47,092 nucleotides of DNA from Acidobacteriota bacterium. Its GTDB lineage: Bacteria; Acidobacteriota; Thermoanaerobaculia; Thermoanaerobaculales; Sulfomarinibacteraceae. Positions 1-47,092 of this stretch are shown one piece after another. The notes under the pieces are model-generated. The model made no database searches. It was not told where the DNA came from and saw only the letters and a list, made by a program, of their open reading frames with translations. The stretch spans positions 1 to 47,092 of the forward strand of contig WGCW01000077.1 of NCBI GenBank assembly GCA_015493585.1, in the 5' to 3' direction. The translations under genes were made by a program, and so were the position numbers. How positions within the stretch are numbered: the first letter of the stretch is position 1; each line of letters starts with the position of its first letter.

Positions 1-1
1 C

Positions 2-1087
2 AGCGGGCGGGTGTGGGTGGGCACCGTGGGAGGGGTGGCGGTCTTTGATCCCACCGAATATCAATCCGACTCGGTCTCCAAACGGCTCTGGATCGAGGCA
101 CACCTTCTTGGAGATACCGGTCACAAACCGTTCAAGCCGGGTATGCACCTCCCCTACGGCCGGAACTCCGTCGTTTTCCAGTTTGCGCTCCTAAGTTTTC
201 TCCATGGAAACGAATCCCGCTATCGGGTCCAGCGCGTTGGGGCAGACAGGGAGCCTTCGCCGTGGACCGCCGATGACACGATGGTCTACCGCGACCTCCC
301 GGCGGGCAACTATGTCTTCAAGATTTGGGGCAGGGATTATGCCGGAAACATCAGCGAGCCCCGCACGATCGCATTCACCGTGGATCCAGCGCCCTGGAAG
401 ACGTGGTGGTCGCTGCTCCTGCTGACGCTTCTGGCGGGCCTTGTCACATATGGATTGGTCAGACTCCGCTTTGCCACTCTGAGACGCAGGGAAAAGGACC
501 TGCAAAACTTGGTCAATACCCAGACCGCCGAGCTCGCCGCCACCAATGAAAAGCTACGGCAGCTTTCCTACAGCGATGCTTTGACCGGTGTCGCCAACCG
601 GCGCCGTTTCAATGAGGCTCTTACCTCGGAGTGGCGCCGCTCCAAGCGGAGCGGGGTACCATGCTCGCTCATCGTCGTTGATATTGATAACTTCAAGACG
701 CTCAACGACACGTTTGGGCACCAGGCTGGTGACTGGTATCTGGTTGCCGTTGCCAAGGCCCTCAAGGCCGCCTCGCCGCGCGCTGGCGACTTCGTTGCGC
801 GCATCGGTGGGGACGAGTTCGCCGTTCTGCTTCCCGACACCTCACTGGAGGGCGCAGTCAAGGTTGCCGAAGAGATCGCCCGGTCTGTTGCAGCGATCCA
901 CCCGCCTCAAACCGGTGGCCTGTATCCTGCTTCCGTGACCGTCAGCTGTGGCGTTGCATCAAACGACGTGCCGATGATGTCTGAGATGGATCTCCTCAAG
1001 CTCGCGGATCAACGCCTGTACAGGGCGAAAGACCAGGGGCGAAACAGGGTTGTTTTCCAGCCTGAGGGGAGCGATTCTCGCGGATGA
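2..1087 (+). CDS. Sensor diguanylate cyclase (Y_Y_Y + TM + GGDEF), 5' partial
   Basis: The open frame runs in from the left edge. The first visible residues (SGRVWVGTVGGVAVFDP) look like the last blade of a two-component-regulator beta-propeller. Counting from the GTG at position 11, a Y_Y_Y-type Ig-like domain spans about residues 48-125, one membrane helix about 131-150, a short coiled coil about 155-186, and a GGDEF domain about 187-350. The signature GGDEF is intact at 266-270. The inhibitory I-site RxxD (RAGD, 257-260) lies exactly five residues before it. It should make cyclic di-GMP from two GTP at the inner membrane with product feedback, driven by a periplasmic propeller sensor. The signal sensed is unknown. 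Confidence 0.9.
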   Translation, partial: SGRVWVGTVGGVAVFDPTEYQSDSVSKRLWIEAHLLGDTGHKPFKPGMHLPYGRNSVVFQFALLSFLHGNESRYRVQRVGADREPSPWTADDTMVYRDLPAGNYVFKIWGRDYAGNISEPRTIAFTVDPAPWKTWWSLLLLTLLAGLVTYGLVRLRFATLRRREKDLQNLVNTQTAELAATNEKLRQLSYSDALTGVANRRRFNEALTSEWRRSKRSGVPCSLIVVDIDNFKTLNDTFGHQAGDWYLVAVAKALKAASPRAGDFVARIGGDEFAVLLPDTSLEGAVKVAEEIARSVAAIHPPQTGGLYPASVTVSCGVASNDVPMMSEMDLLKLADQRLYRAKDQGRNRVVFQPEGSDSRG

Positions 1088-1364
1088 GATGTGCCACGAT
1101 CTTGATGCTCTGCTGCGTGCGGCGAGCGGAAGCATGCCTGGAGGTCTGCCGAGCATCGGTGCACGTGTCAAGAGCGCAAGAAAGTTGCACATCGCCGCTG
1201 AGCATCGCTCACCTGAGGTTCCAGCCCAACGCCATGTGCCCGCCGTACACATCAGGCCTTGGCTGGACACGCTCGCTGAAGAATACGCGCGCACCGGATG
1301 TTGTTTCCCTTCAAGGGCGAGACGGGTGTGGCAGTCCGCGTCAAACGCGGGAAAGGAGCACACG

Positions 1365-1934
1365 ATGAGCGATTTGATCCGACGATCCGCCGTTGTCATG
1401 GTCTTGGTGCTGGCCGGAAGCGCCGCTTTCGCGGTTGGGGGTGCACCGGCGATTTTCACGACGCACACGCCCGATGCCAACGTCTACGTTAATCCCGTGC
1501 TGGCACGGGCGCATCCCAAGGCGGGATACCTGCCGCTGGTCATCGGCATCGTCAACAACGATCCGCAACCGGTTCAGCTCACGCGCCACTCATTCGTGAT
1601 TGAGGCCGGCGGACACGTGTACGCCGCAGTCAGCGTCACCGAGCTTCGGCAGCACTACACCAAGCTCGATTTCGACGCGCGCCAGCTCCGGCAGATGAAG
1701 ATCGTCAAGATCCTTGGTTTGAATGGCATCCGGTCGATCCCATCGAACTTCTACCCGATCATCCGGAAGAATACGTCCGTCACTACCCCGATCGTGGAGC
1801 TCGCCCGGCGGTATGACACGTGGGACGTGCTCTATTTCAAGCGGCCCTCCGGCCTGCAACCGGGAGACAGCTTCACGGTGAAGGTGATGGCGAAGGGGTG
1901 GGCCAAGCCCGTCACAGTCAAGGTCACACTGTAA
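1365..1934 (+). CDS. Secreted protein of unknown function, 189 aa
   Basis: The frame stays open further upstream, but the ATG at 1365 follows an AAAGGAG ribosome site by a few bases and opens directly into a signal peptide (basic MSDLIRR, then a hydrophobic stretch ending near residue 23, AFA). The mature part of about 165 residues is rich in beta-prone segments and has no Cys, TM helix or catalytic motif that I recognise. The motif RYDTWDVLYFKRP near residue 155 may help a profile search. An Ig-like periplasmic fold is a guess. It stands alone, 277 bases after the cyclase, and no functional link can be claimed. Confidence 0.75.
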   Translation: MSDLIRRSAVVMVLVLAGSAAFAVGGAPAIFTTHTPDANVYVNPVLARAHPKAGYLPLVIGIVNNDPQPVQLTRHSFVIEAGGHVYAAVSVTELRQHYTKLDFDARQLRQMKIVKILGLNGIRSIPSNFYPIIRKNTSVTTPIVELARRYDTWDVLYFKRPSGLQPGDSFTVKVMAKGWAKPVTVKVTL

Positions 1935-1936
1935 GA

Positions 1937-1962
1937 GCGGCCCCGCCGCACGACGGGGCCGC
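1937..1962. terminator. Hairpin between convergent genes
   Basis: GCGGCCCCG (1937-1945) and CGGGGCCGC (1954-1962) form a perfect 9-bp stem with an 8-base loop directly after the stop codon at 1934. No strong T-run follows on either strand, so it is a stable but non-canonical terminator candidate serving the convergent genes. Confidence 0.55.
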
Positions 1963-2008
1963 CTGCTGAGGCTTCTGACCGGAGGTCTGGCCTCAGGTCT
2001 CAATCTGG

Positions 2009-4162
2009 CTACTGACCACCTGCGGGTGTCAACGTTCCGTCCTTGAGCTCGAAGGTGACATTGTGGAAGAGGGTATCGAGCGCCTCTGGATCGTCGTAAT
2101 AGGATGTGTTGACGACGTCGTCCGGCGCCAGCCGCAACGTGGCCGTCCAGGCGTCCGGGGCGGCGGTGACGAAGAGATATCCGTGAGAGGACGTGTCCGT
2201 CGCCACGATGTCGGCTGGGGTCACGTGCTGATGATCCTGAGCTGAGAGTTGCAGAATCGGATCGAGGTGGGCCACGAGCTGATCAAGCCCCGGCATGTTT
2301 GCCAGTTGCGGCAGCGATTCGGCCTTGGTACGAACCATGTCCTGGAGGCTTTCCGATGAAATGGCAGGGCCGGTGAACTCGTAGACCCCCTGGTGATCGA
2401 CGACGAACGACCCGTGGATGTCCCCGCCGATAACGACCGGGTTCGGAATCTGGCGCAGCATGCCAAGGATGACCGCCCTCATATCGGGGAAGCCGTCCCA
2501 CTGATCGGCGTTGATCAGGAGCCGCTGCCGGAAGACGTCGGGAAAGTCGGGCGGCAACATGGCGGCAATCGCCGGGTTGGTGAAGTCGAGCACCATCGGT
2601 GCCATCGAAACCGAGCTGACGAGGACGTTCCAGGTCGCGGGGGGCTGGGAGAGGGTTTGTTGCAGCCAGGCCATCTGCTGGGAACCGAACGCATTCTCGG
2701 CAGCTCCGTTCGTTGCCGTGAACCGTGAGCCTGCATAGAGGCGGAACGGGTCGTTCATCAACAGGTAACGGGATCCCGTCGAGCTGTAGAGGTTCTGTTT
2801 CCCGAGGAAGAGGTAGGAGATCCCCCGCGGCAACGTTGCGGCAATCTGAGGTGTGAACGGAGCCGGCAGCCCGGCCGCTTCAAAGAGCAAATTGAGATAG
2901 GTCGTGCTGACGTTGCCGTGCAACGCCTCCTGAGCTTTGCCGAGCGCCGCTGCCTGGTCGAGGGCCGGGTTTTCCATGGCGTACGCCTGCGACAGGATCA
3001 GCGTGGCCGTCTGACGAAAGATGTTGAGCCCGGCAGACGCCAACAGATCGATGTTGATGTACGGATCCAACGAGGCCGCGATCCCGTTGTACCCATTCTG
3101 GCCGAGCATCTGCTGGATGGTCGCCGCGTCGACGGCGATGGCGCCGGGGAATGCGTTCTCGGGCACGAGGTGATCGGGCCGGAACGTCCTGTAATCGGTC
3201 AAAATGAGGTGGAGATTCTCCCCGTACCTGTAGTCCCTGTAGTCGCCGGAGTCTGGATACAGATTATTTGCATTGATGTCGAGGGTGCCATCGGGGCCGA
3301 GGCCAACTTCTGTCGGCACATACTCCATCCACGCCTGTTCCGCGTGCCGGCGGCGTTCCGGCTCGTACTCATCGGTACGGCCGTCGAAGTAGGTCGCGTG
3401 CGCTCCCCAGCAGTCATCGGAGAATTCGTGGTCGTCCCAGATGACGACCTCGGGATAGGTTGCGCGGACCTGCTGGAAGACGGGATCGCTGAGGTACGTC
3501 TTGTAGAGCGTCCTGTAATTGGCCAGACTGGACGCCGCGTAGTCTGGTGCGTCGGCCGTTCCGAGCTGGATCGCGCCGGCAGTGTCGGTAAAGACCATTT
3601 TCCGGCCGGTGTTCGTCTTCTGAAAGGTCGGATCTCCCGTTGTTTCGTAGACGTAATCGCCGATGTAGAGCAGGAAATCGACGTTGTCGGGATGCTGGCG
3701 GAGGAGATCGAGGTAGGCGTTGTAATACCGCCCGATGTAATCCTCGCCGTAGGCAACCGCAAAGTGCACGGCACGATCGGAATCCGCCGCCGGTGCGGTG
3801 CGTGTCCGGCCGACCGGTGAGAGATGGACGGTTGCTCCGTCGTCGTAGGAAAACTGGAAGTAGTAGGTCGTGTCGGGATCCAACCCTTCGATCCGGACCT
3901 TGACGCAGTGGTCATAGGCCGTCTTGGCGGTCACGTCCCGCGTGGCAACGGTTTGTGTCATGTCTGCATCGGTCGCGACCGCCACCGAGAGCGGCAGATC
4001 GGCATCCGGCTGTGCCACGTCGACGACCCGAGTCCACAGCACGATGCTATCAGGATGAGGATCGCCCGAAGCCACGGACTGCGGGAAGAACGACGCCGCG
4101 GTACAGGCCGAAGCGGCGAGCAAGACCGCCACGGTTACTCCAAAAAATGCACGCATCTTCAT
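2009..4162 (-). CDS. phoD: PhoD-family alkaline phosphatase/phosphodiesterase
   Basis: The start is the ATG at 4162 (MKMRAFFG), preceded by GGGAGGT; the longer upstream frame runs through a dispersed repeat. The 717-residue product has a Sec-type signal peptide ending LLAASAC, where Cys20 could be a lipidation site, although the -3 residue is Ala. PhoD hallmarks are visible: GDPHPDSIVLWTR, an N-terminal Fn3-like region, YIGDYVYE, VIWDDHEFSDD and the C-terminal metal ligand motif GGDIHGS. The family hydrolyses phosphomono- and diesters with Fe/Ca at the cell surface or periplasm. Typical PhoD proteins carry a twin-arginine signal; none is seen here, which is a mild oddity. At 717 aa it is longer than the usual 500-580, with extra sequence between the DDHE and GDIH motifs. 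Confidence 0.9.
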   Translation of the reverse strand: MKMRAFFGVTVAVLLAASACTAASFFPQSVASGDPHPDSIVLWTRVVDVAQPDADLPLSVAVATDADMTQTVATRDVTAKTAYDHCVKVRIEGLDPDTTYYFQFSYDDGATVHLSPVGRTRTAPAADSDRAVHFAVAYGEDYIGRYYNAYLDLLRQHPDNVDFLLYIGDYVYETTGDPTFQKTNTGRKMVFTDTAGAIQLGTADAPDYAASSLANYRTLYKTYLSDPVFQQVRATYPEVVIWDDHEFSDDCWGAHATYFDGRTDEYEPERRRHAEQAWMEYVPTEVGLGPDGTLDINANNLYPDSGDYRDYRYGENLHLILTDYRTFRPDHLVPENAFPGAIAVDAATIQQMLGQNGYNGIAASLDPYINIDLLASAGLNIFRQTATLILSQAYAMENPALDQAAALGKAQEALHGNVSTTYLNLLFEAAGLPAPFTPQIAATLPRGISYLFLGKQNLYSSTGSRYLLMNDPFRLYAGSRFTATNGAAENAFGSQQMAWLQQTLSQPPATWNVLVSSVSMAPMVLDFTNPAIAAMLPPDFPDVFRQRLLINADQWDGFPDMRAVILGMLRQIPNPVVIGGDIHGSFVVDHQGVYEFTGPAISSESLQDMVRTKAESLPQLANMPGLDQLVAHLDPILQLSAQDHQHVTPADIVATDTSSHGYLFVTAAPDAWTATLRLAPDDVVNTSYYDDPEALDTLFHNVTFELKDGTLTPAGGQ

Positions 4163-4234
4163 GATGTACCTCCCTGAGATGATCTCTTCTCGAGAGTACA
4201 GCGTTTGACGTTCAACCGCCAGCACAACGAGGCC

Positions 4235-4438
4235 AGAGGGCGTAGCGCTGTCGGGAAGGTCAACGAGGATCGAGAGATATGAAGGCGTCAGGTTCGGCTG
4301 CACCCCCAAGAAATGCCCGGAATCGCATTTGCCCCGGAAAGCAGGCGAGATGGCGAGAACACTCGGAGCAACCCGCACGACCGGCCGGCTGGCAGACCGT
4401 CTCTATTCCCTTGTCCCTCTGCGCTGCCACGATCTCCG
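4235..4438 (-). repeat. Dispersed intergenic repeat, inverted copy of 18726-18945
   Basis: Read on the minus strand this stretch matches 18726-18945 with many substitutions and small indels. Anchor words shared by both are CAGCCGGCCGGTCGTG, CTTTCCGGGGCAAATGCGA and TATCT-TCGATCCT-GTTG. It begins immediately upstream of the phoD ribosome site and accounts for the spurious open frame in front of phoD. Confidence 0.75.
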
Positions 4439-4465
4439 CGGTCAGATTCTCCAGCTGGATCTTCG

Positions 4466-4870
4466 GAGATGGGGACAGTGTTCAATATCGGCGGCGAACC
4501 AGCAAAGAGACTTGTTCACTCCCCCCGCCCAGATTCTTCGTCGGCTTCGCCTCCTCAGAATGACAAAATGGGAAAACCTTCGCCTCCTCAGAATCACAGG
4601 GCAAGGAAAGGCTTCGCCTCCTCAGAATGAATCCCCCACATGTCATCCTGAGCTGCCATACACTCCTGCTGTCATCCTGAGCCGGAGGCGAAGGATCTGG
4701 GAGGGGGGTTCAAAAGGCTTCGTGGTGGGAACGGCGGCCACATGAGTGGGGGACAGTGTTGACATTATCTCGGCCTCCCTCTGCGACTCTCCGTGCCCTC
4801 CGCGCTAAGATTCTTCAGACGAATCTTCACGAGATGGGGACGGCGTTGGATATCCGTGGGCACCGACAGC
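4466..4870. repeat. Cluster of composite repeat modules
   Basis: Three copies of the GGGGACAGTGTT-type module (4466-4489, 4749-4760, 4836-4847), three direct copies of CTTCGCCTCCTCAGAAT (4545, 4578, 4612) and a GTCATCCTGAG...GAAGGATCTGGG unit near 4670-4700 occur here. The sequence before the first and third copies (AGATTCT/AGATTCTTC near 4444 and 4808) repeats what lies after the copy at 26848. I see no gene in 4163-5369; open frames there are translations of these repeats. Confidence 0.8.
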
Positions 4871-5148
4871 GCTCACAGTCAAACTCCCAGGATGCGGGTC
4901 AACTCCGATCGTTACCAGCTCATGCCCGCCTTGCGCTATACTCCCCATAGCATCACCTCCGGGTGGTGTAGGGCAGCGAGCGCATGTCCGTAAACAGTTG
5001 GGCATCACCATGATGCACTCCGGTATCCGGCGACTCGCTGCCCGTTTTTCTTACGCCGGGGGCATATCGTCGTTGAGCTACGCCACCTCCCAGCGGCTCG
5101 GCCAGCAGACAGAACGGAGGGCCACCCCAACGCACGACCCATCATACG

Positions 5149-5231
5149 GACAGGGAAGGGATAGCTGCGCCTCTGCGTTTGATTCCTCTCCCCATCGATG
5201 TCGCAAAAAAGCGGCGCACAGCGCAACAACC
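5149..5231 (-). repeat. Dispersed repeat, inverted copy of 26378-26460
   Basis: Its reverse complement matches 26378-26460 through GTTGCGCTGTGCGCCGCTT, TTTGCGA and AGAGGCGCA...ATCCCT...CCTGTC. In the second copy it is followed directly by TCATCCTGAG. It belongs to the same intergenic repeat family as its neighbours. Confidence 0.65.
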
Positions 5232-5369
5232 TCGGCCAACAGGTAGGCCAGATTCCAGAGGAGGGGATTCCCAGGAGGGAACCGGCTCGGTGCTGTTGAC
5301 CTGTGGTCTGATACAGTGAGCCCGTGAACCAAGGCAGACAACGCAACTGATCAAGGAAGGAGAGGGGTC

Positions 5370-6497
5370 ATGAGCGGAGGAAACTGGTTTTTCCATCACG
5401 ACGGCACCCAGCATGGACCTGTCAGTTTTGAAGAGCTGCGCCAGGCGGCAGCAGAGGGTCAGCTCCACCGGGACGATCTGGTGTGGCAGGAGGGGATGCC
5501 GGGTTGGGTACCCGCCGGGACGATCGGCTCGTTGTTTGAGGTCTCGACATCCGTTACGGCAGCTGCGCCCCCGATCCCGCCTGGTCCCGCCGCTCCACCG
5601 GCAGGGGGAGGACCATCGCTCAGCGCGAGGAGATTCGTCACGGACATGCCCCACATCCGTCTCGTCCGGAGCTTTCTCGATTGGGTGAGGAACATCCTCG
5701 ATGAGCCATTCCTGACGTCTGTCGACCGGGTGATGAAGGATGTTGGCCACCTCGCATTCATCACATCCGTAATCCTTGCGTTTATCGGCGGCGTGGTGCT
5801 CGCGATCAAGGCCAATAGTCTCAATACCTTCTTGGTCACGCTGCTGTTGATCCCGGTCGCTCTGATCCTTCAGTACGCAGCAGTGATGTTTCTCGATACG
5901 GGTGCGACGTTGATCGAAAAATCTCCGAGCGTTCTGGCTTCCGAAGGGTTCCTATGTGTGTACGCGCTGCTCGAGCTCGTCCTTGGCGTCGTCGTTCTTC
6001 TGGTGGCACTGATCGCCTTCATCAAAACCCAGCAGGTCATTCCTCTCGCCATGCGTCTCATCGGCACCGGTGCGGCTCTCTACACCGTGGGTATCGCCCT
6101 GTCGCCGCAGACGGTCAACATCTCCACCGGCGGCGAGGCCACGGCCGGTGAGGAGGCGACGGGCATCCTGGCGTTCTTCGCCAAGAAATGGCTCCGTCTC
6201 GTTCCCTTTCTGTACGGCATCGGCGCAACGGTTGGCGCCTTGGCCCTCTTCTATCTCCTGATCAAGCTCTTCACCCGGTCGGGCTTCATGGTATTCGCCA
6301 TGGCTCCGGTGGCCCTTGGGCTCGCTTTCGGCATCGCGCTGCTCCCATTTTTCACCTATCTCGTTTTTCTGCTTGCCTACGTCCTGATCGACCTCGTGAG
6401 ATCTGTGCTCGCCGTTCCTGGGAAGCTCGACGCGCTGAGCGCCAGCCGGGAGGGCCAGCCAGCCGCCAGTACGGGGGAGGGCGCACCAAAAAGCTGA
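5370..6497 (+). CDS. GYF_2-domain polytopic membrane protein
   Basis: ATG 5370 follows GGAAGGAGAGGGGTC, a good ribosome site. Residues 4-56 form a GYF_2 domain (NWFFHHDG, GPVSFEELRQ, LVWQEGMPGWVPA). A Pro-rich linker of about 65-90 follows. The remaining 280 residues hold several hydrophobic segments (for example around 125-175, 190-235 and 270-345) separated by short charged loops. GYF domains bind proline-rich or other peptides; in bacteria GYF_2 is commonly fused to membrane regions of unknown role. The protein therefore probably sits in the inner membrane with the GYF domain in the cytoplasm. No partner is evident from its neighbours. Confidence 0.85.
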   Translation: MSGGNWFFHHDGTQHGPVSFEELRQAAAEGQLHRDDLVWQEGMPGWVPAGTIGSLFEVSTSVTAAAPPIPPGPAAPPAGGGPSLSARRFVTDMPHIRLVRSFLDWVRNILDEPFLTSVDRVMKDVGHLAFITSVILAFIGGVVLAIKANSLNTFLVTLLLIPVALILQYAAVMFLDTGATLIEKSPSVLASEGFLCVYALLELVLGVVVLLVALIAFIKTQQVIPLAMRLIGTGAALYTVGIALSPQTVNISTGGEATAGEEATGILAFFAKKWLRLVPFLYGIGATVGALALFYLLIKLFTRSGFMVFAMAPVALGLAFGIALLPFFTYLVFLLAYVLIDLVRSVLAVPGKLDALSASREGQPAASTGEGAPKS

Positions 6498-6536
6498 CCA
6501 CAGAGAGCCGGTTGCTGGGGTGATATCCTGGGTGTC

Positions 6537-7481
6537 ATGAACCTGTACCGTTCAGTGCTCCTTGCCGGCGTGGCTCTGCTGGCCGCCTCGCATCTCACGC
6601 TCGCGGGCGATCCGGGTGCGGTCCCGCTGGACCGCGCGGCGAAGCTCCTCGAGCACCACCGGTACCAGCAGGTCATCACGCTGCTGGAGCCGTACGCTGG
6701 CCGGGAGGATCTGGACCCCACGACCCGCTTCTGGATCTCGGCGAACCTTGGCGTCTCATGCTTCCACCTGGCCCGCTACGAGCGCGCATACCGGCTGATC
6801 CGGAGCGCGGCAGACATCAAACCCAGAAACGCGCAGATGGCGATCTACCGCGAGGCGGCCGCCTGGGTGACCGGCCGGCGGGACGAGGCGCTTCAGATCT
6901 TTGAAGGCATCCTGGCGTCCGGCGCCAGGAATCTGTTCCCCGCCGTCACCCTGCCCGGGGAACGCCAGTTCTTCTCGGACCCACGCACATGGTCGATCCT
7001 CCTCAAACACGCCATTCCGCTCGAAGCCAACGTCAAGGCCGGAACGTTCGCCGGGATCGGCCTCGGCTCCTCCCGCAAGGACGTCGCGCGGATCTTCCAC
7101 CTGGGCCACGCGGGTGGCACACGGCCGGTCCTCGAGGCACGCGCCGGTCCCCGGGTGCTGTGGGCCTTCTCCTTCGACGCAGCCGGACGAGTCAGAGAGA
7201 TCCTGATCGACGCGCAGAACGTGCTGCGGTACTCCCCCTACACGATCGCCCTCGACCGGACGCACGATTGGACGACAACCGCGGCGGGCGCCATTGGGCT
7301 TCTCGGCAAACCAGCGGTCACACACCCGGAAAAAAACCACGGCCTCGTTCTCCGCTGGAATGAAACGGATCATTTCTCCGAGCTCGAGTTTGGACCCCCG
7401 GAGGATCCGCCGCCGCCCATGATTCCACAGGGCACGGCCATGTTGAGGATGATCCGGATGAGCCATCTACCTGGAAAATAG
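6537..7481 (+). CDS. Secreted TPR-like protein, 314 aa
   Basis: MNLYRSVLLAGVALLAASHLTLAG is a clean signal peptide with a cleavage site near residue 23. Residues 30-150 are helical and TPR-like (AKLLEHHRYQQVITLLEPYA; NLGVSCFHLARYERAYRLIR). Residues 165-310 form a second region starting FAGIGLGSSRKDVARIF, which recalls SmpA/BLIP-type modules in which a substrate-independent GxxxxDV motif opens the fold. It lies 39 bases after the GYF gene on the same strand and may be cotranscribed. The role is unknown; a periplasmic scaffold is a guess. Confidence 0.75.
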   Translation: MNLYRSVLLAGVALLAASHLTLAGDPGAVPLDRAAKLLEHHRYQQVITLLEPYAGREDLDPTTRFWISANLGVSCFHLARYERAYRLIRSAADIKPRNAQMAIYREAAAWVTGRRDEALQIFEGILASGARNLFPAVTLPGERQFFSDPRTWSILLKHAIPLEANVKAGTFAGIGLGSSRKDVARIFHLGHAGGTRPVLEARAGPRVLWAFSFDAAGRVREILIDAQNVLRYSPYTIALDRTHDWTTTAAGAIGLLGKPAVTHPEKNHGLVLRWNETDHFSELEFGPPEDPPPPMIPQGTAMLRMIRMSHLPGK

Positions 7482-7512
7482 CGCTCGAGAAGAAACGGTA
7501 TCTCATCATTTC

Positions 7513-7541
7513 TTGACAATTCGCCGGTTGTGGCCGATAGA
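7513..7541 (+). promoter_or_regulatory. Possible promoter of the malic enzyme gene
   Basis: A perfect TTGACA (7513-7518) is followed after 17 bases by GATAGA (7536-7541), a poor -10. The gene start lies about 43 bases downstream. The -35 is convincing and the -10 is not. Confidence 0.35.
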
Positions 7542-7583
7542 TAGGAAAGTGCTACCGGTCAGCGGCGGCGCGAAGGAGGGCAT

Positions 7584-8957
7584 GTGTGGACTGAACACAG
7601 CATCATGAGAACGATCCGGGTCCGCAACGAACAGCGTGTGGGCGCCCTCGGCCGGTTACTCGTTGCATTGGGAGATGTCGGGGCGTTGGCCGGTGAGATT
7701 TCACTGATCCGGATGGACCACAAGCACGTCGTACGCGACATTGTGATTTACGTTCAGCAGATGGCCGATCTCGACCGGGCGCTCGAAGCCGTGAAGGCGA
7801 CTCCAGGCACGGACCTGGTCGAGGTCCGGGACGACGTTCTGGAGCTGCACCAAGGCGGGAAAATCGCCGTTCGCAGCCGCTACAAGATCAATTCGTTGCA
7901 GGACCTTCGCCGTGTCTACACGCCAGGGGTCGCCGGTGTGTGCCGTGTCATCGAGAAGGACCCCAATGAAGCACGCCGCTACACGTCGATCCCGCACCTG
8001 GTCGCCATTATCACGGACGGCACGGCCATCCTCGGGCTCGGCGACATCGGCCCCCTGGCGGGGATGCCGGTGATGGAAGGCAAGGCGGCCCTGATGGAAA
8101 GCCTCGTCGGGTTGTCAGGGATGCCGATCCTCCTTAAGACAAAAGACACGCAAGAGATCATCCGGACCGTCCAGAACATTGCTCCAACCTTCGGTGCGAT
8201 CCAGCTCGAGGACATTTCTGCGCCACGATGCTTCGACATCGAGGAAGCGCTGATCAACTCGCTCGACCGCCCGGTGATGCACGACGATCAGCGTGGCACT
8301 GCCGTCGTTGTTGCGGCAGCTCTGATGAATGCGCTTCGGGAGGTGGGCCGGTCATTGGATGACGTCACCGTTGGCCAGATCGGCCTTGGCGCTGCTGGAC
8401 TGGCGATTGCACGGATGGTCATGCAGGAGAGTGGACGCCCGGTCTTTGGTGCCGATCTCGATGCCGGCGCAGTCAGACGGCTGGAAAAGGCGGGCGGCCA
8501 GGGCGCGTCACTGCGGGACATCATGGGAACGTGCGACGTTGTTATCGCCACAACAGGGGTTCCTGGTTTGATCAAAAAGGAGTGGGTGCGGCCCGGACAG
8601 ATCATCTTGGCCTTGTCCAACCCAATGCCAGAAATCGAGCCGGAGGAGGCGCTTGCGGCAGGTGCGGCGTTTGCGGCCGATGGCAAGGTGGTCAACAACG
8701 TCCTTGGTTTTCCGGGCATTCTGCGCGGTGCGATCGACTCAGCGACGCCGAAGCTCACGATGGAGATGTATCTGGCTGCCGCGCACACCATTGCCGATAT
8801 GACCCCGGAAGGCTCGCTCGTGCCGAGCCCGCTCAACCGTGCCGTTCACTGGGCGGTCGCACGCGCCGTCGCCCGGGCGGCCATCGATCAGGGGCTCGCG
8901 CGCGCGGATCTGACCGGGTATTTCGAGGGACCGCCTCCAGTTGCGAGCTGCGAGTAA
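7584..8957 (+). CDS. NAD(P)-dependent malic enzyme with N-terminal ACT domain
   Basis: The product oxidatively decarboxylates malate to pyruvate. The start is GTG 7584 behind AAGGAGGG, or ATG 7605 (MRTIRVRN). Residues 8-88 are an ACT domain (IRVRNEQRVGALGRLLVALG), usually a small-ligand allosteric site. Malic enzyme signatures follow: RVYTPGVAGVC with catalytic Tyr112, GKAALMESL with Lys167, metal-binding LEDISAPRCFDIE, the DDQRGTAVV loop, and a Rossmann GLGAAG. Length (457 aa) fits the short bacterial class plus ACT. The cofactor cannot be assigned from the sequence. It is a single gene by spacing. Confidence 0.92.
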   Translation: MWTEHSIMRTIRVRNEQRVGALGRLLVALGDVGALAGEISLIRMDHKHVVRDIVIYVQQMADLDRALEAVKATPGTDLVEVRDDVLELHQGGKIAVRSRYKINSLQDLRRVYTPGVAGVCRVIEKDPNEARRYTSIPHLVAIITDGTAILGLGDIGPLAGMPVMEGKAALMESLVGLSGMPILLKTKDTQEIIRTVQNIAPTFGAIQLEDISAPRCFDIEEALINSLDRPVMHDDQRGTAVVVAAALMNALREVGRSLDDVTVGQIGLGAAGLAIARMVMQESGRPVFGADLDAGAVRRLEKAGGQGASLRDIMGTCDVVIATTGVPGLIKKEWVRPGQIILALSNPMPEIEPEEALAAGAAFAADGKVVNNVLGFPGILRGAIDSATPKLTMEMYLAAAHTIADMTPEGSLVPSPLNRAVHWAVARAVARAAIDQGLARADLTGYFEGPPPVASCE

Positions 8958-9071
8958 GCGCTCTTCGCAGATGGAACCCTCATCTCGTTTTTACCAAACC
9001 GGCAGATGCGGCTTTGGGGACGCACGCCGGTCGAAAGGGCTCATCGCGAGACTCCAAGGTAAGATAGAAGC

Positions 9072-9650
9072 ATGAGTACGGAGATCACCTCGCTTGCCGG
9101 AAGTTTGCTGATCGCCATGCCGACGCTGGCCGATCCGAATTTCTGGCACACCGTCGTGCTCCTCGGAGTCCACGCTCCGGAGGAGGGCGCCTTCGGTCTT
9201 GTCATCAACCGGCCGCTCGACGTTACGATGAAAGACGTGCTCGGCGAGCTCGGAGAAACGCCTCCGGAACACAACCTGCCGCCGGTCCTCGGGGGCGGAC
9301 CGGTCGAGCCCTCACACGGCTTTGTGCTCTTCGAAAGTGAGAGCCCGCCCGATGATGACGAAGGCATCGTTCTGTCGGAACACGGCCTCGTGGTTTCGGG
9401 TAACACCGCGACACTCCTTCAGCTTGTCCGCGGCGAGCTCTCGTCGCGCTATCACCTAATCCTTGGCTACTCCGGATGGGGCCCCGGCCAGTTGGAGCAT
9501 GAAATCGAAGAAAGCTCCTGGCTCGTGGCGCCGATCGACAGGGAGCTGATCTTCGCAACGCCGTTCCAGGAACGGTGGGAGGCCGCCCTCAAGCTGATCG
9601 GTGTCGATGCGGGAGCTCTCGTCACGACGGGCTCCAGCACGCCAAGCTAG
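9072..9650 (+). CDS. YqgE/AlgH family protein
   Basis: This is a 192-residue protein with the full DUF179 pattern: an early GSLLIAMPTLADPNFWHTVV, then GAFGLVINRP, a GGPV block, SRYHLILGYSGWGPGQLEHEI, and W-aromatic closing sequence. The family is widespread in Gram-negatives. AlgH was linked genetically to alginate regulation, but its biochemical role is unsettled. The start ATG 9072 fits the family length. It is monocistronic here. Confidence 0.92.
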   Translation: MSTEITSLAGSLLIAMPTLADPNFWHTVVLLGVHAPEEGAFGLVINRPLDVTMKDVLGELGETPPEHNLPPVLGGGPVEPSHGFVLFESESPPDDDEGIVLSEHGLVVSGNTATLLQLVRGELSSRYHLILGYSGWGPGQLEHEIEESSWLVAPIDRELIFATPFQERWEAALKLIGVDAGALVTTGSSTPS

Positions 9651-9889
9651 CCCGCATGATTCACGAGGGTTCGTGACGTGCCGTTGGATTGCACCGAGAA
9701 ACCGGGTATGGGGAAAGAGGATCGATACGCATTCTGGTGCGGGATCTATCAGCCACGGCGCCTTTCTTCCCTCCACGACGACGCCTTACGAGCCACAACG
9801 ACTGGGCTACACTAACAAACGATGAACGCCTATCAGGGGAATCGGCACGGTTCGTGTCCCATCGGGATTGACGCTGGAGGAAGGACCGC

Positions 9890-10060
9890 ATGAGTGGCCC
9901 AGGGGAGAAGATTCGTCAGCACATCTACCCCCTCTGCGAGGGTGCTTGCGGCCTGGAGATCCGGCTCCGGGACGATGTCGTTCTTTCGATCCGCGGCGAC
10001 CAGGAGGATCACGACCGGCAGCGAAAAGCGCGCCGGCGGACCCCTACCAGGGCACAGTAG
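9890..10060 (+). pseudogene. 5' remnant of a molybdopterin oxidoreductase gene
   Basis: ATG 9890 follows GGAGGAAGGACCGC, a strong ribosome site, and opens a 56-codon frame ending at TAG 10060. Residues 11-35 (HIYPLCEGACGLEI, then VVLSIRGDQEDH) match the N-terminal 4Fe-4S entry of bis-MGD oxidoreductases, where the next expected words are F-S-x-G-x-x-C-P-K. Instead the frame turns into Arg-rich non-homologous sequence and stops. A normal family member has 600-1000 residues. A deletion has removed essentially the whole gene while leaving its start intact. Confidence 0.75.
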
Positions 10061-10101
10061 GCGGGCAGCGCACGACCCGGTACCCACCCAGGAGGAACAA
10101 C

Positions 10102-10623
10102 ATGGCCGCACCAACCGACAGCCTCTTCCGCACCTTTCCCTTCGGGACGACCACCCTGCCCAACCGGATCGTCATGGCGCCCATGACGCGGTCCATGTCG
10201 CCCGGGGGTGTCCCCACGCCCGAGGTCGCCGCCTACTACCGGCGCCGGGCCGAGGGCGGCACCGGGCTCATCGTTACCGAGGGGACGGAGGTGGACCACT
10301 GGGCCTCCAACGGCTACCCTGCCGTCCCGCGCTTCTTCGGCGACGATCCCCTGGCTGGCTGGACCAAGAAACTGACCGGAAAACACGCCATCACCGTGGG
10401 CTCCGTGGGCCTCGACACGGGCTTCCTCGGCGCCTTCACGGGCAAGCCGGCAACGCCCACCGGCATCGACAAGCTCCTGCGCCGCCTTGAGGCCGGCGAG
10501 TTCGACCTGGTCGCTGTGGGCCGCGCACTGCTGGCCGACCCCCAGTGGCCCGTCAAGATCCGCGAGGGCCGCCTCGACGACATCGTCCCCTTCACCGCGG
10601 AGCACCTCGCCCAGCTGACCTGA
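10102..10623 (+). pseudogene. Old Yellow Enzyme family gene with large internal deletion
   Basis: ATG 10102 follows CAGGAGGAACAAC. The 173-residue product begins as an NADH:flavin oxidoreductase (LPNRIVMAPMTRSMSPGG, then GLIVTEGTEVDHWASNGYP) and ends as one (GIDKLLRRLEAGEFDLVAVG, RALLADPQWP). At about residue 87 it jumps from the N-terminal strand region to the C-terminal phosphate-binding region. Roughly half of the usual 350-370-residue barrel is missing, including the segment with the substrate-binding His/Asn pair and catalytic Tyr. The frame is kept, but an FMN enzyme cannot form. It is convergent with the STAND-like gene, 24 bases away. Confidence 0.8.
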
Positions 10624-10647
10624 GCCCGCCCCGGCACGAGTCATCGC

Positions 10648-13600
10648 CTATTCCTCGTGATTCAGACGGTGGGCCAGCGCGACCCGAGCGAAGGCAACGC
10701 CCGCTCCCAGGAGCTCATCCCACGCATCGAGGGCTTGATTCCTTAGCCCGAAGTCTCCCTCCCGTTCCGCCTCTTCTACCAGGCGAGCGAGGAGCCCCGT
10801 CAGGTGGTGCGCCGCCTGCCAGCCGTAATCGTGCAGAGTCTCTGACACCGATTTAACGGCTGCGAGCAACACTCCGGCGATTGGCTGAAGCAGTGCCTGA
10901 CGATCGCAGGCCTCCACGATCGGCCCGATGTCGTGTTTGGCCTTCAGCGCTCGTGAGACGAGGTTGGTTACGAACATTTTCTGCTCAAGCAAGCGGGCAG
11001 CAGCGGGTTTGAAGAAGGTAGAGAGAACCGTTTCCACCGTCTGCCGGTCGCATTCACCGGCAAGCCAGACGGCAAGATCCATGACCCAGGGAACCGGATC
11101 GTCGCTAATCAGGAGCTCCCGTACTGCCCGCGCCATACCGCGGCGCACGTATTCGGAACGTTTGCTCACCGTCGCGATTTCCTGATCGCCGATGGCGTGC
11201 TCCCGGCGAAGCCACACCGCCAGCGACCCCCCTGTGCTTGCGACGTGCGCCCAGGACATATCCTCCGAAGAGACGTGCTCCGAGGACTGGTCTGTCATGG
11301 CGAGAAGCAGCTCGATGGCCTGTCGCTGCTCCACCCTGGTGGCCTCTTCTCTGCCCGTGGCCAGCTGGAACAGCGCCCCAGCGATCTCACGCTCGGCCGC
11401 CACCACCGGATCAGACGCCGCCGTGAGGAGCAGGCCGATGGCCCGTTGCCGATGGCTATCGAGGCACGCGGCGGCGATAGCCCCCGCCCCCGCGCAGCGG
11501 CCGGCGTCGCGATGGTTGATTAGCTGCTCTGCGATTTCCAAGGCCCACTCCCGCACATCGGGATGGTGATGGGCCAAAGCCGCGATGGCGTCCAGGGCGA
11601 TGCAACCAATCTCGTTGAGACGGTGAAACTCCAGCCCATGATTTCCAGAAACCCCAGACTGTACCTCGGCTTCGGCCATCGCGGCAAGGCGTTGCCGTGC
11701 CTTCTCAGGCCAAGGAAGCGCGGACCACAGCCTGATCGTGTGCCCGATCGTTCGTCCAAGCGCTGGCTCATCCAAGTACCCGGCCTGGAGCACGAGGGTG
11801 GTGATCTCCTTGTCTGTCAGCCGCTCCCATACCTCTCCCTCGGAAACACCGGCCGGAGGTTGCACGCGCCCCAAGGCGTCCAAGAGCGCCTCGCGAGGCT
11901 TCAGATAATCGTCGGGGCCAAGCTCGAGCGCGAGGGGCAGGTATTGTCTCGGGCTCCGTTCGGCGAGGTAGCGGAGCTGCTGCACCAAGGTCCAAAGGGA
12001 ATACTCGGTGACAACGTCCTTGCCCAGCTGCGTCGAGCTTTTGAGGGCGCTCGTGTGCCGCGGGAGCTTGGGATCGCGAAGACGCTTCAACCATTCGCTC
12101 GTCGTCCAAGAAGAGGCAACCTCGTCAGGAGTTGCGGGCTGAACGTAAAAGGCTCCGGAAACGACGGCCTCTGGCGGCGTCTCCCCGAACTTTCGCCGCA
12201 GCTCGGCGAGCTTCCGTCGGGAGCGGCCACCGAGCCGGCAGGCCGGCAACCAGGAAAGGAGCTTGAACGTTGTCCGCCCGATGCGTGAAGGAACATCCAT
12301 GGTGCCAAACTGTTGCTGCCAGGCGATCCGCTCCTCTTCGTCCTCACGGGTCCACGGGTCGCGGTAGCCGAGGATCCACTCCTCAAGCTCGCGGAACGCC
12401 TCTTCCGAAACGGCGGTCCCCACGGCCTCCATGAAGCGCCGGACGGGCGATGATGATCCGGCATGCCCGACACGGATCTGCGCCCACCTGGGGTCAGACA
12501 TGAACCATCGCAAGAGGTGGTCCGCAGCCTTCGTGGCGTGGGCCGGAAGCCGGGCGCCGATGGCGAGCAGGAGCCAGCCGTCGGCCTCCCTCAGCGGCGT
12601 GGGCATCTCCCGCAGCAGCTCGTCAAGCTGCTCTGGTCGTTCGCCCAGCTCGTATGCCAGTCCGGCGGCGAGGAGCTCGACGAGCTTGGGGAGGAAGCCG
12701 TCTTCGAGGCCACAAGGTCCGTCGCGAACGAAAAGGAGCCCCCCGCGCAGCTCGAGCCCGTGCCACCAGTTGCGCAGGCGGCTCCAAATCTCCATGCCCA
12801 ACGCGGCAGCCTCTGGGGGCAGCGCCTCTCCCGCGGGAAACTGAGCGCACCACACGGGCCCGTTACCGGTCAGTACGTCCGGATCGCCGTGGCTCAGCAG
12901 GACCTCCAGCAAACGCACGGCCCTCCCGGGGGCTCGCTGCAGGAGGGTCTCCCAGTCGAAGTATGGGTCCTTTTCCGTGATGCGGGCGAGATGCTCCAGG
13001 CGCATCTCGAAGAGCGCGCCGGTATCCGCACCGGGCGCCTGGAGGAAGATGCGTCCCGCGAGGTCGAGCGTTTCCGGGAAGCTCTCCTTCCAGCGCCGGA
13101 GTAGGGTTGCGACACCATCGCCCCACTGCGCGGAAACCGACGCCAGAAGGTCCAGGAGCTCTTCTCGTTCGCGCCCAGTGGCAGCCTTCTCCCACGAGCG
13201 GTCCAACCAGCCGCTTTCGCTTAAGGCCCGGACCCATTCGCGTTGTCCCCGAATGACCGTAGGAAGAATCTTCGTCAGCATGAGGGGATCGTCAAGCCAG
13301 CCTACCACGAGCCTAATGAGCTCGTCGCTCGGCTGTTCAACAGTCGCGAGTGCAATAAAAACGGCGTGCTTGAGAACCGGCCGTACCTCGTCGGAGGCGA
13401 TGAGGTCGCGAATTATTTCGACTCCAGGGGGACGTTCGAGAAGCAGCGGTACCACGAGCCGCAGCCGGCGCGCCTGGTGCAGGCTCTGGCTCTTCTTTGC
13501 ACCCAGCCGCCGGATCAACTCTTCCGCGCTCCCCACATCTGCCCATCCCAGGGCGATCCGGACATCGGCGAGGATCTGGTGGACTGGCCGGAGATGCTCG

Positions 13601-15168
13601 ACGCCGCCGCGCCTCTCGACGGTCAGCGCTCCCGCCCGGACGAGCGCCTCGATGGCCGGGCGGTCGCGAACACCGTCACGCCGCACGCTCATGACCCCGT
13701 CCTGTTCCATACCGTGCAGGAGCCCGTCCAAGGCCTCGGTGGCGGCCGCTGGCTCGATACCCGGGAGGCTGGCCGCCACGGCGTCCCACCAACGGTCGAC
13801 GACCGAGGTCAGGGTCCGGAGCCCGGTCAGCGTTCCCCCTCGCCGGTGGAGGTCGATGGCCAGGCGCAGCGCCAGTGGCCGGCGAAGGAGCGCTCGAAGC
13901 GGCGCCTCCAGGCCGGACAACGCGATGCCCTCATGCTTGAGAATGTCCTCCGTTTGCGCCTCGTCGAGGTCGTGGACGGGAACCTTCACCATCTCGTCGC
14001 CGAGAAGCGCTTCCAGTTGGGTGTCGAGCTTGGCCTCGGCGGTCCGGGCACCGATGACGATGCTGAGGCCGAGCTCCTTCCCTCGCCGGATCCACGTATG
14101 GCAACGCCGGAGGAGCTGCTGGGTCTTTTCGCCGGCAAGGAGAACCTGGTCGTACTGGTCGATGACGAGCACGGCGCGCTTGCCGGCGGCGTAGAGCCAG
14201 AACGCACCGATCGGATCCCTTTCAAGGCCGATCTCGTCATCCCCGATGTCCGGGGTGAGAGCCAGAACCGGAACGGCTGGGTCGTGTTCGCGGAGCGCGC
14301 GCACCGCCCCGGCAATGACCTCGCTCTTGCCGCACCCGGCCGGTCCGTGAACGAGCACCAATCGCGGCTCCCGCCCGGTGACGGCGTCGACCACCTGCTG
14401 CGTCTCGGCTTGGGAAATCAGTGAGAGCGGTCCTCGGGCGTCATCGACCCGTTTGAGGTACCCCGACGCCAGGGCGTCGAGCTGATCGTGGATACGAGGA
14501 TCCGCCGGGCGGGGAATGAGGGCGATGCCGGCGTCCCCGAGCCACTCCCGCACTTCGAGCTCCCTGAGCTCCCGTGTCAGTGATCGGCGCGCGAGGTCGC
14601 GCAACGTATCGCGAAGCCGGCCTGGCTCGGAGGAAAGAGCCATGGCAAGGCTGCGGACTCCTTCTTTGATTGCTGGTGCGCTCGTTACACGGAGCTCGAT
14701 ACGGAGGGCGAGCGCATGTGCGACTTCAGCCGGCCGGCCTTCGCTCTCGAGGTGCCATGCCGCGGACAGCACCTTGCGCGTGCCGTCGTCCAACGCTTCC
14801 CACCATTCTTTCGCCCGGTCCTGGACAGCGGCTTCCTCGACTAATCTGGCGAGCGCTGGACAACCGGCATCGGTCACGAACTGGAACCGGAGCGACGGAT
14901 CCGCCCCGAGTCGTGAGCAGACCGCTTCGAGCACACCCTTCCTCTGAAGCTCCCCGAGCGTCCACTGCCCGGTGCTCCTCGTCTTGCACTGGACGGCGAT
15001 GGGGTGTCCGGAACCGTCCGACAGCCGGCAGTCGATTCCCTCGCCGTCCTCATGTTTGATCTCCCAGGTCACGGACCGCAGCTCGCCGTTGAGCAGGCGG
15101 AGTAGCTGGAGGACGACGTACTCCTCCTCGTACCAGGAGCCCGGCTTCCCCGGATCGTGGCCGATCAT
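10648..15168 (-). CDS. Nuclease-STAND NTPase-helical repeat protein (putative anti-phage effector)
   Basis: ATG 15168 overlaps the stop of the upstream ATPase gene in an ATGA, so the two are translationally coupled; the product is 1506 aa. Residues 10-110 look like a PD-(D/E)xK nuclease of the DUF4297/Cap4 or Mrr type (Asp46 in GEGIDCRL, Gln60-Cys-Lys62 in IAVQCKTR, helix WYEEEYVVLQLLRLL before). Residues 265-480 are a P-loop NTPase with Walker A GPAGCGKS (275-282) and Walker B VLVIDQYD (D337, D340). The last 900-1000 residues are uniformly helical with Leu/Ala/Trp-rich repeats, HEAT- or TPR-like, and no enzymatic motif. The layout effector-STAND-sensor and the size match Avs-type antiviral NTPases. 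Function is inferred from architecture only. Confidence 0.8.
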   Translation of the reverse strand: MIGHDPGKPGSWYEEEYVVLQLLRLLNGELRSVTWEIKHEDGEGIDCRLSDGSGHPIAVQCKTRSTGQWTLGELQRKGVLEAVCSRLGADPSLRFQFVTDAGCPALARLVEEAAVQDRAKEWWEALDDGTRKVLSAAWHLESEGRPAEVAHALALRIELRVTSAPAIKEGVRSLAMALSSEPGRLRDTLRDLARRSLTRELRELEVREWLGDAGIALIPRPADPRIHDQLDALASGYLKRVDDARGPLSLISQAETQQVVDAVTGREPRLVLVHGPAGCGKSEVIAGAVRALREHDPAVPVLALTPDIGDDEIGLERDPIGAFWLYAAGKRAVLVIDQYDQVLLAGEKTQQLLRRCHTWIRRGKELGLSIVIGARTAEAKLDTQLEALLGDEMVKVPVHDLDEAQTEDILKHEGIALSGLEAPLRALLRRPLALRLAIDLHRRGGTLTGLRTLTSVVDRWWDAVAASLPGIEPAAATEALDGLLHGMEQDGVMSVRRDGVRDRPAIEALVRAGALTVERRGGVEHLRPVHQILADVRIALGWADVGSAEELIRRLGAKKSQSLHQARRLRLVVPLLLERPPGVEIIRDLIASDEVRPVLKHAVFIALATVEQPSDELIRLVVGWLDDPLMLTKILPTVIRGQREWVRALSESGWLDRSWEKAATGREREELLDLLASVSAQWGDGVATLLRRWKESFPETLDLAGRIFLQAPGADTGALFEMRLEHLARITEKDPYFDWETLLQRAPGRAVRLLEVLLSHGDPDVLTGNGPVWCAQFPAGEALPPEAAALGMEIWSRLRNWWHGLELRGGLLFVRDGPCGLEDGFLPKLVELLAAGLAYELGERPEQLDELLREMPTPLREADGWLLLAIGARLPAHATKAADHLLRWFMSDPRWAQIRVGHAGSSSPVRRFMEAVGTAVSEEAFRELEEWILGYRDPWTREDEEERIAWQQQFGTMDVPSRIGRTTFKLLSWLPACRLGGRSRRKLAELRRKFGETPPEAVVSGAFYVQPATPDEVASSWTTSEWLKRLRDPKLPRHTSALKSSTQLGKDVVTEYSLWTLVQQLRYLAERSPRQYLPLALELGPDDYLKPREALLDALGRVQPPAGVSEGEVWERLTDKEITTLVLQAGYLDEPALGRTIGHTIRLWSALPWPEKARQRLAAMAEAEVQSGVSGNHGLEFHRLNEIGCIALDAIAALAHHHPDVREWALEIAEQLINHRDAGRCAGAGAIAAACLDSHRQRAIGLLLTAASDPVVAAEREIAGALFQLATGREEATRVEQRQAIELLLAMTDQSSEHVSSEDMSWAHVASTGGSLAVWLRREHAIGDQEIATVSKRSEYVRRGMARAVRELLISDDPVPWVMDLAVWLAGECDRQTVETVLSTFFKPAAARLLEQKMFVTNLVSRALKAKHDIGPIVEACDRQALLQPIAGVLLAAVKSVSETLHDYGWQAAHHLTGLLARLVEEAEREGDFGLRNQALDAWDELLGAGVAFARVALAHRLNHEE

Positions 15169-16367
15169 GGCACGTTCTCCAGCGCCGCGGCGATGCCGTG
15201 CCACGGGACGAAACGGTCCTTGCCGCACGGCCGGACCTCATTGCCTCCGTAGACAATGAAACCGGGCGCGATCCGAACTTGCCCTTCGCCTCGTTTCTCG
15301 ACCAGCGAGCGGAACATCCGCACACCCTGGGCGTGGCGCGGATCCGGGGTGGCGGAACTCTTGATCTCGATGGGGAAGAGGTCGCGGCCAACCTCGATGA
15401 GGAGGTCCACCTCCTTGCCATCGCTGGACCGCCAGAACCAGCAATCCGGCTGGAGCCCAGCGTTGAGCCGCGCCTTGAGAACCTCCGCAAAACACCATGT
15501 CTCCACCAGCGCTCCCCACAGTGGATGGACGCGAAGCTGGTTGACGTCATGGATTTGCAGCAGGCGGCAGGCGAGGCCCGAATCGAGGAAGAAGAGCTTG
15601 GGCCGCTTGATAAGCCGTTTTCCGAAATTCCGGTGATGGGGCCGGAGCAGGCGGACAATGAAGCACTGTTCTAGGACTGAAAGCCAATGGCCAACGGTCT
15701 TGTTGTCCACACCCAGGTCCCGGGCCAGCGATGCTGCATGAAAGATTTGTCCGGTCCTGCTGGCACAGAGCCTGATGAAACGATCGAAGGCACTCCGGTT
15801 CCGTACCGGCAACACGTCGTAGATATCGCGGTTCATGAGCGCCGTGAGGTAGCTCTCGAGCCACCTGCCGGGATCCAGAGAACGGTCCTGGTCGAAGAGT
15901 GGGGGATACCCGCCCAGGAGCACCGCCTCCTCGATGGTCCGCGGCCGCGCTGGAGAGCTCAGGACCTCCTCATGGGAGAACGGCAGCAGCTCCAACATTG
16001 CAGCACGACCTGCAAGACTCTGACCGACAGAAGGTTGAAGGTCCATCTGACGAGACCCCGTCAATACCCAGAAGGTCCGTCCCGGCCGGTCATCGATCAG
16101 TACCTGGAGGTAGGACAGCGCCTCCGGTACATTTTGGATTTCATCGAGGATCGCTCCCGAAGGAAACCGGGCAAGAAAGCCCACCGGATCGTCCGCCAGC
16201 GCAACCCGCTCCAAGGGACTTTCCAAGTTGATGAATGGAAGCTCGGGAAAGGTTGATCTGGCAAGAGTCGTCTTCCCTGACTGCCGGGGCCCGGCGATAA
16301 AGATGGCATCATATCCCTGTGTGAGCGATGGCAGGAGGTCTGCAAGACGACGAGGAATATACTTCAT
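15165..16367 (-). CDS. AAA ATPase with C-terminal DUF4143
   Basis: The 400-residue protein has an AAA_14 domain with Walker A GPRQSGKT (26-33), Walker B AILDEIQ (Asp75, Glu76) and a sensor LTGSRQ (102-107). A winged-helix-like middle follows, then DUF4143 with PD-(D/E)xK-like residues (EVDLLIE, then PIEIKSS). Members of this large family are common and poorly understood; some are thought to act on nucleic acid. It is the first gene of the operon and its last codon overlaps the nuclease-STAND start by four bases. That tight coupling suggests a joint role, perhaps a regulator or second sensor in defence. ATG 16367 has almost no leader and no Shine-Dalgarno. Confidence 0.88.
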   Translation of the reverse strand: MKYIPRRLADLLPSLTQGYDAIFIAGPRQSGKTTLARSTFPELPFINLESPLERVALADDPVGFLARFPSGAILDEIQNVPEALSYLQVLIDDRPGRTFWVLTGSRQMDLQPSVGQSLAGRAAMLELLPFSHEEVLSSPARPRTIEEAVLLGGYPPLFDQDRSLDPGRWLESYLTALMNRDIYDVLPVRNRSAFDRFIRLCASRTGQIFHAASLARDLGVDNKTVGHWLSVLEQCFIVRLLRPHHRNFGKRLIKRPKLFFLDSGLACRLLQIHDVNQLRVHPLWGALVETWCFAEVLKARLNAGLQPDCWFWRSSDGKEVDLLIEVGRDLFPIEIKSSATPDPRHAQGVRMFRSLVEKRGEGQVRIAPGFIVYGGNEVRPCGKDRFVPWHGIAAALENVP

Positions 16368-16373
16368 TGTTGC

Positions 16374-16402
16374 AGTATAGGACTCTCATTCCTATTTTAC
16401 AA
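16374..16402 (-). promoter_or_regulatory. Promoter of the ATPase/STAND operon, near-leaderless
   Basis: On the minus strand TTGTAA (16402-16397) and TATACT (16379-16374) are separated by exactly 17 bases. Only six bases (GCAACA) lie between the -10 and the ATG at 16367, so transcription should start at or next to the start codon. The surrounding 40 bases are AT-rich compared with the rest of the window. Confidence 0.6.
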
Positions 16403-16589
16403 GATCCTTAAGGTAATTCTCCTGCTTGTGCTCGGTTTGACCCGTTCGATATTTCCTCGTCAGAGGATGCGGCCGATGCTACACGTTCGGGCTAAGCCCG
16501 CACATTTTCTCTTGATCTCGTGTTATCCAGTGAGACGGCAAATGAAAGATGCATCGGGCTGACTTCCCGCACCGCCCGGCCTCAGAGAA

Positions 16590-16619
16590 CATTCGCCCGG
16601 CTCGAAAGCCGGGCGAATG
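16590..16619. repeat. 13-bp perfect hairpin in the gap upstream of the ATPase operon
   Basis: CATTCGCCCGGCT (16590-16602) and AGCCGGGCGAATG (16607-16619) pair perfectly around the tetraloop CGAA. There is no T-run, so it resembles a REP-type palindrome more than a terminator. The rest of 16403-16854 holds no open frame I can support. Confidence 0.65.
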
Positions 16620-16854
16620 AAACGAAATCGGGAGGGACCGTCAAGCTCGATTGGTAGGACGTAAAGATTGGATTCAAGGTTGGCTCATAAAGGTAAGCCT
16701 AAAAAGGTAGGCACAAGGTGGCAAGCCTTCCCGGAACCCTCCCATGTCTTCGTCTTCAATTATCATATAGCTTCTGTTTCGTGTTGTCCACCCTCCCGGC
16801 CCGGTTTTACACAAATGCGACAATGCAAGAGGTTATTGCCGGTGATACGGGTGC

Positions 16855-17994
16855 TTAGGGCATCAGGCGTCTCTCAATCCCCGGTGAGATCCGTGACAGA
16901 ATCTCATAATTGATCGTCCCACTGAGCGTGGCGACCTCCTCGGCGGGAATCCGCATCCCGGCAGGGCCTCCGATGAGGATCGCCTCACTGCCGACTGAGA
17001 CCTCTGGTGTGTCCGTGACATCGGCCATGAAGATATTCATGCACACGCGGCCAACGACCGGTGCCGGCCGGCCGGCGATGAGCACCCGGCCCCGGTTTCC
17101 CATCACCCGCGGGTATCCGTCAGCGTACCCGGCAGGAATGACGGCGAGTCTCGTCGGCCGCAGCGCCTGCCACGTACGGCCGTAGCCGACAGTTTCTCCC
17201 ACCGGGACCTCCTTGATCTGTCCAACGAGAGCTTTCCAGGTCAGAACCGGCTCAAGGCTAAGTCCGTTCGTGCCGTGCTCCATGATCCATGAAAGCCGCG
17301 TCTCCCGGGAGGGCCAATGCCCGTACATGCCGATTCCTACCCGAACCATCGTAAAATCGGCCTCCCGGAAAAGGAGAGCTGCCGCCGAGCATGCAGCGTG
17401 GATGAAAGGCGGATCGAAGCCGAGCTCCCGTCGTGTCTGCTCGATCGCCCTCTGAAAAACCTCGACCTGCCGGCGGGCAAACGCGTGTTCGAGTGTGTCC
17501 TCGATGTTGGCGAAGTGCATCGCGAGGCCGGCGATTTCCAGCCCCTGACGTGCCGCAGCCGTGATCATCGGCTCAATGCCTTCGACGCGAACGCCCTGGC
17601 GGTTCGTCCCCGTTTCAACCTTGATATGAACGGGATGCGCGACACCTTCCCTCTGACGAACCGCGCCGAGCCATTCGATCTCTTCAGCCGTGGAGACCAG
17701 GAAGTGTACGCCGGCATCGAGCCCGTCCATCTCTCCTGGTGGAACGAACCCCATCACCAGAACCGGTTTTGAGATCCCGATCCGGCGAAGGTGTCTCGCT
17801 TCCTGGGCCGAATGAACCGCAAAGAGATCGACATCGGCCGCGATCTCAGGTGCGACCACATCGACACCGTGTCCGTAGGCGTTGGCCTTGACGACGGCCG
17901 CGAAACGGGTGCCCGGTGTCAACACCTGACGAAACACGTCAATGTTGTGGTGCAGCGCGTGAGCACAAATCTCGATCCACTGCGATCCTGCCAC
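16855..17994 (-). CDS. alr: Alanine racemase
   Basis: This PLP enzyme interconverts L- and D-alanine for peptidoglycan. The 379-residue product has the PLP lysine motif AAVVKANAYGHG (Lys36), the N-terminal TIM barrel words HIKVETGTNRQG and VRVGIGMYG, the second-domain catalytic Tyr motif PAGYADGYPR, and VGRVCMNIFMADVT in place of the common CMDQ form. The Asp-to-Asn change in that loop is unusual but is not at a catalytic position. Length and domain order are normal. It stands alone between two gene-free regions. Confidence 0.95.
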   Translation of the reverse strand: MAGSQWIEICAHALHHNIDVFRQVLTPGTRFAAVVKANAYGHGVDVVAPEIAADVDLFAVHSAQEARHLRRIGISKPVLVMGFVPPGEMDGLDAGVHFLVSTAEEIEWLGAVRQREGVAHPVHIKVETGTNRQGVRVEGIEPMITAAARQGLEIAGLAMHFANIEDTLEHAFARRQVEVFQRAIEQTRRELGFDPPFIHAACSAAALLFREADFTMVRVGIGMYGHWPSRETRLSWIMEHGTNGLSLEPVLTWKALVGQIKEVPVGETVGYGRTWQALRPTRLAVIPAGYADGYPRVMGNRGRVLIAGRPAPVVGRVCMNIFMADVTDTPEVSVGSEAILIGGPAGMRIPAEEVATLSGTINYEILSRISPGIERRLMP

Positions 17995-18189
17995 CCCGTC
18001 CTCCCATTCGATCCGTCAGTCTATCACGCAGGTTCTACGCTCAGTGGCCTCACAGCTCCCAACCTTCGTAGCATGATGATCGTCAACCGACGAGGTACAT
18101 CAGGGCGCCGGGGCCACCTAGGTTCCGGCACCGAAAGGAGCCTGAGTAGAGACCGTTCCCACACCACACCCATCGCCCCTAGTCCGCAA

Positions 18190-18389
18190 AGGCTTCCCTC
18201 CGGTAACGCTGAGATCGTCGGGAAGAGAGCCCAGGTGCATTCCCCCGCCCAGATCCTTCGCGGTGTGCCGGCGGCACATCGCTCAGGATGACGGAGGAGG
18301 GATAGCTGCGCCTGGGGCACATCGCTCAGGATGACGGGGGAGGGATAGATTCGCCTTCGGCAGCCGAGATGGGGACGGGGTTGAATATC
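18190..18389. repeat. Composite repeat cluster, including a 33-base tandem
   Basis: The reverse form of the TCATCCTGAG unit (CCCCGCCCAGATCCTTCG near 18244) leads into two direct copies of GCACATCGCTCAGGATGACG plus GGAGGGATAG at 18274-18306 and 18317-18349. A GAGATGGGGACGGGGTTGAA module follows at 18366. I find no gene in 17995-19046. Confidence 0.75.
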
Positions 18390-18411
18390 GCCGCCCTCGC
18401 CCCAAACCGCA

Positions 18412-18465
18412 GAGTAGGGGACGTTGTTGAAGTCATACGAATTTATTCAACACTGTCCCCTACTC
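18412..18465. repeat. Inverted pair of the GGGGAC-TGTTGAA module
   Basis: GAGTAGGGGACGTTGTTGAA (18412-18431) and TTCAACACTGTCCCCTACTC (18446-18465) are inverted copies with two mismatches, around a 14-base loop. As single-stranded DNA or RNA this makes a long hairpin, the form expected of a mobile palindromic repeat or small MITE-like unit. Confidence 0.75.
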
Positions 18466-18725
18466 TCGGTTCTTCAAGACTGCGGAGTAAGGGAGTCAGA
18501 GGACAGTAGCGAATTCTTTGAACCTTCCTCTGCGAACCTCTGGTGCGTCTTGCTGACTGAAAGGAGTGAGCCATGGTAATTGGTCGTTCGCCATGTAGTG
18601 GCGGCCCCTCAGGCGAGGGTAACCGACTTTGGGAAGCGGGCCGCAAGGCCTGCCCCCTCTACTCTACCGGCCCTCCCCGACCTCTGCGGTTCAATCTGTT
18701 GGAGCGCGATCGAAGGAATAAACCC

Positions 18726-18945
18726 CGGAGATCGCGGCAGCGCAGAGAGGGGAGCAGCACAGAGGCACGAGGGAGGCGGGGGCGCTCTGCCAGCCGGCCG
18801 GTCGTGGGGGGTCTCCGCGTCGTTTCGCCACTTCACCCGCTTTCCGGGGCAAATGCGAGTTCGGCCATTTCTTTGGGTGAAGCCGAACGTGACGCCGTCG
18901 TATCTGTCGATCCTTGTTGGCCTTCCCAATAGTGCAACGCCCTCT
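18726..18945 (+). repeat. Dispersed repeat, inverted copy of 4235-4438
   Basis: Matches the reverse complement of 4235-4438 over about 200 bases with scattered substitutions; shared words are CAGCCGGCCGGTCGTG and CTTTCCGGGGCAAATGCGA. The two copies lie 14 kb apart in opposite orientation, each in a gene-free stretch. Confidence 0.75.
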
Positions 18946-19046
18946 TTGAGAGTGCCAAGACCCGCGTTCCCGGGTGGATACACATTTCCATCTGGACCCG
19001 GCGGTCAAACGACTCCCGGTCAGCCTGGGCACGATAGACTCTCCAG

Positions 19047-19790
19047 GTGGTAGAAGCACTCCTCTTTCTCGTTATCTCGGCGGTCTTTTCCATGCTTGGC
19101 ATGGGGGGGTCCCAGCTCTACATCCCAATCCTCTATTGGTTTGGCATGAGCTTCGCCCATGAAGCCATCCCGCTTGGCCTGGCCCTCAACGTCGTTGTCG
19201 CCACATCGGCAAGCATCACCTACTGCCGACGTGGCCTCGTACGCTTGAGGCTTGCGCTCCCGTTCGCCATGACGATGGTTGTGGCGGCGCCGGTCGGATC
19301 CCGGTTCGGCATCGCCGTGCCAACGCGGGTGATCATCGCGGCCTTTGCGATCTTTACACTCGCAGGAGCTCTGATCGTCTTGTCGGGCTGGAGCCCGAAC
19401 CGTCCGGTCAAGGGCCGCCGGGCGGAGCTGCTCCTCGGTCTTGGTGCCGGATCGGTCTTGGGATTCCTCATTGGCTTCACCGGACGAGGCGGAGGTGCGA
19501 TGGTCGTTCCCGTGCTCCTTCTCGCCGGATGTGAGGCCTCCTGTGCCGCCGCGACCTCGTCCGTCATCGTTGCGATGTCCAGCCTCTCCGCGCTCGTCGC
19601 TCATCTTCCCGGCGCCACCTTTCATACCGGTGTCACCATCGCCTGCATTGCTGCCGTCCTCCTCGGCTCCCAGCTTGGCTCCCGTTTCATGGCCGGCCGG
19701 CTGCCGGCGCACCGGCTCCGCCTCATCTTCGGCCTCGTCCTCATCGGTGTTTCGCTTCTCTTGCTCAAGAGCGCGCTTCTTCCGGCCTGA
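19047..19790 (+). CDS. TauE/SafE family permease
   Basis: A 247-residue, very hydrophobic protein with about eight membrane helices in two related halves. Each half opens with the family glycine pattern: SMLGMGGSQLYIPIL near residue 15 and GFLIGFTGRGGGAMVVPVLL near residue 140. This is the COG0730 arrangement of sulfite, sulfonate or organosulfur exporters. Substrate cannot be told from sequence and no sulfur genes are nearby. The start used is GTG 19047, with a weak ribosome site; the first helix begins at once, so little sequence can be missing. Confidence 0.85.
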   Translation: MVEALLFLVISAVFSMLGMGGSQLYIPILYWFGMSFAHEAIPLGLALNVVVATSASITYCRRGLVRLRLALPFAMTMVVAAPVGSRFGIAVPTRVIIAAFAIFTLAGALIVLSGWSPNRPVKGRRAELLLGLGAGSVLGFLIGFTGRGGGAMVVPVLLLAGCEASCAAATSSVIVAMSSLSALVAHLPGATFHTGVTIACIAAVLLGSQLGSRFMAGRLPAHRLRLIFGLVLIGVSLLLLKSALLPA

Positions 19791-19864
19791 GAACGATCCC
19801 GCACTTCCAGGACACACGATTCCGGAGACACCGTGAGGCGCGCCACGCTCACGTTTCGGCCCGG

Positions 19865-19906
19865 TTGACACTGCTGCTTGACCAGATATCGGCCAACATG
19901 TACGGT
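19865..19906 (+). promoter_or_regulatory. Candidate promoter(s) of the HU gene
   Basis: TTGACA (19865-19870) has TATCGG 16 bases on. An overlapping TTGACC (19878-19883) has TACGGT (19901-19906) after exactly 17 bases. The gene starts 35 bases downstream of the second -10. Both -10 boxes are weak. Confidence 0.35.
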
Positions 19907-19941
19907 GGCGGCAGTTGGACAGATACGAGGAGGATGCGAGT

Positions 19942-20214
19942 ATGGCTGGAAAAGGTGACATGGTTGACAGGATCGTTGAGCTGACCGGGTTTCCCAAAAC
20001 GCAGGTTGCCCTGTGTTACGACACGCTGTTCGATCTGATCGGCGAGGCACTCGCAGACGGAGACAAGGTCAGCGTTCCAGGTTTTGGAGCCTTCCAGGTT
20101 TCCGAGCGCGCTGCACGGCAGGGCCGGAATCCAGCGACCGGCGAGACCATCACGATCGCTGCCTCGAAGACCGTTCGCTTCAAGCCATCCAAGAACTTGA
20201 AGGAACGCCTCTGA
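19942..20214 (+). CDS. HU-family nucleoid protein
   Basis: ATG 19942 (MAGKGDMVDRI) sits behind GAGGAGGATGCGAG and gives a 90-residue protein, the standard HU length. The N-terminal helices are followed by VSVPGFGAFQV and the DNA-binding beta-arm motif RQGRNPATGE, ending KTVRFKPSKNLKERL. HU dimers bend and compact DNA and assist replication and recombination. It lies 150 bases after the permease with its own candidate promoter, so it is probably independent. Confidence 0.95.
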   Translation: MAGKGDMVDRIVELTGFPKTQVALCYDTLFDLIGEALADGDKVSVPGFGAFQVSERAARQGRNPATGETITIAASKTVRFKPSKNLKERL

Positions 20215-20497
20215 CCCAGATCCATCGATGCGCCGCTGAGCACGGCATGCTGGAGAACCTCTGACGGGATCGTACACGCATCCTCGTGCCCACGGATGAG
20301 CGATGTCTGCCGCCCCGGCACTTTCACCTGAGGTTGCCGGAACCGGGCGGACGATTGCAGGGCCCGGGGGCTCCCGGAGAGGCACATCCTTTCTGACATG
20401 CCACGGCCAGAAGGGGAGGGGCGGCCGGAGCACCGCCCGGCCAGCTCGATGACAATGGGCGGCGATCGTAATATCACCGGCATGGAGGAGCGCACGG

Positions 20498-22417
20498 GTG
20501 GGGAAGCACGACGTTCGGGAAAGCACGCAGACCGAAGAGCTGCGGATCTTCATGAAACGGCTCCTCGAGGATGTCCGGGCCATGGAACGGATGCTCGAAA
20601 TGGGCGTGATCGAGTCCGGGGTCCGGCGGATCGGCACAGAGCAGGAGCTGTTCCTCGTCGACCACACGTGGCGGCCGGCTCCGATCGCGCCTGACGTCCT
20701 GCGGGCGGTCAACGATCCACACTTCACCACAGAGCTCGCCCGTTTCAACCTCGAGTTCAACGTCGATCCGCTGATGTTCGGGGGCTCGTGTCTGAGGACC
20801 ATGGAACAGCGGATGGACGAGCTCCTGCAACGTGTGCGGACCGCGGCACGGCAGGCGGGGGGCGAAGTCGTCATGGCCGGCATCCTCCCGACGCTGACAA
20901 AATCAGATCTCAGCCTGGAGAACATGACTCCCAACCCCCGCTACCTGGCGCTCAACGATGCGATGACGCGGCTTCGCGGAGGGGAGTATGCCTTCGACAT
21001 CAAAGGCATGGATGAGCTGGCCTTCCACCACGACTCGATCATGGTCGAGGCGTGTAACACGAGCTTTCAGGTGCACTTCCAGGTTAGTCCGGACGAGTTT
21101 GCCCGCGTGTACAACATGGCGCAAGCGGCTGCGGGGCCGGTCCTGGCAGCCGCCGCCAACTCGCCGCTTCTCTTCGGCAAGCGGTTGTGGTGGGAAACGC
21201 GGATCGCGCTGTTTCAACAGTCGATCGACACGCGGCGTACGGTCTCGCACCTGAGAGACCAGACCCCCCGGGTCAGTTTTGGCCGGCAGTGGGTGCAGAG
21301 CTCGGCTCTCGAGATTTTCAGGGAGGACATCGCCCGTTTCAGGCCGCTGCTCTCCGCCGAGGTCGATGAAGATCCGCTCGAGGTTCTGGAAGCGGGGCGG
21401 GTGCCCCTGCTCCGCGCGCTCCAGCTCCACAACGGCACGGTCTACCGGTGGAATCGCGTCTGCTATGGGGTATCCGATACGGGGAAGGCGCAGCTGCGGA
21501 TCGAGAACCGTACGCTCCCGGCAGGTCCAACGATTGTGGACGAGGTTGCCAACGCCGCTTTCTGGTTCGGTCTCGTCAGCGGGATGATGACCCGGTACGC
21601 AGACATCACCGGGGAGATGGCGTTTGAAGATGTGCGCACGAACTTCTTCGCGGCGGCCCAGCACGGCTTGAACGCACAGCTCACCTGGACCGGGGGCAGA
21701 CTCGAGCCGGCTCGCGACCTGATCCTGACGACGCTGCTCCCCCTTGCCAGGGATGGGTTGAGGGCCTCCCACATCGACGAAGCCGACATCGACCGCTACC
21801 TCGGCGTCATCGAAGAACGTGTCGCAGCGAACCGGACGGGGGCGCAGTGGTCGCTGGCATCCTTCGTCTCTCTTGGCCGGCACGGACCGCTCGGCGAACG
21901 GCTCAGCGCTCTGACAGGCGCTACCGTTGCCCGGCAGCAGGAGGGTGAACCGGTGCACCGTTGGAAACTGGCGCGGCTCGAGGAGGGGGGCGGCTGGAAG
22001 CAGAACTTCCTCTTCGTCGAGCAGTACATGCGCACCGACCTGATTACTGTCACCGAGGACGAGCCAGTTGATCTCGTTGCGCAGCTGATGGAATGGAACC
22101 ACGTTCGCTACATCCTGGTGGAAAATGACGCCAATGAGCTGACCGGAATCGTCTCCCAGCGTGCCCTGGCACGTCTCGTGGGACGCATCGGTGCAACGGG
22201 GCTCGGGGGGCCACTGCCGGTCAGCGAGGTCATGCGTCCCGACCCCATCACGGTCACTCCGGAAACACCTACCCTAGAGGCGATCGGGATCATGCGCCGC
22301 CGCCAGATCGCCTGTCTTCCGGTCGTCAAGAACGGGCACCTCGTCGGCGTCATCACCCAGGACCAGTTCATGGAAATCGCCGGCCGTCTTCTCGAAGAGA
22401 AGCTCCGCCAACCGTGA
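20498..22417 (+). CDS. GCS2-type carboxylate-amine ligase fused to a CBS pair
   Basis: GTG 20498 follows GGAGGAG by about eight bases. Residues 25-500 are a glutamate-cysteine ligase 2-like ATP-dependent ligase: RRIGTEQELFLVD (44-56), RFNLEFNVDP, and a core with EACNTSFQVHFQV. The C-terminal 135 residues are two CBS domains (about 511-565, MRTDLITVTEDEPV; about 578-632, MRPDPITVTPETPT), which usually bind adenine nucleotides and regulate the attached enzyme. The substrate pair is unknown; formation of an amide with glutamate is the family theme. It is longer (639 aa) than plain GCS2 ligases because of the CBS pair. Confidence 0.85.
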   Translation: MGKHDVRESTQTEELRIFMKRLLEDVRAMERMLEMGVIESGVRRIGTEQELFLVDHTWRPAPIAPDVLRAVNDPHFTTELARFNLEFNVDPLMFGGSCLRTMEQRMDELLQRVRTAARQAGGEVVMAGILPTLTKSDLSLENMTPNPRYLALNDAMTRLRGGEYAFDIKGMDELAFHHDSIMVEACNTSFQVHFQVSPDEFARVYNMAQAAAGPVLAAAANSPLLFGKRLWWETRIALFQQSIDTRRTVSHLRDQTPRVSFGRQWVQSSALEIFREDIARFRPLLSAEVDEDPLEVLEAGRVPLLRALQLHNGTVYRWNRVCYGVSDTGKAQLRIENRTLPAGPTIVDEVANAAFWFGLVSGMMTRYADITGEMAFEDVRTNFFAAAQHGLNAQLTWTGGRLEPARDLILTTLLPLARDGLRASHIDEADIDRYLGVIEERVAANRTGAQWSLASFVSLGRHGPLGERLSALTGATVARQQEGEPVHRWKLARLEEGGGWKQNFLFVEQYMRTDLITVTEDEPVDLVAQLMEWNHVRYILVENDANELTGIVSQRALARLVGRIGATGLGGPLPVSEVMRPDPITVTPETPTLEAIGIMRRRQIACLPVVKNGHLVGVITQDQFMEIAGRLLEEKLRQP

Positions 22418-22519
22418 GGCCGTGCCCTTGAGATCATCCTGGAAGAGGACGGCATCCGCACCCCGGAGACCACCCGCATCTGCCGTCGCTCGTGTACAAT
22501 GCCGCCCAGTTTCCCGGGA

Positions 22520-22533
22520 TGGGAGCGCTCCCG
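22520..22533. promoter_or_regulatory. Palindromic operator candidate before the OPT gene
   Basis: TGGGAGCGCTCCCG contains the perfect 12-base palindrome GGGAGCGCTCCC (22521-22532) and lies 20 bases after a possible -10, TACAAT (22495-22500), and 36 bases before the OPT start codon. It matches 13 of 14 bases of the LacI-family CelR operator TGGGAGCGCTCCCA known from actinobacteria. Confidence 0.45.
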
Positions 22534-22568
22534 TCACGGATCCAACATTCGAAGGAGGAGGTCGTTTC

Positions 22569-24623
22569 ATGAGCCAGCAATCCTTCCGTCCGGTCGTTTC
22601 TGCGGAAACAGACATGAAGGAATTCACCCTCAGAGCGGTGATCCTGGGCATCTTCATGTGTGTGATCCTCGGTGCGGCCAATGCCTACCTTGGCCTGAAG
22701 GCCGGCATGACCATCGCCGCCACCTATCCAGCCGCCGTGATCGGCATGGCCGTTCTGAAGATGTTCGGCGGCAGCCTGCTCGAGGAAAACATCGCCCGGA
22801 CCGTCGGCTCGATCGGCGAATCGATCGCAGCAGGCGCGATCTTTACCATACCGGCGTTTGCCATCCTGCACCTGTGGGAGTTCCACGGTCTTGCCGATTA
22901 CCTCAAGGCAACGTCGCTGATGGTCGTTGGCGGGGTGCTCGGCATCCTCTTCGTCACGATGTTGCGCCGTGTCATGGTCGAGGATCCCGAGCTCCCGTTT
23001 CCCGAGTCGGTTGCAGCCTCGGAGATCCACAAGGCCGGTCAACGTGGTGCCGACGCAGCAAAGCAGCTGTTTTCGGCGATGGGATTCGGTGCCGCGATTA
23101 ACCTTCTGGGAAACCTCCACATTTTCTCGGCGTCCAACGATTTCATGATGCACATCGGGAAGATCGGAAAAAGCCTTGTGCGGCTCGGCTACAAAAAGAA
23201 CGCGTACGCCGTTCCCGCAGGCGGCATGTCAACGATCTCCGCGCCTGCCGTCAGCCCCGCCTATCTCGGCGTCGGGTACATCATTGGGCCTGAGCTGGCC
23301 GCGTTGAACTTCGCGGGCGGCCTGCTGGCGTGGGGTCTGTTCGTGCCACTGCTCGTCTTCTTCCTCGGACCCCACCAGATCGCCGCATTTTCCGCATCGA
23401 TCGGGGTCGATCCCCACTCCCCCGAAGCGTGGATCAAGTTGTCCTCAGAGCTGTGGAAGTTCATCGTCAGGCCGATCGCGGTCGGCGGCATGCTCGTTGG
23501 TGCGATCTATACGCTGTACAAGATGCGGGACAACCTCTGGCTCGGTATCAAGAGAGGCCTGAGCGACCTCAAGAAATCGGCCGGTGCAACTGCAACGACC
23601 AATCGCCTGGAAAGGGATATCAACTTCAAGCTGGTTCTGTTCGGGATCCTGATTACCTTCATCCTGATGGTTCTGGTCTACTGGTACTTCGTCGGTGTGA
23701 TCGGCGGCGCATTGATGGCCGCCCTCGTCATGCTGATCACCGGGTTTTTCTTCGCGGCCGTCTCGGGAAATCTCGTTGGACTGATCGGATCGTCGAACAA
23801 CCCGGTCTCGGGGCTGACTCTCGCCGCACTGATCATCGCCGCGCTCGTCATGGTCGCGATCGGCGTCTCTGGAACCCACGGGGTGGCCGCGGTGCTCGGA
23901 GTCGCATCGGTCGTCTGCGTGTCGTCCGCCGTCGCCGGCGAAATGCTCCAGGATCTGAAAGTCGGTCATATCCTTGGCGGCACGCCGTGGAAGATGGAGG
24001 TCGGGGATCTGATCGGCGTCCTCTTCGCCGGCGCATTCATGTTCATCCCGCTCTTTATCTTGAACGCGTCCAACATCGCTCAGGGCGGCATCGGTTTTGG
24101 CGATCGCGCACTGCCCGCACCGCAAGCGGGCCTGATGGCAACGCTCGCGCAGGGGATCGTCGGTGGCGAGATGGCCTGGCCGCTGGTGATCGTTGGCATC
24201 ATCATGGGCCTGGCGCTGATCATGGTCAAGGTCAAGAGCCCGATGCTCTTTGCCGTTGGCATGTACCTGCCCCTGGAGACGACGTTCGCCATCTTCGTTG
24301 GCGGCATCATCCGCTGGATCGTTGACGTCATGGTCAAGAAGCGGCGGTACAACGAGGCCCAGACGGCACGGGTCGAGAACGCTGGCGTCCTCACAGCGTC
24401 CGGTTTGATTGCAGGTGAGGCGTTGATGGGGCTGCTGATCGCGACGATCGTCTTCTTCAATCAGAAGGGATGGGACCACATCACCAGCATCTTCAACCTG
24501 GGATCGGCGGCGCGGCCACTGGCGGTCGTGTTCATGCTGATTCTGATCGGCTATCTGATTGTGAGACCGTTGCGGAAGGCGGGTTCCGCCGATGAGCCGG
24601 CGCCACCAATGGTGACGATGTAA
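22569..24623 (+). CDS. OPT-family oligopeptide transporter
   Basis: ATG 22569 (MSQQSFRPV) follows GAAGGAGGAGG; the longer upstream frame lacks a signal of its own. The 684-residue product has about 14-16 membrane helices. Family words include AYLGLKAGMTIAATYPAAVIGM near residue 40 and SSNNPVSGLTLA in the middle, with the paired GNLVGLIGSSNNPVSG loop. OPT proteins of this prokaryotic branch take up small peptides or metal chelates with protons. Substrate is unknown. The 150-base leader carries a palindrome that may be an operator, and a strong terminator follows. Confidence 0.92.
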   Translation: MSQQSFRPVVSAETDMKEFTLRAVILGIFMCVILGAANAYLGLKAGMTIAATYPAAVIGMAVLKMFGGSLLEENIARTVGSIGESIAAGAIFTIPAFAILHLWEFHGLADYLKATSLMVVGGVLGILFVTMLRRVMVEDPELPFPESVAASEIHKAGQRGADAAKQLFSAMGFGAAINLLGNLHIFSASNDFMMHIGKIGKSLVRLGYKKNAYAVPAGGMSTISAPAVSPAYLGVGYIIGPELAALNFAGGLLAWGLFVPLLVFFLGPHQIAAFSASIGVDPHSPEAWIKLSSELWKFIVRPIAVGGMLVGAIYTLYKMRDNLWLGIKRGLSDLKKSAGATATTNRLERDINFKLVLFGILITFILMVLVYWYFVGVIGGALMAALVMLITGFFFAAVSGNLVGLIGSSNNPVSGLTLAALIIAALVMVAIGVSGTHGVAAVLGVASVVCVSSAVAGEMLQDLKVGHILGGTPWKMEVGDLIGVLFAGAFMFIPLFILNASNIAQGGIGFGDRALPAPQAGLMATLAQGIVGGEMAWPLVIVGIIMGLALIMVKVKSPMLFAVGMYLPLETTFAIFVGGIIRWIVDVMVKKRRYNEAQTARVENAGVLTASGLIAGEALMGLLIATIVFFNQKGWDHITSIFNLGSAARPLAVVFMLILIGYLIVRPLRKAGSADEPAPPMVTM

Positions 24624-24635
24624 GCGATGACTGGC

Positions 24636-24667
24636 GAACCGCCGCCTCCGGGCGGCGGTTCCTTTTT
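24636..24667 (+). terminator. Intrinsic terminator after the OPT gene
   Basis: GAACCGCCGCC (24636-24646) pairs perfectly with GGCGGCGGTTC (24651-24661) around TCCG, followed by CCTTTTTC. It ends 15 bases before the next start codon, so the downstream gene either depends on read-through or has a promoter inside or before this hairpin. Confidence 0.9.
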
Positions 24668-24682
24668 CTCCGAAGGTGTTTC

Positions 24683-25090
24683 ATGAAGCGTCGAACCACT
24701 CTCGAAGGTATCAATCTCCTCGATCTCAAACCCGTCCGTCTGGCCGATTGGGAGGAAAAGGAGGGCCGTGTCGTTTTGATCAGGCCAGCCCCATCCTCAC
24801 GAGGCCTGCGGAAACTCTTGGATTCGGTGACGGGGTGGATGTCTCCTCAAAAGGTCCGTCTTGACGCCGTTGGGAGCGCGGGGTGGCGGCTGCTCGATGG
24901 AGCTCACACAACGGCCGAGGTGGCGGCCGTCCTCCGGGAACAGTTCGGCGAGGAGATCGAGCCTGTGGAAGAGCGTCTCGGAGAGTTCATCAGGATGCTC
25001 CGGTACCAAGGTTTCCTTGCCTACCCTGACTGGGATCCGATCCCCCACACAGGTCAGGTCACGCCCGCGGCCCGGTCATCACAGGAGTGA
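24683..25090 (+). CDS. PqqD-like protein (RRE fold), 135 aa
   Basis: ATG 24683 follows GAAGGTGTTTC. Residues about 52-115 fit PqqD: a strand, then DAVGSAGWRLLDGAHTTAEV, AAVLREQFGEEI, and a last helix LGEFIRMLRYQGFLAY. PqqD-type domains bind leader peptides of modified peptides for radical SAM enzymes, but many stand-alone relatives have other or unknown roles. No PQQ genes are adjacent. The closest radical SAM gene is 11 kb away (36433-37782). It lies just after the OPT terminator. Confidence 0.75.
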   Translation: MKRRTTLEGINLLDLKPVRLADWEEKEGRVVLIRPAPSSRGLRKLLDSVTGWMSPQKVRLDAVGSAGWRLLDGAHTTAEVAAVLREQFGEEIEPVEERLGEFIRMLRYQGFLAYPDWDPIPHTGQVTPAARSSQE

Positions 25091-25119
25091 GCTGAACGAG
25101 TGGCAGCATCACAAGAGGC

Positions 25120-26292
25120 TCAACCCTTCGACAGACTGAGGATCTTGTTCCGGATCTGCTGGAGGAGCTGCTTCCGGTAGGTATCAAAGTTGAGCACCTT
25201 CCCGTTCTTGATGATGTACATGACCGGGATGTGGTGCACGTCGCCGTAGTCGTCGAAGCGGATCACCCCGGTGACCCCAGGGAAATTCGTGATGTCGAAA
25301 TGCAGCGTTTGAATCAGGGAGGTCGCGGCCAAGTACTTGGCCTTCCGGAGCGCCAGGAGACCAACACGCGTCGCGTCATATGCGTGAGCAGCAAAGATGT
25401 CGGGATCGGTCCCAAAGCGCGCTTGGTAGGCAGTGACGAACTTCTTGACGACCGGTTTGGAAGATTGCGGATCAAACGACGGCAGCGGGAAGAAGACGCC
25501 GTCAAGAACCTGCTTGTTGGCATCGAGGATAGCCCGGTCGTACAGCGCTGACGTTGCGCAGATCGTCCCCTCGAACCGGTTCTTCCTCAGGAGCTTGATG
25601 ACCTGCACGGTCTCGTTGGCGTAGGCAACGACGTACGCTCCGTCCGGCTGCGTCGCTGTCAGCAGGTCCTCGGCTTCATGTTGCCAGTTCGCATCGGTCA
25701 GGAGAACACGGCCGACGATCTTGCCCCCGAGGTTCTGCTCGTACTGGAGACGGAACTCCGGCTCGATCCCCCGGGCATGCACGCTTCCCGAGCTGAAGAT
25801 GAGGACCTTCTGCCGGCTCTGATCCTGGTACAAGAAGGTACCGGCCCGGATCCCTTCGAGCTCATCCGAGGGGAAGACCCGGAAGAAGTACTGGCTCTTC
25901 TTGGTCAGCTCGGGCGCCGATGCGGAAGGAGACAGAACAACGATCTTCTCCCTGTTGATGACAGGAAGCATCGCTTTGGCGACATCGCTGGTACACCCGC
26001 CAATGACGAGATTTGCCCCGTCGTCCTTGGCAAGCTTGAGCAGCTCCGTCACGCCGGTCTTCGGATTGGAGGCCGAGTCTCCCCAGACGACCTTAAGCCC
26101 GTGCGGTGCCGAGCCATCTTTCTGTGCCTCATCCAAGGCAAGATGAATGGCGTTGGACATGCTCTCACCGTACGTTGCAGCGCGGCCGGTCACCGGCAAC
26201 AACACGCCGAGAACGGGTTTCTGCCCACACCCGGAAAGTCCCAACACAAGGAAACCCAACGCCACCGTTCCGAGCTTCTTGACCATGGACAT
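25120..26292 (-). CDS. Substrate-binding lipoprotein, Leu/Ile/Val-receptor type (Peripla_BP_6)
   Basis: ATG 26292 follows GGGAGGTGCGTC. The 390-residue product has a lipoprotein signal with lipobox LSGC (Cys22). The mature protein begins VLGVLLPVTGRAATYGESMS, the usual opening of LivJ-like receptors, with later words NLVIGGCTSDVAKAMLPV, IFAAHAYDATRVGLLALR and GVTGVIRFDDYGDV. Such proteins bind branched-chain amino acids, amides or aromatic acids outside the inner membrane. No permease or ATPase genes are nearby, so it is an orphan. The last codons (SLSKG) come from a sequence resembling the dispersed CCCTTCGACA repeat. Confidence 0.88.
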   Translation of the reverse strand: MSMVKKLGTVALGFLVLGLSGCGQKPVLGVLLPVTGRAATYGESMSNAIHLALDEAQKDGSAPHGLKVVWGDSASNPKTGVTELLKLAKDDGANLVIGGCTSDVAKAMLPVINREKIVVLSPSASAPELTKKSQYFFRVFPSDELEGIRAGTFLYQDQSRQKVLIFSSGSVHARGIEPEFRLQYEQNLGGKIVGRVLLTDANWQHEAEDLLTATQPDGAYVVAYANETVQVIKLLRKNRFEGTICATSALYDRAILDANKQVLDGVFFPLPSFDPQSSKPVVKKFVTAYQARFGTDPDIFAAHAYDATRVGLLALRKAKYLAATSLIQTLHFDITNFPGVTGVIRFDDYGDVHHIPVMYIIKNGKVLNFDTYRKQLLQQIRNKILSLSKG

Positions 26293-26377
26293 GACGCACC
26301 TCCCGTCGCTGAGCCCACCTTCCCAAAACCCATTGTACCGGCATTCGCCGATTTGGCTACATCTCTCCGCGAAACGC

Positions 26378-26920
26378 GGTCGTTGCGCTGTGCGCCGCTT
26401 CTTTGCGAGACCCGTGGCAAGACCAATAAGACGGAGAGGCGCAACCATCCCTCCCCTGTCATCCTGAGTCGCGTGTCAGAGGTGAAATACCCCCTCCCGT
26501 GTCATCCTGAGTCGCGTGCCAGAGCCGAAACGACCCCCTCCTGTGTCATCCTGAGGCGCGTGCCAGAGGCGCGCGGCGAAGGATCTGGGCGGGGGGCGAT
26601 ATTCAACACTGTCCCCATCTCCCGTGATGCAATTGCTGTTCGTTGAGAGGAGGTGAACGTGCCCGCCATGTCGGAACGCTCCCCACAATGCCATCCTGGG
26701 CGATCTACCGCAGGCACAGCCATCCCCCCAATGTCATCCTGAGTCCATCCACTTTCCGTGTCATCCTGAGCCGAAGGCGAAGGATCTGGGCGGGGGCGCC
26801 AATGCCTCGCACCTCACGCCACGCCGCTCAAAACCGCTACGACCGCCGATATTCAACACTGTCCCCATTTTGTGAAGATCCATCTTCAGAATCTGACCGC
26901 GGAGGGGTGGCAGCGCAGCG
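26378..26920. repeat. Composite repeat cluster
   Basis: A copy of the 5149-5231 repeat (26378-26460) leads into five copies of TGTCATCCTGAG (26457, 26500, 26544, 26732, 26759). Two full composite units run TCATCCTGAG...GAAGGATCTGGGCGGGGG...GATATTCAACACTGTCCCC (26546-26621 and 26761-26868). After the second comes TCTTCAGAATCTGACCGCGG, which is the mirror of the sequence before 4466. I find no gene in 26293-26991. Confidence 0.85.
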
Positions 26921-26991
26921 CCCTCGACACCATCGCCCCCTCGCATTGCCGGCACACACGGTGCGTGGCAGCCTCTCCGATCTCCCATGGG

Positions 26992-28422
26992 CTATGCAGC
27001 CCCGCGGGCAGAGAGCACGGCTGGAACGGTCTTGAGCATGATCTTGAAATCGAGCCAGAGCGACCAGTTGTCGATGTACGCCAGGTCGAGCGCAATCCAG
27101 TCGTTGAAGTCACCGAGGCCGGCGCGACCTGAGACCTGCCACAAACCGGTCAGTCCCGGTTTCATCGAGAGCCTGCGCCGCTGCCACCGTTCGTAATGGG
27201 CCACCTCAGCGGGGAGCGGAGGGCGGGGACCGACCAGCGACATGTCCCCAGCGAGCACGTTGAACAGCTGCGGAAGCTCATCGAGCGAGAGCCGGCGAAG
27301 GATCCTGCCGATCCCGGTCACTCTGGGATCACGACGGGACTTAAACGCCGGCCCGTCGACTTCGTTCAGATGTGCAACCTCGTCGAGGCGATCTTGGGCG
27401 TCCTTGACCATCGTCCGAAACTTGTAGAGCTTGAACCGCCGTCCGTTCAGGCCGCACCGCACCTGCGAGAAGAGCGCTGGACCGGACGAGCTTACCTTGA
27501 TTAGGATGGCGATGAGGAGCATCAGGGGGGAGAGCATGACGAGTGTAACGCCACTGACGACGAGATCGGTCAACCGCTTAAGAAAGATCGCGAACGGGGC
27601 CCCCGGTGTCGTCATGAAGGTCAGGAGCGGAATTCCCTCGAGCTCGTCGAGGACGAGCCGCCCTTTGATGTGCGGGAAGGAAAGCACAACGCGGGCACGG
27701 ATCCCGAGCTCGGCGCAGAGGAGCAACGCATCCTCGAACTCGCCGAGCTGGCGCCGCGAGAGCACGAAGATCACCTCGTCGACAACCTGCTGCTCAAGGA
27801 TCGCCGGGAGATCAGCAGCGGATCCCAGCACGGGAACACCCTGAACTTCCTGCGGGGCATCGCCGTCGGGCGCAACGAAGCCGGCGACGTGCAGGCCCCA
27901 GGAGGGATGGGCGTTGACGATGGCCGCAATCTCTTCGGCTCTTGGATTGATCCCCACGATGAGAAGCGTCCGGTAGTTGAGCCCCTTGGTCCGGATGCGG
28001 CGTGCGGCTAGACGCAATCCGAGCTTCTCGGCGAGGAGAAAGAGCAGGTCGAGCGTCCCGAAGAGCACGAGGAAGGGACGGGAGACAAAGTCGAGCCGGA
28101 GCAGCCACCCGGTTGTCGCAAGGATCAACGTCCCGAGGATAACGATGCGGACGACCTCCCACGCCTCCTGCCTCAGGCTGACCGTTCTCCGGGAGGTGTA
28201 GGCGCGGCCCGAAACGAGCAGGAGCGTCCAGATGACGAGCACGAGCGGCAGCAGGCCAAGATACCGGGAGAGCGGATAGAGGCGCGTTGGAAAGAGCTGG
28301 GGCCAGAGCATTGGTGCGAGGTGCGAGCGGATCGCCCATGCAAGCAGAAACGCCCCGGCCGTGATGACCAGGTCCGCCGTCCAGACCCAGTAGGCGATCA
28401 GCTTGGCCCGTTCTTTGAGCAC
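26992..28422 (-). CDS. Polyprenyl glycosylphosphotransferase (exopolysaccharide initiation)
   Basis: A 476-residue protein of the WcaJ/WbaP class. It has four N-terminal membrane helices (residues 10-125), a nucleotide-binding-like CoA_binding_3 region (LNYRTLLIVGINPRAEEI and following, about 148-265), a fifth helix near 285-310, and the bacterial sugar transferase domain. That domain carries KLYKFRTMV, RRLSLDELPQLFNVL, GDMSLVGPRPPLP and KPGLTGLWQVSGR. It transfers a hexose-1-phosphate to undecaprenyl phosphate, starting repeat-unit assembly. It is last in a three-gene operon and overlaps the preceding glycosyltransferase by 25 bases. Confidence 0.92.
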   Translation of the reverse strand: MLKERAKLIAYWVWTADLVITAGAFLLAWAIRSHLAPMLWPQLFPTRLYPLSRYLGLLPLVLVIWTLLLVSGRAYTSRRTVSLRQEAWEVVRIVILGTLILATTGWLLRLDFVSRPFLVLFGTLDLLFLLAEKLGLRLAARRIRTKGLNYRTLLIVGINPRAEEIAAIVNAHPSWGLHVAGFVAPDGDAPQEVQGVPVLGSAADLPAILEQQVVDEVIFVLSRRQLGEFEDALLLCAELGIRARVVLSFPHIKGRLVLDELEGIPLLTFMTTPGAPFAIFLKRLTDLVVSGVTLVMLSPLMLLIAILIKVSSSGPALFSQVRCGLNGRRFKLYKFRTMVKDAQDRLDEVAHLNEVDGPAFKSRRDPRVTGIGRILRRLSLDELPQLFNVLAGDMSLVGPRPPLPAEVAHYERWQRRRLSMKPGLTGLWQVSGRAGLGDFNDWIALDLAYIDNWSLWLDFKIMLKTVPAVLSARGAA

Positions 28423-29507
28423 AGTGCCTCCAGCACCTCATGGTACTCGACCGCAACTTTCTCCCAGCGGTACCGGGACCGGACGCGCTCGAGCGCCCGG
28501 GCGCCAAGCGCCGCGAGCGTTGACCGGTCATCGAGAACGGCGGACAGCACATCCTCGAGCCGTGGAGCACGATCGAAGCGGAACGGCCGTCCCGCACCTC
28601 CCGCAACCTCGCGGTTTTCGGGGGTGTCGAGGTAGAGAACCGGCCGCCCTGCCCCCATCGCCTCGACCAGGGCCGGGTGGGTTCCGCCAACCTCCGTCGC
28701 GTGGATGTACAGCCTGCAGTTGAACAGCAGCTGCCGGTACCCATCTCCGTAGACGGCGCCTGGAAGGATGATGCGCCGGCCGGCGAGGGACTCCACCCGC
28801 CTCATCAGCTCGCTGTCGTAGGCGGCATCCCCAACCATGACGAGCTTCCGGTTTCCCCCGGTCCGTGCGTACGCCTCCGCCACCCGGTCCGGATTGTTCT
28901 CCGGCTCGAAGCGGGAGACGTAGAGCACGTACTCGTCCGGCACGAGGTCCATCCGTTCGAGCACCTCACGGCCGGTTGGCGGCTCGAGATCACCACCGTA
29001 CGGAATCATGCGGGAGGGTGTGCGGTACGAACGGCGATAGTAGCGCTCGATGACCCGTGCATCCGTGATCAGCAGATCGGCCATCGATGCTGCGAGACGT
29101 TCGCACAGCCGGTAGTAGGTCCGCCCCGCGATCCCCCACTTCCGGCGCTTCCGTTCGAGTCCATCGACGTTGAGCGCAACGGGAATCCCGGCAAGCTGCA
29201 GGATCCGGATCCACGGGGCGTTGGCCGCGTTGAGCAGCAGCACCGCGTCGAATCCGGAAAGCGCCGCATGGCAGGCCGCAAAGAACGTGTGGATGACAGT
29301 TTCGAAGTGCTTGCGCTTCGGGGCGGGCAGAATCACGAGCCGCATCCCTTGATACGCCGTCAGCGAGCGATCGACCCAGCCCACCCTGCCGTACACGGTG
29401 ACATCGTCGCCCCGCTCCACGAGCCGCCGGCCGAGTTGCTCGGCGAGCGTCTCGAAGCCACCGTACCGCGCAGGAACGCCCCGTGAGCCGAGAATCGCGA
29501 TTTTCAC
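28398..29507 (-). CDS. Glycosyltransferase, DUF1972 + GT4
   Basis: GTG 29507 overlaps the stop of the upstream gene in a GTGA, behind GAGGTGG. The 369-residue product begins MKIAILGSRGVPARYGGFET, the DUF1972 opening of rhamnosyl- and similar transferases, then has a GT4 half with YVLYVSRFEPENNP and the donor-site motif EVGGTHPALVEAMGAGRPV. It adds a sugar to the lipid-linked repeat unit in the cytoplasm. Donor and acceptor are not predictable. Gene order (GT2, this gene, initiating transferase) indicates one exopolysaccharide or O-antigen transcript. Confidence 0.9.
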   Translation of the reverse strand: MKIAILGSRGVPARYGGFETLAEQLGRRLVERGDDVTVYGRVGWVDRSLTAYQGMRLVILPAPKRKHFETVIHTFFAACHAALSGFDAVLLLNAANAPWIRILQLAGIPVALNVDGLERKRRKWGIAGRTYYRLCERLAASMADLLITDARVIERYYRRSYRTPSRMIPYGGDLEPPTGREVLERMDLVPDEYVLYVSRFEPENNPDRVAEAYARTGGNRKLVMVGDAAYDSELMRRVESLAGRRIILPGAVYGDGYRQLLFNCRLYIHATEVGGTHPALVEAMGAGRPVLYLDTPENREVAGGAGRPFRFDRAPRLEDVLSAVLDDRSTLAALGARALERVRSRYRWEKVAVEYHEVLEALCSKNGPS

Positions 29508-30535
29508 GTTGTGTCCACCTCGTCCACCCACCCTCCCTTACGGAACCAGCGGGTGATCCGTTGGCCGCCGGTCCGGCGCCGGCCAAGCACCCATCTCCGC
29601 CGCGCCAGGGCATCGCGGCGCCCCTTCCAGACCGCCCCCAGAGCGGACAGCGAGCCCGGCTCTACCGTCACGCACGCCCCGATGACGAGGAGATCACGTA
29701 TCAACCACCACGGAAAACAGCGGATATGCCACCACAGGCTGGCGCAATGGATCCTGAGCAGAAACCGGTTCTTGACGGAGTGCCACCGGATCATCCGCTC
29801 CTGCCGCCGTCTTCCACGTTCCGGTTGCAGTCCGCGGCGATGCGCCCCAGCCGCCTCAGGAACGTACACGCACGACCATCCGCGAAGTTGCAACCTCCAC
29901 GCCAGCTCCGCATCCTCCCGGAAGGCAAAGAAGCTTTCGGGAAGAAACTGGCCGTCGGCGTACCGGACATCGTCGAGTGCCGCCCGCCGGTACAGCGTCG
30001 CGGCACCCGTTCCGCCGAACACCCAGGCCGGCTGGGAGTACCGGCCGTCGTCCGGTTCGCCCGAGCCACGGTCGAAATGGCGGCCGGCCGGTGTGACGAT
30101 CATGCCGGCCGCATCGAGCACGGGCGTTGCGATCAGCTCGGGCCCGGCTGCGCGCCGCAGCCGGCCGGTCAGGGACCCGACCGTTCCTGCAGCTTCTCCC
30201 GCGGCCGCAAGCGCGTCGAACAGGTGCGACACATAGTCCGGCTGGAGAGCACAATCGGGATTGAGGAGCAAGACCCACGGGGCACGGCTCATCCCAAGAC
30301 CGAGATTGACGGCGCCGGCAAACCCCGTATTTTCGTCCAGGCGGAGGAGACGCAACGGGACGCGCCCCCCAAACTCCCTGGCGGTCTCGGCGCTCGCATC
30401 CCCGGACGCGTTGTCGATCACGATGAGCTCGTTGGGTGCCGGATCAAGACCGGCGATGGCCCCCAGACATGCCCGCAGCGTCCCCACATGATTGTGGGTC
30501 ACAACGATGACATCGAAATTGCGGGACGTGCTCAC
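29504..30535 (-). CDS. Glycosyltransferase family 2
   Basis: GTG 30535 (MSTSRNFDVIVVTHNH) gives 343 residues; an upstream GTG at 30553 is also possible, and neither has a clear ribosome site. The GT-A fold is evident: IVVTHNHVGTLRACLGAI, LIVIDNASGD, ENTGFAGAVNLGL, the metal region LLLNPDCALQPDY and the catalytic FREDAELAWRL. Its pattern is that of rhamnosyltransferase-like GT2 enzymes. First gene of the exopolysaccharide operon, facing away from dgt across a 212-base divergent promoter region. Confidence 0.88.
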   Translation of the reverse strand: MSTSRNFDVIVVTHNHVGTLRACLGAIAGLDPAPNELIVIDNASGDASAETAREFGGRVPLRLLRLDENTGFAGAVNLGLGMSRAPWVLLLNPDCALQPDYVSHLFDALAAAGEAAGTVGSLTGRLRRAAGPELIATPVLDAAGMIVTPAGRHFDRGSGEPDDGRYSQPAWVFGGTGAATLYRRAALDDVRYADGQFLPESFFAFREDAELAWRLQLRGWSCVYVPEAAGAHRRGLQPERGRRRQERMIRWHSVKNRFLLRIHCASLWWHIRCFPWWLIRDLLVIGACVTVEPGSLSALGAVWKGRRDALARRRWVLGRRRTGGQRITRWFRKGGWVDEVDTT

Positions 30536-30747
30536 GCCGCCATGATGGCACACACGCGCCGGGTCTCAAACCAGAAGCCGGGAAGTCAGCCCACCCATCT
30601 GCCGCAAGGAGGAGCGTCGAAGGCTTTCCCAGGCAAAGCCCCCGGATGCCAAGGATCTCACGTATCAACCGTGTTCCCCGGCCGCCTCCTCCTTGCGTGA
30701 TGGCGCCGGACGAGGATTGTGTCCGGTCCGGGAGGCGTAGTACATTG

Positions 30748-32109
30748 ATGCCGATGTCACATGGTCTGATCGCCGATCGTGCCGCGCTCGAAGCCGCCGA
30801 GGCCGAACGGCTCGCCATCTTTGCCTGCCGCTCAACCGAAGCGACCCGGCGCTTGCCGGTCTCCGGTGAGGGACGCCACTTCGACTACCGGCTGAGCTTC
30901 CAGCGCGACAGGGACCGGATCCTCCATTCCCGGGCCTTCCGGCGCCTCAAGCACAAGACGCAGGTCTTCGTCCCACACCTCGCCGACCATCAGCGGACCC
31001 GCCTGACCCATACGCTCGAGGTCGCCCAAATCGGCCGGACGATCGCCAGGGCGCTGCGCCTCAACGAGGATCTCGTCGAGGCGATTGCGCTCGGCCACGA
31101 CCTCGGCCACACCGCATTCGGCCATACCGGTGAGAGCGTCCTTAAAGAGATCCTTGCCGGTGAGAACGACGTCGTTCGTCTTCCGCCGGTCGTCGTGCGG
31201 CAGGTTGGGACGTTCAAGCACAACTACCAGTCGGTCCGCGTCGTTGATCTGCTCGAGCGGCGGTACGCGCACCCCGGTCTCAACCTGACCGACCAGGTCC
31301 GCGAGGGCATCCTCAAACACACCCGTTGGAAGAAGGACTTTCCGTTCCCCCTGCCGGACGAGGAGGGGCTCCACCTCGCTGAGCCCTGCCACCTCGAGGG
31401 GCAGGCCGTCGCCGTCGCCGATGAGATCGCCCAGCAGACGCACGATCTCGAAGATGGGCTGCGCGCCGGCTCCGTGGCGCTCGCGAAGGTCGAACGGCTC
31501 GACATCGCCCGGACGATCATTGACCGGCTTGGCGCCACGTACCATCAGGAGCCGAGCCGCTGGGTCCGGCAGAGCCTGCTGATCCGGGGCATCATTCACC
31601 TTCTGGTCACCGACGTGCTGACCGCCTCAGCAACGCGGATCGAGCGGTTCCTCACCCGGCATCACATCGATTCGCACGAGGCCTTCGCAGCGAGCTTCCG
31701 CCAGCTCTCTCAGACGACGATCTGGTTCTCAACTGCGACGGAGCCGCTCTACACCGAGCTCAAAGGCTTCATCTACCAGTTCATCATCAACCATCCTCAC
31801 GTCAACCGGCAGGACTGGCGCGCCCGGCGGGTCATGTCGGGGCTCTTCCGGGCGTTTTGGGTCAACCCGCTCAACCTGCCATCCTACGTGCTCCTCCGGG
31901 CCAAGGAGGAGCTCAGCTTCCCCTACCTGCGGGATCTGCCGCTTGGCGCGGTTGCCGAGGAGGTCTCCACCCGCTACCATGCCAGCCCGGGCTTCGCCCG
32001 CCTCGTCGCGGACCACCTCGCGGGGATGAGCGACCGCTTCGCCCTCGAGGAGTACGCGTCACTGGAGCAGCCCGGGCCCGATCAACGTTTTATGGGAGAG
32101 GTTCGATGA
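30748..32109 (+). CDS. dgt: dGTPase-like HD phosphohydrolase
   Basis: ATG 30748 is chosen because the family opening ([20 protein letters not shown]) follows soon after; GGGAGG lies 12 bases upstream. The 453-residue product has [40 protein letters not shown], and the HD metal motif [14 protein letters not shown], followed by [10 protein letters not shown]. The family cleaves dGTP (or dNTPs) to nucleoside and triphosphate, controlling dNTP pools. Its stop overlaps the rpiB start in ATGA, so the three genes dgt-rpiB-glyA form one coupled operon. Confidence 0.92.
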
Positions 32110-32552
32110 TCCTGATCGCATCCGATCATGCCGGCTTCGCGCTCAAGCACCATGTCATCAAGTTCCTCACCGGGCTCGGTCACGAGGTCAGGGATCTCGG
32201 TGTCGACTCGGAGCGCTCGGTCGATTATCCGGACTTCGCCCACCGTCTCGCGTTGGCGGTCAGCGCGGGGGAGGCCGAACGTGGCATCCTGATCTGTGGC
32301 ACCGGGCTCGGGATGAGCATGGCGGCAAACCGGCACCCGGGGATCCGTGCGGCGCTCTGCCACGACGCGTATACCGCGGAGATGGCCCGCCGGCACAACG
32401 ACGCCAACGTGCTCTGCATGGGGGGCCGGACGACCGGTCCCGCCGTTGCCGAACAGATGACCGCCATCTTTCTGGCCACGCCGTTCGAGGGTGGCCGTCA
32501 CCAGCGCCGGGTCGGCAAGATCGAACCCGGGCGCAACGGGGAGGAATCATGA
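32106..32552 (+). CDS. rpiB: Ribose 5-phosphate isomerase B
   Basis: The 148-residue protein begins [20 protein letters not shown] and contains [17 protein letters not shown] with the catalytic Cys in ICGTG, and [15 protein letters not shown]. These are RpiB/LacAB signatures; it interconverts ribose 5-phosphate and ribulose 5-phosphate. It overlaps dgt by four bases upstream and glyA by four downstream. An rpiB-glyA pairing is common across bacteria. Confidence 0.95.
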
Positions 32553-33847
32553 CCACACCGAAAGAGAGATTCTTCGAGATTCACAACGAGCTGGTATCCG
32601 CCGCCGACCCCGAGGTCGCCGCGGCCCTGGAAAACGAGCGCCGCCGCGAAAACGAGGGGCTCGAGCTCATTGCGTCTGAGAACTTCGTCTCCCCCGCAGT
32701 GCTGGCCGCCATGGGCTCCGTGATGACGAACAAGTACGCTGAGGGCTACCCGGGCAAGCGATACTACGGCGGGTGCGAGTTCGTCGACGTTGCCGAGGAT
32801 CTGGCGCGGGAGCGCGCAAAGCAGCTCTTCGGCGCCGAGCACGCCAACGTCCAGCCGCACTCCGGCGCCCAGGCGAACATGGCGGTCTACATGGCCGTTC
32901 TCAAGCCCGGCGACACCATGATGGGGATGAAGCTGACCGACGGCGGCCACCTCAGCCATGGCCATCCGCTGAACTACTCCGGCAAGGAGTTCAACATCGT
33001 CGCCTACGGCGTCAGCCGTGAGACCGAAACGATCGACTACGACGAGGTCCGCCGGCTCGCCCTCGAGCACAAGCCGAAGCTGATCGTCTGCGGCGCCTCG
33101 GCCTACCCGCGGGTGATCGACTTCAAGCGCCTCCGCGAGATCGCCGACGAAGCAGGCGCCCTGCTGATGGCGGACATCGCCCACATCGCCGGGCTGGTGG
33201 CCGCCGGGCTCCACCCCTCGCCCGTTCCCTACTGCGATTTCGTGACGACGACGACCCACAAGACTCTCCGCGGTCCGCGCGGCGGGATGATCCTGTGCAA
33301 GGAGGAGTGGGCGGCCGCCATCGACAAGGCGGTCTTCCCCGGGGTGCAGGGCGGCCCGCTGATGCACGTCATCGCCGCCAAGGCGGTCGCCTTCGCCGAG
33401 GCGTTGAAGCCCGAGTGGAAGGAGTACCAGAAGAAGATCGTCGCCAACGCGGCTGTCCTCTGCGACGCGGTCGCAGCGCGCGGCTGGCGGATCGTCTCCG
33501 GCGGCACCGACAACCACCTCTTCTTGATCGACCTCGGGCCCGACTTCATCTCCGGCAAAAAGGCCGAGCGCTGGCTTGGCCTGGCGGGCATTACCGTCAA
33601 CAAGAACACCGTTCCGTTCGACACGCGCAAGCCCTACATCGCCTCCGGGCTGCGCATCGGCACCCCGGCCGTCACCACGCGCGGCATGGGTACCGAAGAG
33701 ATGAAGCAGATCGCCGGGCTGATCGACCGCGTCCTCCGCTCCGAGGAGGATAAGGAAGATCCGGCCAAGCTCAAGGCGTTCCAGGACAAGATGGCCGGCA
33801 TCAAGGAAGAGGTCAAAGCCCTGACGGCGCGCTTCCCGCTGTACTGA
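32549..33847 (+). CDS. glyA: Serine hydroxymethyltransferase
   Basis: This PLP enzyme converts serine and tetrahydrofolate to glycine and methylene-tetrahydrofolate. The 432-residue product has [52 protein letters not shown], and the PLP lysine motif [16 protein letters not shown]-terminal [15 protein letters not shown] is intact. Length is normal. The start ATG 32549 overlaps the rpiB stop. It supplies one-carbon units, which fits its operon partners in nucleotide metabolism (ribose phosphate, dNTP pool control). Confidence 0.97.
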
Positions 33848-33892
33848 GGGAAACAAGCTGGGAGGCGGTAATGGCGAGCGCCCGGCGGCGCC

Positions 33893-34192
33893 TCAGTAGT
33901 GGTATCGTGCCTGGAGGAAATCGATCCGTCCCTCTCGCACCAGGTAGACAATTCTGTGCTCTTCCGTCAGGCGCCTCGACCACGTCCCGGCGAGCAGGTA
34001 CTTGAGCGGCTCGGGTTTGCCGATACCTGAAAACGGATCGCGCAGCACAGCCTTGACGATATCCAGCGCCCGAAGCGCCACCTTCCGGTTGGTTGCAACC
34101 CAGTATTTCAGGTCTTCCACGAACTCTGGCTGGAAGACAGCGGCACGCCGCCCCTCGCCGGTAGCGATCGCTCTACCTTTCTTCTTCGCCAA
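33893..34192 (-). CDS. YoeB/Txe-type toxin
   Basis: No ATG or GTG suits the family start. TTG 34192 follows GGGAG by seven bases and overlaps the antitoxin by 20 bases, giving 99 residues (YoeB has about 84). The family core is clear: VFQPEFVEDLKYWV, GKPEPLKYLLAGTWSRRLTE, EHRIVYLV and the terminal ARYHY, so the Glu/Arg of TEEHR and the His/Tyr of the C-terminus expected in the ribosome-dependent RNase site are present. It should cleave mRNA in the ribosomal A site when free of antitoxin. The rare start may keep toxin output low. Confidence 0.88.
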   Translation of the reverse strand: MAKKKGRAIATGEGRRAAVFQPEFVEDLKYWVATNRKVALRALDIVKAVLRDPFSGIGKPEPLKYLLAGTWSRRLTEEHRIVYLVREGRIDFLQARYHY

Positions 34193-34463
34193 GACCCAGC
34201 TCCCGCCGCAGCTTGGCGACATCCGAAGGTGGGAGCTCCTGATCGCGTGCACGTTGCAGCGCCCTCAGCAGGCGCTCCACGTTTTTCGGCGAACGCAAGA
34301 GGTGAGCCGTCTCCAGCAGGCTCTCGAGCTCCTCGACGGACACGAGCGCCACGTCCGCCTTGTTCCGGCGCTTGATGATTACCGGTTCTCTCGAGGAGAC
34401 GGCCTCGTCGCAGAGCGTTGCAAGCTGTGCCCGCGCATTCGTGTAGGTTGTCATCGTCGCCAT
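34173..34463 (-). CDS. Phd/YefM-type antitoxin
   Basis: ATG 34463 follows TTGGAGGATGCATCG. The 96-residue protein has a typical YefM N-terminus (TTYTNARAQLATLCDEAVSS, EPVIIKRRNKADVALVSVEE), which forms the DNA-binding dimer, and a charged C-terminal arm (residues 55-96) expected to wrap the toxin. It is longer than many YefM proteins because of that arm. It is first in the operon and its stop lies inside the toxin gene. Confidence 0.88.
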   Translation of the reverse strand: MATMTTYTNARAQLATLCDEAVSSREPVIIKRRNKADVALVSVEELESLLETAHLLRSPKNVERLLRALQRARDQELPPSDVAKLRRELGLGEEER

Positions 34464-34480
34464 CGATGCATCCTCCAATA

Positions 34481-34499
34481 TGTACAGTATTACTGTACA
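34481..34499. promoter_or_regulatory. Toxin-antitoxin operator palindrome
   Basis: TGTACAGTA-T-TACTGTACA is a perfect 9-bp inverted repeat with a single central base. Each half carries TGTACA, the core of the known YefM-YoeB operator. The two cores are 13 bases apart centre to centre, and the palindrome covers the -10 of the operon promoter. Confidence 0.85.
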
Positions 34500-34520
34500 G
34501 CTTAGCACACCGCGCGTCAA
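34492..34520 (-). promoter_or_regulatory. Promoter of the toxin-antitoxin operon
   Basis: TTGACG (34520-34515) and TACAGT (34497-34492) are separated by exactly 17 bases on the minus strand. The -10 lies within the operator palindrome, and the antitoxin ribosome site starts about 15 bases downstream. Confidence 0.65.
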
Positions 34521-34534
34521 GCCCAGCCAGCCTC

Positions 34535-34704
34535 TCAGTCAAACAGCCAGGTCACCTTGACGAAGCCGATGGTCTGCCGCTCGGAGGAGAACGGCGTCCA
34601 CGTCAGGTCCCGGTCGAGATCCCTCGAGTGGGTCAGGCCGACGTAGATTCTGGTAAACGCGTTCTTGCGCCAGGTGAAGAGCAGGTTGATGTAATCGTAG
34701 GGGT
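34535..34704 (-). pseudogene. Duplicated 3' end of the DUF5916 barrel gene
   Basis: These 170 bases match 37795-37964 at 167 positions with no gaps. They encode the last 55 or so residues of the DUF5916 protein (ending GFVKVTWLFD and stop), but nothing precedes them in frame: identity ends at 34704, seven bases before the stop codon of the exporter gene. It cannot be expressed on its own. It lies between the toxin-antitoxin promoter and the exporter. Confidence 0.9.
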
Positions 34705-34711
34705 GCTTGTC

Positions 34712-36436
34712 TCATGCTAGCGCCCGAGCTTCCCCAGATTCTCGGTCACCATCGTGCTCGCCTTGACTGCCGTTGCCGGCCGGTACGTCGAGCTCGACCA
34801 CGAGATCCATTCCGGGCAGCGTCTCGCGGCGGTGGGTCATCCAGATCATGATGGGCCGCCAGGGAAGCGCTCCCAGGTTGCGCATGAGCTTCTGCTGCGT
34901 GACGGCGTCCAACGCCGAGGTCGCCTCGTCGAAAATGATAAGGTCGGGTTTCCCGTACAGGGCACGCGCGATGGCGATCCGCTGCTTTTCGCCGCCGGAG
35001 AGCATGGCACCGAGCTCCTGAATCGGCGTTTGCAAGTGCTTTGGGAAACGGCCGACGGTTTCTTCCAGAATCGTGATATGCATCAGTTGCCGTATCCACT
35101 CGAAACCGGGGTCGGAGTCGAAGAACGTGATATTGTCGAGGATTGTTCCAGAGAGGAGTGGAGGTTCCTGGGGTACAAACCCGGTCCGCATCCTGATCGA
35201 GCTCAGGTCGAAGCTCGTGTAGTCCACACCGTTGATCCGAATGCTGCCCGAGGTTGGCACGTCGAAACCCAAAAGCAGCCGTGCAAGCGTTGTTTTCCCA
35301 GCGCCCGTCTCACCGGTGACCGCGATCCGGTCACCACGCACGCAACGGAACGAAACTGGGAGCAGCTCGCCCCTCTCACCATACGCGAAGGCCACGTCCT
35401 CGACGTCCAACGTCCGGATTTCGTCGAGTCCGGCAACACCGAATCGCCCGGCCTCGGCCGGATGATCGATCACCTCGAAGATCCGCTCAGCCGCGGCGAG
35501 CGCTGAATGAATATCGATGTTCGTGCTAACGACGTCCCGCACCGGGTTGTAGAGGTACCCGATGCAGGTGTTGAAGGCGATGAAGCCGCCGAGCGTGAAC
35601 TGGCCGAGGATGATCTGCCGAATCCCATACCAGAGCACGAAGAGCGGCAGCAGAACGCCGGTTAGCCCGATGGCGATGCTGGCGACCACGTCGTACAGCT
35701 CGAGTTTCCTGTCCGACGCAAGGGCCGAGCGAAGCGAACCGCCGTAGCGGACGTGGGCGATCGCCTCCCTGGCAAACCCCTTCAAGGTCCCCGCGACGCC
35801 GAGCAGCTCGACAAGCACGCCGCGAAACGTGGCCCACGCCTCTTGGCGTTCGCGGCTGTACTCGTTCATTCGCTTTGAGAACACATGAAATGTGATGATG
35901 AAGAGTGGCAGCGACAGGATCGACACGATGGCGAGCTGAACGTTAAGGTAAAAGAGCAGGCCCACACCAACCATAAACGTCAGCCCGTCCATGCCGAGAT
36001 TGAGTACCGTTTCCACGAAGAGATGGCCCGCAGCATCGACGTCGTTGTCCGCCCGCGACTCCAGATAGCCGCGTTGGTGCTCCTCGAAGAAGCGCAGCGG
36101 CGCGGCCATGATCGAGCGGAAGAGCGACGTCCGGATGTCGCGCTCGACGTTGATCCGGTAATCGACCAGCAGCTTCCGGTACAGGTAGGAGCTCGCGTTA
36201 TTCAGCAGGACGATTCCAACCAGGGCGAGCGCAAGCAGGTTCAGCAGGCGAAGGTCCCCCTTTGGGACGATGACGTCGATCAGGTACTTCGTCAACAACG
36301 GCGCGGGGAGCTGGAGGATGGCCGAGAAGAGCATCAGGAGCCCGGCCGCAAGCCCGCGTGGCCAGTACGGCGCGAGAAATTGCAGGAACCTCCGGTAGGT
36401 CCTCCACGCGTGCCTGTAGTACCCCGTTCCCGTCAC
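34712..36436 (-). CDS. ABC exporter of the putative RiPP locus
   Basis: GTG 36436 overlaps the maturase stop in GTGA. The 574-residue half-transporter has six N-terminal membrane helices (about residues 25-310), then an ATPase with Walker A GETGAGKT (375-382), signature LSGGEKQR (479-486), Walker B LIIFDEATSALD (Asp503, Glu504) and H-loop His535. The first residues lead straight into helix 1, so there is no C39 leader peptidase domain; leader removal, if any, must come from another protease. It probably exports the modified peptides. The C-terminus (after 550) is a charged tail without homology that I recognise. Confidence 0.88.
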   Translation of the reverse strand: MTGTGYYRHAWRTYRRFLQFLAPYWPRGLAAGLLMLFSAILQLPAPLLTKYLIDVIVPKGDLRLLNLLALALVGIVLLNNASSYLYRKLLVDYRINVERDIRTSLFRSIMAAPLRFFEEHQRGYLESRADNDVDAAGHLFVETVLNLGMDGLTFMVGVGLLFYLNVQLAIVSILSLPLFIITFHVFSKRMNEYSRERQEAWATFRGVLVELLGVAGTLKGFAREAIAHVRYGGSLRSALASDRKLELYDVVASIAIGLTGVLLPLFVLWYGIRQIILGQFTLGGFIAFNTCIGYLYNPVRDVVSTNIDIHSALAAAERIFEVIDHPAEAGRFGVAGLDEIRTLDVEDVAFAYGERGELLPVSFRCVRGDRIAVTGETGAGKTTLARLLLGFDVPTSGSIRINGVDYTSFDLSSIRMRTGFVPQEPPLLSGTILDNITFFDSDPGFEWIRQLMHITILEETVGRFPKHLQTPIQELGAMLSGGEKQRIAIARALYGKPDLIIFDEATSALDAVTQQKLMRNLGALPWRPIMIWMTHRRETLPGMDLVVELDVPAGNGSQGEHDGDRESGEARALA

Positions 36437-37782
36437 GCGCTTTCCTTCTCAGCGTCTTCAACCTTCTGCGAGCCGCCGCTTCCCTCGTTGAGCTTGTACG
36501 TGTAATACAGCTCGAGCTGCCGGCCGAGGTAGTACTTCCACCGCGCGCAGTCCTTCTCCGGCATCTGGCCGAGCTTGGCCTTGATCCGGACATCGACGCA
36601 GCCACCCATGCAAATTGGCAGGTACCGGCACTCGAGGCACTCGGGATCGTTCTCGAAGCTCTCGGAGAGGTAGCGAATATAGAGCGGGCCAAAATCGATC
36701 GGCTCGGCCACGTTGCCCACAACCTGGTCAGGATTCCCGAGATGGTTCCAGCACTTGTAGAGCTCTCCCCCAGGGCCAACGACGTAGGCGCTCGTCGAGG
36801 TCGCACCGCAACCCGAGGAAATGTCGGGGTAGGCCGGCTCGACAACCCCCAGCCCGACGAGCTGCTCCTGGAGCTCATACTCCCGGTCCCAGAAATCTCC
36901 CTGCAGTAAACACTCCTCCTCGGAGCAACGACAGGAAGCGGAGAACTTGCGCACATAGCCGAAATACACGCTGAAAATTCCCGGGTCGAACCACGGATAC
37001 GACGAAAGCTGTTCGTAAAAGTGCCGCGCGTCCTCGACGTTCTCTCGGTCGACGTTGACGCGCAGCGCCACGGGCAGGATGCCCGCCGACTCCTCGAGTC
37101 GAGAAACGATGGTGTCGAAGCTCCCGGCGCCGCTGCGGTACGGCCGCCTCTGATTGTGCACCTCGCGTGGGCCGTCGAGCGTCACTTGGGCACTGGTTAC
37201 CTGCAAAGCCTTCAGCTTTTCCGCCACCGTCCGGCTGAGCAGCGTCCCGTTGGTGACGATGTCGGCCGTGTAACCGATCTTCTTGTCCTCGCACAGCGCG
37301 ATGAGCTTCGAGCTCAGCCGTTCGATGACCTCCAGGCACAGAAGCGGCTCGCCGCCGTACCAGGTCACGGAGACGCCGCGCATGCCGGCGTCGATTGCCT
37401 GGCGTGCGAAATCAACGACCTTGTCCTGAATCTCCTCGCTCATGACGCCCTTGGTCGGATTTTCAAAACAGTACTTGCACGCGAGATTGCAGTTGATCGT
37501 CGGGGCGATGGTGAGGCCGAGCCAGTTGCCGCCGTACTGCTGCACATGGCGGCGGATTCTGAGCACGGCGAGCTCGTCAAGTTCGTCGGGAATCACGAAG
37601 CCGCCCCGCTCGAGCTCGGCCAGCGTCTCGGAGTCCACCCGCGGCTCGCCGCCGGGTTCGAGGTTTTCCACCGCCGCCCTGATTTCCGCATCGACCACGG
37701 CGAGGCCGTTGCGCAGGGCGTTGTAGGCCAGGATCGAGCCGTCCTCCCCTTCAAAAAAGAAGTTATAGCGCGATGGTTTCAT
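36433..37782 (-). CDS. Radical SAM/SPASM peptide maturase
   Basis: ATG 37782 follows GGGAGGAATCA, 12 bases after the barrel gene's stop. The 449-residue enzyme has an N-terminal 85-residue region (YNFFFEGEDGSILAYNALRN; ELERGGFVIPDELDEL) typical of RiPP maturases and possibly a leader-binding fold. The radical SAM cluster motif is Cys98-x3-Cys102-x2-Cys105 (INCNLACKYCF), with GGE at 143-145. A SPASM-type C-terminus provides Cys325, 344, 382, 385, 391, 395 and 412 for auxiliary clusters, with three more Cys at 284, 286 and 291. Such enzymes install thioether or C-C links on ribosomal peptides. Two Cys peptides upstream are likely substrates. Confidence 0.9.
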   Translation of the reverse strand: MKPSRYNFFFEGEDGSILAYNALRNGLAVVDAEIRAAVENLEPGGEPRVDSETLAELERGGFVIPDELDELAVLRIRRHVQQYGGNWLGLTIAPTINCNLACKYCFENPTKGVMSEEIQDKVVDFARQAIDAGMRGVSVTWYGGEPLLCLEVIERLSSKLIALCEDKKIGYTADIVTNGTLLSRTVAEKLKALQVTSAQVTLDGPREVHNQRRPYRSGAGSFDTIVSRLEESAGILPVALRVNVDRENVEDARHFYEQLSSYPWFDPGIFSVYFGYVRKFSASCRCSEEECLLQGDFWDREYELQEQLVGLGVVEPAYPDISSGCGATSTSAYVVGPGGELYKCWNHLGNPDQVVGNVAEPIDFGPLYIRYLSESFENDPECLECRYLPICMGGCVDVRIKAKLGQMPEKDCARWKYYLGRQLELYYTYKLNEGSGGSQKVEDAEKESA

Positions 37783-37794
37783 TGATTCCTCCCT

Positions 37795-37964
37795 TCAGTC
37801 AAACAGCCAGGTCACCTTGACGAAGCCGATGGTCTGCCGCTCGGAGGAAAACGGCGTCCACGTCAGGTCCCGGTCGAGATCCCTCGAGTGCGTCAGGCCG
37901 ACGTAGATTCTGGTAAACGCGTTCCTGCGCCAGGTGAAGAGCAGGTTGATGTAATCGTAGGGGT
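37795..37964. repeat. Parent copy of the 170-base duplication
   Basis: The 3' end of the DUF5916 gene, repeated in direct orientation at 34535-34704 with three substitutions and no indel. The two copies bracket the maturase and exporter genes (about 3.1 kb). Confidence 0.92.
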
Positions 37965-40056
37965 TGTCGTAGCCGTAGTCGTAGAGCGACGCGCGGTCAT
38001 GGATGAAGAAGATCTTGAAGTTCGTGTGATCGTTGAAGACGTAGCGGACGACAGCTTCGTAGGAGCGCTGGGCGCGGTCGAGGGCGCCTGTATCCCGCTC
38101 CCGGAAGGTAAAGTCCGACGCGTTGAGCCGGATGGAGAACGGTCCCCAGCTCGAGTTCGCTCCCCAGGATACGGTCTTCTGGTCGACGACCCGGGGCGCC
38201 GAGCCGTAGAGGATCGAGTGACCGGTCGAGTAACTCACATACGGCTGAAACTTCGGGTGCTCCGACCACCCCACAGTCGCGTTGAGGGTATGGGTCGGAT
38301 AGATCACGCCGTCGAATTCCTCGTGGTCCTTTTGGTAGTACGCATTGACATTGAACTGATGCTCGAGCGTGACGCCGGCAAACGCGTAGGGAACCTGGTT
38401 GATCAGCACCGACCGGTAGTTGTAACGAAGTTGATAACCCACCTGGGCGGTGAAGCCCTTGACCAGCGGCTTGGACGTTTTGGGCTGGTACTCGAAGTTT
38501 TGGGAGACCTGGTAGCTCCGGAAGTCAACGCGCTCGAGGAATCCCGCATCGGTGCGGAAGTCCGGCGACAGCGCTTCGTACGACAGATACGTTTCGAAGT
38601 ACTGGCTCCACTTGTAGTCGAGGTCGAGCGATGCGCCGTTGCCGGTCTTGGTATCACCATGCGCCCGGGTCTGGGAGACGACGCCCTGGTAGGTGACGGT
38701 GAGCTTCTTCACGCGCTGCACGCCATCAATTGAGACGACGCGGTTGAAGCCGGAGCCGAAGTCCCGCTCGGTGACCATGGCGCCAATGAACGAGCCCTTC
38801 GGCTTCGTGTCCCACGTCGCCCGGAGGATGTGCCACCACGTGGTCCGCGCCCGCCCTTCCAGGCCGAAGCGCTCCGGCGGCACGTCCTGCTCGTTGGCCG
38901 AAATGCCGTACAGCCCGAGGCGCTTGCCCTTGGTCGAAAACTTCAGGCCCAGCTCCGGCTGGACGATGTTGCGGGTGTCGAGGAGATCGATCGGCGTCTT
39001 GAACGACTCCATGCCGTCCATGAAGAAGGGCCTTTTTTCGGGGAAAAACACCGGGTAACGGTTGTTGATCCGCTGGTAGGTGTCGTCGGCCTCGACCTCG
39101 GAGAAATCGGGATGGATCGTTGCCTTGACGCTGGTGTTGGAGGACGGAATCCACTCGCCGGTGATGCCGAACGTGCCCTGGGTCGAGCCCGTGGAGACCG
39201 CCGGATCGCTGCCCTCGCGATCCTTCGTGTCGATCCGTGAGACCACCCAGCTCGGAATCACCCGCCAGTGCTTCTGCGCGTGCGGCGGAGGCAGGTGCGT
39301 CAGAAGGATGCGGGCGTCGCCGTCCAACGGGTTGTTCGAGTTCCTGTTGAGGGGAAGCATCGAGTCCGCCTCGAAGAACTTCCGGGGAATAAACCGGGTG
39401 ATCGAAAAGAGCCACGTCCCGGCCCCATCCTGCGCGGCGTAGTTGATGCTGGCAAACGGAATCCGGATCTCGACCGTCCACCCTTTGGTATCGATGGTGC
39501 TGCCATGATCGAAAATCAGGTCGAAATCGCTGTTGAAATCGCCGCTCGCGAGGTCGACGGTGCCGTCGGTGACGTCGTTCATGGGCGAGACAGCAACCAT
39601 ATATTCCTGTTTGCCCGTACCGAAAGAATCAAGGTAAATCTCGACATGCTCGTCCAACCCTTGATCCCGGCGGTAGCGCGTCCGCCGGATCTGCTCCGGA
39701 TGCGGATCGAAGCAGCGCACGCCGACGATCAGCGCATCCTTGGTCGTGAACAGGTACAGCACCGTCCTGCGTGACGGCGGCGTGTTATCACCCGGGTCGG
39801 TTTGCACGAATCTATCCCAGCGGAACGCCTTCGCGTACTGCGGATCATCAAGCCTGCCGTCGATCTTCACCGGCCCCGGCAGGTAGGGGATATTCCAGGT
39901 CGGTAGCTTCCCGGCAGCCCGGCTGCCCGTTGGGACAAAGACGGCCGTGACGATGAGGAGCACCATGGTCAGACGGTCCGCCGCCGGGGAGTGGCCGCAG
40001 TGCCAAGAATGTCGCGGCGACCGGCCCGAAATCTGTCTCATCCACATCTCATCCAC
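37795..40056 (-). CDS. CBM9-like/DUF5916 outer-membrane barrel protein
   Basis: The frame opens at GTG 40056; ATG 40041 or ATG 39966 (MVLLIVTAVFVPTGSRAAG) are alternatives and none has a clear ribosome site. A signal peptide precedes a CBM9-like domain of about 200 residues (PGPVKIDGRLDDPQYAKAF; LYLFTTKDALIVGVRCFDP). The remaining 480 residues are DUF5916, alternating strands with aromatic girdle residues (KRPFFMDGMESF, YETYLSYEALSPDFR) ending VKVTWLFD, consistent with an outer-membrane beta-barrel. It lies between the two peptide genes and the maturase, so it may serve as outer-membrane exit or receptor for the product. That role is inference. Confidence 0.8.
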   Translation of the reverse strand: MDEMWMRQISGRSPRHSWHCGHSPAADRLTMVLLIVTAVFVPTGSRAAGKLPTWNIPYLPGPVKIDGRLDDPQYAKAFRWDRFVQTDPGDNTPPSRRTVLYLFTTKDALIVGVRCFDPHPEQIRRTRYRRDQGLDEHVEIYLDSFGTGKQEYMVAVSPMNDVTDGTVDLASGDFNSDFDLIFDHGSTIDTKGWTVEIRIPFASINYAAQDGAGTWLFSITRFIPRKFFEADSMLPLNRNSNNPLDGDARILLTHLPPPHAQKHWRVIPSWVVSRIDTKDREGSDPAVSTGSTQGTFGITGEWIPSSNTSVKATIHPDFSEVEADDTYQRINNRYPVFFPEKRPFFMDGMESFKTPIDLLDTRNIVQPELGLKFSTKGKRLGLYGISANEQDVPPERFGLEGRARTTWWHILRATWDTKPKGSFIGAMVTERDFGSGFNRVVSIDGVQRVKKLTVTYQGVVSQTRAHGDTKTGNGASLDLDYKWSQYFETYLSYEALSPDFRTDAGFLERVDFRSYQVSQNFEYQPKTSKPLVKGFTAQVGYQLRYNYRSVLINQVPYAFAGVTLEHQFNVNAYYQKDHEEFDGVIYPTHTLNATVGWSEHPKFQPYVSYSTGHSILYGSAPRVVDQKTVSWGANSSWGPFSIRLNASDFTFRERDTGALDRAQRSYEAVVRYVFNDHTNFKIFFIHDRASLYDYGYDNPYDYINLLFTWRRNAFTRIYVGLTHSRDLDRDLTWTPFSSERQTIGFVKVTWLFD

Positions 40057-40152
40057 CGGGCCATCGCGGGGAGCTCTCCCATTGCGTGGTCTCCGCGGCC
40101 ACGGCCCGCTTGGGCGCTCAGCATGGTCATCATCGTCGTCCTTTCTTGCGGC

Positions 40153-40341
40153 TCATCGCGGTGATCCGCCAGAGGGAGCCGGCGTTGGGGTTGGCGTTGG
40201 AGTCGGCCCTTTCGTCGGCGTCTTCTTCTTCGGTCTCACCAACGTTGCGCCCGCGTCACACGTGCATAAGTTTGAGCAATGAGACGTCGTGAGAGTCCGG
40301 CCTTCGAGCAGCGAGACAAGCGGATCTTTCAGCCATAACAT
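40153..40341 (-). CDS. Putative RiPP precursor peptide B, 62 aa
   Basis: ATG 40341 follows GGAGGTGATTC, among the strongest ribosome sites in the window. The peptide starts MLWLKDPLVSLLEG, has a Cys core HCSNLCTC (Cys22, 26, 28), then GATL (31-34), a basic run RPKKK, and a tail PTPTPTPTPAP ending SGGSPR. It shares residues at identical positions with peptide A: Trp3, Leu4, Asp6, Pro7, Leu11, Gly14, Gly31, Thr33, Leu34, Lys39, Lys40, Pro46 and the Pro-Thr tail. No signal peptide is present. It lies 96 bases before the barrel gene. Identity as precursor rests on context and paralogy, not on a known family. Confidence 0.75.
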   Translation of the reverse strand: MLWLKDPLVSLLEGRTLTTSHCSNLCTCDAGATLVRPKKKTPTKGPTPTPTPTPAPSGGSPR

Positions 40342-40582
40342 GAATCACCTCCAGTACGAAATCTCTCAGGCGCGCGTCGCCCTTACGGGGGCCCGACCCC
40401 GCAGCCAGGTACATTCCTCGGGGGTTCATGGCCGACCGTAAGACGTCAATTTCACCCCCTTCGACGCACGGCGTCTCGTCGCAGCGCGCACCTCCATTCC
40501 TGAGACCGAGCGTGTCCAATAAACAGCTCAGCTCACCGGGCACGCGCTTGAGAGGCTTCCGTGACCACCCTGTCGCCCCGAT

Positions 40583-40765
40583 TTATTTCTTGGGCGCCGG
40601 TGTGGGCGACGGAGTGGGGGTCGGCGTTGGGCGCTTGTGTTTGCCCTTCTTGTTTTTCAGAGTCAGCGTGTGCCCCTGCCCAACGCACTGACACTGCTTC
40701 TTCACGATCATACATGAATCGCCCCCGGCAGCCAGGTCCGAAACAGGATCACATAACCACTGCAT
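40583..40765 (-). CDS. Putative RiPP precursor peptide A, 60 aa
   Basis: The frame extends upstream to 40798, but ATG 40765 is chosen: AGAAGAGGTTGCC precedes it and the leader then aligns with peptide B. The peptide reads MQWLCDPVSDLAAGGD, a Cys core with Cys18, Cys25 and Cys27 (CQC), GHTLTL, a long basic stretch (KNKKGKHKR), and a tail PTPTPTPSPTPAPKK. A fourth Cys (Cys5) lies in the leader. Both peptides share a CxC pair at almost the same position and the same module order, so they are paralogues. It is the first gene of the putative operon, 241 bases before peptide B. Confidence 0.75.
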   Translation of the reverse strand: MQWLCDPVSDLAAGGDSCMIVKKQCQCVGQGHTLTLKNKKGKHKRPTPTPTPSPTPAPKK

Positions 40766-40810
40766 TGGCAACCTCTTCTCTGTCACCGGATGAACCAACC
40801 AACCTATCTA

Positions 40811-40832
40811 CGGGTTGACGCTTCTCAACCCG
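40811..40832 (-). repeat. Leader hairpin upstream of peptide A
   Basis: CGGGTTGA (40811-40818) and TCAACCCG (40825-40832) pair perfectly around a 6-base loop, about 45 bases before the peptide A start. It could be a leader structure of the peptide transcript or part of the decayed insertion sequence. No T-run follows. Confidence 0.45.
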
Positions 40833-40859
40833 CAGATACGAGAGTTCGATGATGTATGG

Positions 40860-40916
40860 CTATCGAGATACCACAGCTTTTAACGAGATGACTTGGCTAC
40901 GATCTCTTTCGCTCAT
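40860..40916 (-). pseudogene. Possible remnant of a transposase N-terminus, 18 codons
   Basis: ATG 40916 follows GGGAGCCAAC and opens MSERDRSQVISLKAVVSR before a TAG at 40860-40862. The pattern resembles the start of transposases of the ISNCY type, where a helix-turn-helix opens with a run such as RLxVIxxVV. It lies just inside what looks like the insertion-sequence left end (40985-41103). Homology over so few residues is weak and the frame after the stop is not transposase-like. Confidence 0.35.
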
Positions 40917-40984
40917 GTTGGCTCCCTTCACGTTTAAGGATTTATCTGGCCAGACGTTTATATTATGCAGCAGACCTTAGCTCG

Positions 40985-41103
40985 TGACAGGGGGTCAAAA
41001 TGTCTGATCATTGGCCGGACGGCGAGCTGCCGAAAAGCTGTGAATCCATTGGACATTCTCACACATTGCACGGAGGCGGGGGGGGTAATTTTGTCTGATC
41101 AGC
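40985..41103. mobile_element. Decayed insertion-sequence end (two 21-base repeats)
   Basis: GGGGGT-CAAAAT-GTCTGATCA (40990-41010) and GGGGGT-AATTTT-GTCTGATCA (41081-41101) are direct repeats with 17 of 21 bases equal, 91 bases apart. Short G-run plus TGTC repeats at an element end, followed inward by an AT-rich promoter-like stretch (TAATATAA) and a small ORF, is the layout of an IS left end. No right end or full transposase is visible. Confidence 0.5.
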
Positions 41104-41752
41104 GGAACGCGGAGGGTGACACGCCGAAGATCTCGTGAAAGACCCGCCGGAAGTAATGCACGTCCGAGAAACCAACGAGGCGTGCCGCTTCAGCCACGGT
41201 GCATCCGGCCGAAGGATCGGCAAGCATGACGAGAGTCCGGCGCAACCGCTCGGCCAGGATCATCTGGTGCGGCGTGGCGCCTCCCTCCTCGTGAAGCTTC
41301 GTGGTGAGGTGCGCCCGGCTCAGGCCGGCCTCCCGGGCGAGCCCGGAAACGGTCAGCTCCCGCAACTGGTCGAGGGGCAACGTGCGGAGCAGCGCCCGAA
41401 CGCTCGTCGCCAAGGGCTCGGGCCCGGCCGGCTCCCCCGCGCGGCAGATGGTCTCGGCAAGCAGGTTCCGCACTTCGTCTACCGGCTCACCGGCGCCACC
41501 TTGCGCGGCGCACTGTGTCTGGAGCGCACCGTACACCTCGAGGATCCTGCTCACCCCATGACCGGAGGTGATCGCAATCGCATACCGGGCCACGCCCAGC
41601 AAGAAGGGAGCCACCTCCCCATCGGCACGATGGCTGCACACGGTGGCGGCAACGTCCAGCGCACGCTCCCATGCGCGACCCTCCCTCGCCCCCCCGCACG
41701 TGCAGAGGTACTCCGCGAGCAAGGCCTCAATTTGATTCTCCGTGATCATCAT
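41099..41752 (-). CDS. AraC-family transcription regulator
   Basis: The start is ATG 41752 (MMITENQI), or GTG 41773; neither has a strong ribosome site. The 217-residue protein has an uncharacterised helical N-terminal half and a C-terminal AraC domain with two helix-turn-helices: LTVSGLAREAGLSRAHLTTK and TVAEAARLVGFSDVHYFRRV, then FHEIFGVSPSAFR. The stop TGA comes immediately after that motif and is part of the insertion-sequence repeat (TGATCAGAC), so the natural tail may have been cut by a few residues. It reads toward the peptide locus on the same strand and might regulate it; this is unproven. Confidence 0.8.
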   Translation of the reverse strand: MMITENQIEALLAEYLCTCGGAREGRAWERALDVAATVCSHRADGEVAPFLLGVARYAIAITSGHGVSRILEVYGALQTQCAAQGGAGEPVDEVRNLLAETICRAGEPAGPEPLATSVRALLRTLPLDQLRELTVSGLAREAGLSRAHLTTKLHEEGGATPHQMILAERLRRTLVMLADPSAGCTVAEAARLVGFSDVHYFRRVFHEIFGVSPSAFR

Positions 41753-41846
41753 GACCCCCGGGCAGTGAGACACCGGCGAACAACGCGCTGCTTCAAAAAG
41801 AGTCTACCAAATCGAAAGCTTCGCGAAGAACCGCTGGCCGTGCGCG

Positions 41847-42920
41847 TCATGCTCCTTGGTGCCGGCCTTCCGTAAGCCAGGCGGCAAAGACCTCGGCACG
41901 GGCGAAGTTGAGGATGGCCGCCGCTGGGATCCCGGCACGGGCCGCGATGGCACAGGCGTAGGCGTCGAAATCCAGGTGGGCCGGGGCGTGAGCGTCGGAG
42001 GCGAGGATCAGGGTACAGCCGGCCTCGTACGCCACGCGGGCGAGCTCCCAGTCGAGGTCCTGCCGGCGCGGAAACCCGTTGATCTCCACCGCAACGCCGT
42101 GCGCTGCGCAGGCGCCGAAGACCTGCTCCCACCGCGCCCGGATCCCCTGCCGCGCATTGAACAGCCGGCCCCGAGGATGGGCGAGAACCCGTACGCCAGG
42201 TGTCGCAATCGCCCGGAGCAGCCGCTGCGTCTGGTCGGGACCGGGCTCCAGCTTGCGGTGGACCGCTGCGATGACGAGGTCGAGCTCTGCGCGCTCGTCC
42301 GGCGAGAGATCGAGGCTCCCATCCTCGAGGATCTCCGCCTCAAGCCCCTGAAAGAGCACGAGCTCGTCACCCGACGTACGGTTCCACCGGTCGATCCGCC
42401 GCCGCTGGAGCCGCACCCCCTCCCGGTCGAGCCCGGACGCCACCTCGAGCCCGCGGGAGTGATCGGCGACGACCGCCCAGCTCGCCCCCCTGCGGCGGCA
42501 GACGCGAGCCATCGTCTCCAGGCTGCTCCGGCCATCGGAGGCCGTGGTGTGCCAGTGAAACGCCCCGCGCAGCCTGGAGGGTTGCAGATCCTCTGGACCG
42601 CCGTTGATGATTGAGGACACCTCCTCCCGGCTCAGGAAGCGCTCCCGCGTCGCACGGCGGCGGGGATGCCCCCCGGCGCTCAGCCGCTCGACCGCAGCCG
42701 CCAGCGCCCCGTCGCCCCGGCAGGCGGCGAGCTGCGAAATCAGGGGGCGCGCCCACGCCGGCGATCCGTCGAGCGCCTGGCGCCGGGCCGAGCCGGGAGC
42801 ATCGAGCGCGCGGTATCCCGCGTGGAGCAGCTCCAGCCGCCTCTCGGCGATCCGCTCGCGATCGGCAAGCGCAAACAGCGCCTCGGCCAGCGCGGCGTTA
42901 CTCGGTGCGTTCGGGCGCAT
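41847..42920 (-). CDS. PHP-domain metal phosphoesterase, PolX-C-like
   Basis: ATG 42920 (MRPNAPSNAAL) overlaps the upstream gene by 23 bases; its GGAGG abuts the ATG, so the exact start is uncertain. Residues 1-115 are helical and resemble the helix-hairpin-helix part of PolX. The PHP domain carries all the metal ligands: FHWHTTASDG, VVADHSRG, LVIAAVHRKL, LAHPRGRLFN and ASDAHAP. This matches the C-terminal PHP of bacterial DNA polymerase X, without any polymerase domain. A nuclease or phosphatase role is likely. Its product and the DUF6125 neighbour are coupled by overlap. Confidence 0.82.
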   Translation of the reverse strand: MRPNAPSNAALAEALFALADRERIAERRLELLHAGYRALDAPGSARRQALDGSPAWARPLISQLAACRGDGALAAAVERLSAGGHPRRRATRERFLSREEVSSIINGGPEDLQPSRLRGAFHWHTTASDGRSSLETMARVCRRRGASWAVVADHSRGLEVASGLDREGVRLQRRRIDRWNRTSGDELVLFQGLEAEILEDGSLDLSPDERAELDLVIAAVHRKLEPGPDQTQRLLRAIATPGVRVLAHPRGRLFNARQGIRARWEQVFGACAAHGVAVEINGFPRRQDLDWELARVAYEAGCTLILASDAHAPAHLDFDAYACAIAARAGIPAAAILNFARAEVFAAWLTEGRHQGA

Positions 42921-43431
42921 CCTCCGCAATCCTGAATTCCCAGCCGCAGGCCCGGTCCCCAACCGGATCGGGCGGGCAGTGCAGACACGTGGTCACGATC
43001 CTCGGATCGACCGTTCGCGCGAACGTCGAAAACTCGACGATGCCGACGCTCTTGCACGGAAAATCGGGAAGCCCCTTGCGCCGGCGGGTCTCCTGCACCC
43101 GGCACGAATCCATGAAGAACCGGAGCACCTTCCGATCCGGCGACCACTCCGCGTGCTGCCGGTTGATCGCCGCGTACATCCTCAGACGCAGCGCCTTCTC
43201 GAGCGCCTCGAGCCCGCCTCCCGGCTCGATGCCGAACGTCCGCATGATCCGGCCGGCCTCCACCGCGGCGAACCGCGCCCAGGATGCCGTGTCGAGCTCG
43301 ATGGCAACGTCCATCCCGTACCGCTCTTCAGCGGCCAGGAACCAGCACCCGTCATGGGCGAGCCAGTTCTTGGCGAACATATCGACCGCTTTGAGAAGCT
43401 CCTCCCGGGACATCTCGGAAAATGCGCTCAT
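42898..43431 (-). CDS. DUF6125-like cytosolic protein
   Basis: ATG 43431 follows GGAAGGAGGCACG. The 177-residue product starts MSAFSEMSREELLKAVDMFA and continues KNWLAHDGCWFLAAEERYGM, with several conserved Cys in the second half (DSCRVQ, CLHCPPDP, ACGWEF). This is the family annotated DUF6125, widespread in anaerobes and of unknown function; some members look like ligand-binding or Fe-S-containing proteins. The four-Cys set could bind metal. It heads a two-gene operon with the PHP gene. Confidence 0.65.
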   Translation of the reverse strand: MSAFSEMSREELLKAVDMFAKNWLAHDGCWFLAAEERYGMDVAIELDTASWARFAAVEAGRIMRTFGIEPGGGLEALEKALRLRMYAAINRQHAEWSPDRKVLRFFMDSCRVQETRRRKGLPDFPCKSVGIVEFSTFARTVDPRIVTTCLHCPPDPVGDRACGWEFRIAEDAPERTE

Positions 43432-43550
43432 CGTGCCTCCTTCCAGAGGCGAATGGTACTGTGTTTTTCAAGCCGCTGCACACGAGGGGGGATGGCATCC
43501 GGGGACCGGCGGCGGTGGCGCCCCGAGCGGGGGAGTGTTAGAAACGGGAT

Positions 43551-45830
43551 GTGACCTATCGAAAGGCCTTGATGCTGGCCGGAGCCCTGGCGCTTGCCGG
43601 AACCCTTCACGCGGGAGGGCTCGCCACTCTTGCCCGCTCCGGCCAGTGGCGCAAGGTCCTCGAAATCGCGCGCGTCAGAGAGGCGCAGCTCCCGTTGAGC
43701 CCGTCGGAATCGCTGATCGTGGCGCAGGCGGCGGCGGTCACCGGCGAATGGGACACGGAGCAGACTTTCCTCGCACATGCGCTTGGAGATCCCGATACCG
43801 GCGACGTCGCGGCGGTGCTACTCGCGCAGCCGATCGTCGACGAGGATCCTGCGCGCGCGTTTGATCTCGTCTTTCCCGTGCTCAGAAAAGCGCCCTCCTC
43901 CGAGCTGAGGGGCGCCGCGGCCGCCATCATCCGTACCGCCGTGCTCAAGGGGGTGCACCACCGGCGCCGCAGGCGCCTGGAGCGGATCCTCAGGCGTCTT
44001 CCGCGTCTGTTGCGAAGGGAGGAGAGCGAGGCGCTGGCTGAAACGGCTGGCGCACCGGGGCGCCGGCGGCTGGCCGCTCTGCTCAAACGATCGGCCGGAG
44101 ATTTGCCAGCCCTGCGCGCTGCCCGGGCGCTGCAACGCAACGGCTCGCCTTCCGGCTTCGAGCAGTGGCTGATCGCGCAGACGCTGTACCGGCACGCCGC
44201 CTACGGCGAGGCTGAACGGTTGCTCGACCGGCTGGCGCACCGCAGGATCCATGGCGTTCCCGCGTGGAAGGTCCGCTTCCTGCGTGGCCGCTGTGCGTTC
44301 CGGCTTTCCCAGTTCAAACGGGCCGGGGCGTGGTACCAACGGGCGTTATCCGCAACTCGCCGCAGATCCGAACGGGCCGATCTGCTCGTACACCTGGCAC
44401 GCGCCCGGGAGCTCGACGGCGATCTTGCCGGCGCAATCCGGGCAGCCGGGGCCGCCCTCCGGACCCGAGGCAGCGATGGCCGCCGGATCCTGTTGCTGCG
44501 CCTCGAGCTCAGGCAGGACCGGTTTGACGCCGCAACCCGTCTCCTGGCGAAGATTCGATCGTGGAGACAACGGGACCGGGGACGCATCCTGATGGCGATC
44601 GCCTGGCACCGGAAACGCCATCCGTCCCGGACGTTGGCTCTGCTCCGGCAGGTGCGTACCCGCTCGTGGAAAGCTCCCGCGCTCATCGCCGCCGCGCGCA
44701 CGGCGCTCGAGCGGGGGGATCCGGAGCTCGCCCTGAGCTCGTTGCAATCGGCCGCACGGGCCGGACCCGGTCCGTTCTGGCGCGACGTGGCCCGCCGCCA
44801 GATGTCCCGGCTTCCCGTCGGCCTCGTCAGGCAATGGCGCAGCTCTGAAGCCCAGGAGCTGGCTCACGCCCAATCATCCGGGAACGCCGGTGCCATTCTG
44901 CGCCGCTGGGCCAGCCTAGAGCCCAGTCAAGACATCCGGGAGAAGCTGCGGGCGCGGGTGGCAGCCTCCCGCGCACCCAAGGCCGTCCCTGACTTCAGGT
45001 GGCGGGGGCACACCGCTCATGTGCTGTGGAGTCTCGGCCTGAACCGGCTCGCCGTTCGTTGGGATCCCGGGGGCTTCCCCGTCAACGGCGTGACTGCCGC
45101 GGCGTGGTCGGCCGAGCAGATGCTCCTCGGTAACCGCGCAGCATGGGCCATCCGGTACGCCGCCGCTGCGGCGGGCTCGCACCGGTCCCGGGTCCCCGCA
45201 TGTTTGCTCCCTCCCTCCGTTCAGATGGCGGCTTACCCGCTCCCGCTCGCCAGGCTGGTGGTGCCGGCCGCCCGTGAGGCCGGGATCGATCCGAGCCTGC
45301 TGGCCGGTCTCGTCCGGGAGGAATCCCACTGGAAGAACCGGGCGCTCTCCCGGGTTGGTGCACGCGGCCTGACCCAACTGATGCCCGCCACCGCCCGCCG
45401 GATTGCCACCTCGATAGGGCTCAAACCGCCTACGGCTGAAGGGCTGTTCGATCCAGCGGTGGCCCTGCGGCTCGGTGCACATGAGCTCGCACGGCTGCTC
45501 AAGGCGTTCGGCGGACGCCGCGCTCCCGCGGTTGCGGCATACAACGCAGGAGAGGCGCAGGCGAAGCTCTGGCTCGATAGCTGCGGCACAGATTGCCCGG
45601 ACGCATGGTACGTGCTGACGATCGATTTTGCCGCCACACGGACGTATACCGCCGCCGTCCTCGCTGCTGCCCGCCGGTACGCGAACCTCTATCCCGCCCT
45701 TTCCGGCAACCCTTCGCAGCCTCGTCCAACCCCAGCTACGCTGGCGCCGCCGGCCCGGCCTGGGTTGACACCTTCCCCGCAGGGCCGGACAATGCCAACT
45801 CCGCCTCCAGGCGGCAGGGAGGAACCATGA
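43551..45830 (+). CDS. Secreted lytic transglycosylase with TPR-like N-terminus
   Basis: GTG 43551 begins a signal peptide (MTYRKALMLAGALALAGTLHAG). A 540-residue superhelical, Ala/Arg/Leu-rich TPR-like region follows, as in Slt70. The SLT domain starts near residue 575: GIDPSLLAGLVREESHW with catalytic Glu591, GARGLTQLMPATA (604-616) and AAYNAGEAQ (663-671). A Pro/Thr-rich tail of about 40 residues ends the 759-residue protein. It cleaves peptidoglycan between MurNAc and GlcNAc to a 1,6-anhydro end. Its stop overlaps the carbamate kinase start (ATGA), an unexpected partner. Confidence 0.9.
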   Translation: MTYRKALMLAGALALAGTLHAGGLATLARSGQWRKVLEIARVREAQLPLSPSESLIVAQAAAVTGEWDTEQTFLAHALGDPDTGDVAAVLLAQPIVDEDPARAFDLVFPVLRKAPSSELRGAAAAIIRTAVLKGVHHRRRRRLERILRRLPRLLRREESEALAETAGAPGRRRLAALLKRSAGDLPALRAARALQRNGSPSGFEQWLIAQTLYRHAAYGEAERLLDRLAHRRIHGVPAWKVRFLRGRCAFRLSQFKRAGAWYQRALSATRRRSERADLLVHLARARELDGDLAGAIRAAGAALRTRGSDGRRILLLRLELRQDRFDAATRLLAKIRSWRQRDRGRILMAIAWHRKRHPSRTLALLRQVRTRSWKAPALIAAARTALERGDPELALSSLQSAARAGPGPFWRDVARRQMSRLPVGLVRQWRSSEAQELAHAQSSGNAGAILRRWASLEPSQDIREKLRARVAASRAPKAVPDFRWRGHTAHVLWSLGLNRLAVRWDPGGFPVNGVTAAAWSAEQMLLGNRAAWAIRYAAAAAGSHRSRVPACLLPPSVQMAAYPLPLARLVVPAAREAGIDPSLLAGLVREESHWKNRALSRVGARGLTQLMPATARRIATSIGLKPPTAEGLFDPAVALRLGAHELARLLKAFGGRRAPAVAAYNAGEAQAKLWLDSCGTDCPDAWYVLTIDFAATRTYTAAVLAAARRYANLYPALSGNPSQPRPTPATLAPPARPGLTPSPQGRTMPTPPPGGREEP

Positions 45831-46834
45831 CTGAGAACACAGACCGGCGTCCAGTCGCCGTCATCGCATTCGGAGGCAACGCCCTGTTGCGGCCCCAGGA
45901 TCACGGCACGCAGGAGGAGCAGTTCACCCTCGCCTGGAAAGCCACCCGCTGGCTGGTCGAGATCATCCACCGCGGCTACGAGCTCGCGATCGTCCACGGA
46001 AACGGACCTCAGGTCGGGAACATCATGATCCAGGTCGAGGAAGCGATCACGAAGATCCCACCCCAGTCGCTCGACGTCTGCGTGGCACAGACCCAGGGCT
46101 CGATGGGGTATATGCTGGCCAACCAGTTACGCAACCGTTTTAACGAGGAACAGCTCGAGAAGGACATTGCGGCGGTGCTGACCGAGGTCGTCGTCGACCG
46201 GGAGGACCCCGCGTTCGAGAACCCCTCGAAACCGGTCGGGCCGTACTTTACGGCGTACCGGGCCAACCTGCTGATGCAGGAGGAGGGTTGGCAGATGGTG
46301 GAGGATTCGGGGCGCGGCTGGCGCAAGGTCGTGCCTTCGCCCAAACCGAAGCGGCTTCTCGGCAGCTCCGTGCTGAAAAAACTTGTCGATGACGGCGCCG
46401 TCCTGATCGCTGGGGGTGGCGGGGGGGTTCCCGTCTACCAGGATGTCGGCGGCTACTACCGCGGCGTCGAGGCCGTGATCGACAAGGACTACGTCGCCTC
46501 GATCCTTGCGCGGGATCTCGAGGCCGAGCTCTTCATCGTGCTCACCCAGGTCCCGATGATCGCCGAAAACTTTGGACGGCCGAACCAGCGCTGGTTGCGG
46601 ACACTCCCGATCGCCAAGGCCAAGGAGATGCTGGCGTCGAACCAGTTCCCACCCGGCTCCATGGGACCCAAGGTGACGGCGGCCATCGAGTTCGTCGAAG
46701 CGACGGGGCACGAAGTCCTCATCACGGACGCCGAACACCTCAAGAAGGCTCTGGCCCGGGAGGCCGGCACGTTCATCGTCGCCGATGGCGAGGTCGAGAC
46801 CGCCCAGCTTGCGGATTACGCAAGCCGGGCGTAG
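45827..46834 (+). CDS. arcC: Carbamate kinase
   Basis: ATG 45827 follows GGGAGGAACC and gives 335 residues. Signatures are VIAFGGNALL at the N-terminus, VHGNGPQVGNIMIQ, QTQGSMGYMLANQLRN, IAGGGGGVPV, AVIDKDYVASILARDL, and FPPGSMGPKVTAAIEF near the C-terminus. It makes ATP from carbamoyl phosphate, or the reverse. No arginine deiminase or ornithine carbamoyltransferase genes are adjacent, so the source of carbamoyl phosphate is unclear. Coupled to the transglycosylase by a 4-bp overlap. Confidence 0.94.
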   Translation: MTENTDRRPVAVIAFGGNALLRPQDHGTQEEQFTLAWKATRWLVEIIHRGYELAIVHGNGPQVGNIMIQVEEAITKIPPQSLDVCVAQTQGSMGYMLANQLRNRFNEEQLEKDIAAVLTEVVVDREDPAFENPSKPVGPYFTAYRANLLMQEEGWQMVEDSGRGWRKVVPSPKPKRLLGSSVLKKLVDDGAVLIAGGGGGVPVYQDVGGYYRGVEAVIDKDYVASILARDLEAELFIVLTQVPMIAENFGRPNQRWLRTLPIAKAKEMLASNQFPPGSMGPKVTAAIEFVEATGHEVLITDAEHLKKALAREAGTFIVADGEVETAQLADYASRA

Positions 46835-47092
46835 AGCGCTTCGAGATGATCAACACGGGCCTTCGTTGAAAACCCCTCAACCACGCGGCGACGGGCGGCG
46901 CGTCCGAGCCGTCTGCGCAGTCCGCCGTCCCCAAGGAGGCGTTCGAGCGCTCCGGCAAGCGCAGCTACGTCCTTTTGCGGCACGAGGAGCCCCGTCTCGC
47001 CGCCGGTGACGAGCTCGCGGTTCCCGGCGCAATCGGTCGCCACGACCGCGCGCTCCATCGCCATCGCCTCCCGGATCGTCCCGGTGATCCCC
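46816..47092 (-). CDS. Glycosyltransferase GT4, 5' part beyond window
   Basis: The last 92 codons of a GT-B glycosyltransferase: GIPG/T-type start cut by the edge, then REAMAMERAVVATDCAGNRE, ELVTGGETGLLVPQKDVAAL and a helical end (EALYARLA). The donor-site EA-x-A motif (here REAMAM) is the usual GT4 signature. It converges with arcC, overlapping it by 19 bases. Function within a pathway cannot be read from the fragment. Confidence 0.85.
   Translation of the reverse strand, partial: GITGTIREAMAMERAVVATDCAGNRELVTGGETGLLVPQKDVAALAGALERLLGDGGLRRRLGRAARRRVVEGFSTKARVDHLEALYARLA

Follow-up and report, generated by a model that had tools for sequence, protein, structure and literature searches.

A probable Clo7bot-type RiPP operon of a tryptophan-leader branch, with an adjoining DUF5916 barrel gene, in an Acidobacteriota bacterium

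Clo7bot-type peptides have been described in the form of sequence models, TIGR04333 for the precursors and TIGR04334 for the maturase, and no paper naming Clo7bot, geopeptide or the TIGR accessions was found in the literature searched. A Clo7bot system combines tandem precursors, each with a short N-terminal leader of the form M-x-aromatic-[ILV]-x-x-P and a Cys-rich remainder, with an RRE-rSAM-SPASM maturase. In the SCIFF ranthipeptide systems (CteA/CteB and Tte1186), the leader is bound as a beta-strand by the RRE of CteB (PMC8326336), and both CteB and Tte1186 form gamma-thioethers with Thr (PMC10352776). DUF5916 (PF19313) proteins, in which a CBM9-like domain precedes a large outer-membrane beta-barrel, had no mention in the literature searched.

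Here we describe a locus of an Acidobacteriota bacterium that shares these features of Clo7bot systems and that is very probably a Clo7bot-type RiPP operon of a branch with a Trp leader. The whole stretch of DNA analyzed, 47,092 nucleotides in length, is referred to as the window. The Trp-leader branch was repeatedly tied to DUF5916, and a gene for an outer-membrane pore of its own would be unusual in a Clo7bot-type cluster. The locus offers a compact five-gene set for studying the chemistry of a presumably cross-linked peptide and its exit from a two-membrane cell.

Operon layout and precursor peptides

The genes are arranged on the minus strand in the order pepA, pepB, barrel, maturase and exporter, with a gene for an AraC-type regulator upstream on the same strand (Table 1). 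A first-pass annotation had described five minus-strand ORFs with a 12-base gap and a GTGA overlap, and this description agreed with the coordinates and sequence. The 12 bases (37794-37783) separating the barrel stop from the maturase start contain AGGGAGG, the GTGA is shared by the maturase stop and the exporter start, and a GGAGGTG ribosome site precedes the ATG of pepB. The exporter had been described as peptidase-less, and Pfam detected ABC_membrane and ABC_tran alone, with no C39 peptidase domain; homologues of this exporter adjoin the closest maturases in relatives. The operon contains no protease gene and no TolC or fusion-protein partner.

Table 1. Coordinates of the operon genes and associated elements in the window
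Feature	Coordinates	Strand	Composition or basis	Translation
pepA, precursor peptide 1	40583..40765	minus	60 aa, Cys 5, 18, 25, 27	MQWLCDPVSDLAAGGDSCMIVKKQCQCVGQGHTLTLKNKKGKHKRPTPTPTPSPTPAPKK
pepB, precursor peptide 2	40153..40341	minus	62 aa, Cys 22, 26, 28	MLWLKDPLVSLLEGRTLTTSHCSNLCTCDAGATLVRPKKKTPTKGPTPTPTPTPAPSGGSPR
CBM9-like periplasmic domain and outer-membrane beta-barrel (DUF5916 family)	37795..40056	minus	Pfam, AlphaFold2 model, VIA-align	
Radical SAM/SPASM RiPP maturase, predicted N-terminal RRE-like domain	36433..37782	minus	NCBIfam, Cys motifs, fold	
Peptidase-less ABC exporter, fused permease/ATPase	34712..36436	minus	Pfam domains	
AraC-type regulator	41099..41773	minus	HTH_18/HTH_AraC (Pfam)	
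14-bp hairpin	40806..40839	minus	Inverted repeat, fold z -3.6 vs shuffles	
170-base copy of barrel gene 3' end	34535..34704	minus	98% direct repeat of 37795-37964	

The position of the AraC-type regulator makes it the likely controller of the operon; a search of three genomes (G000, G007 and G372) at E 1e-15 detected no homologue in G007, which belongs to the same genus, or in G372, of the same order. The hairpin lies between the regulator and pepA, has no second copy of its stretch in the genome and matched no known RNA element in Rfam; it could be an operator or an RNA element. A very short ORF at 40860-40931 (MSERDRSQVISLKAVVSR from an inner ATG), which has a good ribosome site and lies upstream of pepA, is a possible leader peptide.

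The pepA product consists of a Trp leader, a Cys region and a basic tail rich in Pro and Thr; our guess is that this type of tail, found in both peptides, acts as a spacer or attachment tail. A search of the genome itself identified the two precursors as paralogues of each other (43% identity, E 1.7e-5), with part of the identity coming from a common PTPTP tail. Direct searches of other genomes with pepB gave weak matches, largely to the Pro/Thr tail, and hence precursors had to be located by their position beside maturases. Relatives of the maturase were drawn from 396 genomes of the phylum and from genome contigs. The small ORFs adjacent to these maturases opened with M-x-aromatic-[ILVM]-x-x-P (in full, M-x-[WFY]-[ILVM]-x-x-P), and a Cys-rich segment with several Cys residues came next. 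Across 95 maturase loci, 37 such ORFs lay on the same strand as the maturase and no more than 3.5 kb from it, against 2 in the remainder of the sequence. This corresponds to a density about 71-fold that of the rest of the same loci, a ratio which is descriptive and no blind test since the motif was first noticed in part of those 95 loci. At least one motif ORF was present at 17 of the loci. An alignment of 22 Trp-leader precursors demonstrated that invariant or nearly invariant positions were limited to three Cys residues and the Trp and Pro of the leader. A further Trp-leader Cys peptide (MFWIHDPISYLL...) was observed at a contig edge of assembly G229 (L052, 13786-14160), beside the end of an ABC exporter; no close maturase was found alongside it in that assembly.

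Maturase relationships and predicted chemistry

Pfam and NCBIfam searches confirmed the Radical_SAM and SPASM domains of the window maturase, with the SPASM domain scoring above its cut-off. In an alignment with 23 relatives, the three Cys residues of the CxxxCxxC motif at 98-105 (C98, C102 and C105) were invariant, as were C325, C344, C382, C385, C391 and C395 of the SPASM domain, while C412 was nearly so. The best NCBIfam match was the Clo7bot maturase model TIGR04334 (290 bits; cut-off, 600), and comparable full-length scores were obtained with TIGR04463 (275 bits), CefB (Cys-every-fifth; 246 bits) and the geopeptide maturase model (213 bits), yet none of these exceeded its cut-off. Scores with non-RiPP SPASM models were 85 bits for the anaerobic sulfatase maturase and 79 bits for the quinohemoprotein maturase. 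The proposal of a RiPP locus in the first-pass annotation was therefore upheld, both by the scores of 246 to 290 bits with RiPP maturase models, which argue against a non-RiPP SPASM family, and by the precursors beside related maturases, as relatives that keep the maturase also keep matching small ORFs. A single-protein search of viral contigs detected no relative, and an alignment search of them returned distant SPASM enzymes alone.

A quick tree of the maturases, constructed with no bootstraps, placed the window maturase in a clade of seven (SH-aLRT, 96), together with those of G372, G024 (two loci), G075, G392 and L062, an Aminicenantes contig whose presence in the clade suggests an Acidobacteriota origin for the window. 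Precursors with a Trp leader (W[ILV]xxP...CxC) were present at all seven. The Trp leader was also observed outside the clade, at L046 (RNVWLIMP) and L071 (MKWILES).

An AlphaFold2 model of the maturase (pLDDT, 90.7) was compared with known structures, and Foldseek ranked CteB first and TigE fourth. VIA-align superposed 389 residues of the model on CteB (Z 27.5; rmsd, 4.1; model residues 4-428) and 389 on TigE (Z 23.9; rmsd, 3.5; model residues 1-431), while the match to a sulfatase maturase (Z 28.4) was limited to model residues 86-433. As CteB and TigE align from the N terminus of the maturase, the N-terminal 85 residues match the RRE region of CteB. The model thus suggests an N-terminal, RRE-like region for leader binding. 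The maturase also has two predicted sites for auxiliary clusters. The full-length maturase fold, the N-terminal RRE and the SPASM Cys set are shared with the SCIFF ranthipeptide systems. In contrast, SCIFF peptides have six Cys residues in about 45 residues, whereas the window peptides have three or four, and the window maturase scored 91 bits with TIGR03974, for which the cut-off is 425.

By analogy with these enzymes, Cys thioether cross-links are slightly favored as the chemistry of the maturase. A change of another kind (a carbon-carbon link, epimerization or, as in the TigE family, insertion of a methylene group), with the Cys residues serving for disulfides or metal binding, is a less probable but serious alternative. 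Besides CteB, the fold also resembles TigE and the sulfatase maturase, and no conserved acceptor residue was seen beside the Cys residues of the 22 Trp-leader precursors. However, beyond the Trp and Pro of the leader, Cys residues were the sole near-invariant residues of the precursors, and this near-invariance points to Cys as the modified residue. We propose that the AraC-type regulator turns on the operon and that the two paralogous precursors are produced, whereupon the short N-terminal leader (MxWLxDP) would dock on the RRE-like domain and the maturase would cross-link the Cys-rich middle, most likely as Cys thioethers.

The DUF5916 barrel and its distribution

The protein encoded before the maturase had been annotated as a DUF5916 barrel, and a structural model supported a CBM9 domain and an outer-membrane barrel. 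The Pfam score was 21.9 bits, just below the cut-off of 22.6, while the homologue in G372 scored 29.4 bits and was above it. The window protein is a probable but diverged member of this family and differs from the family at large in being linked in an operon to a RiPP maturase. A signal-peptide-like segment is present before residue 50, with some uncertainty as to the GTG start. In the AlphaFold2 model (pLDDT, 75.5), residues 52-256 were CBM9-like (VIA-align Z 17.7; 174 residues; rmsd, 3.0) and 22 to 24 strands followed residue 264. These strands matched MtrB (VIA-align Z 17.4; 400 residues; rmsd, 4.6), and the barrel half also matched many receptors and porins. Pfam found no TonB plug in the barrel, and model residues 319-349 were of low confidence.

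The first-pass annotation had suggested looking for a recurrent set of peptide, DUF5916, rSAM and ABC genes, and such a set was found in two gene orders. G372 has the same order as the window (peptides-barrel-rSAM-ABC) with four peptides, while in G024 and G075 the order is peptides-rSAM-ABC-barrel, with the G075 barrel running off the end of its contig. An HMM constructed for this analysis detected a barrel beside four of the seven Trp-clade maturases and none of 93 others (Fisher p 9e-6, a value that ignores relatedness). Since these genomes contain only 1 to 7 DUF5916 matches each at E 1e-5, adjacency of barrel and maturase is unlikely to have arisen by chance. No barrel was found nearby at the other three clade maturases, and solitary barrels exist, as in the complete genome G143, which has no close maturase. 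A role in export is thus reasonable at most.

We tentatively consider the barrel to be an outer-membrane exit channel, a reading that falls short of even odds. The peptidase-less ABC protein would carry the product across the inner membrane, the CBM9-barrel would act at the outer membrane, either as exit channel or as receptor, and removal of the leader would require a protease encoded elsewhere. A broader proposal is a two-membrane version of Clo7bot in which a radical-SAM cross-linked peptide leaves through a dedicated DUF5916 CBM9-barrel in the outer membrane and not by the usual route of membrane fusion protein and TolC. This proposal is speculative and rather unlikely; if true, it would assign a function to DUF5916.

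Only a little less probable than an exit channel is a receptor or uptake pore, in which the CBM9 domain binds ligand and through which the peptide is retaken as a metallophore or signal, or a barrel that provides self-protection. Cys-rich peptides with a CxC could bind metal, and the barrel half resembles TonB-dependent receptors and porins as well as MtrB. The occurrence of solitary barrels is also in keeping with a receptor, as is the persistence of the barrel where the maturase is lost or truncated. In G007 the barrel is kept (87% identity) while the maturase is reduced to about 20 codons and the exporter is lost, and in G285 a fragment of the maturase comes after the barrel. Set against uptake are the lack of a plug domain detectable by Pfam and the position of the barrel, directly before the maturase within the operon in two genomes.

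Of 149 genomes of the taxonomic class, three had a maturase match at E 1e-60, namely the window's own genome, G372 (52%) and G484 (36%). Loss of the pathway may be connected to a repeat that the first-pass annotation did not mention, at the edge of its interval. The final 170 bases of the barrel recur there, after the exporter, such that the two copies flank the maturase and exporter genes. Recombination between them would delete both genes and leave the barrel whole. The two copies differ at three sites, and at two of these the downstream copy agrees with G007. This agreement indicated that the downstream copy has its own history, and an assembly duplication was rejected as the source of the repeat. 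In the G007 locus (L048, G007:C177, 905-2326), the barrel and the remnant of the maturase are followed by a short element with inverted repeats, which is related to window positions 1069-1214, and by a second DUF5916 barrel.

Class assignment relative to Clo7bot

The first-pass annotation had regarded the peptides as an unassigned family. This was accurate insofar as NCBIfam peptide models gave no match to either window peptide, but the leader motif and the maturase tree place the peptides beside Clo7bot. A locus of an uncultured Clostridia bacterium (L063), with about 10 tandem peptides of the form MKYIVKP..., was utilized as a positive control. Its maturase scored 772 bits with TIGR04334 (cut-off, 600), and its first peptide scored 40.2 bits with TIGR04333 (cut-off, 31). 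TIGR04333 did not match pepA or pepB, and the best of the 22 Trp-leader peptides reached E 0.22. Trp-clade maturases scored 255 to 320 bits with TIGR04334 and TIGR04463, under both cut-offs. The next larger group in the tree, combining the Trp clade and Clo7bot-like rows, had a support of 82, and a comparison of Trp-leader and Clo7bot-like peptide profiles aligned 11 leader columns with a probability of 50%.

Several differences separated the two groups. The leader aromatic residue is Trp in the window and Phe or Tyr in the Clo7bot control; Clo7bot peptides have a dense Cys ladder, whereas those of the Trp branch have three to five Cys residues with a CxC; and the Trp branch has a long tail, basic or rich in Pro and Thr, and an outer-membrane barrel in its gene set. 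The window maturase scored less than half of the TIGR04334 cut-off and fell in a separate clade. A supported Trp-leader clade that adjoins Clo7bot without passing its models indicated an unnamed sister branch of the Clo7bot class, and with high confidence we regard the locus as a Clo7bot-type RiPP operon.

It is improbable that the locus is a formal Clo7bot system as defined by TIGR04333 and TIGR04334. TIGR04334 was the best NCBIfam match of the maturase, and the leader has the position and residues seen in Clo7bot peptides. Formal membership was nevertheless rejected on the score of 290 bits against a cut-off of 600 and a true Clo7bot maturase at 772, the absence of a TIGR04333 match, and the separate clades. 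FlmA/OhkA were also rejected as relatives, having another precursor type with a DD(I/V)LF motif. Finally, the GC-rich DNA here contains many ORFs of 60 aa, but the clustering of the motif (37 versus 2), the paralogy of pepA and pepB, the conservation of precursors at seven clade loci and the ribosome site of pepB make it very improbable that the small ORFs arose by chance and that the maturase is an orphan or a non-peptide SPASM enzyme.

Two further observations were made in the window. A 1,526-aa ORF on the minus strand (10648-15228) had no Pfam match at E 1e-5, and a PhdYefM antitoxin and YoeB toxin gene pair (33893-34463) immediately follows the operon in the same orientation.

Follow-up and report, generated by a model that had tools for sequence, protein, structure and literature searches.

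In the 47,092-nucleotide stretch of Acidobacteriota DNA analysed here (the window; the host genome assembly is 3.1 Mb), two small genes encode the paralogous cysteine-rich peptides A and B, which, judging from sequence comparison, are Clo7bot-like radical-SAM peptides lying outside every curated family tested and forming a rare and previously unnamed branch in the Acidobacteriota. Unusual here are the Trp-leader branch, a Pro-Thr (PT) tail in place of a fourth Cys, and a partner protein of the outer-membrane beta-barrel type. The genes follow one another on one strand in the order AraC regulator, peptide B, peptide A, DUF5916-like barrel, radical SAM/SPASM maturase and ABC exporter.

Two Small Genes With a Common Layout

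Peptide A (40153..40341, minus strand; 62 aa) and peptide B (40583..40765, minus strand; 60 aa) are each encoded by an open reading frame with its own ribosome site, GGAGGT in the case of A, and each matches the within-family profile (E 1.3e-13 for A and 6e-14 for B). Their sequences are MLWLKDPLVSLLEGRTLTTSHCSNLCTCDAGATLVRPKKKTPTKGPTPTPTPTPAPSGGSPR (A) and MQWLCDPVSDLAAGGDSCMIVKKQCQCVGQGHTLTLKNKKGKHKRPTPTPTPSPTPAPKK (B), and the start sites with the ribosome sites read tactGGAGGTgattcATG (A) and gagAAGAGGttgccaATG (B). Both peptides can be divided into a leader (residues 1-21 in A, 1-17 in B), a Cys core (22-28 and 18-27), a basic stretch (36-44 and 37-45) and a PT tail (46-62 and 46-60). The Cys core of A, C22-x3-C26-x-C28 (40258..40278, minus strand), has been delimited by precursor alignment, and that of B, C18-x6-C25-x-C27 (40685..40714, minus strand), by the alignment of 15 precursors described below. 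An earlier note, made from the letters of the window, had described a fixed layout shared by the two peptides, and all of its positions (W3-L4, D6-P7, L11, G14, G31, T33-L34, K39-K40 and P46) hold, as do the CxC pair at 26/28 in A and 25/27 in B, the order of leader, Cys core, basic stretch and PT tail, and the presence of a separate ribosome site before each start codon.

A and B are real small genes. They are about 30-43% identical, too far apart for dN/dS between them to be informative. With the PT tail removed, their global alignment scores 38, against an average of -23 (s.d. 10) for shuffled sequences, and none of 5000 shuffles reaches 38; the local score of 40, again with the tail removed, was reached by 10 of 5000 shuffles. 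The pattern x-x-[WFY][LIVM]-x-x-P at codons 1-7 is found at three of the 3349 possible starts in the window, two of these three being A and B, and the third codon position has the highest GC of the three in both genes (0.69), as it has in the neighbouring genes. The view that the likeness of A and B goes beyond chance is borne out by the shuffle test and the leader-pattern count, and its strongest confirmation comes from homologues in other genomes.

The Maturase and Its Gene Neighborhood

The maturase (36433..37782, minus strand; 449 aa) has been recognized as a radical SAM/SPASM peptide maturase from Pfam, NCBIfam, alignment, tree and its closest solved structure, CteB (5wgg; E 2e-37). It contains the radical SAM core motif CxxxCxxC at residues 98-105 and a Cys-rich SPASM domain (TIGR04085, 51.8 bits against a 27-bit cut-off), with Cys at 325, 344, 382, 385, 391, 395 and 412 in the SPASM region. 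The models for particular maturase families all score under their cut-offs, namely Clo7bot (TIGR04334; 289.9 bits, cut-off 600), TIGR04463 (275.3 bits, cut-off 525), CefB (246.1 bits, cut-off 600), the geopeptide maturase (TIGR04280; 212.8 bits, cut-off 400) and SCIFF (91 bits, cut-off 425). As regards a possible leader-binding RRE domain at the N-terminus, the maturase profile extends to the N-terminus of 8vpo, and residues 9-83 appear as three short strands followed by helices in a weak AlphaFold model made from the maturase and one homologue (pLDDT 46), which gave no usable fold. The nearest named relative, which is 57% identical, lies on a contig of an Acidobacteria MAG (L001), and this is the ground for assigning the system to the Acidobacteriota. 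Maturases 51-57% identical to that of the window occur in L001, G023 and G103, where each adjoins Cys-rich peptides that share the leader. With maturase matches at E <= 1e-60 in two of the 148 genomes of the class, the system is rare and has a patchy distribution.

The maturase starts 12 bp past the barrel stop, and its own stop is overlapped by the ABC exporter (34712..36436, minus strand), in which the membrane and ATPase domains are fused (Pfam) and a homologue of which also follows the maturase in L001, G023 and G103. No C39 peptidase domain was found in the exporter by Pfam, and no leader protease gene within the cluster. At the other end, the AraC-type regulator (41099..41773, minus strand; Pfam HTH_18 and HTH_AraC) is a possible candidate for control of the cluster, and a promoter-like site upstream of B (40962..40990, minus strand) is a weak consensus match, two such sites being present in the region against 0.4 expected in shuffles.

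Between the peptides and the maturase lies the gene of the DUF5916-like outer-membrane beta-barrel protein (37795..40056, minus strand; 753 aa, with an apparent signal segment), for which the listed start is GTG and a start near 39966 is likelier. Its match to DUF5916 (PF19313) is sub-threshold (8.7e-5; 21.9 bits, under the gathering cut-off of 22.6); the barrel of the G103 cluster scores 35.9 bits, and the homology of the window barrel to other members is clear. In the barrel tree, the proteins of the window, G023 and G103 clusters, together with orthologues in G001 and G009, form one clade (100/100) apart from 25 paralogues, the G103 row being a long branch and DUF5916-like proteins being common in the family. 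The link between barrel and cluster survives rearrangement, because in G103 the barrel gene comes after the exporter and not ahead of the maturase. In the same-genus genome G001 (L134, G001:C177, 2638-2800) the barrel is kept (85-87% identical) and the maturase consists of its first few codons only, a stub that begins MKPSRYN and runs into unrelated sequence; this is decay of the system. G009 has the barrel without maturase or peptides, as far as two contigs show. Since these orthologues persist without an intact maturase, decay may lag behind or the barrel, which belongs to the system, may have an additional role. A polyubiquitin profile match of the barrel was dismissed as spurious, and AlphaFold of the barrel from its single sequence gave a pLDDT of 30 and no usable fold.

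The Precursor Family in Other Genomes

In five other genomes or contigs, homologous peptides are encoded, singly or in tandem, next to a homologous maturase, and in one further genome next to an ABC exporter. This upholds the proposal that A and B, each made up of leader, Cys core and tail, are precursors of a RiPP associated with a SPASM enzyme. The number of precursors at the maturase loci is one in L001, four in G023 (all upstream of barrel and maturase), three on C254 and one on C131 of G103, two in G150 and six in G432, so that the partnership of a small precursor gene with a peptide-modifying enzyme, by which RiPP clusters are generally recognized, is conserved across genomes. The family features are a start-proximal W-[LIV]-x-x-P leader, a core C-x(3-10)-C-x-C, from which one peptide departs, and an extension at the C-terminus that several members have in a basic form; the placing of a tail after the Cys core, which the earlier note had singled out, is general in the branch. 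In the 15-precursor alignment (A, B and 13 from relatives, the G103 C131 peptide with its Trp leader and no CxC being left out), W3 and both Cys of the CxC are invariant, P7 and the first core Cys are nearly so, and a fourth Cys after the CxC is present in 13 of the 15, A and B being without it.

A and B do have homologues elsewhere, and the refuting condition named in the earlier note, a complete lack of such peptides in other genomes, therefore fails. In a profile scan across 396 genomes of the phylum, such peptides occur only where the maturase clade occurs, apart from three weak matches; the profile was built from clade members, and the scan therefore shows the absence of orphan copies, not independent discovery. 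A weak match judged convincing is the peptide of G289 (MFWIHDPISYLLSISDSMCVVLTECTCVGDEKLVSNSKCKKKIIKVKKKKQSKNKKKGKK), with the leader MFWIHDP, a ribosome site and a strongly basic tail, which is encoded directly after the end of an ABC ATPase like the one in L001, the contig ending on the far side. No near-identical orthologue of A or B was found, the sole same-genus genome having the barrel and the maturase stub. In G432, the six tandem Trp-leader precursors lie downstream of their maturase (L064, G432:C93, 2530-4208), and several of them have a second CxC.

Leader Type and Relation to Known Systems

In the maturase tree, the window maturase belongs to a clade of seven (support 100/99), all of which adjoin Trp-leader peptides. 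A precursor was recognized for five sister maturases (L065, L066, L069, the Clo7bot plasmid L082 and the CefA locus L083), and in each of them the residue at this position is Phe or Tyr. The seven and the five, being related lineages, do not count as independent events, and the leader pattern itself had a part in finding the precursors outside the window. Aligned by hhalign, the Trp-type leaders are in register with the Clo7bot leaders over columns 1-11 (E 0.005). The match between leader residue and maturase clade fits a recognition of the leader by the enzyme, and because Trp is found throughout the one clade and Phe or Tyr in its sisters, A and B, as RiPP precursors, are assigned to a new branch with Trp leaders within the Clo7bot-like group.

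The Clo7bot system (TIGR04333 peptides, TIGR04334 maturase CtpM) resembles that of A and B in its tandem small Cys-rich precursors and in a SPASM maturase followed by an ABC transporter, and its leader MKFIKKP, by direct reading as well as by hhalign, has the same aromatic residue at 3, Ile/Leu/Val at 4 and Pro at 7. In contrast to Clo7bot, A and B have Trp instead of Phe at 3, another Cys spacing, a basic or PT tail and the DUF5916-like barrel as a partner. Neither peptide matches TIGR04333 (31-bit cut-off), one relative from G150 scoring 11.4 bits. The TIGR04463/CefB maturase with its precursor CefA (Cys-every-fifth) falls in the same maturase group, and a CefA-annotated protein of Methylomagnum starts with MQYLVQP in the same register, but this protein has about 680 aa and many regularly spaced Cys, compared with 62 and 60 aa in A and B. 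This precursor, encoded on a Methylomagnum plasmid (L083, 2870-4909), has lectin-like repeats before its Cys repeats. The SCIFF/ranthipeptide system (CteA-CteB) likewise combines a SPASM maturase with a short Cys-rich precursor, whereas A and B have three core Cys in a CxC layout where SCIFF has six, and a long basic/PT tail after the core. A segment C-terminal to the core is shared with the bottromycin type, in which a follower is used instead of a leader (PMC10885120), whereas A and B have leader and tail both. An open-access search found no relevant literature on Clo7bot, TIGR04463, DUF5916 or OhkG.

Proposed Mechanism and Alternative Readings

We consider it probable that the system works as a whole in the following way, with A and B as paralogous RiPP precursors of one radical SAM/SPASM maturase, leader docking, Cys cross-links, ABC export and handling by the barrel. 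The leader, M-x-W-[LIV]-x-[DE]-P, would, given its conservation, dock on an RRE-like domain at the N-terminus of the maturase, and the enzyme, if it behaves as its family does, would cross-link the core Cys C-x(3-6)-C-x-C by radical chemistry, thioethers being the likeliest product. The gene order suggests that the ABC exporter would carry the modified peptide from the cytoplasm and that the co-oriented DUF5916-like barrel would carry the product across the outer membrane or bind it there. The basic stretch and the PT tail would form an extended, positively charged C-terminal segment, staying on the peptide or being trimmed late. Points against the scheme as a whole are that A and B have no fourth core Cys, that the cluster has no leader protease gene and that the PT tail is found in one genome.

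In its substrate SCIFF, the enzyme CteB links a Cys to a Thr by a thioether (PMC8326336). Thr33 is common to A and B and stands five or six residues past the last Cys of the CxC. The SCIFF bond first described is reportedly Cys32-Thr37, and by likeness to it Thr33 may be named, purely as a prediction, as the thioether acceptor. A further-reaching proposal, according to which the precursor has three parts (leader, radically cross-linked CxC core and C-terminal basic/PT arm) and the arm works with the dedicated barrel as a handle for delivering an exported radical-SAM RiPP in a Gram-negative cell or tethering it to the surface, is speculative and, in our judgement, improbable.

Being short and, in searches of Pfam and NCBIfam with both peptides, matching no curated family, A and B might be taken for chance open frames next to a maturase that acts on something else; such an explanation can hardly be credited, given the ribosome sites and the shuffle tests, and above all because homologues of the same layout already exist in other genomes. 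A and B may instead be true substrates of the maturase in which the bond is other than a thioether (C-C, C-O or an epimerization) and the Cys bind metal or form disulfides. The CxC is a common metal-binding motif, and A and B have three core Cys each. The many bond types catalysed by SPASM enzymes (PMC8326336; PMC9062424) also speak for such an outcome, which we nevertheless regard as rather unlikely: Clo7bot and CefB, as the families nearest to the maturase, have Cys-rich substrates, CteB is its nearest relative of solved structure, and the conserved residues of the core are the first Cys and the CxC.

The PT tails of B (PTPTPTPSPTPAPKK, stop included; 40583..40630, minus strand) and A (PTPTPTPTPAPSGGSPR, stop included; 40153..40206, minus strand) have been read directly from their codons, and no relative found has one, the tails of the relatives being short, such as PPPK. 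In A and B the tail seems to replace the fourth core Cys. The tails may have no role and may have arisen on an otherwise ordinary precursor by neutral drift of low-complexity sequence, a less likely but tangible possibility, which is favored by the short tails of the relatives, by the occurrence of (PT)n inside a pilin-like protein of the same genome and by the restriction of the tail to this one genome. Against drift, Pro-Thr is kept in both paralogues in spite of synonymous variation among the codons, B using each of the four Thr codons once and CCA, CCG and CCC for Pro, and a basic stretch like that before the PT tract recurs in relatives, as a strongly basic C-terminal extension in the G289 peptide and the fourth G023 peptide. 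As the codons vary synonymously and tandem-repeat scores over the tails are weak, recent microsatellite slippage is not what produced the tails, the signal for DNA slippage being weak; the same two observations suggest that the PT amino acids are kept. For the basic stretch and the PT tail together, the likeliest role would be that of a spacer or an envelope-binding arm; a cleavage site in the basic stretch and an export handle in the tail, both suggested in the earlier note, are putative. A search of the same genome for PT-rich patterns turned up one other locus, and PT is therefore no genome-wide tag; this locus is that of the pilin-like protein, in which the (PT)n forms an internal linker (L089, G000:C62, about 3700-3830).

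The system delimits a branch of radical-SAM peptides in the Acidobacteriota that no curated family covers, and it comes with a testable pairing rule, one maturase clade going with Trp leaders and the sisters of this clade with Phe/Tyr leaders. A family of outer-membrane barrels is moreover connected with the export or uptake of RiPPs, and this connection, if real, would address how radical-SAM RiPPs pass the Gram-negative outer membrane. The pair of A and B with one maturase represents a small, expressible test system for the role of a C-terminal tail after a modified core.

Repeats and Flanking Genes

A 170-nt direct repeat (98%) of the barrel 3' end is present at 34535-34704 and 37795-37964, ending exactly at the barrel stop, and its two copies flank the maturase-exporter pair; it could reflect recombinational insertion of this pair or mediate its loss. 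Directly downstream of the cluster, at 33893-34520, lies a toxin-antitoxin pair of the YefM/YoeB type. A 148-nt stretch from the region of the G001 maturase stub (L134, 2496-2643) is 83% identical to positions 1069-1214 of the window and is possibly a dispersed repeat.
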